The position numbers were made by a program, and so were the translations under genes. The notes below the pieces were generated by a model. It was not told where the DNA came from and did no database searches. It saw nothing but the letters and a program-made list of their open reading frames with translations. This document shows, one piece after another, positions 1-64,000 of a stretch of DNA of 64,000 nt. This DNA is from an uncultured Clostridia bacterium (lineage in GTDB: Bacteria > Bacillota > Clostridia > Oscillospirales > Ruminococcaceae). Within the stretch, counting starts at the first letter, position 1. Each line of letters starts with the position of its first letter. The stretch spans positions 1 through 64,000 of the forward strand of contig CANRDI010000001.1 of assembly GCA_947629335.1 (NCBI GenBank), read 5' to 3'.

Positions 1-1
1 G

Positions 2-148
2 TATGTGGATTTCGAGCCTATGGGCGCGAATATGGGTCTTCTTCCGCCGCTTGACGCGGATCTGAATGTGAAGCTCGGTAAACAGGAGAAATATGAGGCG
101 CTTGCACAAAGGGCAATATCTGATTTGGACAAACTTATCGGGATATAA
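2..148 (+). CDS. trmFO: TrmFO, 3' end (tRNA U54 methyltransferase, folate-dependent), partial
   Basis: Only the last 48 codons lie in the window; the gene enters from the left edge and stops at a TAA. The peptide contains EPMGANMGLLPPLDADL followed by a KYEALAQRA segment, which resembles the conserved C-terminus of TrmFO (QPMNANFGLLPPL, then a basic Arg/Lys-rich helix). TrmFO uses methylenetetrahydrofolate and FAD to make ribothymidine at position 54 of tRNA. The call rests on this short tail only. It sits 11 bases before plsX, so the two are probably co-transcribed. Confidence 0.72.
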   Translation, partial: YVDFEPMGANMGLLPPLDADLNVKLGKQEKYEALAQRAISDLDKLIGI

Positions 149-159
149 GGAGAAATTTG

Positions 160-1179
160 ATGAAAATAGTAATAGACGGCTTCGGCGGCGACAATGCGCC
201 GGACGAGGTGCTTAAAGGCTCGGCGCTCGCGGTAAAGGAACTTGGGATTGAAGTTATAGTTACGGGCGATGTTAAAGTCCTTGAAGAAAGGACAAAGGCA
301 TTAGGACTTTCACAGCAGGGGATAACGTTTGCCCCCGCACAGGGTGTTATAACCACCGAGGACAACCCAAAGTCCATATTGAAAGAGAAAGCGGGAACGT
401 CAATGGGCGTCGCTTTCAATATCCTCGCCGAAGGCAAAGCCGACGCGGCTATTTCAGCAGGAAGCACTGCGTCTATCGTTATCGGTGGGACAATGATCGA
501 AAAACGCATAAAGGGCGTAAAGAGAACGGCTCTTGTGCCGCTTATGCCGTGCCTCGGAGGAGTGAGATACTGCGTGCTTGACGGAGGGGCAAATTTAGAC
601 TGCCGTCCGGAGATGCTGCTCCAGTTTGCGATAATGGGAAGCTGTTTTATGAAAGCAACAATGGATATAGAAGATCCGCGCGTGGGCTTGCTCAATATCG
701 GCACTGAGGACGAAAAGGGCAGAGAGCTTGAACACGAAACAAAATTACTTCTTGAAAAAGCTCCGATAAATTTCGTCGGATATGTAGAAGCGCGCGAAGT
801 TCCGCTCGGCGCGGTAGATGTGCTTGTAACGGACGGATTTACGGGAAATGTATTCTTGAAAGCCTGCGAGGGAATGGGCGCGCTTATGAAAACGGCGCTT
901 AAAAACATTTTTTACGCGAATTTAAAGACAAAGATCGGCGCGCTTTGTGTAAAAGACCGACTTAATGATTTCATAGCGCAAATGGACTATAAAACCATAG
1001 GCGGATCGCCGCTTCTGGGTACGGCAAAACCTGTTTTCAAAGCGCACGGCGCTTCGGACGAGCTTGCTTTTCTCGGAGCATTCCGTCAGGCAAAGCTCTT
1101 TGTCGAGCATAACGCGATCGACGAAATGACTAAAGCAATAGCAAGTCTTCATATCGAGGAGGCTTCGGAAAATGCCTGA
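160..1179 (+). CDS. plsX: Phosphate acyltransferase PlsX
   Basis: PlsX converts acyl-ACP to acyl-phosphate, the donor for PlsY in membrane phospholipid synthesis. The N-terminus MKIVIDGFGGDNAPDEVLKG is the PlsX signature, with the family's SAGSTASIV (normally SAGNTGA), GGANLDCRP and VTDGFTGNVFLK motifs further on. The length of 339 residues is normal. The track starts at a TTG at 157; I prefer the ATG at 160 because AGGAG then lies 7 bases upstream. The stop codon overlaps the rnc start (ATGCCTGA), so the two are translationally coupled. The usual acpP between plsX and rnc is absent. Confidence 0.95.
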   Translation: MKIVIDGFGGDNAPDEVLKGSALAVKELGIEVIVTGDVKVLEERTKALGLSQQGITFAPAQGVITTEDNPKSILKEKAGTSMGVAFNILAEGKADAAISAGSTASIVIGGTMIEKRIKGVKRTALVPLMPCLGGVRYCVLDGGANLDCRPEMLLQFAIMGSCFMKATMDIEDPRVGLLNIGTEDEKGRELEHETKLLLEKAPINFVGYVEAREVPLGAVDVLVTDGFTGNVFLKACEGMGALMKTALKNIFYANLKTKIGALCVKDRLNDFIAQMDYKTIGGSPLLGTAKPVFKAHGASDELAFLGAFRQAKLFVEHNAIDEMTKAIASLHIEEASENA

Positions 1180-2137
1180 ACGAAATGCAATCGAACAAAA
1201 AGCATCTGAATGGAAACCAACCGAACGGAAACCAATTGAACCAAAAGCAACCGAACGGAAACCAATTGAACCAAAACAAACCGAACGGAAAGCAACAGAA
1301 CGGAAATCATCAGAATGGAAAACGAGCGGACGTAAAATGTCCAAACGCAAATCCGCAGGACGGATAATGCCGAAAAAGAAAAAGCCCGAACGGAAAATGC
1401 CCGAACTAAAAACTCCCAAACAAAATGCCGAGCTAAAATCGACGGAAAATGAGAGCCTTAAAGATCTTGAAGAAAAAATCGGCTACAAGTTTAAAAGGCG
1501 CGAGCTTTTGAAAATGGCAATGACGCATTCGAGCTATTCCGGAGGAAAAAAACGCGGAAGCAACGAGCGTCTCGAATTCCTCGGCGACAGCGTTTTACAG
1601 GTAACTGTTTCACAGTTTTTGTACATGAATATGACGACAGTTCCCGAAGGCGGTCTTACAAAGCTCCGTGCGTCAATTGTCTGCGAAAATTCGCTCTATG
1701 AGTTTTCAAAAAGGATCTCGCTCGGAAACTACATACTTCTCGGAAAAGGCGAGGAGATGACGGGCGGGCGCGACAGACGCTCTATTTTGGCGGACGCATT
1801 TGAGGCGATGATAGCGGCGGTCTATATAGACGGCGGATTAAATGCGGCGATGGATGTGATAATGCGGTTTATGCCGTCGATAGACGCGCTGAGGTCGGGA
1901 AAGGTAAGGCTCGGAGATTATAAAACAATCTTACAGGAGATAATACAGAAAAACCCCGAAGAGAAAATTTCGTACGAGGTCGAGGAGACTTCGGGAAAAC
2001 AGCACAAAAAAGTATTTTTTGCAAACGTTATGCTTAACGGTCAGACCATAGGCAGCGGAAGCGGATTTTCAAAAAAAGAAGCCGAACAGGAGGCTGCGAA
2101 AGAAGCTATCCTGCTTATGGGCTATGATATAGGATAA
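1172..2137 (+). CDS. rnc: Ribonuclease III with a pentapeptide-repeat N-terminal extension
   Basis: RNase III cleaves double-stranded RNA in rRNA maturation and mRNA turnover. The catalytic domain starts near residue 95 (LEEKIGYKFKRRELL) with the signature NERLEFLGDSVLQ and the second acidic motif DAFEAMIAAVYIDGG. The C-terminus is a double-stranded RNA-binding domain (DYKTILQEI to KEAILLMGY). Unusually, about 85 residues precede the catalytic domain, and residues 5-84 are a tandem pentapeptide of the form K-x-[TIS]-E-[RPW] (KPTER, KPIEP, KATER). The ATG at 1172 has a strong GAGGAGG; the next in-frame ATG (1397) has none, so the extension is probably translated. Confidence 0.93.
   Translation: MPERNAIEQKASEWKPTERKPIEPKATERKPIEPKQTERKATERKSSEWKTSGRKMSKRKSAGRIMPKKKKPERKMPELKTPKQNAELKSTENESLKDLEEKIGYKFKRRELLKMAMTHSSYSGGKKRGSNERLEFLGDSVLQVTVSQFLYMNMTTVPEGGLTKLRASIVCENSLYEFSKRISLGNYILLGKGEEMTGGRDRRSILADAFEAMIAAVYIDGGLNAAMDVIMRFMPSIDALRSGKVRLGDYKTILQEIIQKNPEEKISYEVEETSGKQHKKVFFANVMLNGQTIGSGSGFSKKEAEQEAAKEAILLMGYDIG
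1184..1423 (+). repeat. 15-bp tandem repeat inside rnc encoding K-x-[TIS]-E-[RPW]
   Basis: About 16 units of 15 bp run in frame, with near-identical blocks such as ccgaacggaaaccaattgaa repeated twice. Units decay towards the 3' end (KMPEL, KTPKQ). In the +1 frame the same DNA reads as an NGNQ-type repeat, which explains the overlapping ORF at 1185-1367. Confidence 0.85.
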
Positions 2138-2150
2138 ATTGCACTCGGAT

Positions 2151-3137
2151 ATGAAGAAAACAAACGTCAGCATTTTTATTCCGCATATAGGCTGTCCTCA
2201 TTTGTGCAGTTTCTGCGATCAGAAAAGTATTTCTGGTGCGGTAAAAGCGCCTTCGGCAAGCGAGGTGCGGGATGTACTGAACGAGCAGGCGGAGCATTTG
2301 CTGAAAAATAATATTTCTGCTGAAATAGCGTTTTTCGGCGGGAGCTTTACCGCGATAGAACGCGGGTATATGGAGAGCCTTCTTGACGCCGCGAAAAGCG
2401 CGGTAGATAAATTTCCCGCTTATACGGGAATACGCTGTTCTACAAGACCCGACTGTATAAGCGAGGAAATTATAGACATACTTAAACGCTATGGAGTTAC
2501 GGCGGTAGAGCTTGGCGCTCAGTCAATGAACGACGAAGTTCTTAAAGCAAACGAGCGCGGACATACGGCTGATGACGTGAGAAATGCCTCAAATCTCATA
2601 AAAAGCTCAGGTATTGAACTCGGACTTCAGATGATGACGGGGCTTTATCGTGATACTCCAGAAAATTGCCTTTATACTGCCGACGAATTTATAAAATTAA
2701 GTCCTAAAACCGTCAGGATATACCCGACGGTGATACTCAAAAACACCAAACTCGGCAAACTCTTTGAGAGCGGGGAATTTAAATCGTTTTCGTTTGAGGA
2801 AACAGTTGAGTTGTGCGCAAAATTGCTCAGAAAATTCACCGAAAAGGGCTTTCGCGTAATTCGCTTGGGACTTCACGCAAGTGCCGATGTAGAGCGCGAT
2901 ATGCTGGGGGGAACGTATCACCCCGCGCTTCGTGAGATAGTTGAAAGCAGGATCTTTTTGGAAGATCTGCAAATGCGCCTTTTTGATATGGAAAAGGGAA
3001 AATATACCGTTTATACCGACCCTAAAAATATCTCAAAGGCTGTAGGACAAAAGAAAAGCAATATAAACGCGCTTGCAGAGCTGGGTTATGAAATCAAGTT
3101 CAGACCTATGACGGGCGAGTATATTTTAATTGTATAA
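2151..3137 (+). CDS. Radical SAM protein (Elp3-like), between rnc and smc
   Basis: A radical SAM enzyme of 328 residues with the cluster-binding motif C-x3-C-x2-C at Cys15, Cys19 and Cys22 (GCPHLCSFC). FFGGSFTAI is the glycine-rich SAM-binding strand. The rest resembles Elp3/YhcC-like radical SAM proteins, but there is no acetyltransferase domain, so it is not a full Elp3. Substrate is unknown. Orthologues commonly sit between rnc and smc in Clostridia (general knowledge). The track begins at TTG 2139; I prefer ATG 2151, just before the conserved KTNVSIFIPHIGC. It ends 11 bases before smc and looks operonic. Confidence 0.85.
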   Translation: MKKTNVSIFIPHIGCPHLCSFCDQKSISGAVKAPSASEVRDVLNEQAEHLLKNNISAEIAFFGGSFTAIERGYMESLLDAAKSAVDKFPAYTGIRCSTRPDCISEEIIDILKRYGVTAVELGAQSMNDEVLKANERGHTADDVRNASNLIKSSGIELGLQMMTGLYRDTPENCLYTADEFIKLSPKTVRIYPTVILKNTKLGKLFESGEFKSFSFEETVELCAKLLRKFTEKGFRVIRLGLHASADVERDMLGGTYHPALREIVESRIFLEDLQMRLFDMEKGKYTVYTDPKNISKAVGQKKSNINALAELGYEIKFRPMTGEYILIV

Positions 3138-3148
3138 AAGGAAGATAA

Positions 3149-6100
3149 ATGTTTTTTAAAACACTGAAAATACAAGGATTTAAGTCCTTTGCGGACAAAA
3201 CGGTGCTTTCATTCGACGCAAAAACGACGGCTGTCGTCGGAAGCAACGGAAACGGAAAAAGCAATATTTCTGACGCGCTGCGCTGGGTAATGGGAGAGCA
3301 GGGCGCGAAAACTCTGCGCGGAGAAAAAATGGAGGACGTTATCTTCCACGGAACCGTCGAGAGAAAGCCTATGGGTTTTGCGAGCGTTTCGCTTGTTATC
3401 GACAACAGCGACCGCACGCTCAATGTGGACGATAACGAGGTAGAAATATCGAGAAAGCTCTACAGAACTGGCGAGAGCGAATATTCGATAAACGGAAAGA
3501 AAACGCGCCTTAAAGATATTCAAGAATTGCTCATGGGAACGGGACTTGGGCGCGATGGCTATTCAATAATCGGACAGGGCAGGGTCGCGGAGATCGTAAA
3601 CTCCCGCGATACCCAGCGCCGGGAGATATTTGAAGAAGCGGCGGGAGTTTCGCTTTTCCTGCACAAAAAAGAGGACGCCGAAAAACAGCTTGCTCAGGCG
3701 GCGGAAAATATCACCCGCCAGCACGACTTGATACGCGCGGACGAGGAAAGACTTCCGATACTGAAAAAACAGTCGGAAAAAGCGGCGCTTGCGTCAGAGC
3801 TTATGACGCAGAAAAAGGAGCTTGAGATCTCAGTGAGCGTCGCAAGGCTAAAGGAAAAACGCGCCGAGCTTCAAAAACTTTCGGATGACATACTGCTGAA
3901 CAAAAGCGAATGTGAGCATTACGACCGCGATATAGAAAAATCGGAAAAAGAGATTGAAGAACTTGCAAATGAAAAACTTTCGGCAAACGCCGCGCTTGAC
4001 CGTATAAGAAACGAGATAAAAAGCGCGGGCGACATTCTCTCCGAAAAAAACGCGGCAATAAAGGTTGCGGAAAACGACCTCGGACATAACGAAAAGCGCA
4101 GAGCCGAGCTTAAAGAACAGCTCGAAAAGGCTCAGCAGAGCGATTTCGCATTTGATAAGCAGATTGGGGAAATAAACGAGAGAATAGACGAAAAAAACAA
4201 AAGCGCCGAAAACTTCGATATTAAGATATCCGAAGCGCAGCAAAAGCTCGACGAAATGTCAAAAGCAAATTCGTCGTCGGGAGAAGAATTTTCCGCGCTT
4301 GAAAGTGAGCTTGCCGCGGCATACCGCGAAAAGACCGAATATTCGCTTTTGATATCCCAATCGAATTTGTCGCTCGAAGAATCCGAAAAACAGAGATCCG
4401 CCTTTATAAATGCCCGCTCTGATTCGGAGAATAAAATATCAGAATACAGCGAAGAACTTTCAAAGGCAAAGAAAAGATCGTCGGAAATTGCAGAAGAAAA
4501 AGCGACAGCCGAAAACAGGCTCGGAGGAATGGAAAAGCTCTCAGAGGGCAGGAAAAAGCGCCTTGAAAGCGCGCGCGCCGCTCTTGACAGCTCCGTCGCT
4601 GCGCTCGGCGAAAAACAACAGCGCTATAAAGTCCTTTCCGACATCGAAAAGAGCAAAGAAGGCTATTTCCGCTCGGTAAAAGAAGTAATAAGCGCAGGCG
4701 AGCAGGGCAGACTTTCCGGGATACACGGAATAGTCGCGGACGTTATAACTGTTCCGAAAAAATATATCACCGCCGTAGAAACTGTCTTACAGCCCGTAAT
4801 GCAGAACATTATTGTAGACAACGAGCAGACCGCGAACCGCTGTATACTGTTTTTAAAAGAAACAAATGCGGGCAGAGCTACTTTTTATCCGCTTACGTCA
4901 ATTAAAAGCAGAAGTCTTAACGAGCAGAATTTGCGCTCGGAGAGCGGCTTTGAGGGAATAGCGAGCGAGCTTGTCGGATTTGACGACACTTATCGTAATA
5001 TAATCGGAAATCTCCTTGGAACAACGGTCGTTGTTGACGACATTTCAACAGCTACCGTAATAGGAAAGAAATACGGTTATAGGTTCAGGATAGTCACCCT
5101 CGACGGTCAGGTCGTAAATGCAGGCGGTTCTTTTACAGGTGGTTCGCAGATAAGCAGAGGCGGCATTATTTCGAGAAAACAGGAGACCGACGAGCTTTAT
5201 TCCGAGATAAAGACCCTGCGTGAAGGGGAAAAAGCAAAACGCGACGAGTTTGAAAAATGCCGCGCGGAATATGCGAAATTTTCCATTGAACTTGAGGGTA
5301 TGCAGGATAAGATACGCGAACTTGAACGCGAGGACATAAGCGTCGGCGCGGAGATCTCCCGCCTTTCGGGACTTATAGAACAGCTTTCCGAGCAGAAGAG
5401 ATCGTCCGATCTGACCTTAAAACAGTTTGACGAGCAAATCTCTCGCCTTGATGAAACAATAAGCGGCGCAAAAGCAAAGACCGACGATATTTCAAAGAAA
5501 ATAGAAAAGCTCGAAGCAGAGCATACCGTCCTGTCCGAACAGCGCGGAGAAGCTGAAAACAGGATAAAATCGCTGTATGACAGCATAAGCGCACTGAATA
5601 TGGAAAAAATGTCGGCAATAAAGGATATAGACGCGCTCAAAGCGCAGATAAAGAATATCGAAGAAAACCGCCGAACGCTTTTAGAAAACAGCGGCGGATT
5701 TCAGAGCGCAATGACCGCTTTAGACAGTTCCGACCGTGAGATACGCGAAAATATCGAGCGCTTGAAGCGCGAAATCTCGGCGCAGAGCGGCGAACTCACG
5801 GAAAAGAATGCCGAGATAGAAAGCTATGTAAAAGAGACAGAAGAGCTTGAACGGAAAATAAACGAACTTCATAAAAGCATAAACGAGCTGAACCGCGGCA
5901 AGGAAAAGTTTACGGGAGCAGCCGCGCGCCTTGAAGAGCGAAAGACCTCATCTCAAAAAGAATACGACAGGATAGTTGCGCTTTTGTTCGACAGCTACGA
6001 GCTTACCGTTTCACAGGCTGAACAGGAGGCGAAGCTTCCCGACGACCTTTTTGCCGCGGAAGCTGAGCTAAAGGAACTTACGAAAAAAATTACCGACCTT

Positions 6101-6730
6101 GGAAGCGTCAATATGGCGTCAATCGAGGAATACCGCGAGGTTTCCGCGCGCTATGAGTTTCAGTCTGCACAGCTTAGGGATATCGAAAGCTCAAAGCGCG
6201 ACCTCGAAAAACTTATAGAACAGCTCACCGCAGACATAAAAACGCGCTTTCTCGACAGTTTCAACGACATCAACCGCCATTTCAAAAACATCTTCACACA
6301 GATATTCGGTCCGGGTTCTCATGCGGAGCTTGAACTGACAGATCCCGACGATGTGCTTAATTCCGGCATAGAAATAAAAGCCGCGCCTCCGGGAAAAGTC
6401 ATAAAAAATCTTATTTCGCTTTCGGGCGGCGAGCAGACAATGGTCGCAATAACTATCTACTTCGCAATTCTTATGCACCGTCCGACACCGTTTTGTATGC
6501 TCGACGAGGTAGACGCGGCGCTCGACGAGGTAAATGTCGAAAAGTATATACATTATCTCAACCAGTTCAGCCGCACGACCCAGCTTATGGTAATAACCCA
6601 CCGCCGCGGAACTATCGAGGGATGTTCGGTATTATACGGCGTATTTATGCAGGAAAAGGGCGTTTCCAGACTGTTGAGGCAGGAGCTTAGCGACGAGCTT
6701 TCAGACGAGCTGAACGAAATAATAAAATAG
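3149..6730 (+). CDS. smc: Chromosome segregation protein SMC
   Basis: SMC is the ATPase core of bacterial condensin and works with ScpA and ScpB. At 1193 residues it has normal length. It shows an N-terminal Walker A (GSNGNGKSN, near residue 32), coiled coil to about residue 510, a hinge at about 524-660 (GIHGIVADV to GGSFTGGS), a second coiled coil to about 1010, and a C-terminal head with signature LSGGEQ and Walker B FCMLDEVDAALDE. The start has AAGGAAG upstream. ftsY follows 18 bases after the stop, the usual smc-ftsY pairing. Confidence 0.97.
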   Translation: MFFKTLKIQGFKSFADKTVLSFDAKTTAVVGSNGNGKSNISDALRWVMGEQGAKTLRGEKMEDVIFHGTVERKPMGFASVSLVIDNSDRTLNVDDNEVEISRKLYRTGESEYSINGKKTRLKDIQELLMGTGLGRDGYSIIGQGRVAEIVNSRDTQRREIFEEAAGVSLFLHKKEDAEKQLAQAAENITRQHDLIRADEERLPILKKQSEKAALASELMTQKKELEISVSVARLKEKRAELQKLSDDILLNKSECEHYDRDIEKSEKEIEELANEKLSANAALDRIRNEIKSAGDILSEKNAAIKVAENDLGHNEKRRAELKEQLEKAQQSDFAFDKQIGEINERIDEKNKSAENFDIKISEAQQKLDEMSKANSSSGEEFSALESELAAAYREKTEYSLLISQSNLSLEESEKQRSAFINARSDSENKISEYSEELSKAKKRSSEIAEEKATAENRLGGMEKLSEGRKKRLESARAALDSSVAALGEKQQRYKVLSDIEKSKEGYFRSVKEVISAGEQGRLSGIHGIVADVITVPKKYITAVETVLQPVMQNIIVDNEQTANRCILFLKETNAGRATFYPLTSIKSRSLNEQNLRSESGFEGIASELVGFDDTYRNIIGNLLGTTVVVDDISTATVIGKKYGYRFRIVTLDGQVVNAGGSFTGGSQISRGGIISRKQETDELYSEIKTLREGEKAKRDEFEKCRAEYAKFSIELEGMQDKIRELEREDISVGAEISRLSGLIEQLSEQKRSSDLTLKQFDEQISRLDETISGAKAKTDDISKKIEKLEAEHTVLSEQRGEAENRIKSLYDSISALNMEKMSAIKDIDALKAQIKNIEENRRTLLENSGGFQSAMTALDSSDREIRENIERLKREISAQSGELTEKNAEIESYVKETEELERKINELHKSINELNRGKEKFTGAAARLEERKTSSQKEYDRIVALLFDSYELTVSQAEQEAKLPDDLFAAEAELKELTKKITDLGSVNMASIEEYREVSARYEFQSAQLRDIESSKRDLEKLIEQLTADIKTRFLDSFNDINRHFKNIFTQIFGPGSHAELELTDPDDVLNSGIEIKAAPPGKVIKNLISLSGGEQTMVAITIYFAILMHRPTPFCMLDEVDAALDEVNVEKYIHYLNQFSRTTQLMVITHRRGTIEGCSVLYGVFMQEKGVSRLLRQELSDELSDELNEIIK

Positions 6731-6748
6731 CGTTTTTGAGGAGTATTT

Positions 6749-7810
6749 ATGGGTTTATTTGATAAGTGGAAAAAACGAAACGAAAAAGCCGAAGAGGAAA
6801 GCCGCGAGCGGCTTGCGTTTCTCGAAAAACTTTCGAGCGGATCGCCGATATTTACCGACCATGAGTCCGATATCGAGTTCCAGAAGGAGTATGAAAAGGA
6901 GCTTGAAGAGTCCAAAAGCAAGATCCGCGAGGGACTTCGCAAGACAAAGGACGGCTTTGTCAGCAAGATAGAGCAGATAATCAATTCGTTTACGAAAATT
7001 GACGAGGAATTTTTTGACGAACTTGAAGAAACGCTTATACTTTCCGACATAGGCGCGCAGACAAGTGCCGAGATCTGCGAGGAACTGAGAAACCGCGTGA
7101 AGAAAACAGGCACGACCGAGCCTTCCGAGGTAAAACAGCTTTTAAAGGATATAATTTCCGAGATTTTGACAGGAGGAAACGATCTTAATTTAAGCACAAA
7201 GCCCTCCGTTATTATGGTCATCGGTGTAAACGGCGCGGGAAAGACGACTACTATAGGTAAAATGGCGGCAAAATTCAAGGCGAACGGAAAGAAAGTTATT
7301 GTTGCGGCAGCGGATACATTCAGAGCCGCGGCTATAGACCAGTTGAACGTATGGACAGACCGCGCGGGAGTTGATATTGTAAAACATTCCGAGGGCAGTG
7401 ACCCTGCGGCGGTTGTTTTCGACGCTATTTCCGCCGCAAAGGCAAGAGGCGCGGATATCGTGCTTTGCGATACGGCGGGCAGACTTCATAACAAGAAAAA
7501 CTTAATGGAAGAACTGAAAAAAATTGCCCGCGTCATTAACCGAGAGCTTCCCGAAGCAAGCATTGAAACGCTTTTGGTGCTTGACGCGACGACGGGACAA
7601 AACGCCGTAAATCAGGCGCGCCTTTTCAGCGAAAGCGCGGATATTACGGGAATAATCCTCACAAAACTCGACGGAACAGCTAAGGGCGGAATTATAATCC
7701 CGATAAGGAATGAGCTTGACTTGCCCGTAAAACTTGTGGGAGTAGGCGAAAAGATAGACGATCTACAGCCGTTTATACCGGAGGCGTATGTTGACGCGCT
7801 TTTTGAGTGA
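6749..7810 (+). CDS. ftsY: Signal recognition particle receptor FtsY
   Basis: FtsY is the SRP-receptor GTPase that docks ribosomes translating membrane proteins at the membrane. Its 353 residues comprise a short charged N-terminal region, the N domain (about 60-140) and the G domain. G1 is [15 protein letters not shown] near residue 153; [26 protein letters not shown] and the closing [12 protein letters not shown] are all present. The acidic A domain is short, as usual in Firmicutes. AGGAG lies 8 bases before ATG. A consensus promoter begins directly after its stop. Confidence 0.96.
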
Positions 7811-7839
7811 TTGACAGACGGACGGAAATATGTTATAAT
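7811..7839 (+). promoter_or_regulatory. Sigma-A promoter for rdgB operon
   Basis: TTGACA (7811-7816) and TATAAT (7834-7839) are both perfect and 17 bp apart. The -35 box begins directly after the ftsY stop. It leaves a leader of roughly 180 bases before rdgB; I recognised no riboswitch in that leader. Confidence 0.85.
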
Positions 7840-8022
7840 TAAAATGACATATTGGTATAGGCTTGACAGTGTACGGCTTTGGTACAGCTTTCGGCGGCAG
7901 GTTTAGAGAGTTTTAGGACTTGACGGCTTTTTGTAAGCATTTCGGCGGATACCGCCTTTGGCTGTTCATAATTGTACACGGTCAATTATCAACTCTTAAC
8001 AGCGTTTGAAGAAAGGAATCAT

Positions 8023-8646
8023 ATGAGTAAAAACAACAGTGGCGACAAACCCCGAAGTAAGCTGATTATTGCCTCGAACAATGCGGGGAAAATTCGAGAA
8101 TTTCGTGAGCTTTTATCTCCGTTCGGATTTGAGGTCTTGTCAATGAAGGACGCGGGATTTGACAGGGAGATAGTCGAGGACGGCGAAACCTTTGAGGAAA
8201 ACGCACATATAAAGGCAAAAGCCGTCTATGAAGCTCTGAGACTTCCGACCATAGCCGACGACAGCGGTCTGGAAATAGACTTTCTCGGCGGCTCGCCGGG
8301 CGTTTATTCCGCAAGATACGCGGGCGAAAATGCGTCGGACAAAGAGCGCTGTGCAAAGGTATTGGAGGAAATGCACGGAGTTGCAAAAGAACTTCGTGAC
8401 GCAAGATTTGTCTGCTCGATATATTTCATATTCGACGACGAAAACGAATATTCCGTGCGCGGCGAGGTCTGCGGCTATATAGGCGATGAGCCTGTCGGAA
8501 AGAACGGTTTCGGCTACGATCCCATTTTTATGCTCGACGAAGATGAAAGTATGGCGACAATAAGCGAAAGTGAAAAAAATAAGATAAGCCACCGCGCAAA
8601 GGCGTTTGAAAGGCTTTCGGACATTTTAAAGGAGAAGTTTTCATAA
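8023..8646 (+). CDS. rdgB: XTP/dITP diphosphatase (RdgB/HAM1 family)
   Basis: This enzyme removes non-canonical purine nucleotides (dITP, XTP) from the pool by hydrolysing them to the monophosphate. Family motifs are IIASNNAGKIREF at the N-terminus, DDSGLEIDFLGGSPGVYSARY in the middle, GFGYDPIF and SHRAKAF at the end. The track runs from 7972, but the ATG at 8023 has GAAAGG upstream and starts shortly before the conserved region, giving 207 residues. The stop overlaps the next start by one base (TAATG). Confidence 0.93.
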   Translation: MSKNNSGDKPRSKLIIASNNAGKIREFRELLSPFGFEVLSMKDAGFDREIVEDGETFEENAHIKAKAVYEALRLPTIADDSGLEIDFLGGSPGVYSARYAGENASDKERCAKVLEEMHGVAKELRDARFVCSIYFIFDDENEYSVRGEVCGYIGDEPVGKNGFGYDPIFMLDEDESMATISESEKNKISHRAKAFERLSDILKEKFS

Positions 8647-8942
8647 TGCTCAGCAGTAAACAGCGCGCAAATCTGCGCTCACAGGCTATGCAGCTTTCGC
8701 CGATATTCTATATCGGAAAGCTCGGTATAACAGACGAGATAGTAAACCAGCTCGAAAACGCGATAAACGCGCGCGAGCTTATCAAAATAGGCGTGCAGGA
8801 AGCGTGCGATTATGACGCACGCGAAGCCGCCGATATAATAGCGCCGAAACTCTCGGCAGAGGTTGTTTCCGTTATCGGGCGGAAGTTTGTGCTGTTCAGG
8901 AGAAGCAAAGATCCTAAAAAGCAGGTGATCGAGTTTGATTAA
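8646..8942 (+). CDS. yhbY: YhbY-family RNA-binding protein (CRM domain)
   Basis: A single CRM domain of 98 residues, implicated in ribosome assembly in other bacteria. Typical features are LRSQAMQLSPIFYIGKLGIT at the N-terminus and the C-terminal VVSVIGRKFVLFRRSKDPKK. The gene overlaps rdgB by one base and nadD by eight. yhbY next to nadD, yqeK and rsfS is the standard Firmicutes order. Confidence 0.93.
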   Translation: MLSSKQRANLRSQAMQLSPIFYIGKLGITDEIVNQLENAINARELIKIGVQEACDYDAREAADIIAPKLSAEVVSVIGRKFVLFRRSKDPKKQVIEFD

Positions 8943-9546
8943 CAAAACAGGAATTTTCGGCGGCGCATTCAATCCTGTCCACAACGGTCACGTTCATCTT
9001 GCCAAAGAAGCCGTTTCACAGCTTAAACTCCGCAGACTTCTGATAATTCCGACATACGAAAGTCCTCATAAGACCGTAAAGCTGCTGCCGTTCGAGCAGA
9101 GAGCCGAGATGTGCAGACTCGCGTTTTCGGGCATGGAAGATGGCTATACACATGGAAGATGTAATGTTGAAATAAGCGACATCGAGCGGCAAATGGGCGG
9201 CGTGAGCTATACGATAAACACTTTAAGAGAGCTTAAACGGCAGTATCCCGACGAGCGTTTCTATCTGATAATAGGCGGGGATATGCTGTATTCGTTTACA
9301 GAATGGTATAAATACGAATCGATCTTGAAAGAGTGTACGGTGTGCGCCGCGGCAAGGGGCGGCGACAATTTCGCGGATATGCTTGAATTTGCAAACGAAG
9401 TCGGAAGAATAAAGGTCATGCCGACAGAAGTCGTTGACGTAAGTTCTACTCAGATACGCGAAAAAATCAAGAACAATGAAAGCGTTTCGGAGCTTGTGCC
9501 GCAGAATGTTGAAAAATACATTTCAGACAACAATTTGTTTAAATAA
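8935..9546 (+). CDS. nadD: Nicotinate-nucleotide adenylyltransferase NadD
   Basis: NadD adenylates nicotinate mononucleotide in NAD synthesis. The nucleotidyltransferase motif GGAFNPVHNGH (HxGH type) lies at residues 8-18, and VDVSSTQIREKI (the ISST-x-IR motif) is near residue 165. Length is 203 residues. The start is TTG, with AGGTGATC upstream inside the end of yhbY, so translation is probably coupled. Confidence 0.94.
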   Translation: MINKTGIFGGAFNPVHNGHVHLAKEAVSQLKLRRLLIIPTYESPHKTVKLLPFEQRAEMCRLAFSGMEDGYTHGRCNVEISDIERQMGGVSYTINTLRELKRQYPDERFYLIIGGDMLYSFTEWYKYESILKECTVCAAARGGDNFADMLEFANEVGRIKVMPTEVVDVSSTQIREKIKNNESVSELVPQNVEKYISDNNLFK

Positions 9547-9566
9547 CTTAAACGGGGACAAATGAA

Positions 9567-10160
9567 ATGAGCAGGTATGAGGAATTTGACGATTATGAAA
9601 AGCTGATAAAGGATAAGCTGTCAAAAAAACGCTTTGTTCACAGCATAAACGTCGCGGAGGAATGTTATGCTCTTGCAAAGCACTATGGAGCTGACGAAAA
9701 ACGCAGCTATCTTGCGGGGCTTTTACACGATATAATGAAAGAAGAAGAACCCGAAAAACAGCTTAAATATACAGCGGAGAGCGGACTTTCTCCCGATCCT
9801 GCGGAAATTGCCGCGAAACAGCTCCGCCACGGTATCGCAGGGGCGTATTATGTCCGTGAAAAGCTCGGAATAGACGACGAAGAGATAATAAGCGCCATAC
9901 GCTATCATACTGTTGGCTGCGCGAGAATGACGCTTATAGAAAAAATCGTGTACTTGGGAGATATGATTTCCGCAGAGCGCGATTATAAGGGAATTGAAAA
10001 AATGCGCGAATATTGCTATAAGGATATAGACCTTGCGATGTCGGTGGCGCTTATCTATCAGATACAGAGCGTGTGCGGGAAATGCGGTCATATACCCGTT
10101 TCGACATACGAGGCGTATAACTATTATCTGAAATTCAATAAAGAAAGGGAAACTCTATGA
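9567..10160 (+). CDS. yqeK: YqeK-type HD-domain nucleotide hydrolase
   Basis: YqeK-family proteins are iron-dependent symmetrical Ap4A hydrolases (established for the family). This 197-residue protein shows the HD-domain pattern: the first histidine in RFVHSINVAEE, the HD pair in LAGLLHDIMKEE, then ISAIRYHTVG and IVYLGDMIS. It overlaps rsfS by four bases (ATGA) and follows nadD by 20 bases. Confidence 0.92.
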   Translation: MSRYEEFDDYEKLIKDKLSKKRFVHSINVAEECYALAKHYGADEKRSYLAGLLHDIMKEEEPEKQLKYTAESGLSPDPAEIAAKQLRHGIAGAYYVREKLGIDDEEIISAIRYHTVGCARMTLIEKIVYLGDMISAERDYKGIEKMREYCYKDIDLAMSVALIYQIQSVCGKCGHIPVSTYEAYNYYLKFNKERETL

Positions 10161-10507
10161 CAGATATACAAGAACTCGAAATAATCGTAAAAGCGCTTTC
10201 CGAAAAGAAAGCCGAAAAGCTGACGGCATTAAAGGTCGAGGACATAACGAGCCTCGCAAATTATTTTGTTATCGCGGGAGCGTCAAGCACTACACAGGCA
10301 AAAGCTCTCGCGGATTATGTCGAATTTAAGCTCGGCGAAAAGGATATAAAGCCGAAAAATATCGAAGGAACAGGCGCGGCGGGCTGGATAGTATTAGATT
10401 ATATAGACGTTGTGGTCCATATTTTCACCGAAGAACAGCGCGATTTTTACCGTCTTGAAAACCTTTGGGCGGACGGGAAGATCGTGGATATTTCCGCGTG
10501 GGAATAA
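10157..10507 (+). CDS. rsfS: Ribosomal silencing factor RsfS (Iojap)
   Basis: RsfS binds ribosomal protein L14 and blocks subunit joining when nutrients are low. The 116-residue protein has the family motifs DITSLANYFVIAGASSTTQ, GTGAAGWIVLDYIDVVVHIF and the closing FYRLENLWADG. It is the last gene of the rdgB operon; a repeat element that can end in a hairpin follows directly. Confidence 0.95.
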   Translation: MTDIQELEIIVKALSEKKAEKLTALKVEDITSLANYFVIAGASSTTQAKALADYVEFKLGEKDIKPKNIEGTGAAGWIVLDYIDVVVHIFTEEQRDFYRLENLWADGKIVDISAWE

Positions 10508-10512
10508 TAGAA

Positions 10513-10691
10513 CAGGCTGTCGATAAAGCCTCGTCTGCGTTGTAGCGTTTTCCGCCAAAGGCGGATAATGCGGCGTTTTAATGCAGCAGCCATAAAGGAT
10601 AGTTGCATTGTCGTTTCGGCGTTTTTCGAGAAGCGCATAATGCGTGCATACAGGAGTTTTCTCAACAGCCTGAGTTTTGATTTTTATACAG
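10513..10691 (+). repeat. Dispersed inverted-repeat element, copy 1 (long form)
   Basis: The element opens with CAGGCTGT and closes with ACAGCCTG, an 8-bp terminal inverted repeat, followed by a T-rich tail (gttttgatttttatacag). A shorter copy lies at 22120-22218 with the same start, middle (gttttccgcc-aaagc-gataa) and end, lacking about 75 bp present here. It may act as a terminator for rsfS. It accounts for most of the gap before the rpsU promoter. Confidence 0.75.
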
Positions 10692-10781
10692 AATGATAGA
10701 ATTTATCCGCTAAAAAATTGCGGTTGAATTTGGATAAAGTTGCCAAAAACAAAAAAACTTGAAAATTTTGTGAAAATTCTA

Positions 10782-10810
10782 TTGACAAACATTATCGGAT
10801 AGTGTATAAT
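10782..10810 (+). promoter_or_regulatory. Sigma-A promoter for rpsU
   Basis: Perfect TTGACA (10782-10787) and TATAAT (10805-10810) with 17-bp spacing. It leaves a leader of about 55 bases with a GGGGAGGG ribosome site before rpsU. Confidence 0.9.
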
Positions 10811-10874
10811 AATGTATATACTGTTTGATGAGAGTATAAGCCTGTGCCGTTTGGCAAGGGGAGGGAAATTATAG

Positions 10875-11048
10875 ATGGCAGAAATTCGTCTTGGCAAAAA
10901 TGAGTCGCTCGAAACCGCGCTCAAGCGTTTCAAGCGTTCATGCGCAAGGGACGGCGTTCTTGCTGAAGTTCGTAAAAGAGAGCATTACGAAAAGCCTTCG
11001 GTAAAACGTAAAAAGAAGTCCGAAGCTGCTCGTAAGCGCAAGTTCTGA
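10875..11048 (+). CDS. rpsU: 30S ribosomal protein S21
   Basis: A 57-residue basic protein, too short for the ORF track. It begins [20 protein letters not shown] and ends in a Lys/Arg-rich tail ([15 protein letters not shown]), which is the S21 pattern. S21 is a small-subunit protein involved in initiation. It has its own consensus promoter and a strong ribosome site, and an imperfect hairpin (aaagcggg-N7-tccgcttt, 11090-11112) follows. Confidence 0.96.
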
Positions 11049-11132
11049 TCTCTGATATCGGAACTGAGCGGAAAACTAAGAAAACGGTTAAAGCGGGCAT
11101 TTTGTCCGCTTTAATTGGATTTTGGAGGAAAA

Positions 11133-11552
11133 ATGAAAACGTACCGTGTGGGGAATTGGGGCGTCGATGTTCCCGAAGATTGGGTACACGAAAAGGACGA
11201 AAAAGGCGATGATAAGTTTTATCCGCCGAATGATACAACTACACTGTACGCGCTTGATTTCACTGCTGATAGAAAAGGTGTTCCCGCGCCCGCAAAGATA
11301 CATGAGGATTTTTTTGCAAAGAATTTGGTAAGATTTGACACCGGGGAGATACCGCTCGAAGTTGGAGAGGGCTTTGGCGTGAGGGCGTTTTATTACGCGG
11401 GTAAAAAGGGCGTTTATTGCATCTCGGCGGGGGTGTTTACCGCGGGAAATCTGCTTGTGCTTAACATTTCCTCAGAAAATGAGGATACGGTCTACAGGGT
11501 CGCGGAACAGTTTTCCGCTGTGAAATTTTACGGAGAAAACAATGCTGTTTAA
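11133..11552 (+). CDS. Hypothetical protein, 139 aa
   Basis: I do not recognise a family. The protein is soluble and acidic, beginning MKTYRVGNWGVDVPEDW and ending in a segment (YRVAEQFSAVKFYG) like the end of small stress or photosystem P-like domains; this similarity is weak. There is no signal peptide or membrane segment. ATG 11133 follows TTGGAGG and is preferred to the track start at 11115. It overlaps the start of the yqeG-like gene by 11 bases, so they probably form an operon with the next gene. Confidence 0.75.
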   Translation: MKTYRVGNWGVDVPEDWVHEKDEKGDDKFYPPNDTTTLYALDFTADRKGVPAPAKIHEDFFAKNLVRFDTGEIPLEVGEGFGVRAFYYAGKKGVYCISAGVFTAGNLLVLNISSENEDTVYRVAEQFSAVKFYGENNAV

Positions 11553-12042
11553 ACCTACGTTCTGGCTGAAAAGCGTGCTTGCGATAGATGAAGAGTTTTT
11601 GAAAAAAAACGGCGTGAAAGCGCTTGTCCTCGATATGGACAACACCCTCTCAATGCATGGCGACCCTAAAGCCGAGGCAGGCGTCGAGGATTGGCTTGAC
11701 AAAATGAGAAAACTCGGCATAAAAATGCGCGTTGTTTCAAACAACACCATAAAGCGCGTAAAGCCGCTTGCAAATGCGCTTGGGCTTGATTTCACCGCAA
11801 ACGGAGCAAAGCCGCTTACGTTCGGAGTAAACCGAGCTGTAAAGGCAATGGGCGCAAAAAAAGCGGAAACGCTCGTGATAGGCGACCAGATATTTACCGA
11901 TATTTTGGCGGGGAATTTTGCGGGAATACGAACGGTTTTGGTAGAGCCGTTCCACCTTGAAAACAAGTGGACATTCAAATTTAAACGAAAGATAGAAAGC
12001 CTTGTGTTTAAGAGGGATTATTCAGATTTGGAGTTGAAATAG
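11542..12042 (+). CDS. yqeG: YqeG-family HAD phosphatase
   Basis: A HAD-superfamily phosphatase of 166 residues. Motif I is LVLDMDNTLSMHG near residue 30; motif II is VVSNNT, and motifs III/IV are around KAMGAKKAETLVIGDQIFTDI. The YqeG family (type IIIA HAD) is widespread in Firmicutes, usually near yhbY-nadD, as here within a few kilobases. Its physiological substrate is not established. It starts inside the preceding gene and its stop abuts the next ATG (TAGATG). Confidence 0.88.
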   Translation: MLFKPTFWLKSVLAIDEEFLKKNGVKALVLDMDNTLSMHGDPKAEAGVEDWLDKMRKLGIKMRVVSNNTIKRVKPLANALGLDFTANGAKPLTFGVNRAVKAMGAKKAETLVIGDQIFTDILAGNFAGIRTVLVEPFHLENKWTFKFKRKIESLVFKRDYSDLELK

Positions 12043-12888
12043 ATGATAACATTCGGACCGGGAGGAAACTCGATAAGTTTCGGAAAACGCAAATTTCCCG
12101 AAGATTTGCCCGATTATCTCGGCGGTATGGGCCTTAACGGCTATGAGATTGAGTGCGGCAGAGGCGTGAGGATTGCCGAAAGCGTTTTGGAAAAACTTCC
12201 GAAAACAGCAAAGGAAAACGGAATATATCTTTCGCTCCATGCGCCGTATTTCATCTCGCTTTCGGGAGTTGTCGAGGAAACGCGCCTAAAAAGTGTGGAG
12301 TATATTTTACAGTCCGCGAGGGCAGCAAAAGCTGTCGGGGCGGAAAAAATAGTCGTCCACAGCGGGTCTTGCTCTAAAATGACCCGTGAAGAAGCGACCG
12401 AGCTTGCAAAAGACACGCTTCGGAGAGCGCAGGCGGCTCTTGATGAAGAAAAATTGTCCGATATTATAATTTGCCCCGAAACTATGGGGAAGATAAATCA
12501 GCTCGGAACGCTCGAAGAAGTCCTTAAATTATGCACGGTTGACGAGCGGTTTTTGCCGACGGTCGATTTCGGACACCTGAACGCGCGGACGCTCGGTGGG
12601 ATAAAAACGCGCGGGGATTATGCGAAAATGCTTGACCTTATCGCGGACAAGCTCGGAGCTGAACGCGCGTCAAAAATGCACATTCATTTCAGCAAGATAA
12701 TGTACACAAACGGCGGCGAGAAAGAACATCTTACCTTTGCTGACGAGCAGTACGGACCTGAATATGAGCCGCTTATGGAGGAGATCTTTAAGCGCGGACT
12801 ACAGCCGTCCATAATCTGCGAAAGCGCGGGAACACAGGCGGAAGACGCCTCTGAAATGAAACGGTATTATGAAAGCCTGTGCAAATAG
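12043..12888 (+). CDS. Endonuclease IV-like TIM-barrel protein
   Basis: The 281-residue protein has the apurinic endonuclease IV layout of zinc-binding loops: LSLHAPYF, IVVHSGS, ICPETMGK, TVDFGHLNAR, MHIHFSKI and a terminal ICES. Members cut DNA at abasic sites. The later loop HIHFSK differs from the usual HLND(S/A)K, so one zinc ligand (Asp) seems changed and the exact activity is uncertain. It begins directly at the stop of yqeG, with TTTGGAG inside that gene. Confidence 0.82.
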   Translation: MITFGPGGNSISFGKRKFPEDLPDYLGGMGLNGYEIECGRGVRIAESVLEKLPKTAKENGIYLSLHAPYFISLSGVVEETRLKSVEYILQSARAAKAVGAEKIVVHSGSCSKMTREEATELAKDTLRRAQAALDEEKLSDIIICPETMGKINQLGTLEEVLKLCTVDERFLPTVDFGHLNARTLGGIKTRGDYAKMLDLIADKLGAERASKMHIHFSKIMYTNGGEKEHLTFADEQYGPEYEPLMEEIFKRGLQPSIICESAGTQAEDASEMKRYYESLCK

Positions 12889-12957
12889 ATAAAGCCGCGC
12901 GGTATCAGCTTTGAAAAAACGCCGATAATTCGGCGATGTGAAAAACGGGGGTATTTT

Positions 12958-13401
12958 ATGAAAATACTTGTAATAAACGGACCAAACCTCAATCTGCTCG
13001 GAGAGCGCGAGCCGAATATCTACGGGAGCGACACGCTTTCGTCAATAAACGAAGAACTGCGCGAAAAAGCGGAGAAAATGGGATATGAAACAGAGTTCTT
13101 TCAGAGCAACAGCGAGGGGGCGCTTATTGACGCGCTGCACAACTCGCGGCTCGACTGCGCGGGAGTTATCTTGAACGCGGGCGCTTATACGCATTACAGC
13201 TATGCGATAAGAGACGCTATAGCGGCGATTAAGATCCCCGTGGTAGAGGTGCATTTAAGCAACGTTAATTCCCGCGATGAATTCAGAAAAACAAGCGTTA
13301 TTGCGCCCGTCTGCGCGGGAAGCATAGCGGGTTTCGGCAAATACAGCTATCATATTGCGCTCGACGCGCTTGATTATCGTTTTTCAGAGGGCAGAAAATG
13401 A
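12958..13401 (+). CDS. aroQ: 3-dehydroquinate dehydratase, type II
   Basis: AroQ performs the third step of the shikimate pathway. The 147-residue protein begins KILVINGPNLNLLGEREPNIYG, with the catalytic Tyr in the lid (IYG), NAGAYTHYSYAIRDA and VEVHLSN, all type II signatures. It is preceded by a small hairpin (cgccgataattcggcg) and GGGGG, and its stop overlaps the start of the M24 gene (ATGA). aroQ-M24-efp is a common Firmicutes order. Confidence 0.95.
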   Translation: MKILVINGPNLNLLGEREPNIYGSDTLSSINEELREKAEKMGYETEFFQSNSEGALIDALHNSRLDCAGVILNAGAYTHYSYAIRDAIAAIKIPVVEVHLSNVNSRDEFRKTSVIAPVCAGSIAGFGKYSYHIALDALDYRFSEGRK

Positions 13402-14462
13402 GTGCGGCAAAGGAACTTTCGGAATGGCTCGCGGACGAGCGGACAGCGGCGCTTATAACATCCGACCTGTCGCTCAGGCATTTATGCGGGTTCGGGCTTA
13501 TGCGCGGATTGATACTCGCGGCAAAAGAGGAAAATTTTCTTTTTGTGACCGAGGGCGAGTATGAATTTGCAAAAACTGCGGCAAAAGATTTTACGGTCTG
13601 CGTATACAGCAATATCAAACAGCTTCTTGACCTGCTTATAAAGCTGAACATCAGAAGAGTTCTGATAGAAAGCGACAAAATGACGGTGAGAGAGCTTAAT
13701 TATTATGCAAACGAGCTGCATTGCGCGCAGATGATAACAGACGACCTGCTTTCGCATAAGTTGGCGATGCTGAGGACAGTAAAAAGCGATTCCGAGCTTA
13801 AAGGCATACAAAAAGCCCAGATCGTCTGTGATAAAGCATACGACAAGCTCCTTATGAGCATAAGAAAGGGCATGACCGAGCGCCAGACAGCCGCAATGCT
13901 CCGCGGATTTCTGTACGAATACGGAGCAGACGAGCTTATGCCGAGAATGAGAACGGCTTCGGGAGAAAATTCCGCAAAACATTTTTCAAAACCTACGGAC
14001 AGGAAAATATCCGAAGGCGATTTTCTGCTTATAGATTTTGGCGCGAAGGTCGGAGGATATTGCGCGTCAATGGCGAGAACGGTCATTGTCGGGGAAATAT
14101 CGCCGAAGCGAGAGAATATATATAACGCCGTATTCTGCGCGGTTGAAGACGGATTGAATTCGCTGCGCGAGGGAATAGGCGCAAAGGTCGCACAAAGCGT
14201 GGCAATGGCGACCCTCAATAACTGGGAAATAGATAAATACGCAAAAGCCGATTTCGGACACGGAACGGGACTTGATTTTTCCGAACCGCCTTATCTTGAA
14301 CAGGGTTCACCCTCAATGCTCAAAACAGGTATGACGCTTATCTGCGGGTGCGAGTTGACTGCGCCGAACAGATACGGAGTGAAGATAGCGGATTGTGTGG
14401 CGGTGACTGAAAACGGATATGTTAATTTCACCAAAGCCACAAAAAGCCTTGTACACATCTAA
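13398..14462 (+). CDS. M24-family Xaa-Pro peptidase homologue, metal site degenerate
   Basis: The layout is that of an aminopeptidase P or prolidase (creatinase N-domain, then pita-bread M24 domain from about residue 130), 354 residues, in the position where the Xaa-Pro peptidase gene sits before efp. Of the five expected metal ligands, Asp213 (LLIDFG) and His288 (GHGTGL) are present. The second Asp is Ser224 (GYCASMARTV instead of YxSDxTRT). In gapless alignment TVEPG reads ICGCE and RIED reads KIAD, so both Glu ligands are lost. It is probably not an active metallopeptidase. The reading frame is intact, so it is not an obvious pseudogene. Confidence 0.85.
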   Translation: MSAAKELSEWLADERTAALITSDLSLRHLCGFGLMRGLILAAKEENFLFVTEGEYEFAKTAAKDFTVCVYSNIKQLLDLLIKLNIRRVLIESDKMTVRELNYYANELHCAQMITDDLLSHKLAMLRTVKSDSELKGIQKAQIVCDKAYDKLLMSIRKGMTERQTAAMLRGFLYEYGADELMPRMRTASGENSAKHFSKPTDRKISEGDFLLIDFGAKVGGYCASMARTVIVGEISPKRENIYNAVFCAVEDGLNSLREGIGAKVAQSVAMATLNNWEIDKYAKADFGHGTGLDFSEPPYLEQGSPSMLKTGMTLICGCELTAPNRYGVKIADCVAVTENGYVNFTKATKSLVHI

Positions 14463-14607
14463 CAGTGTAAAGTGTATAGTGGATAGTGTATAGTTAAATG
14501 TTTTAAGGCAATATGCAGACGAGAAACCTTTAAGTTTAATTACAATCAAATATTATCCGCGAAGCGGATACCATAACTATTTACTATTAACTGTACATTA
14601 TACACTG
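14463..14607. repeat. Imperfect inverted repeat with inner hairpin between M24 gene and SUKH gene
   Basis: Arms at 14463-14496 (cagtgtaaagtgtatagtgg...) and 14574-14607 pair at 27 of 34 positions. The spacer contains a perfect small hairpin, TATCCGC-GAA-GCGGATA (14554-14570). The size and ends resemble a small non-autonomous mobile element, but no target duplication was identified. Confidence 0.6.
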
Positions 14608-14622
14608 ACTTGGAGGGAAAAT

Positions 14623-15000
14623 ATGTGGGAGCAATTTGAATTTAACCCGCCTTATGAAGGTGAAAAAATTACAAAAATAAACGGCGTTAAACTGCCGAAA
14701 AATTATCTCGCGTTTATGAAACAGCATAACGGCGGTGAGGGGGAGACCGCGGGCGGCTCGTGGCTCGTATTGTTTCCGCTCGAAGAATTACAGCAAATGA
14801 ACGACGATTATGAGATACCCGAATATCTCCCCGATCATATCATTATCGGCGACAACGGCGGCGGTGAATTTTTCGGAATAAACAAAAAAGGCGAGTATTT
14901 TATCGTTCCCGAAATTATTGACGAGGAAAATCTTTCGGTACTCGGCAAAGATATAAACGTGCTTCCCGAAGAGATCGACAAGTTTTGGAAGGATATATAA
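14623..15000 (+). CDS. SMI1/KNR4 (SUKH) family protein
   Basis: A 125-residue single-domain protein with the SUKH pattern: INGVKLPKNYLAFMKQHNGGEG near the start, then WLVLFPLEELQQMN, and HIIIGDNGGGEFFGIN in the middle. SUKH proteins are often immunity factors against contact-dependent or polymorphic toxins, but many occur singly. No toxin gene is visible next to it. It lies between the M24 gene and efp, interrupting a normally adjacent pair, and has a TTGGAGG ribosome site. Confidence 0.85.
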   Translation: MWEQFEFNPPYEGEKITKINGVKLPKNYLAFMKQHNGGEGETAGGSWLVLFPLEELQQMNDDYEIPEYLPDHIIIGDNGGGEFFGINKKGEYFIVPEIIDEENLSVLGKDINVLPEEIDKFWKDI

Positions 15001-15033
15001 AACTGCGGGAAAAAAGAGAGTGTTAAAAACTTA

Positions 15034-15062
15034 TTGACAAAATATTGCTTTTGTGATATAAT
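15034..15062 (+). promoter_or_regulatory. Sigma-A promoter for efp
   Basis: TTGACA (15034-15039) and TATAAT (15057-15062), both perfect, 17 bp apart, about 65 bases before the efp start. Confidence 0.9.
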
Positions 15063-15128
15063 AAAACATAGAGTTTGCTCGAAAGAGCTTGAAACAGGTT
15101 ATGTTGAATAAAAATTTGGAGGTTCGCT

Positions 15129-15689
15129 ATGATAACAGCGGGAGATTTCAGAAACGGAATGACATTTGAAGAAGACGGAAACGTAATGCAGATTATCGAG
15201 TTCCAGCACGTTAAGCCCGGCAAAGGCGCGGCTTTTGTCAGAACAAAGGTAAAGAACGTAATTACAGGCTCGGTGGTTGAAAAGACGTATAACCCGTCGG
15301 CAAAATTCCCTACGGCTTTTGTGGAGAGAAAGGATATGGAATACACATATTCCGACGGCGAGTTATATCACTTTATGGATCAGGAAACATACGAAGATGT
15401 TCCCGTAAATGCGTCTGACGTCGGCGACAACTTCAAGTTTGTAAAGGAAAATATGATCTGTAAGGTACTTTCCTATAAGGGAAAGGTTTTCGGAGTTGAG
15501 CCGCCGAACTTTGTAGAGCTTGAGGTTACGACGACCGAGCCGGGATTTGCGGGAAATACTGCTACAAACGCTACAAAACCCGCTACGCTTGAAACGGGCG
15601 CAGAGATAAGAGTTCCTCTTTTCATAAACGAGGGCGAAAAGATACGCATTGATACAAGAACAGGCGAATATATGGAGCGCGTTAAGTAA
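15129..15689 (+). CDS. efp: Elongation factor P
   Basis: EF-P relieves ribosome stalling at polyproline. The protein has 186 residues and begins [20 protein letters not shown]. The tip of domain I is [10 protein letters not shown], with the modifiable Lys32, and the C-terminus carries [23 protein letters not shown], the EF-P signature. No EF-P-modifying enzyme gene is seen in the window. It has its own promoter and TTGGAGG ribosome site. Confidence 0.97.
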
Positions 15690-15741
15690 CAGCCTGTGCG
15701 TATGATTATTGGTTTTAGGCTTAATAAACGGGGGTGTTTTT

Positions 15742-16140
15742 ATGACTATCGGAGAAAAGGTTTCTTATATAAAGGGCCTTTGCGAGGGACTGGGAAAAGA
15801 AGATAAGATCGTTTCGGCTATTCTTGACGTCCTTGCGGATATTGCGGAAAATCTCGAAGAGGTCGATGAAGAGCTTGATGATGTTGCGTCTGTAATGACC
15901 GACCTTGAAGAGAGCGTTTGCGATCTCGAAGACGAGATATACGGCGAGGTTGAAAATGACGATTATTATGATGAAGATGAGCTTGACGAAGACATCGGCG
16001 AGATGTACGAAACAGAATGTCCGAACTGCCATAACAAGATAAATTTTGATTATGACCAGGCGGCAAAGGGCGAGCTTGACTGCCCGAACTGCGGCAAAAA
16101 GCTCGTTTTCGATCTTGATGACGAAAGCGAAGAGGTATAA
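15742..16140 (+). CDS. CD1247-type protein with C-terminal zinc ribbon
   Basis: A very acidic protein of 132 residues. The N-terminal half (MTIGEKVSYIKGLCEGLG, then a coiled-coil-like Asp/Glu-rich helix) matches the CD1247 N-terminal domain family found near efp in Clostridia. The C-terminus is a zinc ribbon with two CPNC knuckles (ECPNCHNK and DCPNCGKK). Function is unknown. ATG 15742 follows CGGGGGTG and is preferred to the track start at 15709. Confidence 0.8.
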   Translation: MTIGEKVSYIKGLCEGLGKEDKIVSAILDVLADIAENLEEVDEELDDVASVMTDLEESVCDLEDEIYGEVENDDYYDEDELDEDIGEMYETECPNCHNKINFDYDQAAKGELDCPNCGKKLVFDLDDESEEV

Positions 16141-16147
16141 AAACTTG

Positions 16148-16248
16148 TTGTTCTCGCAAGAGCGTGTCTTCCGGGTTTTGAGAGGTCGGTCTTCCGTTTG
16201 TTTTTGGAAAGCCGTTCTCGCTTTTGAAGCGCGTTTTTGCGGGAACAA
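16148..16248. repeat. Inverted repeat in the hisC leader
   Basis: TTGTTCTCGCAAGAGCG (16148-16164) pairs with GCGTTTTTGCGGGAACAA (16231-16248) at 14 of 17 positions, enclosing about 65 bases. It could form a long hairpin ahead of hisC. It does not resemble a T-box. Confidence 0.5.
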
Positions 16249-16272
16249 TTTATTTTAAAGGGGATAGTTCAG

Positions 16273-17328
16273 ATGAGTTATAAAGACAATCTTCTGAAAA
16301 TCGACGCATATGTTGCGGGAGAACAGCCGAACAAAACGGATTTTATAAAGCTCAACGCAAACGAAAATCCATATCCGCCGTCTCCCGAAGTAATTAAGGC
16401 AATAAACGCCTTTAACGGCGAAGAGCTTCGCAAATACCCGTCCGCAAACGCCGTCGGGCTTGTTAAAACAATTGCCGCATATCACGGCTTAAAGCCCGAA
16501 AACGTTTTTGCGGGAAACGGCACGGACGACGTGCTGTCGCTTTGCTTTCGGGCATTTTTTAATTCGGGAAAACCTATACTGTTTCCCGATATAACTTATT
16601 CGTTCAACACCGTCTGGTGCGAGATTTTAAAAATACCGTATGAACAGATAAGGGTTGATGAAAATTTCAACATAAATCCTGCGGATTACCGCAGGGAAAA
16701 CGGCGGAATTGTGATTGCAAACCCAAACGCCCCGACTTCTATCGGCAGGGATAACGATTTTATCCGCACTGTTTTGGACGAGAACAGGGACGTGGTGGTT
16801 ATTGTTGACGAGGCGTATGTCGATTTCGGCGGGATAACGGCTGTGCCGCTTCTGAAAGAATACGAAAACCTCGTTATCACGAGAACGTTCTCCAAAAGCC
16901 GCTCTATGGCGGGTATGAGGCTGGGCTATGCTATGGGGAGCGCCGACGCAATTGCTGCTGTGTACGCCGCCAAAGACAGTATGAACAGCTATCCCGTGGA
17001 CAGCGTTGCACAAGCCGCGGGAATAGCCTCGATAGGCGATGAAAAATATTTCAGGGAAACGCTGAAAAAGGTTATGGATACGCGCGAAAGGCTGACGAGA
17101 GAAATGCGCGAAATGGGATATGATATTCCCGACAGCTCGGCAAACTTTATTTTTGCACAACACAAAACGCTGAAAGCAAAGGATATTTTCGAGTTTCTCA
17201 AATCAAAGGACATTTATGTTCGTTATTTCAACAAGCCGCGAATAGATAACCGTCTGCGTATCACAATAGGAACAAACGAAGAAACCGACAGGCTTTTAAA
17301 AGCTCTGAGAGAGTACATCAAAAATTAA
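16273..17328 (+). CDS. hisC: Histidinol-phosphate aminotransferase-like (HisC)
   Basis: A fold-type I PLP aminotransferase of 351 residues. Family motifs include NENPYPPSP, AGNGTDDVL, IVDEAYVDFG, the PLP lysine Lys208 in TFSKSRSMAGMRLGYAMG and the phosphate-binding RITIGTNEE. Such enzymes transaminate histidinol phosphate and often also aromatic amino acids. No other his genes are near. ATG 16273 is preferred to the track start (16237) because the conserved N-terminus begins there; AAAGGGG lies upstream. Confidence 0.88.
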   Translation: MSYKDNLLKIDAYVAGEQPNKTDFIKLNANENPYPPSPEVIKAINAFNGEELRKYPSANAVGLVKTIAAYHGLKPENVFAGNGTDDVLSLCFRAFFNSGKPILFPDITYSFNTVWCEILKIPYEQIRVDENFNINPADYRRENGGIVIANPNAPTSIGRDNDFIRTVLDENRDVVVIVDEAYVDFGGITAVPLLKEYENLVITRTFSKSRSMAGMRLGYAMGSADAIAAVYAAKDSMNSYPVDSVAQAAGIASIGDEKYFRETLKKVMDTRERLTREMREMGYDIPDSSANFIFAQHKTLKAKDIFEFLKSKDIYVRYFNKPRIDNRLRITIGTNEETDRLLKALREYIKN

Positions 17329-17346
17329 ACACGAGAGGTGCATATT

Positions 17347-18612
17347 ATGAAAATAGAAACACAGTGCCTTCATGAAGGCTATTCCCCGAAAAACGGCGAA
17401 CCGCGCGTTATGCCGATAGTACAAAGCACGACCTATGTTTACGATTCGACTGATGATGTTGCGGCAGTTTTTGACGACCCTACAAAGGGACTTATCTATT
17501 CTCGCTTTGCAAACCCGACAACGGATGTTGTTGAAAAGAAAATTGCCGCTTTAGAGGGCGGCGCTGCGGCAATGTGTACGTCGAGCGGTCAGGCGGCGAG
17601 CCTGCTTTCTATTCTCAATATCTGCGAGTCTGGCGACAGCTTTATAGCCTCCGCGTCAATTTACGGCGGCACGATAAATCTGTTTGGCTATACTCTGAAA
17701 AAAATGGGAATAGAGTGCATTTTCGTAGAGCACGACTGCACCGAAGAAGAGCTTAACGCCGCGTTTAAGAACAACACAAAGGCTGTTTTCGGCGAAACGC
17801 TTGCAAATCCCGCGCTTACCGTGCTGGATATTGAAATGTGGGCGAAAGCCGCGCACGCGCACGGCGTTCCGCTTATAATCGACAACACTTTCGCAACTCC
17901 CGTTTTATGCCGCCCGATTGAATGGGGCGCGGATATTGTTGTTCATTCAACGTCAAAATATATGGACGGACACGCGCTTCAGGTCGGCGGAGTTATAGTT
18001 GACAGCGGAAAGTTCGACTGGAAAAACGGAAAGTTTCCGTGTATGACCGAGCCTGACGAGAGCTATCACGGGCTTGTTTACACCGAAAAATATCCCGCCG
18101 CGCCATATATTACAAAAGCAAGAATGCAGCTTATGCGCGATTTCGGCTGTTATCCCGCGGCAAACTCTTCTTTTTTGCTTAATCTGGGATTGGAAACGCT
18201 TGCCGTAAGAATGAAGCAGTACTGCGAAAACGCGCTTAAAGTCGCGGAGTATATAAAGTCCACGGGAAAAGCAGAGTTTGTGACATACCCTGCGCTTGAG
18301 GGAAGCAAGGGTCACGAGCTTGCGAAAAAATATCTCCCCGACGGAACAAGCGGCGTTATCTCGTTTTCAATAAAGGGCGGCAGAAGCACGGCTGTGAAAT
18401 TTATGGACAGCTTAAAGCTTGCGTCAAATGAAGTCCATGTCGCCGATATAAGAACTTGCGTTTTACACCCTGCAAGCGCAACTCACCGCCAGCTTTCCGA
18501 CGAACAGCTTGTCGCTGCGGGAATTGACGGCGGTCTTATCAGACTGTCTGTTGGTCTTGAAAATGTCGAGGATATAATTGCCGATTTAAGCACGGCTTTT
18601 GCGAATATCTGA
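17347..18612 (+). CDS. O-acetylhomoserine sulfhydrylase-like PLP enzyme
   Basis: A Cys/Met-metabolism PLP enzyme of 421 residues. It begins ETQCLHEGYSPKNGEPRVMPI, has the cofactor loop SSGQAASLLSI, IIDNTFATP and the PLP lysine Lys204 in HSTSKYMDGHA. The C-terminal domain includes HPASATHRQLSDEQL and IRLSVGLENVEDI. The length and N-terminus fit O-acetylhomoserine aminocarboxypropyltransferase (MetY), which makes homocysteine or methionine precursors; methionine gamma-lyase is a possible alternative. It follows hisC by 18 bases with GAGAGG before ATG 17347. Confidence 0.85.
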   Translation: MKIETQCLHEGYSPKNGEPRVMPIVQSTTYVYDSTDDVAAVFDDPTKGLIYSRFANPTTDVVEKKIAALEGGAAAMCTSSGQAASLLSILNICESGDSFIASASIYGGTINLFGYTLKKMGIECIFVEHDCTEEELNAAFKNNTKAVFGETLANPALTVLDIEMWAKAAHAHGVPLIIDNTFATPVLCRPIEWGADIVVHSTSKYMDGHALQVGGVIVDSGKFDWKNGKFPCMTEPDESYHGLVYTEKYPAAPYITKARMQLMRDFGCYPAANSSFLLNLGLETLAVRMKQYCENALKVAEYIKSTGKAEFVTYPALEGSKGHELAKKYLPDGTSGVISFSIKGGRSTAVKFMDSLKLASNEVHVADIRTCVLHPASATHRQLSDEQLVAAGIDGGLIRLSVGLENVEDIIADLSTAFANI

Positions 18613-18630
18613 TTTTAAAAGGAAAAATAA

Positions 18631-19416
18631 ATGCAGCAAAAATCACACAGATCAATTATCATCAGAACAATTATCATTGCATTTTCTTCGGTAATGCTCG
18701 TCTGGTCGCTCTGCAACAAAATAACAGAGGGAACTTATGTCGGCATTTTCGGCTTTGGCGGGATAATCGCCGCCTGCGTTTTTCAAAAGCCGCTTTTCAG
18801 GGCAGTAAAATTTTGTTGGAGCAAGATCGCGCTCAGGATAACTATTCTCGCGCTTGGCAGCGTTGTGGCTGTATTGGCGGGAATGTGCATATTTTTCTCG
18901 GTAAATATGCTCTTGCGCGTAAATGTGCCGATAAACGAACCAAAGGCGGTCATAGTGCTTGGGTGTCTGGTAAAGGGCGAAGAGCCCAGCCCGATGCTGA
19001 ATGCGAGAATGAACGCCGCGCTTGATGTCTACGAAAAAGCGCCCGATACGCTTTTGGTCGTCTGCGGCGGGAAAGGAAACGGCGAGAGCATTTCCGAGGC
19101 GGAGGCAATGCGCCGCTATTTTGCCGAACACAACGTCCCCGCCGAGAAAATAATCTGCGAGGACAACTCGACCTCGACCGAGGAAAATATCTTCTATGCT
19201 TCGGAAATTCTTAAAGAAATGGGGATAATCGACAATATCACAATTGTTACAAACGAGTTTCACCAGTACAGAGCATATGTTTTCGCAAAACGTGCGGGAA
19301 TTTCCACAGGCTCGTATTCCGCGCGGACATATTGGCTGAATTTGCCGAATTATTGGCTGAGAGAATGGGCGGGATTGTTTCATCAGCTTGTTTTCAGCAA
19401 TAAAAATACTGTATAA
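18631..19416 (+). CDS. YdcF/DUF218-family membrane protein
   Basis: A 261-residue protein with about three hydrophobic segments in the first 100 residues (starting near 10, 37 and 68) followed by a DUF218 domain: AVIVLGCLVKGEEPSPML, VVCGGKGNGESISEAEAM, STSTEENIFYA and IVTNEFHQYRAYVFAKRAG. The family (SanA/YdcF-like) is linked to envelope functions and its enzymatic role is not settled. It follows the PLP enzyme by 18 bases with AAAAGG before ATG. Confidence 0.85.
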   Translation: MQQKSHRSIIIRTIIIAFSSVMLVWSLCNKITEGTYVGIFGFGGIIAACVFQKPLFRAVKFCWSKIALRITILALGSVVAVLAGMCIFFSVNMLLRVNVPINEPKAVIVLGCLVKGEEPSPMLNARMNAALDVYEKAPDTLLVVCGGKGNGESISEAEAMRRYFAEHNVPAEKIICEDNSTSTEENIFYASEILKEMGIIDNITIVTNEFHQYRAYVFAKRAGISTGSYSARTYWLNLPNYWLREWAGLFHQLVFSNKNTV

Positions 19417-19473
19417 AGAGATGTATCGGGCTATCGACAGCTTGATAATCGGATAATTGAAAGGGGACTTATT

Positions 19474-21087
19474 TTGATCACAGTTTCGGACGTTTCCGTG
19501 TCGTTTGGCGGACAGCTCTTGTTTAAGGACGTTGAGCTTAAATTCACGGCAGGGAACTGCTATGGAGTAATAGGCGCAAACGGTGCGGGAAAATCAACGT
19601 TTCTGCGCGTGCTGTGCGGAGAGCTTGAACCCACAAAAGGTACGGTGTCGCGCCCCGCAGAGCTTAGAATGAGCGTTCTTCGCCAGGACCACTACGCTTT
19701 TGACGAGTATACCGTAATGGATACCGTGATTATGGGAAATAAGCGCCTTTATGACATTATGAAGGAAAAAGACGCGCTTTATCTGAAAGAGGATTTTTCC
19801 GACGAGGACGGAGAAAGAGCGTCTGTTTTAGAGGGCGAATTTGCCGAGATGAACGGCTATGAGGCTGAAAGCGACGCGTCAAAGCTTGTTCAGGGGCTTG
19901 GTCTTTCCGAGGATATTTTGTATTCGCAAATGTCCTCGCTTTCGGGAAATGAAAAGGTAAAGGTGCTTCTTGCACAGTGCCTTTTCGGAAATCCCGACAT
20001 AATCCTTATGGACGAGCCGACTAACCACCTTGATGTTGACGCGGTATCGTGGCTGGAGGATTTTCTTGCGGATTATTTCGGAACAGTCATTGTTGTGTCT
20101 CACGACCGTCATTTTCTCAACAATGTCTGCACGCACATTGTCGATATTGACTATGGAAAGATAAAAATGTATGTCGGAAACTATGAGTTTTGGTATGAAA
20201 GCTCACAGCTTGTCCAGCGTATGATAAAACAGCAGAACAAAAAGACCGAGGAAAAGATAAAAGAGCTTCAAAACTTTATTGCCCGCTTTTCCGCGAACAA
20301 GTCAAAGTCAAAGCAGGCGACGTCAAGGAGAAAACTGCTCGACAAGCTGACCGTTGAGGAGCTTCCCGCAAGCTCCCGCAAATACCCGTATATCGGTTTT
20401 GAAATGGAGCGCGAGTCGGGAAAGGATATTCTTGAAGTAAGAGAGCTTTCAAAAACGATAGACGGAACAAAGGTGCTCAATAATGTCAGCTTTACCGTCG
20501 CAAAGGGCGATAAAATAGCATTTGTCGGGTCAAATGAAATAGCTGTAACAACTCTCTTTAAAATACTTACGGAGGAGATACCCGCAGACAAAGGAACGTT
20601 TAAATGGGGCAGCACCATAAGCGTTTCGTATTTTCCGAATGACAACAGCGCGTATTTCAACGGCTGTAAGCTGTCCATTCTCGATTGGATGAGACAGTAT
20701 TCAAAGGACGAGACCGAAAGCTATCTCAGAGGATTTCTGGGCAGAATGCTGTTTTCGGGAGATGATGTGTTTAAGCCCGTAGAGGTGCTTTCGGGCGGAG
20801 AAAAGGTAAGATGTATGTTCTCGCGGATGATGCTGTATAAAAGCAATATGCTTATTCTCGACAGACCCACGAACCACCTTGACCTCGAAAGCATAACCGC
20901 TGTGAACAACGGCCTTTCCGAGTTCAAGGGAAATCTCCTTTTCGCTACTCACGACCTCGAAATTCTCGAAACAGCTCCGAACCGTATCATTGAGATAACC
21001 GAAAGCGGCTGCCGCGATTTTGCGGGAAGCTATGACGATTATGTCGTATGGCGACGCGAAAATGTCGGCGGGGCGCTGGCGATATAG
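19474..21087 (+). CDS. ABC-F family protein with a degenerate second ATPase domain
   Basis: ABC-F proteins bind the ribosome E site and have two fused ATPase domains without membrane segments. Domain 1 is intact: Walker A GANGAGKST, LSGNEK signature and Walker B ILMDEPTNHLD. Domain 2 has lost the Walker A lysine (GSNEIAVTT, Val358) and the catalytic glutamate (LILDRPTNHLD, Arg464), although LSGGEKVR and the H-loop THD remain. The 537-residue length fits the YkpA/YbiT-like group. The linker between domains (about 240-300) is Lys-rich. The start is TTG with AAGGGG upstream. Confidence 0.9.
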   Translation: MITVSDVSVSFGGQLLFKDVELKFTAGNCYGVIGANGAGKSTFLRVLCGELEPTKGTVSRPAELRMSVLRQDHYAFDEYTVMDTVIMGNKRLYDIMKEKDALYLKEDFSDEDGERASVLEGEFAEMNGYEAESDASKLVQGLGLSEDILYSQMSSLSGNEKVKVLLAQCLFGNPDIILMDEPTNHLDVDAVSWLEDFLADYFGTVIVVSHDRHFLNNVCTHIVDIDYGKIKMYVGNYEFWYESSQLVQRMIKQQNKKTEEKIKELQNFIARFSANKSKSKQATSRRKLLDKLTVEELPASSRKYPYIGFEMERESGKDILEVRELSKTIDGTKVLNNVSFTVAKGDKIAFVGSNEIAVTTLFKILTEEIPADKGTFKWGSTISVSYFPNDNSAYFNGCKLSILDWMRQYSKDETESYLRGFLGRMLFSGDDVFKPVEVLSGGEKVRCMFSRMMLYKSNMLILDRPTNHLDLESITAVNNGLSEFKGNLLFATHDLEILETAPNRIIEITESGCRDFAGSYDDYVVWRRENVGGALAI

Positions 21088-21192
21088 TTTGCTGTTTCGG
21101 CTGATTTAGAATGTTTGCGGCTTTTGTCAATGTTCGGTTGACATTTAATTTAAAGTTTATAAATAAAACAGAGGTTTTTTCTACAAACAGTT

Positions 21193-22104
21193 ATGAACTA
21201 CATTATTCTTGATATGGAATGGAACCAGGCGCTGAGCAAAGCGGCGGCGGTTCGTTCGCCGATAGTTCTGAACGGAGAAATAATCCAGATCGGCGCGGTA
21301 AAAACTGACGAAAACTTTGAGCTTATAGATAGGATAAAGCTGAATGTTCGGCCAAAATTCTATAAGAAGATGAACCCCTATGTAGAGGAAATAACGGGAA
21401 TATCGAGCATTGACCTGACGTGCGGGGAGAGTTTTCCTCAGGCGTTCAGGCGTTTTTCGGCGTGGTGCGGAGAGAGCTTTAGGTTTATAACGTGGGGATT
21501 TGACGACATAGTCATACTTTCGGACAATTTAAGACTTCACGGTCTCGACGATACATTCGGAAGAAATTATATAAACCTACAGCTTATTTTCAACCGCCAG
21601 ACAAACGCCCGCCAGCTTCAGTGCAGTCTGTCCTCGGCAGCCGAAAAGCTGGGGATACCGATAGACGTACAAGTACACGACGCGGCGAATGACGCATATC
21701 TCACATACGAGGTTTGCAAAAAGCTCGATATGGCGCTCGGCATAGCAGAGTATGCAGAGCTTAGTTCGGGGATATCCGAGCCGATATTCAAAGACGCGGT
21801 GAGAAATGTAGCGGATTGTAAGACAATGTTCCGCGACAGGCGCGTGTCGGATATAAAATGTCCCGAATGCGGAAAGAGACTTATATTCGCTGAATGGCTG
21901 TTTTCTAACGGGAGAAATTGTAAGACAGTTACCGAGTGCGGGTGTAAGAGGCTGTTTTCCGTAAAACTTAAAGCAAGCTATGTGAGCGAGGGAAATTTTA
22001 CCGTAGTAAGGTCGGTATATGCGGCGACTGAGGACGAGAAAAAAGCGTTTGAGGATAAGCTGAAAAAACGGGCGGAACATAGAAAAGGCAAATCTGAAAG
22101 TTAG
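21193..22104 (+). CDS. DEDDh 3'-5' exonuclease with C-terminal zinc-ribbon-like region
   Basis: The N-terminal domain is a DnaQ-fold exonuclease: YIILDMEWNQ (D-x-E) at the start, TWGFDDIVIL in the middle and HDAANDAYLTYEV (H and final D), so all DEDDh residues can be placed. This matches KapD-like exonucleases of Firmicutes. After residue 215 is a cysteine-rich segment (CPECGKRLIF, then CKTVTECGCKRLF) that could bind zinc. The tail is very basic. Total 303 residues. The substrate, DNA or RNA, is not known. The repeat element copy 2 follows the stop. Confidence 0.82.
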   Translation: MNYIILDMEWNQALSKAAAVRSPIVLNGEIIQIGAVKTDENFELIDRIKLNVRPKFYKKMNPYVEEITGISSIDLTCGESFPQAFRRFSAWCGESFRFITWGFDDIVILSDNLRLHGLDDTFGRNYINLQLIFNRQTNARQLQCSLSSAAEKLGIPIDVQVHDAANDAYLTYEVCKKLDMALGIAEYAELSSGISEPIFKDAVRNVADCKTMFRDRRVSDIKCPECGKRLIFAEWLFSNGRNCKTVTECGCKRLFSVKLKASYVSEGNFTVVRSVYAATEDEKKAFEDKLKKRAEHRKGKSES

Positions 22105-22119
22105 AGAGCAAAAACATAT

Positions 22120-22218
22120 CAGGCTGTCTATAAAGCCTCATCTGCATTGCCGAGTTTTCCGCCTAAAGCAGATAACGCGGCGGCTCAATGCAGCAGCCTG
22201 TTTTGACTTTTTATACAG
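22120..22218 (+). repeat. Dispersed inverted-repeat element, copy 2 (short form)
   Basis: It starts CAGGCTGTC-ATAAAGCCTC-TCTGC and ends GCAGCCTG-ttttgactttttatacag, matching both ends and the middle of the copy at 10513-10691. It lies directly after a gene, like copy 1, and may terminate transcription. Confidence 0.75.
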
Positions 22219-22311
22219 TTTGAACATATAAGTCCTGAAAATATTTTAATATATGACAACTTTTAATAATACGCCCCTTTTGAGCATACAATTTTAAAAG
22301 GGGTGATTTTC

Positions 22312-22602
22312 GTGGTATACAGCTTTAACGACCTGAAGTGCAAAGAGATAATTAACGTGAAAACAGGCGCAAGACTTGGCTATCCCGACGATATCGAGTT
22401 TGACAGCTGCACGGCTAAAATTTGCCGGCTTATCGTTTTCGGCAGAGCAAAACTGTTTGGGCTGCTTGGAAGAGAGGACGATCTGTTTATAAAGTGGTGT
22501 GATATTGAGGTCATTGGCGATGATACGATACTTGTTTCGTGTGATGTTCCGTCAAACTGCATAAAAAGGCGCGGTAAAGGTTTTGGAAATTTGTTTAAAT
22601 AG
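22312..22602 (+). CDS. ylmC: YlmC/YmxH-family sporulation protein (PRC-barrel)
   Basis: A 96-residue PRC-barrel protein: FNDLKCKEIINVKTGARLGYPDDIEFD resembles the YlmC/YmxH pattern (L-x-x-KEVVN...GARLG...D-D-[IL]). The family is common in spore formers and its role is poorly defined. The start is probably GTG 22312, 8 bases after AAGGGG; the track's GTG 22303 overlaps that ribosome site. A near-consensus promoter for rpsB follows. Confidence 0.83.
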   Translation: MVYSFNDLKCKEIINVKTGARLGYPDDIEFDSCTAKICRLIVFGRAKLFGLLGREDDLFIKWCDIEVIGDDTILVSCDVPSNCIKRRGKGFGNLFK

Positions 22603-22617
22603 ACAGCGGAAAAATGC

Positions 22618-22646
22618 TTGATAAATATTGAAAAATATGCTATAAT
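22618..22646 (+). promoter_or_regulatory. Promoter of rpsB-tsf
   Basis: TTGATA (22618-22623) and TATAAT (22641-22646) with 17-bp spacing. About 150 bases of leader follow before rpsB. The leader contains short self-complementary segments (gccgaatgtcggc) that might serve S2 autoregulation; that role is a guess. Confidence 0.8.
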
Positions 22647-22800
22647 ATTATGGTAATTTCGGCATTTGTAAGTTGTGCCGAAAAATACACACACGCTAAA
22701 GGCTTTTTTTGGTGCGGAAATTTTGCCGAATGTCGGCAGGATACCGTGAGAAAGGCTGTTTTGGCGTGGAGGAAAATAACCTAAACAGGAGGAAAATCAA

Positions 22801-23535
22801 ATGGCAGTAGTATCAATGAAACAGCTTTTGGAGGCGGGCGTTCATTTCGGACACCTTACAAAAAGATGGAACCCGAAAATGGCTCCGTATATCTTTACGG
22901 AGAGAAACGGCATTTACATTATCGACCTTCAGAAGACTGTAAAAAAGCTTGACGAGGCTTATAATTTCGTTCATGAAACCGCGGCAAACGGCGGTGAGGT
23001 GCTTTTTGTAGGCACAAAGAAGCAGGCGGCTGATTCCATAAAAGAAGAAGCTGTACGCGCGGGTGCGCACTATGTAAATGCTCGCTGGCTCGGCGGCATG
23101 ATGACGAACTTTAAGACCATCCAGAGGAGAATTGCCCGTCTTGAACAGCTCCACACAATGGAAACCGACGGCACTTTCGATCTTCTCCCCAAAAAGGAAG
23201 TTATAAAGCTCAATCTTGAGATAGAGAAGCTCGAAAAATTCCTCGGCGGAATAAAGAATATGAAAAAACTTCCTGCGGCTTTGTTTGTAGTTGATCCGAG
23301 AAAGGAAAAAATAGCAGTAAGCGAAGCGAGAAAACTCGGTATTCCCGTTGTGGCTATTGTAGATACAAACTGCGATCCCGACGAGATAGACTATGTTATC
23401 CCCGGAAACGACGACGCTATACGCGCGGTAAAACTTATCGCGGGCGCAATGGCTGACGCAATTATTGCAGGAAATCAGGGAACGACCGAACAGCAGCCTG
23501 AGGAAGCTGAAGAAGAGCAGACTGCTGCTGAATAA
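22801..23535 (+). CDS. rpsB: 30S ribosomal protein S2
   Basis: S2 completes the small subunit platform and is needed to bind S1. The sequence [27 protein letters not shown], then [13 protein letters not shown] and [28 protein letters not shown], is diagnostic. Length is 244 residues with an acidic tail. A strong AGGAGG precedes ATG. tsf follows, the universal rpsB-tsf pair. Confidence 0.98.
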
Positions 23536-23564
23536 TTCTGATAGATACAGAGGAGATGAATAAA

Positions 23565-24473
23565 ATGGCTAATATTACACCAAAGGACGTAAAAGAGCTG
23601 CGCGATATGACAGGCTGCGGAATGATGGACTGCAAAAGAGCGCTTGAAGACGCAAACGGAGACCGCGATGAAGCTGTAAAGATACTTCGTGAAAAGGGTC
23701 TTGCAAAGGCTGCGAAGAAAGCGGGAAGAATTGCCGCAGAGGGCATTGTAAAGACGCTTATAAAGGGTAATGTCGGAATTATCGCCGAGATAAACTGTGA
23801 AACAGATTTCTGCGCGAAGTCGGATAAGTTCTTAGAGCTTGTTGATGAGATAGCAAATACAATTCTTGAAAGCGGCGCGGCAGATCCTGAGGCACTTATG
23901 AGCTGTAAGGTATCGGGAACGGACGAAACCGTTGAGGCTTATCTTACAAACAAGATAGCAACTATCGGCGAGAACATCAAGATCCGCCGCTTTGCAAGAA
24001 TGGAAGGCACACTTACGGGTTATATGCATGATGGCGGCAGAATAGGCACGCTTCTTAAAATTTCTACCGATAAGCCTGACAGTGCCGAGGTCATGGAATG
24101 TGCAAAGAATGTAGCGCTTCAAGTTACCGCACTTAATGCTCAGTATATAAGCAAGGATACTGTTCCGGCAGAGGTACTCGCAAACGAGAAAGAGGTTCAG
24201 ACGAAGCTTGTTGAGCAGGAAGGAAAGCCCGCGAATGTTGCGGAGAAGATCGTCGAGGGACGAATCAGAAAGTTCTACGAGGACGTTTGCCTGCTTGACC
24301 AGAAGTACTTTAAGGATGACAAGGTAACTGTCGGAAAGTATATTGAGGGTGCAGCAAAGGCTCAGGGCTGCTCGATAAAGGTCGAAGAATTTATTCGTTT
24401 TGAGCGCGGCGAGGGTATTGAAAAGAAGGCTGACGACTTCGCGGCAGAGGTTGCGCAGCTTGCAGGAAATTAA
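23565..24473 (+). CDS. tsf: Elongation factor Ts
   Basis: EF-Ts is the nucleotide exchange factor for EF-Tu. It begins MANITPKDVKELRDMTGCGMMDCKRAL and contains INCETDFCAK, both signatures. I chose ATG 23565 (302 residues) because AGAGGAG directly abuts the track ATG at 23556 but lies about 9 bases before 23565. A clear terminator follows about 20 bases after the stop. Confidence 0.97.
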   Translation: MANITPKDVKELRDMTGCGMMDCKRALEDANGDRDEAVKILREKGLAKAAKKAGRIAAEGIVKTLIKGNVGIIAEINCETDFCAKSDKFLELVDEIANTILESGAADPEALMSCKVSGTDETVEAYLTNKIATIGENIKIRRFARMEGTLTGYMHDGGRIGTLLKISTDKPDSAEVMECAKNVALQVTALNAQYISKDTVPAEVLANEKEVQTKLVEQEGKPANVAEKIVEGRIRKFYEDVCLLDQKYFKDDKVTVGKYIEGAAKAQGCSIKVEEFIRFERGEGIEKKADDFAAEVAQLAGN

Positions 24474-24495
24474 GGCAGATTTATTTAAAAGTTTT

Positions 24496-24524
24496 ACGGC
24501 TCTCCAAAGTGGAGAGCCGTTTTT
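24496..24524 (+). terminator. Rho-independent terminator of rpsB-tsf
   Basis: A perfect stem GGCTCTCC-AAAGT-GGAGAGCC is followed by GTTTTT. Confidence 0.92.
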
Positions 24525-24560
24525 AATAGAGGTAAGAATAAAAGTCGAACAACACTTCCT

Positions 24561-24960
24561 CTTTCCGACCGCTGCGCAAGAGGCGGCACATAAGTTTTCT
24601 GCGAATTATTTTGGGGGAAAACTTTTAAAAAAGTTTTCCCCCAAACCCCTTTTCAAAACTTTTGTGTTACTTGCAGTAATGGAAAAGCGTTTTCGCTTTC
24701 TAACTGCGCCGTAAGGCGCGGCACATAAGTTTTTTGCGAATTATTTGGGGGAAAACTTTAAAAAAAGTTTTCCCCCAAACCCCTTTTCAAAACTTTTATG
24801 TTACTTGCAGTAATTGGAAAAGCGTTTCCGCTTTCCGACCGTGCCGTAAGGCGCGGCACATAAGTTTTTTGCGAATTATTTTGGGGGAAAACTTTTGAAA
24901 AAGTTTTCCCCCAAACCCCTTTTCAAAACTTTTATGTTACTTGCAGTAATGGAAAAGCGG
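24561..24960. repeat. Three tandem 135-bp copies of a hairpin repeat family
   Basis: Units begin at 24561, 24696 and 24831 (ctttc...), so the period is exactly 135 bp. Each contains a compact 5' part (gtgccgtaaggcgcggcac), a strong hairpin gggggaaaactttt...aaaagttttccccc, then aaaccccttttcaaaacttttatgttacttgcagtaatgg. The same family lies inverted at 40581-41240. ORFs called here are by-products. Confidence 0.9.
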
Positions 24961-24963
24961 GTT

Positions 24964-25001
24964 CAAGTGGGAAAACCTTTTTTAAAAGGTTTTCCCACTT
25001 G
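24964..25001. terminator. Perfect 18-bp hairpin between repeat array and spoIIID
   Basis: CAAGTGGGAAAACCTTTT and AAAAGGTTTTCCCACTTG are perfectly complementary with a 2-base gap. It ends 6 bases from the spoIIID stop and could act as its terminator, although no long T-run follows on the minus strand. Confidence 0.6.
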
Positions 25002-25006
25002 CGTAA

Positions 25007-25279
25007 TTACGCCGTCTTTTTTTTCAGTTCTTTGTATTTCCGTTTAGTTGCCTCCCCGCCTCTGATGTGGCGCTCAAGTTTGTTTTTGTTCAGAACTGCC
25101 TTTACTTTTTCATAGAGAGCCTTATTGACCTTCGGGAGTTTTGAGGTTATATCCTGATGAACCGTGCTTTTACTAATTCCGAATTGTTTTGCGGTACTTC
25201 TGACGGTTGCGTTTTTTTCGACAATATATGTTCCGAGTACGACACACCTTTCGTCATTTCCTTCGTTTATTGTTTTCAA
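25007..25279 (-). CDS. spoIIID: Sporulation transcriptional regulator SpoIIID
   Basis: SpoIIID is a small DNA-binding regulator of mother-cell genes in sporulation. The 90-residue protein has the helix-turn-helix TVRSTAKQFGISKSTVHQDIT and the basic C-terminal ERHIRGGEATKRKYKEL, both family hallmarks. The start is TTG with AAAGGGG about 10 bases upstream. It is transcribed opposite to its neighbours. Its presence shows that the organism belongs to a spore-forming lineage. Confidence 0.95.
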   Translation of the reverse strand: MKTINEGNDERCVVLGTYIVEKNATVRSTAKQFGISKSTVHQDITSKLPKVNKALYEKVKAVLNKNKLERHIRGGEATKRKYKELKKKTA

Positions 25280-25362
25280 CGAAATTCAACCCCTTTCAAA
25301 GTGTATAGCACTAAATTTTATGTCCGTCACTTCACGAATATGATTGCGGACAAATTCGCTAT

Positions 25363-25390
25363 TGACAATTAACCGCAAAAACGTTATAAT
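25363..25390 (+). promoter_or_regulatory. Promoter of the methionine gamma-lyase-like gene
   Basis: Perfect TTGACA (25363-25368) and TATAAT (25385-25390) with a 16-bp spacer. Confidence 0.85.
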
Positions 25391-25433
25391 TAAAAGTGTG
25401 GTCATTGTCAGATCTTTAAATAAGGAGAAGAAT

Positions 25434-26684
25434 ATGATATTTGAATTCAGTCCCGAAATAGTTGAAGCAGAGCTTTCAGCTTTGGAAAAATGCAGAGAAC
25501 AGTTCGACGCGCTCGACAAGCTCTGCGAATACAACGGCGAAAAGGTCTTAAAGGCATTTATAGACAACAACATAGGTGAAATGCACCTTAAAGGTACTAC
25601 AGGTTATGGCTATGGCGACGGCGGCAGGGACAAGTTAGACGCTGTATTCGCACAGGTCTTGGGCGCGGAGGACGCGCTTGTACGCCACAATTTCGTAAAC
25701 GGCACTCACGCGATTGTAACCGCGCTGTTCGGAGTTCTGAGAGCAGGCGACAGGATATTGTTCACAACATCAAAGCCGTATGATACCGTTTGCGACGCAG
25801 TTTTCGGTGAGAACATAGGTTCTCTCCGAGATTACGGTATAACGGCGGAGGTAGTTCCGCTCACACAACAGCAAATGCCCGATTATGAAAAAATAGCCGA
25901 ACGCGCAAAGGGCTGTAAAGCGGCTTTTATTCAGCGTTCAAGAGGATATTCGCTCCGTCCGTCCTACGATATTGACACGATAGGAAAGATTATCGCCGCT
26001 GTCAAGAAAAATAATCCCGATTGTACAGTAATAGTTGACAACTGCTATGGAGAACTTGTTGAGGAAAAAGAACCGACTGCGGTCGGCGCTGACCTGATTA
26101 TCGGCAGTCTTATAAAGAATTTAGGCGGCGGTATTGCCGAAACGGGCGGTTATATTGCAGGAAGAGCAGACCTTATCGAAAAATGCGCCTATAGGCTCAC
26201 AACTCCCGGAGCAGGCAAAGAGGTCGGCTGTACATTAAATCAGCTCAGAGGAATGTATATGGGACTTTTCCACGCTCCCGAAGCAGTCTGCTCAGCGCTT
26301 AAAACTTCGGTTTTCGCCGCGGCATTGTTTGACGAACTGGGTTATGAAACTTTCCCGAAATATGACGAAAAACGAACGGATATTATTGCGGCAATAAAAC
26401 TTGGCGGCGAAAAAGATCTGTGCGCATTCTGCGAGGGAATACAAAGCGGCTCGCCCATAGACAGCGGCGTTACGCCCGAACCGTGGGATATGCCCGGCTA
26501 TGACAGCAAGGTTATTATGGCGGCAGGCGCGTTTACAATGGGAGCGTCGATTGAAATTTCCGCAGACGCTCCGCTCAGAGAGCCGTTTGCGGTATGGATG
26601 CAGGGCGGACTTACCTTCACAAGCGGAAAAATTGCCGTTATGAAAGCTGCCGAGCGCGTTTTGAGGGACAGAGAAAATGGTTAG
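25434..26684 (+). CDS. Methionine gamma-lyase-family PLP protein (YnbB-like)
   Basis: A fold-type I PLP protein of 416 residues of the family annotated as methionine gamma-lyase or 'aluminium resistance' protein. Signatures are GYGYGDGGRDKLDAVFAQVLGAEDALVR, VNGTHAI, VDNCYGELVEEKEPTAVGADL and the likely PLP lysine in IGSLIKNLGGGIAETGGYIAG. The substrate is not known with confidence. ATG 25434 has AAGGAG upstream and is preferred to the long track ORF. It overlaps the next gene by eight bases. Confidence 0.87.
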   Translation: MIFEFSPEIVEAELSALEKCREQFDALDKLCEYNGEKVLKAFIDNNIGEMHLKGTTGYGYGDGGRDKLDAVFAQVLGAEDALVRHNFVNGTHAIVTALFGVLRAGDRILFTTSKPYDTVCDAVFGENIGSLRDYGITAEVVPLTQQQMPDYEKIAERAKGCKAAFIQRSRGYSLRPSYDIDTIGKIIAAVKKNNPDCTVIVDNCYGELVEEKEPTAVGADLIIGSLIKNLGGGIAETGGYIAGRADLIEKCAYRLTTPGAGKEVGCTLNQLRGMYMGLFHAPEAVCSALKTSVFAAALFDELGYETFPKYDEKRTDIIAAIKLGGEKDLCAFCEGIQSGSPIDSGVTPEPWDMPGYDSKVIMAAGAFTMGASIEISADAPLREPFAVWMQGGLTFTSGKIAVMKAAERVLRDRENG

Positions 26685-27237
26685 AAAAATGATGGCGGTT
26701 TCAGGCGTGACGCTCGTACTTATGATCGTTTTCTGGAGCATATTTCTGCAAAACGAAAAGCGCATATTTTTCACGCTCGGCATTATCTCGCTCACTATTT
26801 GTTATCATTTTTCCGTAAGGCTCGTTATCGGCGGACTTATCGACTATAATATGAAAAACCGCGTCGATTACAAGAAAAAATGGTTTTCGGAAAAAGAGTT
26901 TGAAAAGAATTTGTACATAAAGCTGCGCGTAAAGAAATGGAAAGACTATCTTCCGACTGCCGACGAAGAACTTTTCTCTCTTAAAAATCACACGATTGAG
27001 GAAATAATTATAGCGGGGTGTCAGTCGGAGATTGTGCATTGGTTTTGCGCTGCGGCAGGATTTTTGACAGTGTTTTTGTCGATTTTGTTCGGTTATTGGT
27101 ATATTTTTTTGATAACTTCGGTATTGGCTGCGGCATATGATATGATTTTTGTGACAGTTCAGCGTTATAATCGTCCAAGGCTTTTAAAAACGCTTAAACG
27201 TGAAAGTCTGAAAAAACAAAACAATAGAGGAGAATGA
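26677..27237 (+). CDS. Membrane protein, possibly CrtO-like acyltransferase family
   Basis: A 186-residue membrane protein with hydrophobic segments at about residues 5-23, 31-52, 121-138 and 140-158. The KLRVKKWKDYLP segment and the closing IFVTVQRYNRPRLLK resemble the family of glycosyl-diaponeurosporenoate acyltransferase (CrtO), but no carotenoid genes are near and the resemblance is from memory, so function stays open. It overlaps both neighbours by a few bases, indicating an operon with the PLP gene and yicC. Confidence 0.65.
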   Translation: MVRKMMAVSGVTLVLMIVFWSIFLQNEKRIFFTLGIISLTICYHFSVRLVIGGLIDYNMKNRVDYKKKWFSEKEFEKNLYIKLRVKKWKDYLPTADEELFSLKNHTIEEIIIAGCQSEIVHWFCAAAGFLTVFLSILFGYWYIFLITSVLAAAYDMIFVTVQRYNRPRLLKTLKRESLKKQNNRGE

Positions 27238-27239
27238 AA

Positions 27240-28118
27240 ATGATCAGAAGTATGACAGGATTTGGCAGAGGAAATGCTGTGCTTAACGGAAGGGATATTA
27301 CCGTGGAAATAAAAGCGGTAAATCACCGCTATTATGAGCTTTCGTGCAGGCTTCCGAGAAGTATGAACTATTGTGAAGAGCGCCTTAAAACGCTTTTAAA
27401 CGGTCAAATTTCGCGTGGAAAGGTCGAGCTTTCGGTTCAGGTGCAAAGCATCGGTGAAGTGACTGAGCAGATAGCTGTAAATAAGGATGTTGTACGGCAG
27501 TATGTTGAGGCGCTTCGTGAGATAAAGGACGAGTTTAGTCTTATGGACGACCTTACGCTGTCGAATGTTATGCGTATTCCCGACGCATTTACGGTCGTAA
27601 AGGTCGAAACTGACGAAGAACAGCTCTGGGAGGACTTAAAAAACGTGACCGAGCAGGCTCTCTCAAACTTTATAACAATGCGCGAAACTGAGGGAGAGCG
27701 TATGAAAGCAGATCTGCTTTCAAGATTAACGACAATAGAGAAGTGGGTAGATATTATAGATGAGCGTTCGCCGAAAATTGTCGAAGATTATAGGAAAAGA
27801 TTGTATGACAGAATGTGCGAGGTATTGCAGGGAAAAGAGGCAGACGAGAACAGAATACTTCTTGAGGCGGGAATTTTCGCAGATAAAACTGCCGTAAGCG
27901 AGGAAACCGTTCGCCTAAGGTCGCATATCGCACAGTTCAGGCAGATGCTCGAAAGCACTGTTCCTATAGGCAGAAAGCTCGATTTTCTTGTGCAGGAGAT
28001 GAACCGCGAAACAAACACCATAGGCTCGAAGGTTCAGGATATTGAAGTGACAAAGATAGTCGTTGACCAGAAAAGCGAGATTGAAAAGATAAGAGAGCAG
28101 ATACAGAACATAGAATAA
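27240..28118 (+). CDS. yicC: YicC/YloC-family endoribonuclease
   Basis: A 292-residue protein with the N-terminal MIRSMTGFGRG and the C-terminal SKVQDIEVTKIVVDQKSEIEKIREQIQNIE, both conserved in YicC/YloC. Family members have been reported to act as RNases. AGAGGAG lies about 7 bases before ATG 27240, whereas it abuts the track ATG 27234. In many Firmicutes gmk and rpoZ follow yloC; here the operon ends and a gene of opposite strand follows. Confidence 0.92.
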   Translation: MIRSMTGFGRGNAVLNGRDITVEIKAVNHRYYELSCRLPRSMNYCEERLKTLLNGQISRGKVELSVQVQSIGEVTEQIAVNKDVVRQYVEALREIKDEFSLMDDLTLSNVMRIPDAFTVVKVETDEEQLWEDLKNVTEQALSNFITMRETEGERMKADLLSRLTTIEKWVDIIDERSPKIVEDYRKRLYDRMCEVLQGKEADENRILLEAGIFADKTAVSEETVRLRSHIAQFRQMLESTVPIGRKLDFLVQEMNRETNTIGSKVQDIEVTKIVVDQKSEIEKIREQIQNIE

Positions 28119-28155
28119 AAAAGATCATACCCATAAGCTCCTGCTTATGGGTATG
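28119..28155 (-). terminator. Terminator of the lipoprotein gene, perhaps bidirectional
   Basis: CATACCCATAAG and CTTATGGGTATG form a 12-bp stem with a 6-base loop. Read on the minus strand it is followed by atcttttttat, a T-tract, so it fits the minus-strand gene ending at 28236; it could also block yicC read-through. Confidence 0.8.
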
Positions 28156-28235
28156 AAACTTATTTATGCGGCAGAGAAAATATCGCCTTTAATTGCCGTT
28201 TTGTTTAAATTGTTTTGCATTGCTGCTGTACTTAT

Positions 28236-29174
28236 TTAATTTTTGATTTTTTCAATTGAAACAATATTCCCGAATGCGCCGTTAACTCCTCCATAACCGC
28301 CCGCATTAAGTCGGATATTATCAAGAGTTACGGTTACTTCACATATTCCGCCCTTCTTTATAATTCCGCTGAAATCTATCTCATCGGTGTCAATATTCCC
28401 GACGCGAAAATAAAATCCGTCAGTCAGAAACGCTGCATTTGAGAAAAAGGCTTTTTGTAGGTAATATTTATCCTTAGAATTGTGGTTATAGTCTATAACG
28501 GGAATCAAAGAGTTGGTCGGATCCGCACAGAAATACAAATCACCTTCCGTCATATATCCGCCGATGTCGGGCGTACAATACAAAACTCCCGTTAATGTCA
28601 AAGTGTTTTTTTCCTCAAAAACAACCTCGCTGTCTGACTGGTTAATACTTGTTGTGCCGTCTACATAAGTACTTTTTTGAAAGGAACAGTGCGCCGACTT
28701 TACGACCAGACCGTTTTCAAGCTTATCTCCGGGCTTAACCACAAACCATTTCGGATCTTTTTGTGTAAGGATACCGTCGTATTTCGGCATTTCATAAGTA
28801 TCCGGGTTTACGAGATCGGGAGTTTTCAGAGTGTTGTCGAAAAAGGGAGCTGCCCAGCGGACATAAGTAAATCCCTCAAAATCCAACCTGCCATTTCCAA
28901 GCTGTTCTACAGCGTCTGATCCGTATAAAGTTTCGCCGACATAGCCCGTAAACTCTTCGGGGAATTTGCTTTCGGGAGACTGGATTGAATTTTCGGATTC
29001 ACTTGATGAAACCTCTGCGTGAGAGCTGCTTTCCGTGCTGCTTTCAACATCCGAATTCGCCGCGCTTGACGAGCTGTTCACAGACGAGCTTTCCTCGCCG
29101 CCGTTTTTGTCGCAGGCGCAGAGGCACAAAGCCGCCGCCAGGACAGTTGTGAGAATGATTGTTTTGCTTTTCAT
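28236..29174 (-). CDS. Putative lipoprotein with Ser-rich linker
   Basis: The 312-residue protein has a lipoprotein signal peptide, MKSKTIILTTVLAAALCLCAC, with lipobox LCAC and lipidated Cys21. Then comes a Ser/Glu-rich linker of about 50 residues, likely crossing the cell wall, and a domain of about 230 residues I do not recognise. ATG 29174 has AGGAGG upstream and is preferred to the track start. It is monocistronic, with its own promoter and terminator. Function is unknown. Confidence 0.85.
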   Translation of the reverse strand: MKSKTIILTTVLAAALCLCACDKNGGEESSSVNSSSSAANSDVESSTESSSHAEVSSSESENSIQSPESKFPEEFTGYVGETLYGSDAVEQLGNGRLDFEGFTYVRWAAPFFDNTLKTPDLVNPDTYEMPKYDGILTQKDPKWFVVKPGDKLENGLVVKSAHCSFQKSTYVDGTTSINQSDSEVVFEEKNTLTLTGVLYCTPDIGGYMTEGDLYFCADPTNSLIPVIDYNHNSKDKYYLQKAFFSNAAFLTDGFYFRVGNIDTDEIDFSGIIKKGGICEVTVTLDNIRLNAGGYGGVNGAFGNIVSIEKIKN

Positions 29175-29310
29175 GGTAAAATTCCTCCTGTGATTTTTAT
29201 GCAGCACAAAAGCTGCGGTTTTCGCCTGAAAATGCGAAACCGAGGTTCTGTGCAGTGCTTTAGCGTTTGATTTGATGATTGGTTTGATCTTAGTTTATTA
29301 TCTGAATTAA

Positions 29311-29339
29311 AGTCTACCATAAAAACTGTACCTTGTCAA
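29311..29339 (-). promoter_or_regulatory. Promoter of the lipoprotein gene
   Basis: On the minus strand TTGACA (29339-29334) and TAGACT (29316-29311) are 17 bp apart. The rest of the gap to 29490 is AT-rich and shows nothing further that I can name. Confidence 0.65.
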
Positions 29340-29491
29340 TATGTTATGAATAAAAAATTTTATTGCCTTTAAAATCCCCCAAACGTCTTAAATCCTTGTT
29401 TGCATTTTCGGAGGTTTAAAATATTTAAAATGTTTTCTCGCAAGGAAATTTAAGCATAACGCGACAAGCCGAATTACATCAGATGCTGCAT

Positions 29492-29526
29492 AAAATAAAA
29501 CCCCGCGTTCCCAAACAGAACGCGGG
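29492..29526 (-). terminator. Terminator of the DUF5662-like gene
   Basis: On the minus strand CCCGCGTTC-N7-GAACGCGGG is followed by GTTTTATTTTA. Confidence 0.9.
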
Positions 29527-29533
29527 TAGATTT

Positions 29534-30079
29534 TTAATAATCCTTGTTGTTTTTCAGATACTCCCTCAAAAACCTGAAAGTTTCTTCCTCGCCGCTTTCG
29601 GACAGCATACGCAGAAGCTTTTCAAGAAAGTCGGAGGTTTGGGGATGGATAAAACGATGTGCTTTTGCACGCAAAAAATAGTCAAGGGGGTCGCTGTTTT
29701 TGTACTCGTTTTTGCGGTATATCTTGCTTGCCGCAACCCTGTCGCAGAACATCTCCGCGACATATTTAAGCGGCATTTTCACGGGCGTCAGAACGCGCGT
29801 TTTCGGGTCGTAGTCCGTCCAGTATTCAAAGTGGTGGCGGTTTCTGCCCTTGTGATGAAGCCACGCTTTTGAATAGCCGTAGGCTTCGCGCTCACCCTCG
29901 TTCGGACTGCGCTTTCCCGTAGAGAATTTCGCGCCCTGAAAAAATTCGGTCGGAGAGTATTTCGACAGGTCGTGAAAAAGTCCCTGCCGCAAAATTCCCG
30001 CTTTTGCACAGTGTGCGATAACCTTGTGGCGGTGCTTTGTAATTGTCCGAAAATGAAGGACTGCGCCCCTTATTGACAT
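29534..30079 (-). CDS. DUF5662-like protein
   Basis: A 181-residue protein, probably of the DUF5662 family. It has HRHKVIAHCAKAGI, GLFHDLSKYSPTEFF, WLHHKGRNRHHFEYW and MPLKYVAEMFCDRVAAS. The HD pair plus the HHK and HHFEYW histidines suggest a metal-binding HD-like fold, but the activity is not established. It lies 6 bases after the transporter gene stop and is probably co-transcribed with it under the FMN riboswitch. Confidence 0.78.
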   Translation of the reverse strand: MSIRGAVLHFRTITKHRHKVIAHCAKAGILRQGLFHDLSKYSPTEFFQGAKFSTGKRSPNEGEREAYGYSKAWLHHKGRNRHHFEYWTDYDPKTRVLTPVKMPLKYVAEMFCDRVAASKIYRKNEYKNSDPLDYFLRAKAHRFIHPQTSDFLEKLLRMLSESGEEETFRFLREYLKNNKDY

Positions 30080-30085
30080 AAATTA

Positions 30086-30706
30086 TCACTTTTCCCTATA
30101 CATAGAATTGAAAATTGGTCTTAATTTCTTGTAGAGCAGAATTGAGAATGTCGCCGCGATAAGACCTTTTACAAACGTAAACGGAACATTGAATATAAGC
30201 AGACATTCAGCAAGCGTATCCACATTCGGATTTATCGCCTGATACCTTCCGATAATAGCTTCTGTTGTCCAGCCCAGGTTTGAATAAAGCGGATAAATGA
30301 GGAAATAATTCGACACAAATCCGAACAGAGCCATTGTTACCACGCCGACTATACAGCCGATAACCGCGCGGCTGAATTGTTTTTGCTTGTGCGAAATTAG
30401 TCCTGCGGGAATAACAAGCGCTATGCCGAGGATAAAGTTTGAAAGTTCGCCGATGCACGCCGTTTTTGTTGTAAAACAGCCTATTACGTTTTTTATCAGG
30501 CACACGAAAAATCCCGAAACAGGTCCCATTGTTAGCGTCGCCAAAACCGCGGGAGCGTCCGAAAAGTCGAACGTTATAAAGCTCGGCATTATCGGTATCT
30601 TGAACGTCAACGTTTCCGCAAGCACTATCGAAAGTGCCGCCATAAGCGCGGTGAATACCAGCTTTCTGACATCAAACCGCTTTCCTTGTTTTGCTGTGTT
30701 TTCCAT
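30086..30706 (-). CDS. ribU: ECF transporter substrate-binding subunit, riboflavin (RibU-like)
   Basis: A 206-residue membrane protein with about six hydrophobic segments, the ECF S-component layout, including VRKLVFTALMAALSIVL at the start and an acidic FDFSDAPAVLATL loop. It captures a vitamin and needs the shared EcfAA'T module, not encoded here. The FMN riboswitch upstream identifies riboflavin as the substrate. ATG 30706 follows AGGAAAGG; the longer track ORF would run into the terminator. Confidence 0.9.
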   Translation of the reverse strand: MENTAKQGKRFDVRKLVFTALMAALSIVLAETLTFKIPIMPSFITFDFSDAPAVLATLTMGPVSGFFVCLIKNVIGCFTTKTACIGELSNFILGIALVIPAGLISHKQKQFSRAVIGCIVGVVTMALFGFVSNYFLIYPLYSNLGWTTEAIIGRYQAINPNVDTLAECLLIFNVPFTFVKGLIAATFSILLYKKLRPIFNSMYREK

Positions 30707-30742
30707 AAAAAGTCCTTTCCTCAGGGTATGACTTTTTCTGAA

Positions 30743-30782
30743 CAAAAATCCCGATTTTCGGACAACAATCCAAAAATCGGGG
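30743..30782 (-). terminator. Intrinsic terminator under the FMN riboswitch
   Basis: On the minus strand CCCCGATTTTT and GAAAATCGGG pair, followed by ATTTTTG. It lies between the FMN aptamer and the ribU start, the usual place for an expression platform that stops transcription when FMN is bound. Confidence 0.85.
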
Positions 30783-30810
30783 CGCAAATATGTGACTATT
30801 TGTGTTCTGT

Positions 30811-30918
30811 TCTTTCATCCGGACTATACCGTCGGTATCGGAATTTCACCGATTCAACAGCCGTTTGACAGCCGCTCGCGGACTATACCGCCGGTGAGGA
30901 CTTTCACCTCGCCCCGAA
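30811..30918 (-). ncRNA. FMN riboswitch (RFN element)
   Basis: Read on the minus strand, conserved blocks appear in order: GGGGCGAGGTGAAAGTCC, CACCGGCGGTATAGTCCGCGA, ATCGGTGAAATTCCGATACC, GACGGTATAGTCCGGATG. These match the RFN consensus closely. It lies between a consensus promoter and ribU. Confidence 0.95.
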
Positions 30919-30953
30919 ACAGATAAAATTAATTTGTGATCTCTCACACACAT

Positions 30954-30982
30954 ATTATATTACAATTCGTGCAGTTTGTCAA
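30954..30982 (-). promoter_or_regulatory. Promoter of the FMN riboswitch-ribU transcript
   Basis: Minus-strand TTGACA (30982-30977) and TATAAT (30959-30954) with a 17-bp spacer, directly upstream of the aptamer. Confidence 0.9.
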
Positions 30983-31001
30983 GAGGTTTGAAAAATTTTT
31001 T

Positions 31002-31352
31002 TTAATCCAGCTCGTTTAGTCCCGAAATAACTTTTTCATACTCGGCACGGACAGTCTCGCAAAGCTGCGGCGTATTTGGCGCGACTTGATTTCTCAAGGC
31101 TTCCGTAAGGTCTGAAGCCGCCTTTTGAAGCCTGTCAAGTCCCAGATTTGCGCAAAGTCCCTTTAAAGTGTGCGCCATTCTGAACGCAAGCTGATAGTCC
31201 TCTTTGCTTATACATTCAAAAAGCTGTTCAGCGGTCTTGTCGTTCGGAAATTTCCTTACGAATTTATCCAGCATTTTTTCCGAATTTCCCATTCTCAGAA
31301 GCGCGGAGTTGTAATCCGAGCCGATTTTATCATAAAAGTCCTTTAATGTCAA
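31002..31352 (-). CDS. Histidine phosphotransfer (Hpt) domain protein
   Basis: A free-standing Hpt domain of 116 residues. The phosphorylatable residue is His61 in FRMAHTLKGLCANLGLDRL, within the expected four-helix pattern. Such proteins relay phosphate from hybrid kinases to response regulators. Its start lies inside the preceding HD-GYP gene (23-base overlap), so the two are coupled. The hybrid kinase encoded divergently at 34.4 kb is the obvious candidate partner. Confidence 0.9.
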   Translation of the reverse strand: MTLKDFYDKIGSDYNSALLRMGNSEKMLDKFVRKFPNDKTAEQLFECISKEDYQLAFRMAHTLKGLCANLGLDRLQKAASDLTEALRNQVAPNTPQLCETVRAEYEKVISGLNELD

Positions 31353-32940
31353 TGTGATCTGCTCCCTTCAAGATCCCGTATCCGAACTCCATAGGAACGA
31401 TTTTTCCTATAACGCCCGTATAATTGTCATTTTCCCATGTCGTAAGACAAAGTATTCTATAGCTGCAAGTGTCCGCGCCTTCGGGACATTCTATAGTTTC
31501 ATCGCTGCTTAAAACAAAGAGTTCTTTTAATTCGCCGTCGTAGTTTTGTACAAGCTCGTGGAGATATAAATACAGAACAGGCGATTTCGGCGAAGAATTT
31601 CTTATCTGCGAGATGATATACTTTATTACGTCCGCTCCGAACATATTTGAAAGCGTTTTGTCCGAAAAAGGATCCATAATAGTTTCGGGAAGTCCGAGTG
31701 AAACCGCTGCGTTTCTTGAAATAGTCATCATTCTTGTGGAAACGTGATATTCAAAGCTGCATTCGCCTGTAACGGCGTCGAAAAAGCGGTTTTTGAGCCT
31801 TTCATGGTCAAGTCTTTTTACTACCCTGTCTGACGAGAACAAAACATCGTTCTTTAAAAGCTCGCGGGCATAAGCCTTTATATCATGTTCGCTCTTTTCC
31901 GAAATTGACTTTTCCTTTATGCTTCGCATTTCATCTTTAACAAGGTCGAGGCAAAGCAACAGCATAGGATTAAAAGTTCCGCATTCACCGCCCAATATCA
32001 TTGAAACAGCCTTTTCGTGAGTAAATGCTTTTTTGTAAACCCTGTCCGCGGTGAGCGCGTCATATACATCTGCGAGCGAAACGACCTGAGCCGCTATCGG
32101 TATGTCGTCTCCTTTAAGCCCGTCGGGATAACCGCGCCCGTCCCACCGCTCGTGATGCCAGCGGGCAATGTCATACGAGAGCTTTACTATAGGTTCCTCG
32201 TTGTAAAACGGAAGATCCGAAAGCATTCTTGCTCCCGCAGCCGAGTGAGATTTCATGATCTTAAATTCTTCATCCGTGAGCTTTCCAGGCTTGTTCAATA
32301 TCTCGTCGGGAATTGATATCTTTCCTATATCGTGGAGTGCCGAAGCGTTTGAAATTATCTCGATCTCCGCGTCGGTAAACTTATACTTGTTCGTTATTCT
32401 CATAAGTCCGCGCAGAAGTATCTCGGTATATTTCTGCACATTTTTTACATGAAGTCCGCATTCGTTGTTCCTGAATTCAACAATATGCGCAAGAATATCT
32501 ATCATCATGTGAGAATTTTTTTCTCTCTCATAAAACTGGTCTGCAAAAAGGTCGGTCAATTTTTTCTGCTTTGCATACAGCGCGAGGATATTACGGCAGC
32601 GCTTTTGTACGATAAGCGCGTCAAACGGGCGGCGGATATATTCCGTGACGCCCAGCTCATATGCCATATGAGTAAGCTCCGGCGAATCCTCCGAACTTAT
32701 CATGATAACGGGAATGCCGTCGAGCCACTTGTTTTTGCCCATGATTTCAAGGACTTCAAGCCCGTCCATTTCAGGCATCAACATATCGAGCAGTATCAGC
32801 GATATTTCGGTCGTTTGCTCGCGCACGATTGCGACAGCCTCTTTTCCGTTTTCCGCCTCGATGATCTCATATCCTCCCAGCATATCTGCGAGGATCTCGC
32901 GGTTCATCTGTGAATCGTCTACAATAAGTATCTTTCCCAT
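31330..32940 (-). CDS. REC-HD-GYP response regulator with C-terminal PAS-like region
   Basis: A 536-residue protein. Residues 1-120 are a receiver with VDDSQ and phospho-acceptor Asp52 (LLDMLMPEMDG). Residues of about 150-340 form an HD-GYP domain with HDIGKISIPD and HHERWDGRGYPDGLKG, the motif of c-di-GMP phosphodiesterases. The remainder (from about 365) looks like a PAS-like sensory region, a less common arrangement. CAGGAG lies before the start and a perfect promoter further upstream. Confidence 0.92.
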   Translation of the reverse strand: MGKILIVDDSQMNREILADMLGGYEIIEAENGKEAVAIVREQTTEISLILLDMLMPEMDGLEVLEIMGKNKWLDGIPVIMISSEDSPELTHMAYELGVTEYIRRPFDALIVQKRCRNILALYAKQKKLTDLFADQFYEREKNSHMMIDILAHIVEFRNNECGLHVKNVQKYTEILLRGLMRITNKYKFTDAEIEIISNASALHDIGKISIPDEILNKPGKLTDEEFKIMKSHSAAGARMLSDLPFYNEEPIVKLSYDIARWHHERWDGRGYPDGLKGDDIPIAAQVVSLADVYDALTADRVYKKAFTHEKAVSMILGGECGTFNPMLLLCLDLVKDEMRSIKEKSISEKSEHDIKAYARELLKNDVLFSSDRVVKRLDHERLKNRFFDAVTGECSFEYHVSTRMMTISRNAAVSLGLPETIMDPFSDKTLSNMFGADVIKYIISQIRNSSPKSPVLYLYLHELVQNYDGELKELFVLSSDETIECPEGADTCSYRILCLTTWENDNYTGVIGKIVPMEFGYGILKGADHIDIKGLL

Positions 32941-33050
32941 ATTTCTCCTGTTTTCAGACTGCTGATAAAATCAGATAATGACTTTTGCACAGTCTGATGT
33001 GTTGCAATTAAAGATTTTTCAAGACTTTAAGCCTTGAACCTACATACGCA

Positions 33051-33079
33051 ATTATACCACATAATTTAATTTTTGTCAA
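33051..33079 (-). promoter_or_regulatory. Promoter of the HD-GYP-Hpt operon
   Basis: Minus-strand TTGACA (33079-33074) and TATAAT (33056-33051), both perfect, 17-bp spacer. Confidence 0.9.
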
Positions 33080-33423
33080 CAAAAATCGTATATTTTTTTT
33101 AAAGTTAAAACTGTTCAGCATGAAAAAAATCCAATAGAAAAAGTTTAACTACAGCTTGTATACAAAATCAAACAAACTGTTGGCAGACGCTTATTTGCGT
33201 TGTCGGAAAACGCCGATAAAGCAGAAGGGATTTTATCGGCAGTCTGTATCAACCCAAAAACATATGCTCAATCTCCCGAAAACAAGGGCAAGCAAATTAA
33301 AAAGCTCCCGTTTTGCCGAAAGCATATGCCCTTAGGACTTTCCCTTCATAAATTTATGCAGAAAAGCGCTGTTTGGGTACTTTCGCGGTTCGGCTATATT
33401 TTTTCCGCGCTTGTTTTTTTGTG

Positions 33424-33452
33424 TTGACAATTTTATTATTTTATGGTAGAAT
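33424..33452 (+). promoter_or_regulatory. Promoter of the response regulator-hybrid kinase operon
   Basis: TTGACA (33424-33429) and TAGAAT (33447-33452) with 17-bp spacing. Confidence 0.85.
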
Positions 33453-33494
33453 GTTATTAGGTTGATTATATTATTTATAGAAAGTGTGGTTTGA

Positions 33495-34376
33495 ATGAAA
33501 TACAGAATACTTGTAAACGGCACAAATACTTCTTTCGTCAAAGAATTTCTGGGGTATAAGGATAATTATTTCGAGTGCCTTAGTACTACGGATTGTATCT
33601 CGGACCTTCAAAAGCATTTCAGTATTTTCCGACCTCACGCGCTCTTGTGTTTTGTGGAGAGAATTTACGAGGGATTTATCGAAACGCTTCAAGAACTTAA
33701 AGAGTATGAGGATTTTAATGACGCCGCGATAATTTTCGTCGCAAAAGAAGAAGTACTTTATGAACTTGAAGCAAGATCTCTGAAAGGTTTCGCAGATGTT
33801 TTCATTCATCGCCCCGTGACAACCGCAAACGTTATCCTGAGAATGATGAATTATCTTGAGGACAGGACGCGCAAGAAATTTTCTTCTGAAAGCTCATTTT
33901 CCTCCGACAGTGTTTCTGCTGCTGAAGTCAACGCCGCTTCTGCAAGACCCGCTGTTTCGGAACAGCCTGCCGCTTCATCACAGCCCGCTGTTCCTGTTCA
34001 ACCTACAGCGACTGAACGGAAAAAACATATCCTTGTTGTTGACGACGACAGAAATGTACTTAAAATGGTCAAAGCCGCGCTTGAAGAAAAATATGATGTT
34101 ACTGCTTCGGCAAACGGCGTTCTTGTGGAAAAGGTGCTTGCCGCAAAGCCTACCGATCTTATTATCCTCGACTATGAAATGCCGATAATGACTGGCGCGG
34201 ACGTGTTCCGAAAATTAAAGGATAATCCTTTTCACAGAAATATACCCGTCTGCTTCCTTACGGGCGTTTCCGAACAGGCAAAGGTTCGTGAAATTATGTC
34301 ATTAAGACCCGACAGCTATCTGCTAAAGCCGATAGATATGAAAATGCTGATGGCGACAATAGAAAATCTAATTTAA
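33495..34376 (+). CDS. Response regulator with a degenerate N-terminal and a canonical C-terminal receiver
   Basis: A 293-residue protein. Residues 1-130 have a receiver-like pattern but lack the acidic pocket and the phospho-acceptor Asp. A Ser/Ala/Pro-rich linker follows (about 131-176). Residues of about 178-293 are a canonical receiver: ILVVDDDRNV, phospho-acceptor Asp226 in LIILDYEMP and LLKPIDMKML. There is no DNA-binding output domain, so it probably signals by protein contact. It lies 18 bases before the hybrid kinase gene. Confidence 0.88.
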   Translation: MKYRILVNGTNTSFVKEFLGYKDNYFECLSTTDCISDLQKHFSIFRPHALLCFVERIYEGFIETLQELKEYEDFNDAAIIFVAKEEVLYELEARSLKGFADVFIHRPVTTANVILRMMNYLEDRTRKKFSSESSFSSDSVSAAEVNAASARPAVSEQPAASSQPAVPVQPTATERKKHILVVDDDRNVLKMVKAALEEKYDVTASANGVLVEKVLAAKPTDLIILDYEMPIMTGADVFRKLKDNPFHRNIPVCFLTGVSEQAKVREIMSLRPDSYLLKPIDMKMLMATIENLI

Positions 34377-34394
34377 GAAACGGTGGTCTGAAAT

Positions 34395-37094
34395 ATGTCG
34401 GATGAAAGAAGCATAAATCAAAGCTCAGTTGACGAGCTTCATCTTACCGACCTTATAGATGTCGAGATATTACAGCAGATACAAGACGCGTTTTCGGATA
34501 TGACGGGAATGGCTGCGCTTACGACTGATGCGGCGGGAGTTCCTGTTACAAAAGGAAGTAATTTTACCGACTTTTGTATGAACTATACGCGGAAATCTCC
34601 GCTCGGAAGCAAGCGCTGTGAGCATTGCGACAAATACGGCGCGGAGATAACGCTTGAAAGCGGAAAGTCTTGTACATATTACTGCCACGCGGGACTGGTC
34701 GATTTTGCCGCGCCTATAATGGCAAACGGAGTTATGGTCGGAAGTTTTATCGGCGGACAGATACTTACGAGCGAGCCTGAGCTTGAAAAATTCGCAAATA
34801 TCGCAAGAGAGCTTGATATTGACCCTGAGCAGTACAAAGAAGCCGTAAAAAAAGTCAGGATAACCGACAAGCAAAGCATAGACAAGGCGGCGCAATCGCT
34901 TTGTACCATAGCAAATACGCTTTCAAACATAGCCTATAAGAGCTATTGTCTGTATCACAGCAATATTGAGATCGAAAAAGCGTCGAATATGAAAAGCGAC
35001 TTTCTCGCAAATATGAGCCACGAGATAAGGACCCCCATGAACGCTATTCTCGGAATGGTAGATTTGGCTCTGAGAGAGGAAATGTCTCCCGCGGCAAGAG
35101 ATTTTATAAAACAGATAAGAACTTCGGGAAAAAATCTTCTTGTTATCATAAACGATATTCTCGATTTTTCAAAGATCGAAGCGGGAAAAATGGATATAAT
35201 AGAGGCGGCATACGAGCCTCTGTCGGTCATAAATGACGTCGCAAGCATCGTAAACAGCAGAATCGGCGTAAAACCCATAGAGTATACTATGGATATTTCG
35301 AGAAAACTTCCGAAAAAGCTGTACGGAGATAATTACAGGATACATCAGATATTGATAAACCTTTTGAACAATGCCGTAAAGTTTACAAAACAGGGCGAAG
35401 TGCATTTGTCGGTGAGCTGTGAGATTGACAAAAACGATCCCGGCGTCGTCATAATAACCACTTCTATTTCCGATACGGGAATAGGTATCAAAAAAGAGGA
35501 TCTGGGAAAGCTCTTTAATTCTTTCCAGCAGGTAGACAGCAAACGAAACCGAAATATAGAAGGAACAGGCTTGGGACTTGCCATATCGCAGCAGCTCTTA
35601 CATATGATGAACGGGTCTATCTCTGTCGAGAGCGAGTATGGAAAGGGAACGACGTTTACGTTTGTTCTGCCGCAGAAGATAGTAGACGGCGCATATTGTA
35701 TACCGCCGCTTGACGAGCCGAAATATGCCGCGGTATTTGTGGATAACGCATATGTAAGGAAACAGCTCTACAAAGACCTCGATAACATAAAGGTAGGTTA
35801 TTCGGAGATAGAAGAGATAAACGAGCGCAAGGACATTATGTGGGACTTTGTGATAGTAGGGGAGAATTATCTGAACGAAAAGCTGTTCGATTATCTCAAA
35901 AACAACCCCTCCATAACGTGTATTGCCATAACAAGCTATACCTACAGAAACACGATCTCGAATATTCCGAACATAAGGATAATAAGAAAGCCCGTTTATT
36001 CGCTCAGCCTCTATAACGCCATGGGACTTGCAAGCATTGAGCTTGAAATGGACGGGGCGGAGGAAAACGCATTTACGTTTACAGCGCCGAATGCGAAGAT
36101 AATCATAGTAGACGATAATTCTGTTAATCTGACTGTTGCAAAGGGGCTTTTAGAGCCGCTTGAAATGCAGATAGATACTGCCGACAGCGCGGGAAAAGCT
36201 ATAGAGATGATGCATCAAAAACAGTACGATCTTATTTTTATGGATCATATGATGCCCGAAGTAGACGGCGTAGAGGCAACGCATATAATCCGCCGCCTTA
36301 TGCGTAATTACGACAAGATCCCGATAATCGCGCTTACGGCAAACGCAGTCAGCGGCGCAAGAGAAATGTTCATTAAAGAAGGAATGAACGACTTTGTGGC
36401 AAAGCCCATTGAAATAAAGGATATACTCTCGAAACTAAAGCTGTGGCTGCCGCCCGAAAAGATAGTGCTGACTTCGGGAAAGAGCATACAAAGCGGCGAG
36501 AGGCTGCTTCCTGATAATATAGAGGGGCTGAATAAAGCCGAAGCAATAAAGCTCTTGGGCGGAGAAGCGCTGTACAGAACGGTTTTGAAAGAGTATTTCT
36601 GCTCGATAGAGAAGAAAGCGAAAGCAGTCGAAACTCATCTGACCGAGGGCAGAATACGCGAATATACGATTGAAGTTCACGCGCTTAAAAGCAGTTCAAG
36701 GCAGATAGGCGCAGACGAGCTTTCGGAGCTTGCGCTGGAGCTTGAAAAGGCGGGAAATGCGGAGAATATAGAGTATATTGAAAAGAAAACGCCCGAACTT
36801 CTTTCAAAATACCGCAGGTATAAGGAGATATTAGCGCCGCTGTTTCCCGAATGCGAACAGGAAACGCAAAAGCAAAAATCGACTAATGACGCAACGCGGG
36901 AGCTTTTGAGCGAGATGAAAGAAGCACTGGATAACTTTGATACATTACAGGTAGATGAAGTTATAGAAAAGATGTCGGGGTATGATTATCCCGAAGAACA
37001 GATGATGATATTTGAGCAGTTAAAGGCTGCTTCGGAAAATACCGATACAGAGCTTTGCGAACAGATAGTTAATGAATGGCTGACGCTGCTCTGA
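34395..37094 (+). CDS. Hybrid sensor histidine kinase with PocR-type sensor domain
   Basis: An 899-residue cytoplasmic-looking hybrid kinase. Residues of about 10-180 form a PocR-like sensory domain with conserved cysteines (CMNYTRKSP, GSKRCEHCDKYG, CTYYCHAGLVDFAAPI). Next come HisKA with His209 (SHEIRTPMNAILGM), an ATPase domain (GTGLGLAISQQLL), a degenerate receiver (about 450-550), a canonical receiver with Asp617 (FMDHMMPEVDG), and an Hpt domain with His762 (EVHALKSSSRQIG). No membrane segment is seen, so the ligand is probably internal. A terminator follows. Confidence 0.92.
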   Translation: MSDERSINQSSVDELHLTDLIDVEILQQIQDAFSDMTGMAALTTDAAGVPVTKGSNFTDFCMNYTRKSPLGSKRCEHCDKYGAEITLESGKSCTYYCHAGLVDFAAPIMANGVMVGSFIGGQILTSEPELEKFANIARELDIDPEQYKEAVKKVRITDKQSIDKAAQSLCTIANTLSNIAYKSYCLYHSNIEIEKASNMKSDFLANMSHEIRTPMNAILGMVDLALREEMSPAARDFIKQIRTSGKNLLVIINDILDFSKIEAGKMDIIEAAYEPLSVINDVASIVNSRIGVKPIEYTMDISRKLPKKLYGDNYRIHQILINLLNNAVKFTKQGEVHLSVSCEIDKNDPGVVIITTSISDTGIGIKKEDLGKLFNSFQQVDSKRNRNIEGTGLGLAISQQLLHMMNGSISVESEYGKGTTFTFVLPQKIVDGAYCIPPLDEPKYAAVFVDNAYVRKQLYKDLDNIKVGYSEIEEINERKDIMWDFVIVGENYLNEKLFDYLKNNPSITCIAITSYTYRNTISNIPNIRIIRKPVYSLSLYNAMGLASIELEMDGAEENAFTFTAPNAKIIIVDDNSVNLTVAKGLLEPLEMQIDTADSAGKAIEMMHQKQYDLIFMDHMMPEVDGVEATHIIRRLMRNYDKIPIIALTANAVSGAREMFIKEGMNDFVAKPIEIKDILSKLKLWLPPEKIVLTSGKSIQSGERLLPDNIEGLNKAEAIKLLGGEALYRTVLKEYFCSIEKKAKAVETHLTEGRIREYTIEVHALKSSSRQIGADELSELALELEKAGNAENIEYIEKKTPELLSKYRRYKEILAPLFPECEQETQKQKSTNDATRELLSEMKEALDNFDTLQVDEVIEKMSGYDYPEEQMMIFEQLKAASENTDTELCEQIVNEWLTLL

Positions 37095-37109
37095 GAGTTG
37101 ACGAAAAAA

Positions 37110-37144
37110 GCGCAGGAGGAAATTTCGGTTCTCCTGCGCTTTTA
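37110..37144 (+). terminator. Terminator after the hybrid kinase
   Basis: GCGCAGGAG-N12-CTCCTGCGC is followed by TTTTAATT. Confidence 0.9.
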
Positions 37145-37288
37145 ATTGTCGTCATTTCTGAACATTGCAGACTGCCGTTTTTTTATCATTATTGTGCAAA
37201 ATCACAATACAATTAGCTGTTCCTAACTCATTGATATATACATATTGCCGAAAATTTCCTGTAGGTAAAAAAATGTTTGTTATTCCTA

Positions 37289-37317
37289 TTGACAAAAAAT
37301 AAAAAATTGTGTAATAT
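37289..37317 (+). promoter_or_regulatory. Promoter of the feo operon
   Basis: TTGACA (37289-37294) and TAATAT (37312-37317) with 17-bp spacing. The first operator lies immediately downstream, where a bound repressor would block initiation. Confidence 0.8.
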
Positions 37318-37324
37318 ATTATTT

Positions 37325-37341
37325 GGTTAGTGAATGCTAAC
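37325..37341. promoter_or_regulatory. Feo operator site 1 (GGTTAG-N6-CTAAC)
   Basis: GGTTAGTGAATGCTAAC has inverted half-sites GTTAG and CTAAC. It covers about +1 to +17 of the predicted transcript. The half-sites resemble those of DtxR/IdeR-type metalloregulators (TTAGGTTAGGCTAACCTAA); the regulator is not in the window. Confidence 0.75.
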
Positions 37342-37358
37342 TTATTTTTGAACACAAG

Positions 37359-37375
37359 GGTTAGTTTTTACTAAC
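37359..37375. promoter_or_regulatory. Feo operator site 2 (GGTTAG-N6-CTAAC)
   Basis: GGTTAGTTTTTACTAAC, the same pattern as site 1, centred 34 bp downstream of it and just before the feoA ribosome site. Confidence 0.75.
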
Positions 37376-37393
37376 AAGAAGGAGATGACAATA

Positions 37394-37603
37394 ATGCCGT
37401 TGACATTAGCGAATGAAGGAGAAGAAAACATAATAAGAAAAGTCGGCGGAAATCCCGAAACAAGAAAATTTCTTGAAACTCTCGGATTTGTCGCGGGCGA
37501 GGTCGTAACCGTCATTACGGAAAACGGCGGAAACGTTATTGTAAGCGTAAAAGGCTCAAGAATTGCCGTTTCAAAGGAAATGGCGTGCAAAATAATGATT
37601 TAG
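37394..37603 (+). CDS. feoA: FeoA domain protein (first copy)
   Basis: A 69-residue SH3-like FeoA protein: GGNPETRKFLETLGFVAGEVVTVI, then GGNVIVSVKGSRIAVSKEMACKI. FeoA helps the FeoB ferrous iron transporter. GGAG directly abuts the track ATG at 37385; ATG 37394 has proper spacing and is preferred. A second feoA follows after 10 bases, which is frequent in Clostridia. Confidence 0.92.
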   Translation: MPLTLANEGEENIIRKVGGNPETRKFLETLGFVAGEVVTVITENGGNVIVSVKGSRIAVSKEMACKIMI

Positions 37604-37613
37604 GAGGAGTTTT

Positions 37614-37835
37614 ATGTCAACATTAAAAGAAGCCGAAGTCGGTCAGACCGTGACCGTTAAAAAACTAAACGGCGAGGGCGCGGTAAAACGCAGAATCATG
37701 GATATGGGCATTACAAAGGGCGTCGAGGTATATATCCGTAAGGTCGCGCCGCTCGGCGATCCTATTGAAGTGACTGTTCGCGGATATGAGCTTTCTTTGA
37801 GAAAAGCCGACGCGGAAATGGTCGAGGTCGATTGA
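37614..37835 (+). CDS. feoA: FeoA domain protein (second copy)
   Basis: A 73-residue FeoA: VGQTVTVKKLNGEGAVKRRIMDMGITKGVEVYIRKVAPLGDPIEVTVRGYELSLRKADA is the canonical pattern, closer to the family consensus than the first copy. AGGAGG precedes ATG. A third operator site lies between this gene and feoB. Confidence 0.95.
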   Translation: MSTLKEAEVGQTVTVKKLNGEGAVKRRIMDMGITKGVEVYIRKVAPLGDPIEVTVRGYELSLRKADAEMVEVD

Positions 37836-37893
37836 TTTTATTATACAGCACCATGCGGTCTGAGCGGACTTAAAATGTTTATGGCTGCGCATG

Positions 37894-37910
37894 GGTTAGC
37901 CTAATCTAAC
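37894..37910. promoter_or_regulatory. Feo operator site 3 (GGTTAG-N6-CTAAC)
   Basis: GGTTAGCCTAATCTAAC lies between feoA2 and feoB. It keeps the same half-sites and spacing as sites 1 and 2, which argues against chance. Its position suggests either an internal promoter or an internal roadblock. Confidence 0.72.
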
Positions 37911-37930
37911 AGAAAGAAAGGATTTTATCT

Positions 37931-40330
37931 ATGGATCTGAAAATTGCGCTTGCGGGAAATCCGAACGCAGGCAAAACTACGCTTTTTAATGCCCTTACAG
38001 GCTCTAATCAGTTTGTGGGGAACTGGCCGGGAGTAACGGTAGAGAAAAAAGAGGGAAGGCTTAAAGGACATAAAGACGTCATAATAACTGACCTTCCGGG
38101 AATATATTTGCTGTCGCCGTATACTCTCGAAGAAGTTGTTGCGAGAAATTATCTGATAAACGAGCGCCCCGACGCGATCTTGAACATAATCGACGGAACA
38201 AATCTCGAACGCAATCTTTATCTCACAACTCAGCTCGTTGAGCTTGGGATACCTGTTGTATGTGCAATAAATATGATCGACGTTGTAAAGAAAAACGGCG
38301 ATAAAATGAATATCGAACAGCTTTCGGAAGCGCTCGGCTGTAAGGTCGTTGAAATATCGGCGCTTAAAGGAACAGGCGTAAAAGAAGCGGCAAACTTAGC
38401 TGTTGAAGCAGCAAGAGCAAAGGAAAAGACCGTTCCGAAACACAGGTTCAGCGGCTGTGTAGAACACGCAATAGCACATATCGAAGAAGCAGTTTTACAT
38501 AATTCTCCCGAAGAACAACAGCGCTGGTATGCGATAAAACTGTTTGAGCGCGACGAAAAGGTCTATGAGGCACTTAAAGTTTCCGAACAGACAAAGGCGC
38601 ATATAGAAACCGACATCGCCGCTTGCGAAGCGGAAATGGACGACGACAGCGAAAGCATTATAACAAACGAGCGATATGTTTATATAGCAGAGATACTTAA
38701 AGGCTGTCAGAAAAAGAAGAGCAGGGGACTTACCGTTTCGGATAAGATAGATAAGGTAGTTACAAACCGAATTTTAGCGCTGCCGATATTCGCGGTGGTT
38801 ATGTTTATAGTGTATTTCGTTTCGGTAACGACCGTCGGCACTTGGGTCACGGATTGGACGAACGACGGGCTTTTCGGCGACGGATTTCACCTTTTCGGAA
38901 TAGGCTCGGCGGAATTTGACGAAGCAACTTCCGCTTATGCCGAGGAAAACATTTTTACGGAAGAATTACAAAGCCTTGTAAAGTCTGCGGCGGACGCGGG
39001 AGTTGTCGGCGCGGAGGAAATTCTGGGAGCGGTCGAGGAAAAAGACTTTGGCGCGTTTGACGAAGCGCTGGGGTCGTATGGGGACAGCCTTGCGGAAAGC
39101 GGATTTGACGCTGCGGCGCTTGTTGAGGAGCAAATGGAGGGACTTCCTGCGCCCGAAGACTACGGCGTTTGGGTAACGGGCATACCGGTGCTGCTCGACA
39201 ACGCTCTTACATCCGTAAACTGTGCGGAATGGCTTAAAAGCCTTATAATTGACGGAATTGTCGCGGGCGTGGGCGCTGTTCTGGGATTTGTTCCGCAGAT
39301 GCTGGTACTGTTTATATTCCTCGCATTTTTAGAGTCCTGCGGCTATATGGCGAGAATTGCGTTTATTATGGACAGAATTTTCAGAAAGTTCGGCCTTTCG
39401 GGTAAATCCTTTATACCGATGCTTATCGGAACGGGCTGCGGAGTTCCGGGAGTAATGGCTTCGCGCACTATCGAAAATGAGCGCGACCGCAGAATGACCA
39501 TTATGACAACGACATTTATACCGTGCGGAGCGAAAATGCCGATAATCGCGCTTATCGCGGGAGCATTGTTCGGAAATGCATGGTGGGTCGCGCCAAGCGC
39601 ATATTTTATAGGCGTATTTGCTATAATTGTTTCGGGAATAATGCTTAAAAAGACAAAAATGTTCGCGGGAGATCCTGCGCCGTTTGTAATGGAGCTTCCC
39701 GCATATCATCTCCCGACAGTCGGAAACATTTTGCGCTCTATGTGGGAGCGCGGCTGGTCGTTTATCAAAAAAGCGGGTACAATAATCCTGCTTTCGTCAG
39801 TTATTATCTGGGCAGGCTCGGTATTCGGCAATCTCCCCGACGGCGGCTTCGGTTTCAGCACAGAGCTTGAATTGTCGGACAGCGTGCTTGGAATTGTCGG
39901 AAACGCGATTTGCTGGATATTTGCGCCTTTGGGATTTGGCGAAGCGACAGCGGCTATCGCAACCATTATGGGACTTGTCGCAAAAGAAGAAGTTGTCGGA
40001 GTGTTCGGCGTTCTCGACTTTATGGGAATGACCGCGCTTGCGGGGTATTCTTTCCTTGTGTTCAACCTTTTGTGCGCTCCTTGTTTTGCGGCTATCGGAG
40101 CGATAAGACGCGAGATGAACAGCGCAAAGTGGACAGCGTTTGCAATCTGCTATCAATGCGGCTTTGCATATTCGATTTCGCTTATCATTTACCAGTTCGG
40201 GCTTTTGTTTACGGGAGCGGTAAATGTTATAGGGCTGATATTTGCGGTATTGCTATTAGCGCTGATGATCTATATGCTTGCAAAGCCGTATAAAGAAAGC
40301 AAAAAGCTTACGGCAAAGGTTAAAGTGTGA
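37931..40330 (+). CDS. feoB: Ferrous iron transporter FeoB
   Basis: FeoB imports Fe(II). The N-terminal GTPase domain has GNPNAGKTT, DLPGIYLL, INMID and SALKG. The membrane domain has two gate regions with ESCGYMARIAFIMDR, PMLIGTGCGVPGVMASRT and FIPCGAKMP. At 799 residues it is longer than many Gram-positive homologues: an acidic stretch of about 100 residues (about 315-415, rich in Glu, Asp and Ala) sits after the first membrane segment, probably outside the cell. AGAAAGG precedes ATG. Confidence 0.96.
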   Translation: MDLKIALAGNPNAGKTTLFNALTGSNQFVGNWPGVTVEKKEGRLKGHKDVIITDLPGIYLLSPYTLEEVVARNYLINERPDAILNIIDGTNLERNLYLTTQLVELGIPVVCAINMIDVVKKNGDKMNIEQLSEALGCKVVEISALKGTGVKEAANLAVEAARAKEKTVPKHRFSGCVEHAIAHIEEAVLHNSPEEQQRWYAIKLFERDEKVYEALKVSEQTKAHIETDIAACEAEMDDDSESIITNERYVYIAEILKGCQKKKSRGLTVSDKIDKVVTNRILALPIFAVVMFIVYFVSVTTVGTWVTDWTNDGLFGDGFHLFGIGSAEFDEATSAYAEENIFTEELQSLVKSAADAGVVGAEEILGAVEEKDFGAFDEALGSYGDSLAESGFDAAALVEEQMEGLPAPEDYGVWVTGIPVLLDNALTSVNCAEWLKSLIIDGIVAGVGAVLGFVPQMLVLFIFLAFLESCGYMARIAFIMDRIFRKFGLSGKSFIPMLIGTGCGVPGVMASRTIENERDRRMTIMTTTFIPCGAKMPIIALIAGALFGNAWWVAPSAYFIGVFAIIVSGIMLKKTKMFAGDPAPFVMELPAYHLPTVGNILRSMWERGWSFIKKAGTIILLSSVIIWAGSVFGNLPDGGFGFSTELELSDSVLGIVGNAICWIFAPLGFGEATAAIATIMGLVAKEEVVGVFGVLDFMGMTALAGYSFLVFNLLCAPCFAAIGAIRREMNSAKWTAFAICYQCGFAYSISLIIYQFGLLFTGAVNVIGLIFAVLLLALMIYMLAKPYKESKKLTAKVKV

Positions 40331-40376
40331 TAACAACGCCGAAAACTCGATTTTCCGCGTTTGAAAGAGAGTAATT

Positions 40377-40553
40377 ATGATTGATTTTATTTTGGAAAAC
40401 TTATCGACAATAATCGTCTTGCTTTTGGTTTTAGGGCTGTTGTTCCTTGCGGGATTGAAGCTCTATAAGGACAAGAAGAGCGGAAAATCATCATGCGGCG
40501 GGGATTGCTCGCGGTGCGGGTCGTGCTGTAACGGCAAGAAGACGCGGAAGTAG
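40377..40553 (+). CDS. FeoB-associated Cys-rich membrane protein
   Basis: A 58-residue protein missed by the track. It begins MIDFILENLSTIIVLLLVLG (one membrane helix) and ends in CGGDCSRCGSCC plus a basic tail. This is the small Cys-rich protein family encoded after feoB in many Clostridia and Bacteroidetes; it may help deliver iron. GAAAGAGAG precedes ATG, 46 bases after feoB. Confidence 0.9.
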   Translation: MIDFILENLSTIIVLLLVLGLLFLAGLKLYKDKKSGKSSCGGDCSRCGSCCNGKKTRK

Positions 40554-40580
40554 TGGTAAGAATTGAAAAGGCGGACAGCA

Positions 40581-41240
40581 TTTCCATTACATCACGTTGC
40601 ATAAAAGTTTTGAAAAGGAGTTTGAGGGAAAACTTTTTCAAAAGTTTTCCCTCAATTGGGGCGCGGGAGCAGCGCCACCGCAAATCCGTCAACGGAAAAA
40701 ACTGTAAGGGGGAAGACCTTTTAAAAAAGGTTTTCCCCCTTTAACCCTCTTTCCAAAACTTTTATGTGCCGCGCCTTAAGGCGCAGTCGGAGAGCGGAAG
40801 TGCATTTCCATTACAGCACGTTACATAAAAATTTTGAAAAGGGGCTTGGGGAAAAACTTTTTCAAAAGTTTTTCCCCAATAGGGGCGCGGGGACGAAGCC
40901 CCCGCAAAGAAAAAATTAGCAAAAGTGCATTTCCATTACAGCATGTTGCATAAAAGTTTTGAAAAGGAGTTTGAGGGAAAACTTTTTCAAAAGTTTTCCC
41001 TCAATTGGGGCGCGGGAGCAGCGCTACCGCAAATCCGTCAACGGAAAAAATTGCAAGGGGGAAAACCTTTTAAAAAAGGTTTTCCCCCTTTAACCCTTTT
41101 TCCAAAACTTTTATGTGCCGCGCCTTGCGGCACGGTCGGAGAGCGGAAGTGCATTTCCATTACAGCACGTTACATAAAAATTTTGAAAAGGGGTTTGGGG
41201 GAAAACTTTTTTAAAAGTTTTCCCCCAAAAAACTAAAAAA
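40581..41240. repeat. Two tandem ~349-bp composite repeats of the hairpin family (inverted relative to 24.5 kb)
   Basis: The segment starting tttccattac at 40581 recurs at 40930, and the inner tttccatta at 40805 recurs at 41154; both offsets are 349 bp. Each unit holds three strong hairpins (for example agggaaaactttttcaaaagttttccct and gggggaaaaccttttaaaaaaggttttccccc) and the tag ttatgtgccgcgcctt. These are the reverse complement of the 24.5-kb units. It fills the gap between the feo operon and the FAH gene; ORFs here are by-products. Confidence 0.9.
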
Positions 41241-41301
41241 ACTTTCACGGTGCGTCTTTTGGTGCAATCGGAGAGTGAAGGCGCTGTTCGTTTATTTTTC
41301 C

Positions 41302-42177
41302 TCAAATGTCAGCAGTATTGCTGACAATATTCCTTAATTTCCCTATTTTCTCAACTTCACACACAACCTCGTCTCCCGCTTTCAGATAACGCGGCGGCTC
41401 CATTCCAAGTGCAACTCCCCCCGGCGTTCCCGTAGAAATTATCGTACCTGCTTTAAGAGTTATTCCGCGCGAAAGTTCGCTTATTGCATAAGGAATTTTC
41501 GTTATCATAAGCGAGGTGTTGCTGTTTTGACGAAGCTCACCGTTGACCCTGCACGAAATTGAAAGCCTGTTTATATCGCCTATCTCGTCTTTCGTCACAA
41601 TGCATGGCCCTATCGCCGTATATCCGTCAAGGCTCTTTCCGTAAAACCACTGCTTGTGTAAAAATTGCATATTTCTGCCGCTGATGTCATTTATAATGGT
41701 ATAACCGAAAACATAGTCGAGCGCGTTCTGTTCGGAAACATTTTTGCAGTCCTTTCCGATTATAACCCCCAACTCCGCCTCATAGTCCAGACTGTCCACG
41801 AAGTCATAATTCGGGATAATTCCGCCGTCGCCAAGTGCATAATTCGCGCGTTTTGAAAAGTAAACACACGCTTCATTCCCGACAAAACTTTCTATCTGCT
41901 TTGTTTCCTCAATATGTTCGGCATAGTTGACGCCAAGGCAGATAAGATCGTGCTTCGGTTCTGGAATAGGCGCGCAAGTCTGTATTTCGTCAAATGAAAC
42001 AGCTCCGTTATCGTTTTCGCAGAGCGTTTTTTCTTTGATCTCGCATAGTTTTTTTTCATCCGCATTTTCAATCAGTGCGTTAATGTCCTCAAATTCATTC
42101 AGCAAGATCAGCTTTCCGCTTTTGTGAAGAACTGCCGCGGATCGATTTTTGTTGTGTACCACCGTGTAAAATCTCAT
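41302..42177 (-). CDS. FAH-family hydrolase/isomerase (fumarylacetoacetate hydrolase-like)
   Basis: A 291-residue FAH-family protein: LICLGVNYAEHIEET, YFSKRANYALGDG, DYEAELGVIIGKDCKNV, GYTIINDISGRNMQ and GTIISTGTPGGVALGMEPPRYLKAGDEV. The metal ligands Glu-x-Glu and Asp (DYEAELGV, NDISGR) are visible. Members cleave or decarboxylate 2-oxo-acid-type compounds such as acylpyruvates; the substrate is not evident. ATG 42177 follows AAAGGA and is preferred to the track start. It is monocistronic with a perfect promoter. Confidence 0.9.
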   Translation of the reverse strand: MRFYTVVHNKNRSAAVLHKSGKLILLNEFEDINALIENADEKKLCEIKEKTLCENDNGAVSFDEIQTCAPIPEPKHDLICLGVNYAEHIEETKQIESFVGNEACVYFSKRANYALGDGGIIPNYDFVDSLDYEAELGVIIGKDCKNVSEQNALDYVFGYTIINDISGRNMQFLHKQWFYGKSLDGYTAIGPCIVTKDEIGDINRLSISCRVNGELRQNSNTSLMITKIPYAISELSRGITLKAGTIISTGTPGGVALGMEPPRYLKAGDEVVCEVEKIGKLRNIVSNTADI

Positions 42178-42237
42178 AATGTTCCTTTCATTCGTTCGGC
42201 TGACAATACGCCGTTTTTTCCAAATAACTCCTATATA

Positions 42238-42266
42238 ATTATAACCCTGCCGCTGATTTTTGTCAA
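42238..42266 (-). promoter_or_regulatory. Promoter of the FAH-family gene
   Basis: Minus-strand TTGACA (42266-42261) and TATAAT (42243-42238), 17-bp spacer, both perfect. Confidence 0.9.
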
Positions 42267-42321
42267 TATCAATTTTAAACTGCAAGCTGACATACAATTT
42301 ATAACAATTGTGTTTAGGTGG

Positions 42322-42350
42322 TTGACAATTGAGCAAATATAGTGTATAAT
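42322..42350 (+). promoter_or_regulatory. Promoter of the 139-aa unknown gene
   Basis: TTGACA (42322-42327) and TATAAT (42345-42350) with 17-bp spacing, divergent from the FAH promoter. Confidence 0.9.
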
Positions 42351-42398
42351 GTATATGTGAAGTTTAGAAGTATCCGAGCGTGAGAGGTGTGAAATGCT

Positions 42399-42818
42399 TT
42401 GGAAAACGAACCGCACAGCTTAAAACAGCAAAGTGCAGTTGAAAAGCTGAAAAATTGCAGGTCGGAAGAGGCTCTCTGGCAGGCAGTCGAGGCTTTTCAA
42501 AACCACATTTTCTATACTTCTTCGGGACTTCCGTTCAGATATACTATAAAAATCGGCAGGAACGGAGAGCCTACGAAAGAATTGTGGATCGACCGCAGAG
42601 AAAACAGCAAATCCCTTTCGTGGAGCAGCATTGTGCTTGCCTTTAAAAGCGCGCTTTCGATGACCGAAAAGGTCGTTTCCGGTCCGAAATCTCTGGGGAA
42701 TATCCGCGGCGTGTCTTATATTTATCCGATTTTTTGGAGTTTTGGACTTATCAATGTTCCCGAACAAATAGCACAAAAAATGAAAAACAGTTCTTTTGAG
42801 GTTTCAGAGGAAGAATAA
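42399..42818 (+). CDS. Uncharacterised protein, 139 aa
   Basis: I do not recognise the family. The protein is soluble, with an N-terminal helical part (KLKNCRSEEALWQAVEAF) and a central segment LPFRYTIKIGRNGEPTKELWIDRR that looks well structured. The start is TTG; GAGAGGTG lies 10 bases upstream, and the nearby ATG 42394 opens only a short frame. A consensus promoter precedes it. It is encoded directly upstream of the polysaccharide locus leader on the same strand. Confidence 0.8.
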   Translation: MENEPHSLKQQSAVEKLKNCRSEEALWQAVEAFQNHIFYTSSGLPFRYTIKIGRNGEPTKELWIDRRENSKSLSWSSIVLAFKSALSMTEKVVSGPKSLGNIRGVSYIYPIFWSFGLINVPEQIAQKMKNSSFEVSEEE

Positions 42819-42991
42819 TTCAGAAATGTTTTACTGCAAAACTTTGTGAAACAGTTTTCTGAATGCTTTCGGCTTACTTAAACAAAAGGATTTTCGACAT
42901 TTTATTCATCTTTTGGAATAATTTTCATAAAAAATTCTTTTTTGATAAGATTTGGGCATTGTATCGTGGTTTTGCACAAAAATTTCGCTTG

Positions 42992-43008
42992 TTTTTTTTT
43001 TTTTTTTT
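42992..43008 (+). repeat. T17 homopolymer upstream of the polysaccharide promoter
   Basis: A run of 17 T ends 14 bases before the -35 box at 43023, in the region where UP elements act (about -50 to -66). Its length makes it prone to slippage. Confidence 0.85.
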
Positions 43009-43022
43009 GGACGGTTTTAACA

Positions 43023-43051
43023 TTGACATATGTCACTGTTTGCTGTAAAAT
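43023..43051 (+). promoter_or_regulatory. Probable promoter of the polysaccharide locus
   Basis: TTGACA (43023-43028) and TAAAAT (43046-43051) with 17-bp spacing, about 310 bases before the first gene. A second TATAAT at 43237-43242 has no good -35 box. Confidence 0.7.
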
Positions 43052-43363
43052 GTAACTATATGTGTATCGGTTATATTTTATAACTTTTGTTAAATACAGC
43101 ATTATCGGGCTTTACGCCTGTCAGATCTGCAAAGAAACATACGGGTTCGCCGATTTGTTTCAAAATGAAGTATTTTTGAATAATATGCGAGAAAAAAATG
43201 TAAAATTTGGTCTACAAAGCCTTACTGTTAATTTGTTATAATATATATTAATGAAAATTGTTTTTCCGCTTTCATATTGCCGCTGTTAGGGGAAACGGCG
43301 GAGCAAAGACCTTCGATATGATCTTGCGGACGGCTTATATAAAATAAATTAGGAGTGAAAAAA
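43052..43363 (+). other. Long leader of the polysaccharide locus
   Basis: About 310 bases separate the predicted promoter from the first gene, with no supported ORF. Short complementary elements are present (cgggctttacgcctg; gccgctgttaggggaaacggc). Such leaders can carry antitermination or riboswitch elements, but I could not assign it to a known class. Confidence 0.5.
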
Positions 43364-44116
43364 GTGGCTGAACTGGAAACTATCGAGCGCGACGCCGTTG
43401 CTCAGACAGTTGAAGTAGTCGAAAAACCTGAAGAGGGCGTTTACAGAAAACGTCCGGCATTCTTTTTCTTTAAAAGGGTGTTTGACATTTTTGCATCGCT
43501 TTTGGCGAGCATTATTCTGATCGTTCCGCTGGCGGTTGTGGCGGTGATGATAATGATAAAAGATCCGGGAAATCCGTTTTACATACAGACCAGAGTAGGA
43601 AAAGGCGGAAAACCTTTGAGAATATTAAAATTCCGCACAATGAGAAAAAATGCGGACAAGCTCGAAGATATGCTTACACCCGAACAGCTTGAAGAGTATA
43701 AAAAAGAATATAAGCTCGATGATGATCCGAGGCTTATCGGATATAAGAAAGAGGGCGACGGAAAAACGTGCTTCGGAGCGCGTTTAAGACAGATGTCAAT
43801 AGACGAGCTTCCTCAAATTCCGTATAATATCCTCATAAAAGGCGATATGTCGGTCGTTGGACCAAGACCGATACTAAGAGAAGAGCTTGAAAAATACTAC
43901 ACCCCCACACAGCAGGATGATCTGCTTGCGGTAAAACCCGGACTTACAGGTTATTGGCAGGCGTATGCGCGTAATGATGCCAAATATCAAATCGGGGGGG
44001 GCGGAGAGCGTCAGCAAATGGAGCTTTATTACATAGAGAATATGAGTCCGACGTTGGATATAAAGATAATCTTCAAGACAATAAGCTCCGTACTTCTCCG
44101 CAAAGGTGCGAAGTAA
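43364..44116 (+). CDS. Priming sugar-phosphate transferase (polyprenyl-phosphate, WbaP/EpsL type)
   Basis: This enzyme starts repeat-unit synthesis by moving a sugar-1-phosphate onto undecaprenyl phosphate. The 250 residues show one N-terminal membrane segment (about 38-60), LKFRTM, SIDELPQIPYNIL, MSVVGPRPIL and KPGLTGYWQAYAR, all of the bacterial sugar transferase family. A G8 tract (43994-44001) encodes IGGGGERQ near the C-terminus. GTG 43364 is preferred because AGGAG overlaps the track GTG at 43355. The sugar transferred cannot be told. Confidence 0.92.
   Translation: MAELETIERDAVAQTVEVVEKPEEGVYRKRPAFFFFKRVFDIFASLLASIILIVPLAVVAVMIMIKDPGNPFYIQTRVGKGGKPLRILKFRTMRKNADKLEDMLTPEQLEEYKKEYKLDDDPRLIGYKKEGDGKTCFGARLRQMSIDELPQIPYNILIKGDMSVVGPRPILREELEKYYTPTQQDDLLAVKPGLTGYWQAYARNDAKYQIGGGGERQQMELYYIENMSPTLDIKIIFKTISSVLLRKGAK
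43994..44001 (+). repeat. G8 tract in priming sugar transferase
   Basis: Eight consecutive G inside the reading frame (atc ggg ggg ggc gga). Loss or gain of one G would shift the frame about 40 codons before the stop. Confidence 0.9.
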
Positions 44117-44733
44117 AGCCAAAACCGTTTTATGATTTTGTTAAAAGAACGTTTGATATTGTCGTGGCGGTTGTGTGCCTTACGGTTGGGCTTCCGATTT
44201 ACATAATAATCGCGGTCGCGGTTGTGATTGACGATTTTGGAAATCCGTTTTTCGTGCAGGAGCGCGTCGGAAAAAACGGAAAGCTGTTTAAAATGGTTAA
44301 GTTCAGGACAATGTACGTTAATGCCGATGATATGAAGCACGAGCTTGAGGGTAAAAATGAGTATGAAAGCGTTCATTTTAAGATAACAGACAATCCGCGC
44401 GTTACAAAAGTAGGAAAATTTCTGTGCAGGACGTCTCTTGACGAAACGCCGCAGGCTCTGAATTTACTAATGGGTTCAATGACTATCATAGGTCCGCGGC
44501 AAATTATGTAGGACGAGATTTGGGTGAATTATTTGCCAGAAGAGCAGAAAATGTTGCTTTCAATGAAGCCTGGACTGACCAGACATTGTAAGGTGTATGT
44601 TAGGAATGGCGCTGCTTATGTTGACTGCATGCGTCAACAAATGGAGGAAGATGCGTATGTGCAGAGGTCATTTTGGAATTATTTGATTTTGTTAGTTACA
44701 GTCAAGACCGTCGTGGGACAAAGTGGGGTATAA
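44116..44733 (+). pseudogene. Decayed second sugar transferase (in-frame TAG, no start)
   Basis: In one frame the sequence reads KPKPFYDFVKRTFDIVVAVV, VKFRTMYVNADDMKHELEG, TSLDETPQALNLLMGSMTIIGPRQIM, then TAG (44509-44511), then DEIWVNYLPEEQK and MKPGLTRHCKVYVRN. It is clearly a relative of the gene before it, and the alignment continues past the TAG, where family members have a coding residue after GPRP. No ATG, GTG or TTG with a ribosome site begins the N-terminal part. Past the stop the sequence drifts from consensus (KPGLTRH for KPGLTGY), so the decay is not recent. Confidence 0.85.
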
Positions 44734-44780
44734 GATATATTGCCCGTGTGATAAATTTAAAGAAAAGTGGATAGTTATCA

Positions 44781-45647
44781 ATGATAAAGATTGGAATTGT
44801 AATTCTTACTTGGAATTCGGAAAAGTGTATAGACCAGTGCTTGAAATCCATTAAATCTCTTAACAGCAATTTTCTTTCCGTTAAGGCGATTGTTGTTGAC
44901 AACGGCTCATCTGACAAGACTTTAGAAATAGTTAAGTCTTATACTGAATTTTCAGACGAAGGTTCCGACTTTACGTTTGAAACTATATCACTTGATAAAA
45001 ACTATGGCACTACTTTGAGCAGAAACAAAGGAATTAAAAAACTTTTGGAGGATCCAAATATAAGTTATATTTGCATTCTTGACTCTGACACGGTTGTAAA
45101 TACCGAAGCTGTCATAAGACTTGTTGATGTTGTAGAAAATGACATGGGTTGTGCTGTTGTTGGACCGAAAATGAAAGACAAAAAGGATGTTTATCAGAAT
45201 TCGGGCAGAAATATTCCTACATTGACCGAAAAGCTTTTTAAGGTTCTTCCAATCAAGTCATTAAAGAAAAAAGGTCGGGCAATGGAAGCCTCTGTTAATG
45301 TAGACGGAAGCGGAACCGCCGAGGTAGGGTATCTTTTATCAGCCTGTTGGATGATGAGAAAGGAAATTTTCAGAACGGTTGGTTTATTGGACGAGAAAAT
45401 TTTTTACGCTCCCGAGGATGTTGAATTCTGTATCAGATGCCACAAAGCCGGATATACGGTTAAGTATTGCCGCGATGCAGAAATTATACACGAGTGGCAG
45501 AGACTTTCCAGAAAAAAGCTTTTCAGCAAGCACAATTTTGAACATATAAAAGGGCTGGCATATATGTTTATAAAGCATAAATATCTGTTCAGCACTGAAA
45601 AGATAGAAAAAATATATGAAGAGAACAGGAAATCGGTGGAAATATGA
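44781..45647 (+). CDS. Glycosyltransferase family 2
   Basis: A GT-A fold glycosyltransferase of 288 residues: IGIVILTWNSEKCIDQCLKSI, IVVDNGSSDKTLEIV, ILDSDTVV (the DxD metal site) and DEKIFYAPEDVEFCIRCHKAGY. It probably adds one sugar to the lipid-linked repeat unit at the inner face of the membrane; rhamnosyltransferase-like members share this layout. Base composition is AT-rich compared with the housekeeping genes. It overlaps the radical SAM gene by four bases. Confidence 0.9.
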   Translation: MIKIGIVILTWNSEKCIDQCLKSIKSLNSNFLSVKAIVVDNGSSDKTLEIVKSYTEFSDEGSDFTFETISLDKNYGTTLSRNKGIKKLLEDPNISYICILDSDTVVNTEAVIRLVDVVENDMGCAVVGPKMKDKKDVYQNSGRNIPTLTEKLFKVLPIKSLKKKGRAMEASVNVDGSGTAEVGYLLSACWMMRKEIFRTVGLLDEKIFYAPEDVEFCIRCHKAGYTVKYCRDAEIIHEWQRLSRKKLFSKHNFEHIKGLAYMFIKHKYLFSTEKIEKIYEENRKSVEI

Positions 45648-47110
45648 AAGTTTTTTTTGTGAACCCTCCATTCAAATCAGAATACGGAAAGTTTTCAAGG
45701 GAAAACAGAAGCCCTGCGGTCACGCGAAGTGGGACACTGTATTATCCGCTGTGGTTGATCTATTCCGCCGCAGTCTGCGAAAAGGACGGATTCGATGTTC
45801 GGTTTTTGGATGCCCCCGCATCACCTCTCAACGAAGAACAGTCATTAGAAATCATCGCTAAAGAGGGAGATAATGCGAAGCTGTTTGTAATCAGTACCAG
45901 CACGCCGTCCATTTACAGCGATGTTGCATTTGCGGAGAAAATCAAAGCGCTTTATCCCGATTCCTTTATTCTGCTTGTTGGTACGCACCCATCAGCGATG
46001 CCGGAAGAAACGCTGCGACTGAGTGAAAAAGTCAACGCCGTGGCGCGAAAGGAATTTGACTATATCGTCAGGGGTGTTGCAAGAGCTTTAAGGGACGGTA
46101 AAAATCCCAATGAGGTCAACGGGCTTACATATCACGAAAAAGGAGAGATAAAGGCAAACCCGGATATGGAGTATATCACCGAGCTTGATGAGATACCATT
46201 TGCTGCGGAATTTATAAAGAAGCATCTCAATGAACGCGACTATTTCTTTGCAGCTTCGTCATATCCCGAAATTCAGATTTTTACCGGAAGAGGGTGCATG
46301 GCAAGGTGTAATTTTTGTGTCTATCCTCAAACAATGCATGGACATCAGTACCGCCTGAGAACTCCCGAAAATGTTGTCGCGGAGTTTCAGTATATAGCAG
46401 ATAATTTTCCGGACGTAAAAGAAGTCGTTATTGAGGACGATACCTTTACAGCCAAAAAGGACAGGGTAATAGAGATATGCAAGCTGCTTGTCGAAAAGGG
46501 CCTTAATGAGCGTCTGAAATGGCTTTGCAATGCAAGGGTAAACCTTGATCTTGAAACTATGGAAGCGATGAAGGCAGCGGGGTGCCACCTAATAATCCCC
46601 GGAATTGAAAGCGGCTCTCAGCAAATTCTTAACAACATCAAAAAGGGAACAACCATTGAGCAGATACAGAACTATATTTCGAACGCGAAAAAAGCGAAAC
46701 TTATGGTTCATGCCTGCTATATGGTAGGAAACAACGGCGAAACGCGGGAAACAATGGAAGAAACGTTCCGACTCGCGCTCAAGTTGAACACTGATACAGC
46801 TCAATTTTATCCTCTTTTGCCTTTCCCCGGAACTGAAGCATATTATTGGGCAAAAACGAACGGATATATAAAAGGCGGCTATGACGATTACCTGAAAGAG
46901 GACGGAACGATTAATTGCGTTTTGGCGTTACCAAATTTGTCATCGGATGAACTGGTGAAATTCTGTGATGACGCAAGAAGAAAGTATTATCTGAGACTGA
47001 GATATATTCTTCACAGGATCTGGATGGGTATCAAGAGCCCCGAAGATTTGAAGAGAAGTCTTAAAGCATTTGGAAGCATTAAGGGGTTTTTGTTTAAGAA
47101 AACTAAGTAA
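45644..47110 (+). CDS. B12-binding-domain radical SAM protein
   Basis: A 488-residue protein with an N-terminal cobalamin-binding-type domain (VGTHPSAMPEETL, DYIVRGVARALRDG) and a radical SAM domain with C-x3-C-x2-C in TGRGCMARCNFCVYP. Relatives (BchE/HpnJ-like) methylate or cyclise unactivated carbons. Here it sits between glycosyltransferases in a polysaccharide locus, suggesting modification of the sugar or lipid carrier; that is inference. The classic DxHxxG motif of methylcobalamin-binding domains is not evident, so cobalamin use is uncertain. Confidence 0.83.
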   Translation: MKVFFVNPPFKSEYGKFSRENRSPAVTRSGTLYYPLWLIYSAAVCEKDGFDVRFLDAPASPLNEEQSLEIIAKEGDNAKLFVISTSTPSIYSDVAFAEKIKALYPDSFILLVGTHPSAMPEETLRLSEKVNAVARKEFDYIVRGVARALRDGKNPNEVNGLTYHEKGEIKANPDMEYITELDEIPFAAEFIKKHLNERDYFFAASSYPEIQIFTGRGCMARCNFCVYPQTMHGHQYRLRTPENVVAEFQYIADNFPDVKEVVIEDDTFTAKKDRVIEICKLLVEKGLNERLKWLCNARVNLDLETMEAMKAAGCHLIIPGIESGSQQILNNIKKGTTIEQIQNYISNAKKAKLMVHACYMVGNNGETRETMEETFRLALKLNTDTAQFYPLLPFPGTEAYYWAKTNGYIKGGYDDYLKEDGTINCVLALPNLSSDELVKFCDDARRKYYLRLRYILHRIWMGIKSPEDLKRSLKAFGSIKGFLFKKTK

Positions 47111-47120
47111 CGGAGGGGTT

Positions 47121-48134
47121 ATGTCCGAAAATAAATGTTACAGTTGGATAGTTTCCATGCGGGCATTTGCAGCGTCTGCAATAGTTCTTTTGCATGTAAT
47201 TGCAGGTTGGATAATAGAAATTCCTTCGGGGGGGGTAAATGGCATAAGATGGGTATTAGATTGCGTTATTGTACAAGTACTTGTCAGATGGGCTGTTCCC
47301 TGCTTTGTGATGATAACAGGCTTTCTTTTGCTTGACCCGGAAAAAAATATTGATCTTAAGAAGAATTTAAGATATGTTCTGAGAATGGTAGCAATTTTGT
47401 TGACTTTCGGGTTATTATACTGCCTTATGGAGTCAGCTGCCACTGATGGCTTTGGAAATATACCCAAAACTGTTATAAATTCAGTAAAAAATCTTTTTGA
47501 AGGTCATAGCTGGTCACATATGTGGTATGTGTATATGCTGATAGGTCTGTATCTCCTGTTGCCCATGTTCAGAACTTTAACAAAGTTTGCTGATAAAAAG
47601 ACATATGAATTTATTCTTGCAGTGTTGTTTTGCTTTACAGTGGTGAGACCAACGGTAAACGAGATTTCGGGAATGGAGCTTGAAGCATATATCCCAATTA
47701 GCACATCATTTCCTTTTTATCTTTTGCTTGGATACTATATCCGTCAGTATGGTATTAAGAAAGAATTATCCGTGTTTAGCATCATTTTAGGAACCGCAGG
47801 AACGGCAGTCGGTCAGTTATTTGCTTTTGGAAATCAGCCTGACAATTTGTTTGTAGCACTTTATTCGGCGGGAATTTTTTCCCTTGCAATGAATAACAGC
47901 TTTCTTGAAAAAGCCGGGAAAAATAAAATTATCAAGCAAATTTCAAAATATTCCTTCGGTATATATTTAATACATCCATTGTTTTTGAATGTATTGAACA
48001 AGGTGTTTGGCATTTTTCCTGACATACTTTCGACAGGTATAGGAGAATTGGCGTTTTATATTGTAGCATTCAGCGGAGCGTTTGTTTTATCGTGGATTCT
48101 TGGCAAGATACCGCTGGTTAGAGAAATTTTATAA
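47121..48134 (+). CDS. Acyltransferase family 3 membrane protein
   Basis: A 337-residue protein with about ten hydrophobic segments. It starts YSWIVSMRAFAASAIVLLHV, with the conserved histidine of OafA/WecH-type O-acyltransferases, followed by WAVPCFVMITGFLLLDP. It probably O-acetylates the polysaccharide or its repeat unit. A G8 tract (47228-47235) lies near the start of the gene (ccttcgggggggg). ATG 47121 follows GGAGGGG and is preferred to the track start. Confidence 0.88.
   Translation: MSENKCYSWIVSMRAFAASAIVLLHVIAGWIIEIPSGGVNGIRWVLDCVIVQVLVRWAVPCFVMITGFLLLDPEKNIDLKKNLRYVLRMVAILLTFGLLYCLMESAATDGFGNIPKTVINSVKNLFEGHSWSHMWYVYMLIGLYLLLPMFRTLTKFADKKTYEFILAVLFCFTVVRPTVNEISGMELEAYIPISTSFPFYLLLGYYIRQYGIKKELSVFSIILGTAGTAVGQLFAFGNQPDNLFVALYSAGIFSLAMNNSFLEKAGKNKIIKQISKYSFGIYLIHPLFLNVLNKVFGIFPDILSTGIGELAFYIVAFSGAFVLSWILGKIPLVREIL
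47228..47235 (+). repeat. G8 tract in acyltransferase 3 (first copy)
   Basis: Eight consecutive G at about codons 36-39 (tcg ggg ggg gta). A one-base change would truncate the protein early. Confidence 0.9.
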
Positions 48135-48156
48135 AAAGTTTAGGGTGACAAAACAA

Positions 48157-48697
48157 ATGAAAATTTTACAGGAAATAAAACGAATCTATCGTGGAGAGGT
48201 TCCATTGTCAGTATTACTCAAACGTGGCTTGACGGTCGGAGAAAATTTTAGTATGCAGTCAAGCGTAACAATTGATCCTTGCCATTGCTAGTTAGTTAAA
48301 ATCGGAGACAATGTAACATTGGCACCTCATGTGCAAATACTTGCTCATGATGCCAGTACAAAGCGATATTTGGGCTATACAAAAATTGGTCGCGTCCTTA
48401 TAGGAAACAATGTCTTTGTTGGCGCAGGAACGATTATACTCCCCTCGGTAGCAATTGGAAATAATGTAATAATTGGTGCAGGGGGTAATTACGCATGATC
48501 TTCCGGATAATGGCGTATATGTGGGTGCTCCGGCAAAGTTCTTGTGTTCTACAGACGAATATATCAAAAAAGAAAAGGAACGCATGACAGTCTCTGTTTG
48601 TTACGATGAATCTTATACGTTATATGGTGGTGTATCAAGTGAAAAGAAAAATAAAATGATTCATGATTTGGAAAATTATAGCGGATTTATTCGGTAA
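48157..48697 (+). pseudogene. Decayed left-handed beta-helix acetyltransferase (TAG plus frameshift)
   Basis: The frame reads MKILQEIKRIYRGEVPLSV...IDPCHC, TAG (48289-48291), then LVKIGDNVTLAPHVQILAHDAS and IGNNVFVGAGTIILPSVAIGNNVIIGAG, a hexapeptide-repeat acetyltransferase of the serine/maltose acetyltransferase type. The TAG most simply replaces a TGG (family consensus HxWLVxIGDN). At a G5 tract (48481-48485) the frame then shifts to VITHDLPDNGVYVGAPAKFL. Adding two G would restore GAGGVITHDLP. The two lesions together make it non-functional here. Confidence 0.88.
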
Positions 48698-48723
48698 AAA
48701 GGTTTTTAAGTGGAGATGTGAAA

Positions 48724-49956
48724 ATGACGGATAAAAAAATTATCCTTGTGTACGATTTTGCATGTATAAACGGTGGCGCAGCCAAAGTAGCTATTACGGA
48801 AGCAGTTGCTTTAGCAGAAAGAGGTTATGATGTAACTTTTTTTGCCGGCGTCGGACCCGTGGATGAGAAATTGAAAAGTGCCGGGGTAAAAGTAGTATGT
48901 CTTGAACAGACTGAGTTGAAAAATCAACTGAGTGGACTGAAGGGCAAACTTAAAGGCGCAGCACAGGGCTTTTGGAATACATATGCTGAAAACAAATTTG
49001 CTGAGTTATTAAGTTCATATTCTCCCCAAAATTCGATTGTACATTTTCACGGTTGGTCATTAGCTCTGTCACCTGCATTGTTTTCTGTCACTGCAAAAAG
49101 AGGATTTAAAATAGCTATTACCACGCATGATTACGAAGTGGATTGTCCGGTGCGCACATATTTTAACTATCACAAAGGAAAAATGTGTGACTGTGCTGCG
49201 ATGTCTTATAAGTGCATTTTTACAAACTGTGATAAAAGGAGTTATGTTCAAAAGCTATACAGGATCATTCGTCAGAAAAAACTCATTTCACTTTTGAGAA
49301 AAAATGATGTATCTCTTATATGTCTTTCCGAATTTAACAAATCGATCATAGAGCACGATCTTAAATTTAACTGTAAAAGATACATTGTTCCAAATCTTAT
49401 TGATATTCCTCAGAAAATAGAAACCTGTCCGGAAAACAATAAGTTTTATTTGTTTGTAGGTAGATTTAATCCTGAAAAGGGTGTTGAGTTGTTCTGCGAA
49501 GCTGTTTTAAAAGCAGGAGTTAAAGGAATTGCAATAGGGGATGGCGATCAAATAGAAGAACTCAAAAAGAAATATCCAAATGTTGAATTTTGCGGATGGT
49601 TAACAGCAGAAAAAATGAGACCTTATATAATGAAATCAAGATGTTTTGTTGTACCATCTTTGTGGTATGAAGGAGCACCATTGACTGTACCGGAAATCCA
49701 GTGTGCATACGCATTACCGTGTATTGTGCCAACCCCTTGTGGCGCTCAGGAGTATATAGAACATGGAAAAAATGGATATATTTTCAAAAGTGGAGATTTA
49801 AGCGAGCTGGTCAAGTACATGGAAGAGTTTAAAGATGATGCACTTGTTCATAATATGCATGAAAATTGCCTTAAGATATCTTATAAAAGTCAATATGAAG
49901 CATCCAGTCATATTAACACCCTTATTAAATGCTATTCGTTAATCTTAGAAAGCTAA
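48724..49956 (+). CDS. Glycosyltransferase family 4
   Basis: A GT-B fold glycosyltransferase of 410 residues. The N-terminus IILVYDFACINGGAAKVA, VGRFNPEKGVELFCEAV and EGAPLTVPEIQCAYALPCIVPTPCGAQEYI (the E-x7-E region) fit family GT4. A cysteine-rich stretch in the N-terminal domain (DCPVRTYFNYHKGKMCDCAAMSYKC, shortened) is seen in related capsule enzymes. The start ATG 48724 has GGAG 8 bases upstream. Donor and acceptor are unknown. Confidence 0.9.
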   Translation: MTDKKIILVYDFACINGGAAKVAITEAVALAERGYDVTFFAGVGPVDEKLKSAGVKVVCLEQTELKNQLSGLKGKLKGAAQGFWNTYAENKFAELLSSYSPQNSIVHFHGWSLALSPALFSVTAKRGFKIAITTHDYEVDCPVRTYFNYHKGKMCDCAAMSYKCIFTNCDKRSYVQKLYRIIRQKKLISLLRKNDVSLICLSEFNKSIIEHDLKFNCKRYIVPNLIDIPQKIETCPENNKFYLFVGRFNPEKGVELFCEAVLKAGVKGIAIGDGDQIEELKKKYPNVEFCGWLTAEKMRPYIMKSRCFVVPSLWYEGAPLTVPEIQCAYALPCIVPTPCGAQEYIEHGKNGYIFKSGDLSELVKYMEEFKDDALVHNMHENCLKISYKSQYEASSHINTLIKCYSLILES

Positions 49957-49989
49957 GATGAAAATAAACATTTGGGGATTAATTGCATA

Positions 49990-51114
49990 ATGATATATTT
50001 CTTTACCTTTATTTCATCCATAGTTTTATGCTATGTCGGAGAAAAATTAGAAAAAAGCAAAAAGAAAAAATATGGCCCTTTTCCGTATCTTCTCTACGGA
50101 TTTGCTGTGTTACTGTTAATTATTATTGCAGGATGCAGAGATTACAGCATCGGTACAGATATAGGAATTTATGGAAATTTGCTTTTCAATGGGGCAACGA
50201 TTAATTCAAATTTTGCCATTTATTTGAAAAATTATGGCTCTCGTGCCGAACCACTTTATCTGTTACTTAATTTCATAATCAGCAGACTGACAGATTCTGC
50301 ACATTGGCTATATGCAGTAGTGGGTGCGATTATATATATCGGCTTCTTTGTCGGTTTATACAGGTTTCGGGATCGTGTTTCGCTTACATACGGTTGGACG
50401 GTTTTTATTCTTTTGTTTTATGGAATCTCTTATAATCTAATGCGCCAGATGCTTGCCATGTCTATGCTTTTTATGGGAAGTATCCATCTCCTGAATAAAA
50501 AATATGTTCGATTCCTTCCGTATGTTATACTTGCTGCTCTGTTTCATCAAACATCTATAGTTTTTTCTGTAGCAATTATTGGGATACGAATCCTTATTCC
50601 AAAAAAGAATAAGGGATTATATAAATTCGCCGTATTTATGGGCGCGGTTTTTTTGATTTTTGGTTATAGTTATGTCATCCAATGGTTGATTGGACATGGA
50701 ATACTTGCGGAAAAGTATAGTCAATACATTTATCAGTATAATTTTAATATTGCAATCAATCCGCTCATTCAGCGTGCATTTCCAATTCTTATGTTCCTTA
50801 TCTTTAGCAAAAAGAAATACAAAGATGAGGATGAAATCAGGACGTTTCTACAATCAATGATGTATCTTGATTTGATTTTAATAGTTATGGGTAGTTTAGG
50901 AGCTGCTCCATTACAGAGAGTAGCAGCATACTGTTCAATTTATAATTTATATGCATATCCATTTTTCATTAGAAGAATTAATCCAGAATACAACAGAAGA
51001 GTTGTCGGAACTTTTATCGTTATTGCATTGATAGGCATTTGGATTTATCAATATGTATATAGAGGAAATGCCGAGATTTTCCCATATACATCAGAAGTTC
51101 TTGGAATTAAATAA
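49990..51114 (+). CDS. EpsG-family / Wzy-type polysaccharide polymerase
   Basis: A 374-residue membrane protein with about ten hydrophobic segments. IIIAGCRDYSIGTDIGIYGNLL, SYNLMRQMLAMSMLFMG and LAALFHQTSIVF are typical of the EpsG family, the likely polymerase of the repeat units outside the membrane. I prefer ATG 49990 over the track TTG 49972; the ribosome site is weak either way. Confidence 0.87.
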   Translation: MIYFFTFISSIVLCYVGEKLEKSKKKKYGPFPYLLYGFAVLLLIIIAGCRDYSIGTDIGIYGNLLFNGATINSNFAIYLKNYGSRAEPLYLLLNFIISRLTDSAHWLYAVVGAIIYIGFFVGLYRFRDRVSLTYGWTVFILLFYGISYNLMRQMLAMSMLFMGSIHLLNKKYVRFLPYVILAALFHQTSIVFSVAIIGIRILIPKKNKGLYKFAVFMGAVFLIFGYSYVIQWLIGHGILAEKYSQYIYQYNFNIAINPLIQRAFPILMFLIFSKKKYKDEDEIRTFLQSMMYLDLILIVMGSLGAAPLQRVAAYCSIYNLYAYPFFIRRINPEYNRRVVGTFIVIALIGIWIYQYVYRGNAEIFPYTSEVLGIK

Positions 51115-51134
51115 CATATTTTTGAGGTATTGGT

Positions 51135-52130
51135 ATGAAAATTCTCTCTATAAGCGTTGCCGCATACAATGCAGAAAAATGGCTATCAAAATGTCTTGAT
51201 TCATTTTGTATTCCCGAGGTCATGGATGCATTAGATGTAATAGTTGTCAATGATGGATCTTCTGACGGAACGTGTGAGGTCGCAAATAAATATGTTGCTG
51301 CTTATCCTGAAACATTCAGATTGATAGACAAGGGAAATGGAGGTCACGGCTCGACTATTAATGCATCTATTCCTAAGGCAGTCGGAAAGTATTATAAAAT
51401 TGTGGACGCAGATGACTGGGTTGAAAAGGATGGACTTGTTGATCTTATCAATAAGTTGAGATCCATAGATGCAGACGTAATTTATTCTCCGTATTATAAA
51501 GTGAATGCTGACAGTTTCAGTAAAACAAAATTTTTTGGAATGGAGAATAACAGTAAATTATATAACAAAATAATTGATATAGAGCTGCTTGATCCTGTTT
51601 TTGATATACAAATGCATGCGCTGACTTTCAGAACTGAATTGCTGCAAAAGAACTTTACAACCATAGATGAACACTGCTTCTATGTCGATATGGAGTATAA
51701 TGTCTTTTATTTTAGCATGGTAAAGAGCATATATATTTCGGATGTCCCTGTATACGATTATTTGGTCGGCACGAATGAACAAAGTGTAAACATGAAAAAC
51801 ATGGTTAAGCGCCGTGACCAACATCTGAAAGTCTGCAAACGGCTTTTTTCGTTTTATGGAAAAGGGCAGAGTTACATAGACAGGTTGATTGAAAACTGCA
51901 TAATAAACGAGTATCGTATACTTCTTGAGATAGCAGATCCTATTCGGTCAAAAAATGAACTGCTTCAGTTTGAAACGGTATTGAAAGAGTCTGACGAGAA
52001 ATTATATAATCACACGGTGTCAAATGGAATAAAAGACAAGAAACAAACCGCCATGGTCATTTGGCTGATTAGATTACTTCATTTTTGCGGATATAAAGGT
52101 GTTCACAGATTGATACATTTAAGAGGGTAA
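51135..52130 (+). CDS. Glycosyltransferase family 2
   Basis: A 331-residue GT-A enzyme: ILSISVAAYNAEKWLSKCLDSF, VIVVNDGSSDGT, DKGNGGHGSTINASIPKAVGKYYKIVDADDWV. The GNGGHGSTIN segment is a feature of one GT2 subgroup in Firmicutes capsule loci. The C-terminal 80 residues are helical. GAGG lies before the start, and the next gene begins 2 bases after the stop. Confidence 0.9.
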   Translation: MKILSISVAAYNAEKWLSKCLDSFCIPEVMDALDVIVVNDGSSDGTCEVANKYVAAYPETFRLIDKGNGGHGSTINASIPKAVGKYYKIVDADDWVEKDGLVDLINKLRSIDADVIYSPYYKVNADSFSKTKFFGMENNSKLYNKIIDIELLDPVFDIQMHALTFRTELLQKNFTTIDEHCFYVDMEYNVFYFSMVKSIYISDVPVYDYLVGTNEQSVNMKNMVKRRDQHLKVCKRLFSFYGKGQSYIDRLIENCIINEYRILLEIADPIRSKNELLQFETVLKESDEKLYNHTVSNGIKDKKQTAMVIWLIRLLHFCGYKGVHRLIHLRG

Positions 52131-52131
52131 A

Positions 52132-53235
52132 ATGCAGAAAGAAAGTATTATAAACAAAACTGATAATAGACTTCATTGGGTAGATGTTGCCCGCGGATTG
52201 GCAATACTATGCGTCATTCTTGGACATATGGGATTAGAAAATCTGAATATTTTTATCTTTTCCTTCCATATGCCGTTGTTTTTTCTGATTGCCGGATATT
52301 TTCAGAAAAAGCAAAAGCCTTCAATTTTTATAAAGCAAAAGGCAAAGTCATTACTTATCCCATATCTATTTACGAGCGTTGCACTTATTTTGGCAACTCA
52401 GTTAAACAATATTGCAAAAATCATTTTTCATAGAGATGATGCTGAATCGACAATTTATCTGTTTGTTGAATGGGTTAAAGCTGTTTTTCTGGGAAGCGGC
52501 GCAAGAAAAGACTTCATTTTTGTAAAGTCTGATATTGCGGTAGGAGCGATTTGGTTTCTACTTGCAATGTTTTTGGCACAAGTTTTAGTAAACTTGCTGA
52601 TCAATAAAAATAAATTCGGGGGGGGTACATTATTCATAGTTCTCATTGCAATTACTGGGATCGTAAGCTCAAAATTTATTTGGCTTCCTCTTAGCATACA
52701 GGCAGGTGCTGCCGCTTCAATTTACGTTGCAGTCGGACAAGTCTACAAAATGGCAGAGCAGGGTATATTGTCTAATCTTTTTAAGAGAAAGACAGTAATA
52801 ATTTCTTACTCCTGCATGTGGATTTTGTATTTGTGCGTCTCGTACTACTTTAATAATGTATTAGGTCTTGTTGCAGCATCTTATCCGCTGGGCTTATTTG
52901 ACTACATAGGATCCACAGCAGCTGTAATAGTAGTTTTGTTTGTTTCATATCAGATTTTTGATAAAATTCCATTAGTAAATACATTTTTGGCGTGGTTTGG
53001 GAAAAACAGCCTAATTGTACTATGTTTTCATTTAATTGAATTGACAGCTTTGCCATTTCAGAGTGTAATAGACTTTGGGCTGTCGATAGTAGGGATAGAT
53101 GTTTTCGGTTTGTCAGTTATTCTTACTTTTATTGCAAAAGTACTGTGGTGCAGTTTGGCAATATGGATCGTGAATAAAAGCAGAGTACTCAGGTGGGTTT
53201 TTAATAAAAATGAGGTGTATAAGCACGTTAAATAG
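52132..53235 (+). CDS. Acyltransferase family 3 membrane protein (second)
   Basis: A 367-residue protein with about ten membrane segments. RLHWVDVARGLAILCVILGHMG and FSFHMPLFFLIAGYF are the family-3 acyltransferase signature with the catalytic His. It may O-acetylate the glycan. A G8 tract (52618-52625) lies mid-gene (ttc ggg ggg ggt). The start is immediately after the preceding stop with AAGAGGG upstream. Confidence 0.9.
   Translation: MQKESIINKTDNRLHWVDVARGLAILCVILGHMGLENLNIFIFSFHMPLFFLIAGYFQKKQKPSIFIKQKAKSLLIPYLFTSVALILATQLNNIAKIIFHRDDAESTIYLFVEWVKAVFLGSGARKDFIFVKSDIAVGAIWFLLAMFLAQVLVNLLINKNKFGGGTLFIVLIAITGIVSSKFIWLPLSIQAGAAASIYVAVGQVYKMAEQGILSNLFKRKTVIISYSCMWILYLCVSYYFNNVLGLVAASYPLGLFDYIGSTAAVIVVLFVSYQIFDKIPLVNTFLAWFGKNSLIVLCFHLIELTALPFQSVIDFGLSIVGIDVFGLSVILTFIAKVLWCSLAIWIVNKSRVLRWVFNKNEVYKHVK
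52618..52625 (+). repeat. G8 tract in acyltransferase 3 (second copy)
   Basis: Eight consecutive G inside codons 163-165. The frame is intact at this length. Confidence 0.9.
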
Positions 53236-53314
53236 TTATATGTTGCATGATGGTATGGTTATAAAATAATCAATTAACTTAAATACAAACAGATAGAAGG
53301 AAAGAAAGGAAATT

Positions 53315-53395
53315 ATGAGTACCGTTGCTTTTATTTGTCCGTTATATGACATGAAAAATCATTTAGATCTTGCCATAATTTTTTTACATAAATAA
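53315..53395 (+). pseudogene. Short glycosyltransferase-like remnant, 26 codons
   Basis: AAGGAAAGAAAGGAAATT precedes ATG, and the peptide STVAFICPLYDMKNHLDLA resembles the first strand of a GT2 glycosyltransferase (VSVICPLYNxxxYL). It then stops at TAA. Either a real start of a lost gene or a chance match. Confidence 0.35.
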
Positions 53396-53478
53396 TGAAA
53401 ATAATAAAAGCAGTAAAATATAAAAGACATCCAATCTTTTCTTACATAATTTTTGACATGACCTTTTTGAGGTGAAAT

Positions 53479-54945
53479 ATGTATCAACCAAGCTTGAAAA
53501 TGAATTATATTTATAGAATACTATATGAGGTAGTAACAATAATTACCCCGTTGATTACCATGCCATATGTTTCGCGTATTCTGGGGTCAGATGGGATAGG
53601 TGTGTATAGCTATACCAATTCAATAATATCATATTTTATTATTTTTTCAGCACTTGGAACCGTGTCATATGGAACGAGGGAAATTGCAAGAAATCGTGAT
53701 GATAAAAATAAGGTAAGTTTACTATTCTGGGAGATTGAGATATTAACTGTCTTTACAACATCAGTGTGCATATTACTTTGGTGCATATTGATTGTTTTAA
53801 GCAACGATAATAGATTATATTATCTTGCATTAACACCTTTATTGTTAGCAACGCTCTTTGATATCTCATGGCTGTTTATGGGACTGGAAGATATAAAAAA
53901 GATCACATTCAGAAATATTATCTGCAAGATAATCGGAGTTGTATTGCTGTTTATTTTTATAAATGATAAACAGGATCTTGTTTTATACATAGTAATTAAT
54001 AGCAGTATCCAGCTGCTCGGCAATTTATCGATGTGGGTTTATCTGCCGGGGATTCTAAAAAAAATTGATTTTCGGAATATAAATGTTATAAGACATCTGC
54101 GTCCCATAATCGTTTACTTCATTCCAACGATTGCTACATCTGTCTATCAAATTCTTGACAAGACATTAATTGGGTTAATTACTACGGACTACAATCAAAA
54201 CGGGTACTATGAGCAGGCGGAAAAAATCATTTCCGTATGTAAAATAATTTCATTTTCGGCCTTAAATTCTATCATGACAGCGAGGATGTCATATTTATTT
54301 CAGAAGGAGCTTTATGGAGAGATCAAGAGAAGAATAGAGCTATCACTAAACTGCATTCTTTTGTTAGGGTGCGGCTGTATGTTTGGGTTATTTGCTGTCG
54401 CAGGTGATTTTGTCCCCATGTTTTTTGGCGATGGGTTTGAGCCTGTTGTAGGTGTTCTTTATATTATGTCGCCGCTTATTATCATTATCGGAATAAGCAA
54501 TTGTGTGGGAACACATTATCACGGACCGATCGGTAAAATGAAGCAGGCCTCTTGTTATTTAGTCATTGGCGCGGTCGTGAACCTTATTTTAAATTCAGTT
54601 CTTATCAAAGCATACGGTATGTTTGGGGCGGCTGCGGCATCGGTTGCTGCTGAATTTATCGTACTTGTATTATTTATCAACAGCTCAGATGGATATTTTA
54701 CGTGGAGATCTATTTTCCTTATTATATGGAAAAAATGTATAGCGGGAGTAATCATGCTTGCGGCAGTTCGCTTGCTTGCTGCTTCCGTTGAAATATCAGC
54801 CGCTCTTTTGATTGTCTTAGAAGTTGTTGTGGGTTGTTGTGTTTATGGGATAACATTGATTTTGCTTAAGGATAAATCGATAAATGGCTTGCTGAAAATA
54901 ATTGCGAAATATATCGGTCATAAAAAAAAGAGGGATGTTGAATAG
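53479..54945 (+). CDS. wzx: Polysaccharide flippase (Wzx, oligosaccharide flippase family)
   Basis: A 488-residue membrane protein of the MATE/MVF-like flippase type with about 12-14 hydrophobic segments. VTIITPLITMPYVSRILGSDGIGVYSYTNSI is the family N-terminus. It moves the lipid-linked repeat unit to the outer face. It begins with ATG 53479 after TTTGAGGTG. It is AT-rich like its neighbours. Confidence 0.92.
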   Translation: MYQPSLKMNYIYRILYEVVTIITPLITMPYVSRILGSDGIGVYSYTNSIISYFIIFSALGTVSYGTREIARNRDDKNKVSLLFWEIEILTVFTTSVCILLWCILIVLSNDNRLYYLALTPLLLATLFDISWLFMGLEDIKKITFRNIICKIIGVVLLFIFINDKQDLVLYIVINSSIQLLGNLSMWVYLPGILKKIDFRNINVIRHLRPIIVYFIPTIATSVYQILDKTLIGLITTDYNQNGYYEQAEKIISVCKIISFSALNSIMTARMSYLFQKELYGEIKRRIELSLNCILLLGCGCMFGLFAVAGDFVPMFFGDGFEPVVGVLYIMSPLIIIIGISNCVGTHYHGPIGKMKQASCYLVIGAVVNLILNSVLIKAYGMFGAAAASVAAEFIVLVLFINSSDGYFTWRSIFLIIWKKCIAGVIMLAAVRLLAASVEISAALLIVLEVVVGCCVYGITLILLKDKSINGLLKIIAKYIGHKKKRDVE

Positions 54946-55016
54946 TATACATAAACATAATATGACTAATATGGCATGAGAATCATTTAACTTCAATTCT
55001 GAGGAGAGAATAAAAA

Positions 55017-56057
55017 ATGGATATGCATACTAATCGAGATAATGTCAACTGGTATGATAAGATTGAATCGGTTAAATTATTTTCGGGCTCTGAATCAGAA
55101 CAACACGTAAGAGTGTCATATGTTATACCTACGTGCAATCGTACAGATACATTAGAAGAAACAATAAATAGTATATTGCATCAAAAGAGAACTTATACAT
55201 TCAATATTATTGTCGTTGATAATTCTGGTGACATTACTGAAAATAATCTCACATATCGTCTTATAAAAAAAATAAATAATTCACATATTGTTCTGTATGT
55301 TAATCGTCAAAATATAGGTGTTTGCGGAAACTTAAACAGATGCATGCAATTAAGCAATGGTAGGTATGCGGCTATGATCCATGATGATGACTTGATTGCA
55401 GATGATTACAGTATATATATTAATAATATTTTAAATAGAATTGAGAAGAAAAATATACGGTTTGGTGCTTTGAGGGTTAGTCGTGCTGATTTTAAATCCT
55501 CAGATCATTTACCAGTTTTGAAAAAACGTAATGGGAAATTCCACAGATATTATCTGATAAACAGTTTAATAGTAGATGGAATCGGACCTACACACTGCCC
55601 AACGTGCGGAATGATTTTTTCTAAATATGCTTTCATGTCTGCAGGAGGTTTTGACGAAGAATATTATCCTGTAAGCGATCATGTTTTAGGATATAAAATG
55701 TTAAAAAGCGGATTCGCAATATTTGTGACTGATGATATTTTTGGCTATTACCGTATCGGAATAAATGCTTCAAATGAGAAAGAAATGCAGCGTCTGTTTT
55801 GTAAAGGTGATTTTGAATTCAGAGAAGAGATGTATCAAGATAGCCTTTTAAGTAAAATATGGGGACACTTTTTTAGAGATTGCCAATATACAGTTTCTGT
55901 AAAAGGAAGGTGTACTCAATGTACCCGTTTTGGTTTGAATGGCACCATTGATGATTTTGATTTTAGGGATGGATATAATGATCATTCTTTTAGGTTCTTG
56001 GTTTATAAGGTGATCCGCAAAATTGTTAGTATAATTACGACATATATACCGTGTTAA
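55017..56057 (+). CDS. Glycosyltransferase family 2
   Basis: A 346-residue GT-A enzyme: VSYVIPTCNRTDTLEETINSIL, IIVVDNSGDIT, CGNLNRCMQLSNGRYAAMIHDDDLIADDY (the DDD metal site). FDEEYYPVSDHVLGYKMLKSGF continues the family pattern. AGGAGAG precedes the start. It is one of the most AT-rich genes of the locus. Confidence 0.88.
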   Translation: MDMHTNRDNVNWYDKIESVKLFSGSESEQHVRVSYVIPTCNRTDTLEETINSILHQKRTYTFNIIVVDNSGDITENNLTYRLIKKINNSHIVLYVNRQNIGVCGNLNRCMQLSNGRYAAMIHDDDLIADDYSIYINNILNRIEKKNIRFGALRVSRADFKSSDHLPVLKKRNGKFHRYYLINSLIVDGIGPTHCPTCGMIFSKYAFMSAGGFDEEYYPVSDHVLGYKMLKSGFAIFVTDDIFGYYRIGINASNEKEMQRLFCKGDFEFREEMYQDSLLSKIWGHFFRDCQYTVSVKGRCTQCTRFGLNGTIDDFDFRDGYNDHSFRFLVYKVIRKIVSIITTYIPC

Positions 56058-56096
56058 CTTAGTTTATATGAATAAGAAATAGGAGAAGAAAACATA

Positions 56097-56876
56097 ATGA
56101 AGGTCGTAATCTTGGCAGGCGGATTCGGAACGCGTATCTCCGAAGAATCCGCTTTTAAACCCAAACCGATGATTGAGATTGGCGAAATGCCGATACTGTG
56201 GCACATAATGAAAGGTTACTCCGCGCACGGCATCAACGAATTCATCATATGCGCCGGGTATAAGCAGCACGTTATCAAGGAGTGGTTCGCGGACTACTTC
56301 CTCCACACTTCAGACATAACTTTCGATTTCACTCGCGGTAACGAGATAATAGTTCACGACAAGCACGCCGAGCAGTGGAAGGTAACGGTTGTGGATACCG
56401 GATTGAAAACAATGACCGGAGGACGAATAAAGCGCGTACAAAAGTATATTGGAAATGAGCCATTTTGCCTTACATACGGCGACGCAGTGTGCGATGTCAA
56501 CATAAATAAGCTTATTGAATTTCACAAAAGCCATGGTAAAATCGCAACGTTGACTTCTGTCAGCCTTGTACAGCAAAAAGGAGTTCTGGACATTGGCTCG
56601 GACAATGCGGTAAAATCGTTTCGTGAGAAAAATCTTTCAGACGGAGCGCTTATAAACGCGGGATACATGGTGTTAAACCCGGAAATATTTAATTATATAG
56701 AGGGAGATAATACGGTGTTTGAGCGCGAACCGCTTGAAAAGCTTGTAGCACAAGGCGAGCTTATGTCATACAATCATCGAGGCTTCTGGCAGTGCATGGA
56801 CACCAAGCGTGAAAAGGACAAGCTTGAGGAACTCTGGGCTACCGGTCGCGCGCCGTGGAAGACTTGGGAGGACTAA
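56097..56876 (+). CDS. rfbF: Glucose-1-phosphate cytidylyltransferase
   Basis: RfbF makes CDP-glucose from CTP and glucose-1-phosphate. The 259-residue protein begins MKVVILAGGFGTRISEESAFKPKPMIEIGEMPILWHIMKGY, the nucleotidyltransferase signature with the cytidylyl-specific spacing. FCLTYGDAVCDVNI and FWQCMDTKREKDKLEELW are also conserved. AGGAG lies before ATG. It is followed without a gap by rfbG, and the base composition from here to rfbH is more GC-rich than the preceding glycosyltransferases. Confidence 0.95.
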   Translation: MKVVILAGGFGTRISEESAFKPKPMIEIGEMPILWHIMKGYSAHGINEFIICAGYKQHVIKEWFADYFLHTSDITFDFTRGNEIIVHDKHAEQWKVTVVDTGLKTMTGGRIKRVQKYIGNEPFCLTYGDAVCDVNINKLIEFHKSHGKIATLTSVSLVQQKGVLDIGSDNAVKSFREKNLSDGALINAGYMVLNPEIFNYIEGDNTVFEREPLEKLVAQGELMSYNHRGFWQCMDTKREKDKLEELWATGRAPWKTWED

Positions 56877-57929
56877 ATGGATCTATCATTTTATCGCGGC
56901 AAGCGCGTCCTTGTGACCGGTCATACAGGCTTTAAAGGTACATGGCTTTGCAAAATGCTTGTAAACGCGGGAGCTGTTGTAACGGGCTACAGCTTAGAGC
57001 CGCCAACGACGCCGAATTTGTTCAGCATATCGGGGCTTGAATTTCAGATGAAAAGCATAATTGCTGACATTCGAGATTTTGATAGGCTGAAATCTGTTTT
57101 CGCGGAAACACAGCCAGAAATTGTTCTGCACCTCGCCGCGCAGCCTATTGTTCGTGAAGGCTATCGCAATCCTCGCTATACATACGAAACAAACGTTATG
57201 GGAACGGTAAACGTTATGGAATGTGTGCGTCAAACTCCCTGCGTGAAAAGCGTTCTCAATGTCACGACCGACAAGGTATATAAAAACAACGAGTGGTGTT
57301 GGGGTTACCGCGAAGATGAACCCTTGGACGGTTTTGACCCGTATTCAAATTCAAAATCCTGTTCGGAGCTTGTGACGCATAGTTATATAAACAGCTTTTT
57401 CACGGACACGGACATTGCCGTATCAACTGCGAGAGCAGGAAACGTTATAGGCGGCGGAGATTTTGCAAGCGACCGAATCATCCCCGACTGCGTTCGAGCA
57501 ATGAAAGTCGGAGAGAAAATAGGCGTTCGCAATCCGTACTCTACACGCCCATATCAGCACGTTTTAGAGCCGTTGGCGGTTTATCTTACTATCGCTGAAA
57601 AGCAGTTTGAGGACAAGTGTTATGCGGGTTTTTACAATGTCGGACCCGACGACTGCGATTGCGTTACGACGGGAAATTTGGTAGACCTCTTCTGCAAGCA
57701 TTGGGGCAACGGCGTAGAGTGGGTCAATCAGGCAGAGAAAAATGCACCGCACGAAGCGAATTTTCTGAAGCTCGACTGCTCGAAAATAAAGAGCGTTTTC
57801 GGTTGGAAACCAAGGTGGCATATTGACGAATGTATGAAATTTACAACTCGGTTCTATAAAGCATGGCTCACCGGCGAAGATATTTCAGCGGAGATGGATA
57901 GAGAGATAATGGAGTTTTTGGAGGGATAA
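56877..57929 (+). CDS. rfbG: CDP-glucose 4,6-dehydratase
   Basis: RfbG turns CDP-glucose into CDP-4-dehydro-6-deoxyglucose. It is an extended SDR of 350 residues: VLVTGHTGFKGTWLCKML (NAD site), HLAAQPIVREGYRNP, TTDKVYKNNEWCWGYREDEPLDG and the catalytic YxxxK in DPYSNSKSCSEL. The ATG directly follows the rfbF stop, and rfbH begins 1 base after its own stop. Confidence 0.95.
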   Translation: MDLSFYRGKRVLVTGHTGFKGTWLCKMLVNAGAVVTGYSLEPPTTPNLFSISGLEFQMKSIIADIRDFDRLKSVFAETQPEIVLHLAAQPIVREGYRNPRYTYETNVMGTVNVMECVRQTPCVKSVLNVTTDKVYKNNEWCWGYREDEPLDGFDPYSNSKSCSELVTHSYINSFFTDTDIAVSTARAGNVIGGGDFASDRIIPDCVRAMKVGEKIGVRNPYSTRPYQHVLEPLAVYLTIAEKQFEDKCYAGFYNVGPDDCDCVTTGNLVDLFCKHWGNGVEWVNQAEKNAPHEANFLKLDCSKIKSVFGWKPRWHIDECMKFTTRFYKAWLTGEDISAEMDREIMEFLEG

Positions 57930-57930
57930 G

Positions 57931-59283
57931 ATGTCGAATTGGAAAAGCGAAGCAGAGGCAAGAGAGCAGATAAAAGCTCTTGTCGCTGATTATTATCATA
58001 ACTTCAAGGAGAAAAAGGAGCCGTTTAAGCCGGGCGACAGGATAAGTTATGCTTCCCGTGTGTTTGATGAAAAGGAAATGCAGAGCCTGACAGATGCGAT
58101 GCTTGATTTCTGGCTCACGACAGGCAGATTTTCCGAAGAATTTGAAAAGAAATTCGCCGAGTGGATAGGAGTAAAATACGCGCATTTGGTCAACAGCGGT
58201 TCATCTGCAAACCTTATTGCTTTTTCGGTATTGACTGCTCCCGAACTTGGAGACAGACAAGTTAAACGCGGCGATGAAATTATTACAGTAGCCTGTGGAT
58301 TCCCAACAACTGTCACTCCCATTTTGCAATACGGCGCAGTTCCCGTGTTTGTAGATGTAACAGTACCGCAGTACAACATCGACGTGACAAAGCTCGAAGA
58401 AGCGCTGTCGCCTAAAACAAAGGCAGTGATGATCGCTCACACTTTAGGTAATCCGTTTGATCTTAAAGCAGTTAAAGCTTTTTGTGATACGCATAACCTC
58501 TGGCTTGTTGAGGATAATTGCGACGCACTCGGTACGCAGTACACTATAGATGGTGTGACTAAATTTACCGGCACATGGGGCGACATAGGTATGAGCAGCT
58601 TCTATCCTCCTCATCACATGACAATGGGTGAGGGCGGCTGCGTATATACAAATAATCCGCTGCTGCACAGGCTTATCCTTTCATACCGTGACTGGGGACG
58701 CGACTGTATTTGTCCGTCGGGACAAGACAATTTCTGCGGACACCGTTTTGACGGACAGTTTGGCGAATTGCCGAAAGGCTATGACCATAAATATGTCTAC
58801 AGTCACTTCGGATATAACCTCAAAGTCACAGATATGCAGGCGGCAATTGGTGTTGAACAGCTCAAAAAGTTTCCGAAGTTTATAGAACGCCGTCGTCACA
58901 ACTGGGAAAGATTGAGAGCCGCGCTTGAACCTGTTTCCGACAAGCTCATTCTTCCCGAACCTGCTGAAAACAGTCGCCCGTCATGGTTCGGATTTTTGAT
59001 TTCAATCAAAACGGAAAGCGGGCTTGACAGAAATAAGGTCATAAGATACATAGAAGAACATAACGTTCAGACGCGCCTTTTATTCAGCGGCAATCTTATC
59101 AAGCACCCGTGCTTTGACCAGATCCGCGGCACTGACGCTTATCGCGTTGTCGGCGACCTTGATAAAACTGACTTTATTATGAACAACTCGTTCTGGATAG
59201 GAGTTTATCCGGGTATGTCAGACGTAATGATAGATTATATGGCGGAAATTATTGCTGACAGTTTATTGGCTTCATTAAATTAA
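57931..59283 (+). CDS. rfbH: CDP-4-dehydro-6-deoxyglucose 3-dehydrase (E1, RfbH)
   Basis: RfbH is the PMP- and [2Fe-2S]-dependent dehydrase that removes the C3 hydroxyl, giving the precursor of CDP-3,6-dideoxyhexoses. The 450-residue protein has SFYPPHHMTMGEGG, where His replaces the PLP lysine of ordinary aminotransferases, and CICPSGQDNFCG for the iron-sulfur cluster. Both are diagnostic. The E3 reductase partner gene is not seen in the window. The stop overlaps the next gene region. Confidence 0.95.
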   Translation: MSNWKSEAEAREQIKALVADYYHNFKEKKEPFKPGDRISYASRVFDEKEMQSLTDAMLDFWLTTGRFSEEFEKKFAEWIGVKYAHLVNSGSSANLIAFSVLTAPELGDRQVKRGDEIITVACGFPTTVTPILQYGAVPVFVDVTVPQYNIDVTKLEEALSPKTKAVMIAHTLGNPFDLKAVKAFCDTHNLWLVEDNCDALGTQYTIDGVTKFTGTWGDIGMSSFYPPHHMTMGEGGCVYTNNPLLHRLILSYRDWGRDCICPSGQDNFCGHRFDGQFGELPKGYDHKYVYSHFGYNLKVTDMQAAIGVEQLKKFPKFIERRRHNWERLRAALEPVSDKLILPEPAENSRPSWFGFLISIKTESGLDRNKVIRYIEEHNVQTRLLFSGNLIKHPCFDQIRGTDAYRVVGDLDKTDFIMNNSFWIGVYPGMSDVMIDYMAEIIADSLLASLN

Positions 59284-59336
59284 TGACCTACTTCTCGAAA
59301 ATATATCACATTATATACGTTGTAAAGGTGAATATG

Positions 59337-61010
59337 ATGAAGGCTACAGACTATATTATCGAATTCTTAATTGAAAAAGGTGTGACAGATATATTTGGGT
59401 ATCCGGGCGGTGTAATATGTCATTTGATCGATTCAGCTGCAAAATATAGCGATAAAATTCATACCCATATTAACTATCATGAGCAAGCGTCTTCATTTGC
59501 CGCTTGCGGTTATGCTCAGGAATCCACAAATATAGGGGTAGCTTTTTCCACATCTGGTCCGGGTGCAACGAATCTTGTGACCGGGATTGCCAATGCATAT
59601 TTTGATTCCATTCCGACGATCTTTTTTACAGGGCAAGTAGACACATATGGTCTAAAAGGCGATTTGCCAATAAGACAAAGAGGATTTCAGGAAACGGATA
59701 TTGTAAGCATGGTGAAATGCGTTACAAAATATGCAGTTCGTGTTGATGATCCAAAGGAAATAAGGCTTGAACTGGAAAAGGCATTTTATATTGCGAAAGA
59801 GGGAAATCCCGGTCCGGTACTTATTGATTTACCGGCTGACGTTCAAAGAGCAGAAATTGAAATCAACAGTATAAAAAAGTTCAGTCATATGACAGACAAA
59901 CGTAATATAAAAGTGAAAGATTTCTCACAAAAGATACGTGAAGTATGCAAGCTTTTGCAGAAATCCAAAAGGCCGTGCTTGATCATTGGAAATGGAGTAA
60001 AGCAGGCCGGTGAAATACGATTGTTGCGTAATTTTATTGACCAGGTTGGGATTCCGACAGTATTCTCTATGCCTGCTTTTGATACGATACCTTATGATAG
60101 TCCGTACAATTTTGGCTTTATCGGAGCAAACGGACCAAGATACGGAAACTTCATTTTAGGTAAATCGGATCTGATCATTTCTATCGGTTCAAGGCTCGAC
60201 TTGAAACAAGTCGGTAATGATAGAGGCGCTTTTGCACCGAATGCAAGGCTCGTTAGGGTTGACATTGATGCTGGGGCTTTTTCAAACCCTATTCATGATG
60301 ATGATATACACATCAGGGTAGATTTACGGGATTTTTTAATGACGCTTTCCGATTTGACTGCAGGAAAGTACAAGTGCACTGACAAGTGGCTCAAAATCTG
60401 CAAAAAAATAAAGGAACTTTTATTAGGGTATGACGATGAAGAATATACTGTGCTGCTTAGAAAATTCGGGCAAAGTCTTCCCGATAATTGTTCCATTGTC
60501 ACTGATGTTGGACAAAGTCAGGTATGGTTGGCACAGCAACTTTGTATAAAAGAAGGGCAAACTGTACATATGTCTGCGGGACTTGGAGCTATGGGATTTT
60601 CCTTGCCCGCAGCCATAGGCGTGTACTATGCAAAGAGACGTCCAGTATACTGCTTTAACGGTGATGGCGGAATACAAATGAACCTTCAGGAGCTGCAGTT
60701 CTTGGCAAGGGAGAACATTCCTGTCCATGTAGTTATCATAAATAATCACGCGCTGGGAATGATCCGCGGATTTCAAGAGGTAAACTTCAATAAAAATTAT
60801 TCACAAACTATAGAAGGAAAGGGCTACTCTGTACCGTATTTTTCTAAGATTGCGGATGCTTTCGGACTTCCTTATAAAAGGGTCATATGCAGTGAGGACA
60901 TAGAAGCTTCTTTAGGAGAAACGGAAGCGCCGTCCGTTATTGAGATCAATATACCTTTTGAAACCGTTTTAAACCCCAACTTCGGAAGAACGGGGAAAAT
61001 TGAGGATTAA
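59337..61010 (+). CDS. Acetolactate synthase-like TPP-dependent enzyme
   Basis: A three-domain TPP enzyme of 557 residues. The catalytic Glu is in INYHEQASSFAACGYAQES, SGPGATNLVTGI follows, and the cofactor motif is GDGGIQMNLQELQFLARENIPVHVVIINNHALGM. The locus context, next to rfbFGH, recalls YerE of Yersinia, which adds an acetyl branch to a CDP-4-keto-3,6-dideoxy sugar from pyruvate; that assignment is inference. I prefer ATG 59337 (AAGGTG 6 bases before) to the track start that overlaps rfbH. Confidence 0.85.
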   Translation: MKATDYIIEFLIEKGVTDIFGYPGGVICHLIDSAAKYSDKIHTHINYHEQASSFAACGYAQESTNIGVAFSTSGPGATNLVTGIANAYFDSIPTIFFTGQVDTYGLKGDLPIRQRGFQETDIVSMVKCVTKYAVRVDDPKEIRLELEKAFYIAKEGNPGPVLIDLPADVQRAEIEINSIKKFSHMTDKRNIKVKDFSQKIREVCKLLQKSKRPCLIIGNGVKQAGEIRLLRNFIDQVGIPTVFSMPAFDTIPYDSPYNFGFIGANGPRYGNFILGKSDLIISIGSRLDLKQVGNDRGAFAPNARLVRVDIDAGAFSNPIHDDDIHIRVDLRDFLMTLSDLTAGKYKCTDKWLKICKKIKELLLGYDDEEYTVLLRKFGQSLPDNCSIVTDVGQSQVWLAQQLCIKEGQTVHMSAGLGAMGFSLPAAIGVYYAKRRPVYCFNGDGGIQMNLQELQFLARENIPVHVVIINNHALGMIRGFQEVNFNKNYSQTIEGKGYSVPYFSKIADAFGLPYKRVICSEDIEASLGETEAPSVIEINIPFETVLNPNFGRTGKIED

Positions 61011-61069
61011 CGACCTTACATTGATAGATCCTTGTATAATAAACTGATGGATTTGTAGGAGGCTCAAGT

Positions 61070-62131
61070 ATGATCAAGCTGTTGGAATGTACTTTAAGAG
61101 ACGGCGGGTACATAAATGACTGGAACTTCGGTTCCGAAGCGATTGCGGAAACTGTCAAAAGTCTTGAAACTGTGGGTGTTGACATTCTGGAGCTTGGGTT
61201 TTTGAAAAATGAGCCTTACGATAAAAACAGAACTGTTTTCAATAATATGAAGCAACTCGAAGCGCTCATACCCAATAAGAAGATAGGAATTGATTATGCT
61301 GCAATGATAGAAGTTGTTAATCCGATTCCTTTGGATATGTTGAGCAATAGGAACGAGAAGAGCGTGGATATCATACGAGTTATTGTTTGGAAAACCAAGC
61401 ATGACGGCTCCGGAAAAGTTGTTGATGCTTTAGAAGAGGGATATAACTATTGCAAAGGTATTGTTAATAAAGGGTATAAGCTTTGCGTGCAGCCTGCAAG
61501 GGTTGATCAGTATAGTGATACAGAATTTGTATCTATGATTAAGAAATTTCAAGAGTTAGATCCCATGGCTATATATATTGTTGACAGTTGGGGAACGCAA
61601 AATACAGAGCAAATAATGCACTATGTTCAACTTGCCAATGATAATATGAAGGCAGATATCGCAATCGGTTACCATGGGCATAACAACCTTATGCAGGCGT
61701 TTGGAACGGCGACCGGTTTTATTCGGTCAAAAATAAACAGAGATAAAATTGTTGATGCGAGCATATATGGCATCGGTCGAGGCGCAGGAAACCTGAACGT
61801 AGAGCTGATTACTAAATATTTAAATGATACTTACGGTTGCACCTATGAGCTGTCTCCCTTAATAGAATTATACGAAAAGTATATCAGGGATATATATTCG
61901 AGACATCCGTGGGGATTTTCCTTACCGTATTATTTGACAGCCCATTACAATTGCAATCCGAATTACGGAGAGTATTACGGAATAACAAAAAAGATGGCAG
62001 CCGATGAGATTGAAGGAATACTTAAACTCATCGACAAGGATGACCGCGTACTTTTTACCAAAGCAAAGGCAGAGCACTATCAAAAAAAATATGAGGAGAA
62101 TGAAAAATGCAGGATATCTCAAGAAAATTAA
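61070..62131 (+). CDS. HMGL-like (DRE-TIM) aldolase
   Basis: A TIM-barrel metal-dependent lyase of 353 residues. LLECTLRDGGYINDWNFG holds the metal-binding Asp of the DRE-TIM signature, and IGYHGHNNLMQAFGTA supplies the His ligands. This resembles 4-hydroxy-2-oxovalerate aldolases, which join or split pyruvate and an aldehyde. In this locus it may make or use the acyl branch of a sugar (inference). It overlaps the following transketolase gene by 25 bases, so they form a unit. GTAGGAGG precedes ATG. Confidence 0.85.
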   Translation: MIKLLECTLRDGGYINDWNFGSEAIAETVKSLETVGVDILELGFLKNEPYDKNRTVFNNMKQLEALIPNKKIGIDYAAMIEVVNPIPLDMLSNRNEKSVDIIRVIVWKTKHDGSGKVVDALEEGYNYCKGIVNKGYKLCVQPARVDQYSDTEFVSMIKKFQELDPMAIYIVDSWGTQNTEQIMHYVQLANDNMKADIAIGYHGHNNLMQAFGTATGFIRSKINRDKIVDASIYGIGRGAGNLNVELITKYLNDTYGCTYELSPLIELYEKYIRDIYSRHPWGFSLPYYLTAHYNCNPNYGEYYGITKKMAADEIEGILKLIDKDDRVLFTKAKAEHYQKKYEENEKCRISQEN

Positions 62132-62901
62132 GAAAAGAAGCTTTGTATCTTTCCCACAGATGCGGTGATGGCAATTTACAGAGCGTTTTTTCCTGTATTG
62201 ATATCGTATGGGTGCTGTATGATAAGGTAATGAATTGGAGCCCTGAAAAGGCGCGGGATGACAATAGAGACTTTTTCATTATCAGTAAAGGACAAGCCAC
62301 ATTGGCGCTATATCCTGTATTAATTGAAAAGGGAATGTTTGACGAGAAAGAAGTTGCACGTGAAATCGGAAACTTTAACAGCAGATACTGTATTCAGACC
62401 GATTTGACTAAATTTCAGGGCGGAATTGAAAATAATGCAGGGTCGCTTGGGCATGGTCTGCCTTTTGCAGTTGGGGTCGCCTATGCAAATAAAATAAAAC
62501 ATTCCCAGTCCTTGGTATATGTTTTGTGCGGTGATGGGGAATTTTGCGAAGGAACGATGTGGGAATCGTGCATTTTTTCAAGCGCGAGACATCTGGATAA
62601 TTTATGTATTATTATTGATGATAATGATTCGGTTGGTGCAATGGTTGAAATGGGCGATATGCAACAAAAATTACAAGCATTTGGTTTTGATGTTTTAAAG
62701 GTGAATGGACATAATTTGATAGAACTTGAAGAGACTTTTATGAAATTAAAGACACAAAAAAGCGGCAGACCAAGAGCGATTATTGCAAAAACTAAACGTG
62801 GATATGGAAGCCAGACAATGGAACAAAATGATATTTGGTTCCATAAATCACCTAATGAAGTTGAACTTAGTATTCTGCAAAAGGAGATCGATGAGTTTTG
62901 A
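62107..62901 (+). CDS. Transketolase-like, N-terminal (TPP-binding) subunit
   Basis: A 264-residue TPP-binding half-transketolase: LSHRCGDGNLQSVFSCIDIVWVLY, GSLGHGLPFAVGVAYANKIK, GDGEFCEGTMWES and ADAIIDDNDSVGAM-like IIDDNDSVGAM. The pair with the next gene makes a split transketolase that transfers two-carbon ketol units. The substrate loop differs from standard enzymes of the pentose phosphate pathway (DNDSVGAM for DxNGLQ), fitting a special sugar role. GAGGAG lies upstream inside the aldolase gene. Confidence 0.87.
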   Translation: MQDISRKLRKEALYLSHRCGDGNLQSVFSCIDIVWVLYDKVMNWSPEKARDDNRDFFIISKGQATLALYPVLIEKGMFDEKEVAREIGNFNSRYCIQTDLTKFQGGIENNAGSLGHGLPFAVGVAYANKIKHSQSLVYVLCGDGEFCEGTMWESCIFSSARHLDNLCIIIDDNDSVGAMVEMGDMQQKLQAFGFDVLKVNGHNLIELEETFMKLKTQKSGRPRAIIAKTKRGYGSQTMEQNDIWFHKSPNEVELSILQKEIDEF

Positions 62902-63785
62902 GAAGAGCATTTTTGAATCGGATTGCGGAAATGATTCGTAATGAAGAAGATACGGTGTTTTTTACCGTTGATATAGGTATGTGGGCAATCAGAGACGAAC
63001 TAATGGAATATCCTGATCGCTGTGTGAATGTTGGAATTTATGAGGACGGTATGTTTTCAATTGCAGCGGGAATGGCGAGCCGAGGTCTGGTTCCCACACT
63101 TTTTGGAATTCAACCATATTTGATTGAAAGGACCTTAGAGCAAATCAAAATGGATTTAGCTTATCAAAAATTGGGGGTAAATATTGTCGGCACAGGTGCT
63201 GCGGTCGATTATTCAAAATATGGATATTCACATTACTGTGCAGAAGATGTTCAGATCATAAAGATGATACCGGGATGCGAATTTGTTGCACCCGGAACTG
63301 CAAAGCAATTTTTGCAGTTATTCAACGAATCTTACAGGGACGGACATCCGACATTTTTCCGTGTAAGCGATCATCCAAACACAAAGTATGATGTAGATGT
63401 GGAATTCGGGAAAGCAAATGTAATACAAACAGGCAATAAAGGTACTGTTATTGCAGTGTCAGTCATGCTGGATGCAGTGATGGAGGCGTGCAATGGTAAA
63501 GATGTAACAGTGATTTATTATACTACTTTGGAGCCTTTTGACCGCAAAACCTTAGCCGAAAACTGCAGTTCATCAAAATTATTGATTGTTGAACCGGAGT
63601 TTGAGGGAAGTCTTTTATATGATGTGCATAAAGCATTCCCCAGTGCCGAACTGCAGATAGACAGTATTGCATTCCCGCGAGAGATCTTTAGAAATTATGG
63701 TACATATGATGAAAAAATGGCATATTATGGCCTGACGAAAGATGTAATTTGCAAAAAAGCAGATGAGTTTTTTGAGATAGGTTAA
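62898..63785 (+). CDS. Transketolase-like, C-terminal subunit
   Basis: The 295-residue partner of the preceding gene, with the Glu-containing loop NVGIYEDGMFSIAAGMASRGLVPT, where the Glu normally activates TPP, and the transketolase C-domain (LLIVEPEFEGSLLYDV). The start is TTG, overlapping the stop of the N-subunit by four bases, with AAGGAGATCG upstream. Together they are the size of one transketolase. Confidence 0.87.
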   Translation: MRRAFLNRIAEMIRNEEDTVFFTVDIGMWAIRDELMEYPDRCVNVGIYEDGMFSIAAGMASRGLVPTLFGIQPYLIERTLEQIKMDLAYQKLGVNIVGTGAAVDYSKYGYSHYCAEDVQIIKMIPGCEFVAPGTAKQFLQLFNESYRDGHPTFFRVSDHPNTKYDVDVEFGKANVIQTGNKGTVIAVSVMLDAVMEACNGKDVTVIYYTTLEPFDRKTLAENCSSSKLLIVEPEFEGSLLYDVHKAFPSAELQIDSIAFPREIFRNYGTYDEKMAYYGLTKDVICKKADEFFEIG

Positions 63786-63898
63786 GGTATAGTGACGGAA
63801 TGATAATTTATCAATAGATCAAGAGAAAAGCCTATCTATGACAGATTTGCGGGCGACACTTTATTTCAAATATAGGATAAACGCAAAGGAGAAATGTT

Positions 63899-64000
63899 AT
63901 GAATGACTTTACCGGAAAGACGGTGCTTGTTACAGGAGGAACATCAGGTATAGGTAGAGCCTGTGCTATGCGATTTGCAAAAGAGGGCGCAAATGTAATA
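63899..64000 (+). CDS. Short-chain dehydrogenase/reductase, 5' end (partial)
   Basis: The first 34 codons of an [37 protein letters not shown] contains the TGxxxGIG NAD(P)-binding motif (quoted here in two parts: VTGGTSGIG and RFAKEG). AAGGAG precedes ATG. It runs off the right edge. As the next gene after the split transketolase it may reduce a keto group on the CDP-sugar. The 113 bases between it and the transketolase show no supported feature. Confidence 0.88.

Follow-up and report, generated by a model that had tools for sequence, protein, structure and literature searches.

What kind of element is the hairpin-rich, tandemly repeated DNA that fills the gap between tsf and spoIIID, and how does it spread? 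In the window, by which we mean the whole stretch of 64,000 nucleotides that was analyzed, this gap is bounded on the left by tsf (elongation factor Ts; 23556–24473, + strand; Pfam EF_TS, 4e-68), whose 3' end points toward the repeats, and on the right by spoIIID (25007–25279, − strand; Pfam SpoIIID, 9e-36), which is convergent with tsf. The rpsB-tsf intrinsic terminator (24496–24520, + strand; an 11-bp stem then TTTTAATAGA in the terminator scan) has a homologous hairpin in relatives and lies upstream of the array and outside it.

The array (array 1) comprises three head-to-tail units of 135 bp at 24561–24959, each holding a strong hairpin, as a preliminary description of this DNA had stated. 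Tandem Repeats Finder (TRF) called 24556–24959 with a period of 135, 3.0 copies and 90% matches, and CACATAAG starts at 24587, 24722 and 24857, a spacing of exactly 135. With nhmmer, unit 1 (left arm, hairpin, right arm) spans 24561–24689 (model positions 3–131, 119.7 bits), unit 2 spans 24694–24824 (1–131, 110.6 bits) and unit 3 spans 24829–24959 (1–131, 127.7 bits), all on the + strand. Their long hairpins, located by inverted self-match and folding, occupy 24610–24645 (TTGGGGGAAAACTTTT stem in unit 1), 24744–24779 and 24880–24915. Each unit has an RNA minimum free energy of −46 to −53 kcal/mol; compared with dinucleotide shuffles, unit 2 folded as single-stranded DNA has z = −5.8, and the entire 441 nt (24561–25001) folded as RNA has z = −11.2.

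The flanks of the three units carry further parts. On the left (24522–24560, − strand) the heptad motif TAGAGGTAAGA is followed by AAAAGTCGAACAACACTTCC, an outward motif common to many other array ends. On the right, a fourth, different hairpin (CAAGTGGGAAAACC...GGTTTTCCCACTTG; 24964–25001; fold −26.9 kcal/mol) lies directly beyond the spoIIID stop codon and has no T-tract; hairpins similar to it are found again at other arrays and in relatives. Array 1 is best read as extending from about 24522 (the heptad end motif) to 25001 (the fourth hairpin).

A reverse-complement relative had also been reported 16 kb away. This relative is real (array 2, 40578–41276, opposite strand), but it is a mosaic and no simple inverted copy: it is rearranged from the parts of array 1, with a super-period of 349 bp. 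Read along the − strand, a full unit (41151–41276; nhmmer 2–130, 95.4 bits) precedes a left arm plus hairpin (41047–41145; 1–94), after which the sequence continues with TCCGTTGACGGA and the GCGGTAGCGCTGCTCCCGC spacer. Two copies of hairpin plus right arm (40927–41004 and 40802–40879; both 53–130), another left arm plus hairpin (40698–40796; 1–94) and a last hairpin plus right arm (40578–40655; 53–130) complete the array, which closes with a terminal GCTGTCCGCCTTTT...TTCTTACC in its end sequence.

The two arrays belong to a large family. The genome-wide BLAST that had been proposed, run with the 441-bp query against the organism's own genome (2.48 Mb, 50 contigs), returned 189 matches at many loci, which places the repeat far from chance. 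Across sampled stretches totaling about 525 kb, an iterated nucleotide HMM found 243 units, whole or partial, which fall at 70 loci. For an estimate of abundance, we used 264 kb picked independently of the repeat (the window and ten 20-kb stretches); this repeat-blind sample contains nine loci, which extrapolates to about 85 loci per 2.48-Mb genome. Because at least 14 contig ends of the assembly lie in or beside arrays, the assembly probably breaks at them and the longest arrays are unseen.

In a full unit, a long perfect hairpin of 30–36 nt (usually TTTGGGGGAAAACTTTT...) separates a left arm of about 52 nt from a right arm of about 45 nt. The arrays also include lone left arms with a hairpin, lone hairpins with a right arm and a block of several further hairpins. 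Mosaic palindrome clusters result, in which arms, hairpin types and other hairpin modules follow one another in many different orders. Perfect hairpins of at least 11 bp number 211 in 30.7 kb of arrays (one per 146 bp), compared with one in an array-free 20-kb control.

The junction between a right arm and the next left arm can fold like a cloverleaf, with an outer stem and inner hairpins. We aligned 51 of the 74 extracted junctions, near-duplicates and odd cases having been removed by hand; standard pairs occupy 88.7% of the cells, and none of 500 shuffles scored as high. Two pairs of one junction hairpin swap from GC to CG in about 20 of the 51 sequences. Shuffling of copies among arrays means that these 20 or so cases do not count as independent, and the paired swap may be one ancient event that was later shuffled among copies. 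RNAalifold alone recovered two short hairpins only. The mark left by the pairing would be identical whether it is the DNA or the RNA that folds.

The arrays are intergenic, and their placement relative to genes is uneven. Among the 47 loci with genes on both sides, 23 occupy convergent gaps, compared with 15 of 99 background gaps of 80 bp or more (Fisher p = 3e-5), while only two occupy divergent gaps (18 of 99 in the background; Fisher p = 0.02). The suspected preference for gene 3' ends is supported. The gene caller used for this test is simple and misses short genes; since it missed spoIIID, array 1 was scored as co-directional and the convergent figure is conservative for that locus. REPs have been described with the same bias toward 3' and convergent positions (PMC3733652).

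The comparison with relatives points to mobility. Array 1 is absent from the tsf-spoIIID gap in all five relatives compared: the gap is short in G013 and G001 and holds a different repeat in G005, G007 and G010. At another place, site A, G010 has 740 bp of modules, whereas in its sister species G005 and G007, which are about 91–94% identical to it, the two flanks meet directly. The empty tsf-spoIIID gap and the difference at site A indicate that the family moves or turns over. Together, the many loci and the empty orthologous site bear out the earlier view of a non-autonomous dispersed repeat, and they exclude a repeat confined to two places without variation. At single sites, repeated deletion in the relatives could formally replace insertion here. 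As identity to the relatives reaches no more than 91–94% and the gaps themselves are hypervariable, exact ends and target duplication are beyond proof. We do not claim the candidate duplication in G010 at site A, where ATGCYGATATWAAGCAT stands on either side, because the motif itself is nearly palindromic.

Consensus versions of the family are species-specific; G006, G013 and G023 share one with AAAGACTTTT arms, and short core matches extend into other families of the clostridial order. Orthologous gaps of G010, G005 and G007 hold wholly different strings of hairpin modules (on contig C13 of G010, 13450–14188, 15725–16115 and 10090–10797) between genes that are 91–94% identical. At the tsf-spoIIID site of the sister species (L023, after tsf, ~2465–2775), a palindromic repeat, AAGAATTTCGGG...CCCGAAATTCTTACCTC, is present in three copies in G010 and in one copy in G005.

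We consider it likely that the arrays represent a non-autonomous, modular palindromic family of intergenic space, mostly directly 3' of genes, which was inserted by mobilization in trans and then grew locally. A selfish repeat family similar to BIME and BOX elements is the best reading. To judge from the empty sites, modules would insert into new gaps, probably mobilized in trans by an enzyme, and resident arrays would then grow and reshuffle through recombination or slippage between copies. The searches described below brought no such enzyme to light. Survival would be mostly in 3'-3' gaps, since insertions elsewhere would harm promoters or genes.

The outer borders of the arrays bear on a first alternative. 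The preliminary description gave the ends as unknown; inverted end motifs are now seen at many arrays, although the exact ends are unproven. Many arrays, although not all, terminate outward in GGAAACGCTGTCCGACTTTTTCTTACCTCTAA or a variant, and many have inverted end pairs of the types TTAGAGGTAAGA...CGGACAGCGTTTCC / GGAAACGCTGTCCG...TCTTACCTCTAA and CGGACAGCG/TTAGAGGTAAGA. With one mismatch allowed, TTCTTACCTCTAA occurs 97 times in the genome, compared with seven occurrences of the reversed control pattern, and a TA dinucleotide is frequent at the outer border. These recurrent ends are consistent with ordinary MITEs, in this case elements derived by internal deletion from a DDE insertion sequence whose terminal inverted repeats would be TTAGAGGTAAGA / CGGACAGCG. 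RUP and other MITEs, which are mobilized in trans by such insertion sequences, are likewise small and non-autonomous with inverted ends and AT-rich borders. However, we found no parental insertion sequence: transposase of IS630, the one DDE family searched for across the organism's own genome, was not detected there, and the long inverted-end pairs that we inspected enclose no transposase. In addition, the interior is a string of hairpins and not a transposon remnant. The status of TTAGAGGTAAGA as a certain outer border is weakened by its occurrence alone and in tandem, and the heptad also surrounds unrelated small palindromes; it may belong to the element itself or be a distinct repeat to which the element is drawn. 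We therefore regard a MITE origin as unlikely.

The small palindromes bracketed by TTAGAGGTAAGA heptads and unrelated to the main family are at L101, L102, L103, L048 and L053, several of them beside tRNA genes. A second heptad repeat, TTGACAGTATACAGGGTACAGTGGACAGT, forms the inverted ends of other inserts in G007 (C55, ~1320–1560) and G010 (C13, ~13450–13520).

A second alternative dispenses with transposition: hairpins would build up neutrally in unconstrained gaps by template switching and slippage, and spread by gene conversion or natural transformation. The extreme mosaicism and the different module strings at one site in sister species are in keeping with such a process. Units are also more alike within arrays than between them (83% versus 77% identity; none of 1000 label permutations reaches this), so that arrays grow locally as well. 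Nevertheless, blocks of several modules are found in their entirety, and almost unchanged in sequence, at many loci, and species have their own consensus versions; both are hard to obtain without copying to new sites, and a purely neutral origin seems quite improbable to us.

REP-like repeats are best known from Proteobacteria, in which their spread is attributed to a dedicated Y1 transposase. The family here resembles REPs in its hairpin units, its placement between genes, its mosaic tandem arrays and its preference for 3' gaps (PMC3733652; PMC8266576), and the organism's own genome contains three IS200-like Y1 transposase gene copies. Movement as REP/BIME-type elements, in which a Y1 (HUH) tyrosine transposase (RAYT or IS200/IS605 TnpA) acts on hairpins of single-stranded DNA, is nonetheless very unlikely. 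Of 422 hairpin feet, only 4 have a GT[AG]G or CGTC motif at a distance of 6 nt or less. The Y1 genes of the genome are only three near-identical copies of one 767-bp IS200-like element, whose end hairpins are unlike the repeat. In G002, G005, G007, G010 and G013, several of which are near-complete and all of which carry the family, the search for a Y1 transposase came back negative. It is the lack of the foot motif, the unrelated IS200-like ends and the lack of a detected Y1 gene in five carriers that argue against RAYT-type spread. The copies of the IS200-like element (G000 C10, C15 and C16; L009, L010 and L011) have an in-frame stop in the Y1 transposase frame, which also speaks against this route.

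The RAYT-like transposase that had been suggested as a target was thus sought in the own genome and in these five relatives and not found. The earlier remark that no transposase accompanies the arrays agrees with our scan, which found no transposase domain among the window proteins covered (part of the window's open reading frames), and the Y1_Tnp matches of the own genome lie on other contigs. Contig C49, flanked by inverted array pieces, was considered as a possible autonomous element and set aside, its translations reading as an EAL-domain-like gene and a putative lipoprotein.

It had also been suggested that the hairpins end transcription. Our results do not support this: the long hairpins lack the T-tract of an intrinsic terminator, and a terminator scan of 23900–25700 called the terminator of tsf and a single GTGCCGTAAGGCGCGGCAC site inside a unit, with no call on the long hairpins. 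The tsf terminator (24496–24520) already lies upstream. If transcribed, the arrays would place stable hairpins, rather than standard terminators, at mRNA 3' ends, and a role in mRNA 3'-end stability is possible. That the arrays are selected 3' elements, bidirectional terminators or mRNA 3'-end stabilizers amplified for their usefulness, would suit the strong enrichment in convergent gaps, the hairpin immediately past the spoIIID stop codon and the pairing kept despite sequence variation, but we hold it to be highly improbable given the missing T-tracts, the normal terminator that ends tsf, the relatives in which the same gap works without the array, and the many different modules, which suggest no fixed architecture.

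The preferred reading, a selfish family mobilized in trans, can be placed among known systems. REP/BIME elements (REPINs) with TnpAREP (RAYT) are likewise palindromic, intergenic, located near 3' ends, present in high copy and mosaic tandem arrays, and found in species-specific versions. In contrast to them, the family described here has no GTAG/CGTC foot and carries perfect hairpins of 30–36 nt inside multi-hairpin units of about 130 bp. A RAYT is missing from the own genome, and several carriers yielded no Y1 gene. It is therefore not a canonical REP/BIME-RAYT system: position bias and mosaic clusters agree, whereas foot motif and transposase do not. BOX elements of Streptococcus pneumoniae (boxA-boxB(n)-boxC) are also modular and intergenic, with a variable number of internal modules and a predicted compound secondary structure, and their mobilization in trans is assumed (PMC3049150), as it is here. 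The likeness drawn here is one of organization; compared with BOX, this family has many more module types and can form tandem full units. As for BOX-type ends, inverted end motifs occur at many but not all arrays, and no duplication is proven at empty sites. The SPRITE repeat of S. pneumoniae, which is terminator-like, shares a long duplex hairpin dispersed near gene ends, although a U-rich tract follows its stem (PMC3049150) and none follows the hairpins here.

Database searches gave no match to a described family. Rfam yielded no match above the gathering score in the repeats, phage and plasmid collections contained no match to the repeat, and an exact 50-mer search found none in a contig collection that may omit the own genome and its near relatives. 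Our literature search found no description of the repeat family in this clade. Within what was searchable, the sequence family is new, while its kind, with BIME- and BOX-like behavior, is known. A bolder proposal, which we offer tentatively and think rather doubtful, is an undescribed class of modular hairpins with core relatives across several families of the order, moved by an enzyme unrelated to RAYT and rebuilding gaps at such a pace that sister species, while sharing genes, have hardly any intergenic modules in common.

Having REP-like habits but no foot motif, and several carriers in which no Y1 gene is detectable, the family would make other spreaders of palindromic repeats directly testable. 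It also has practical effects, being in or beside at least 14 contig ends and the main intergenic difference at the sister-species sites compared.

Two other features of the window are of separate interest. At 1172–1460 in the window, the RNase III gene encodes an N-terminal extension of about 90 residues that is basic and tandemly repeated, built from DNA repeats of 30/15 bp. Matches from the relatives do not fully cover this extension, and most start at query residue 65–95. An FMN riboswitch is located at 30804–30925 on the minus strand, upstream of a gene for the substrate component of an ECF-type transporter.
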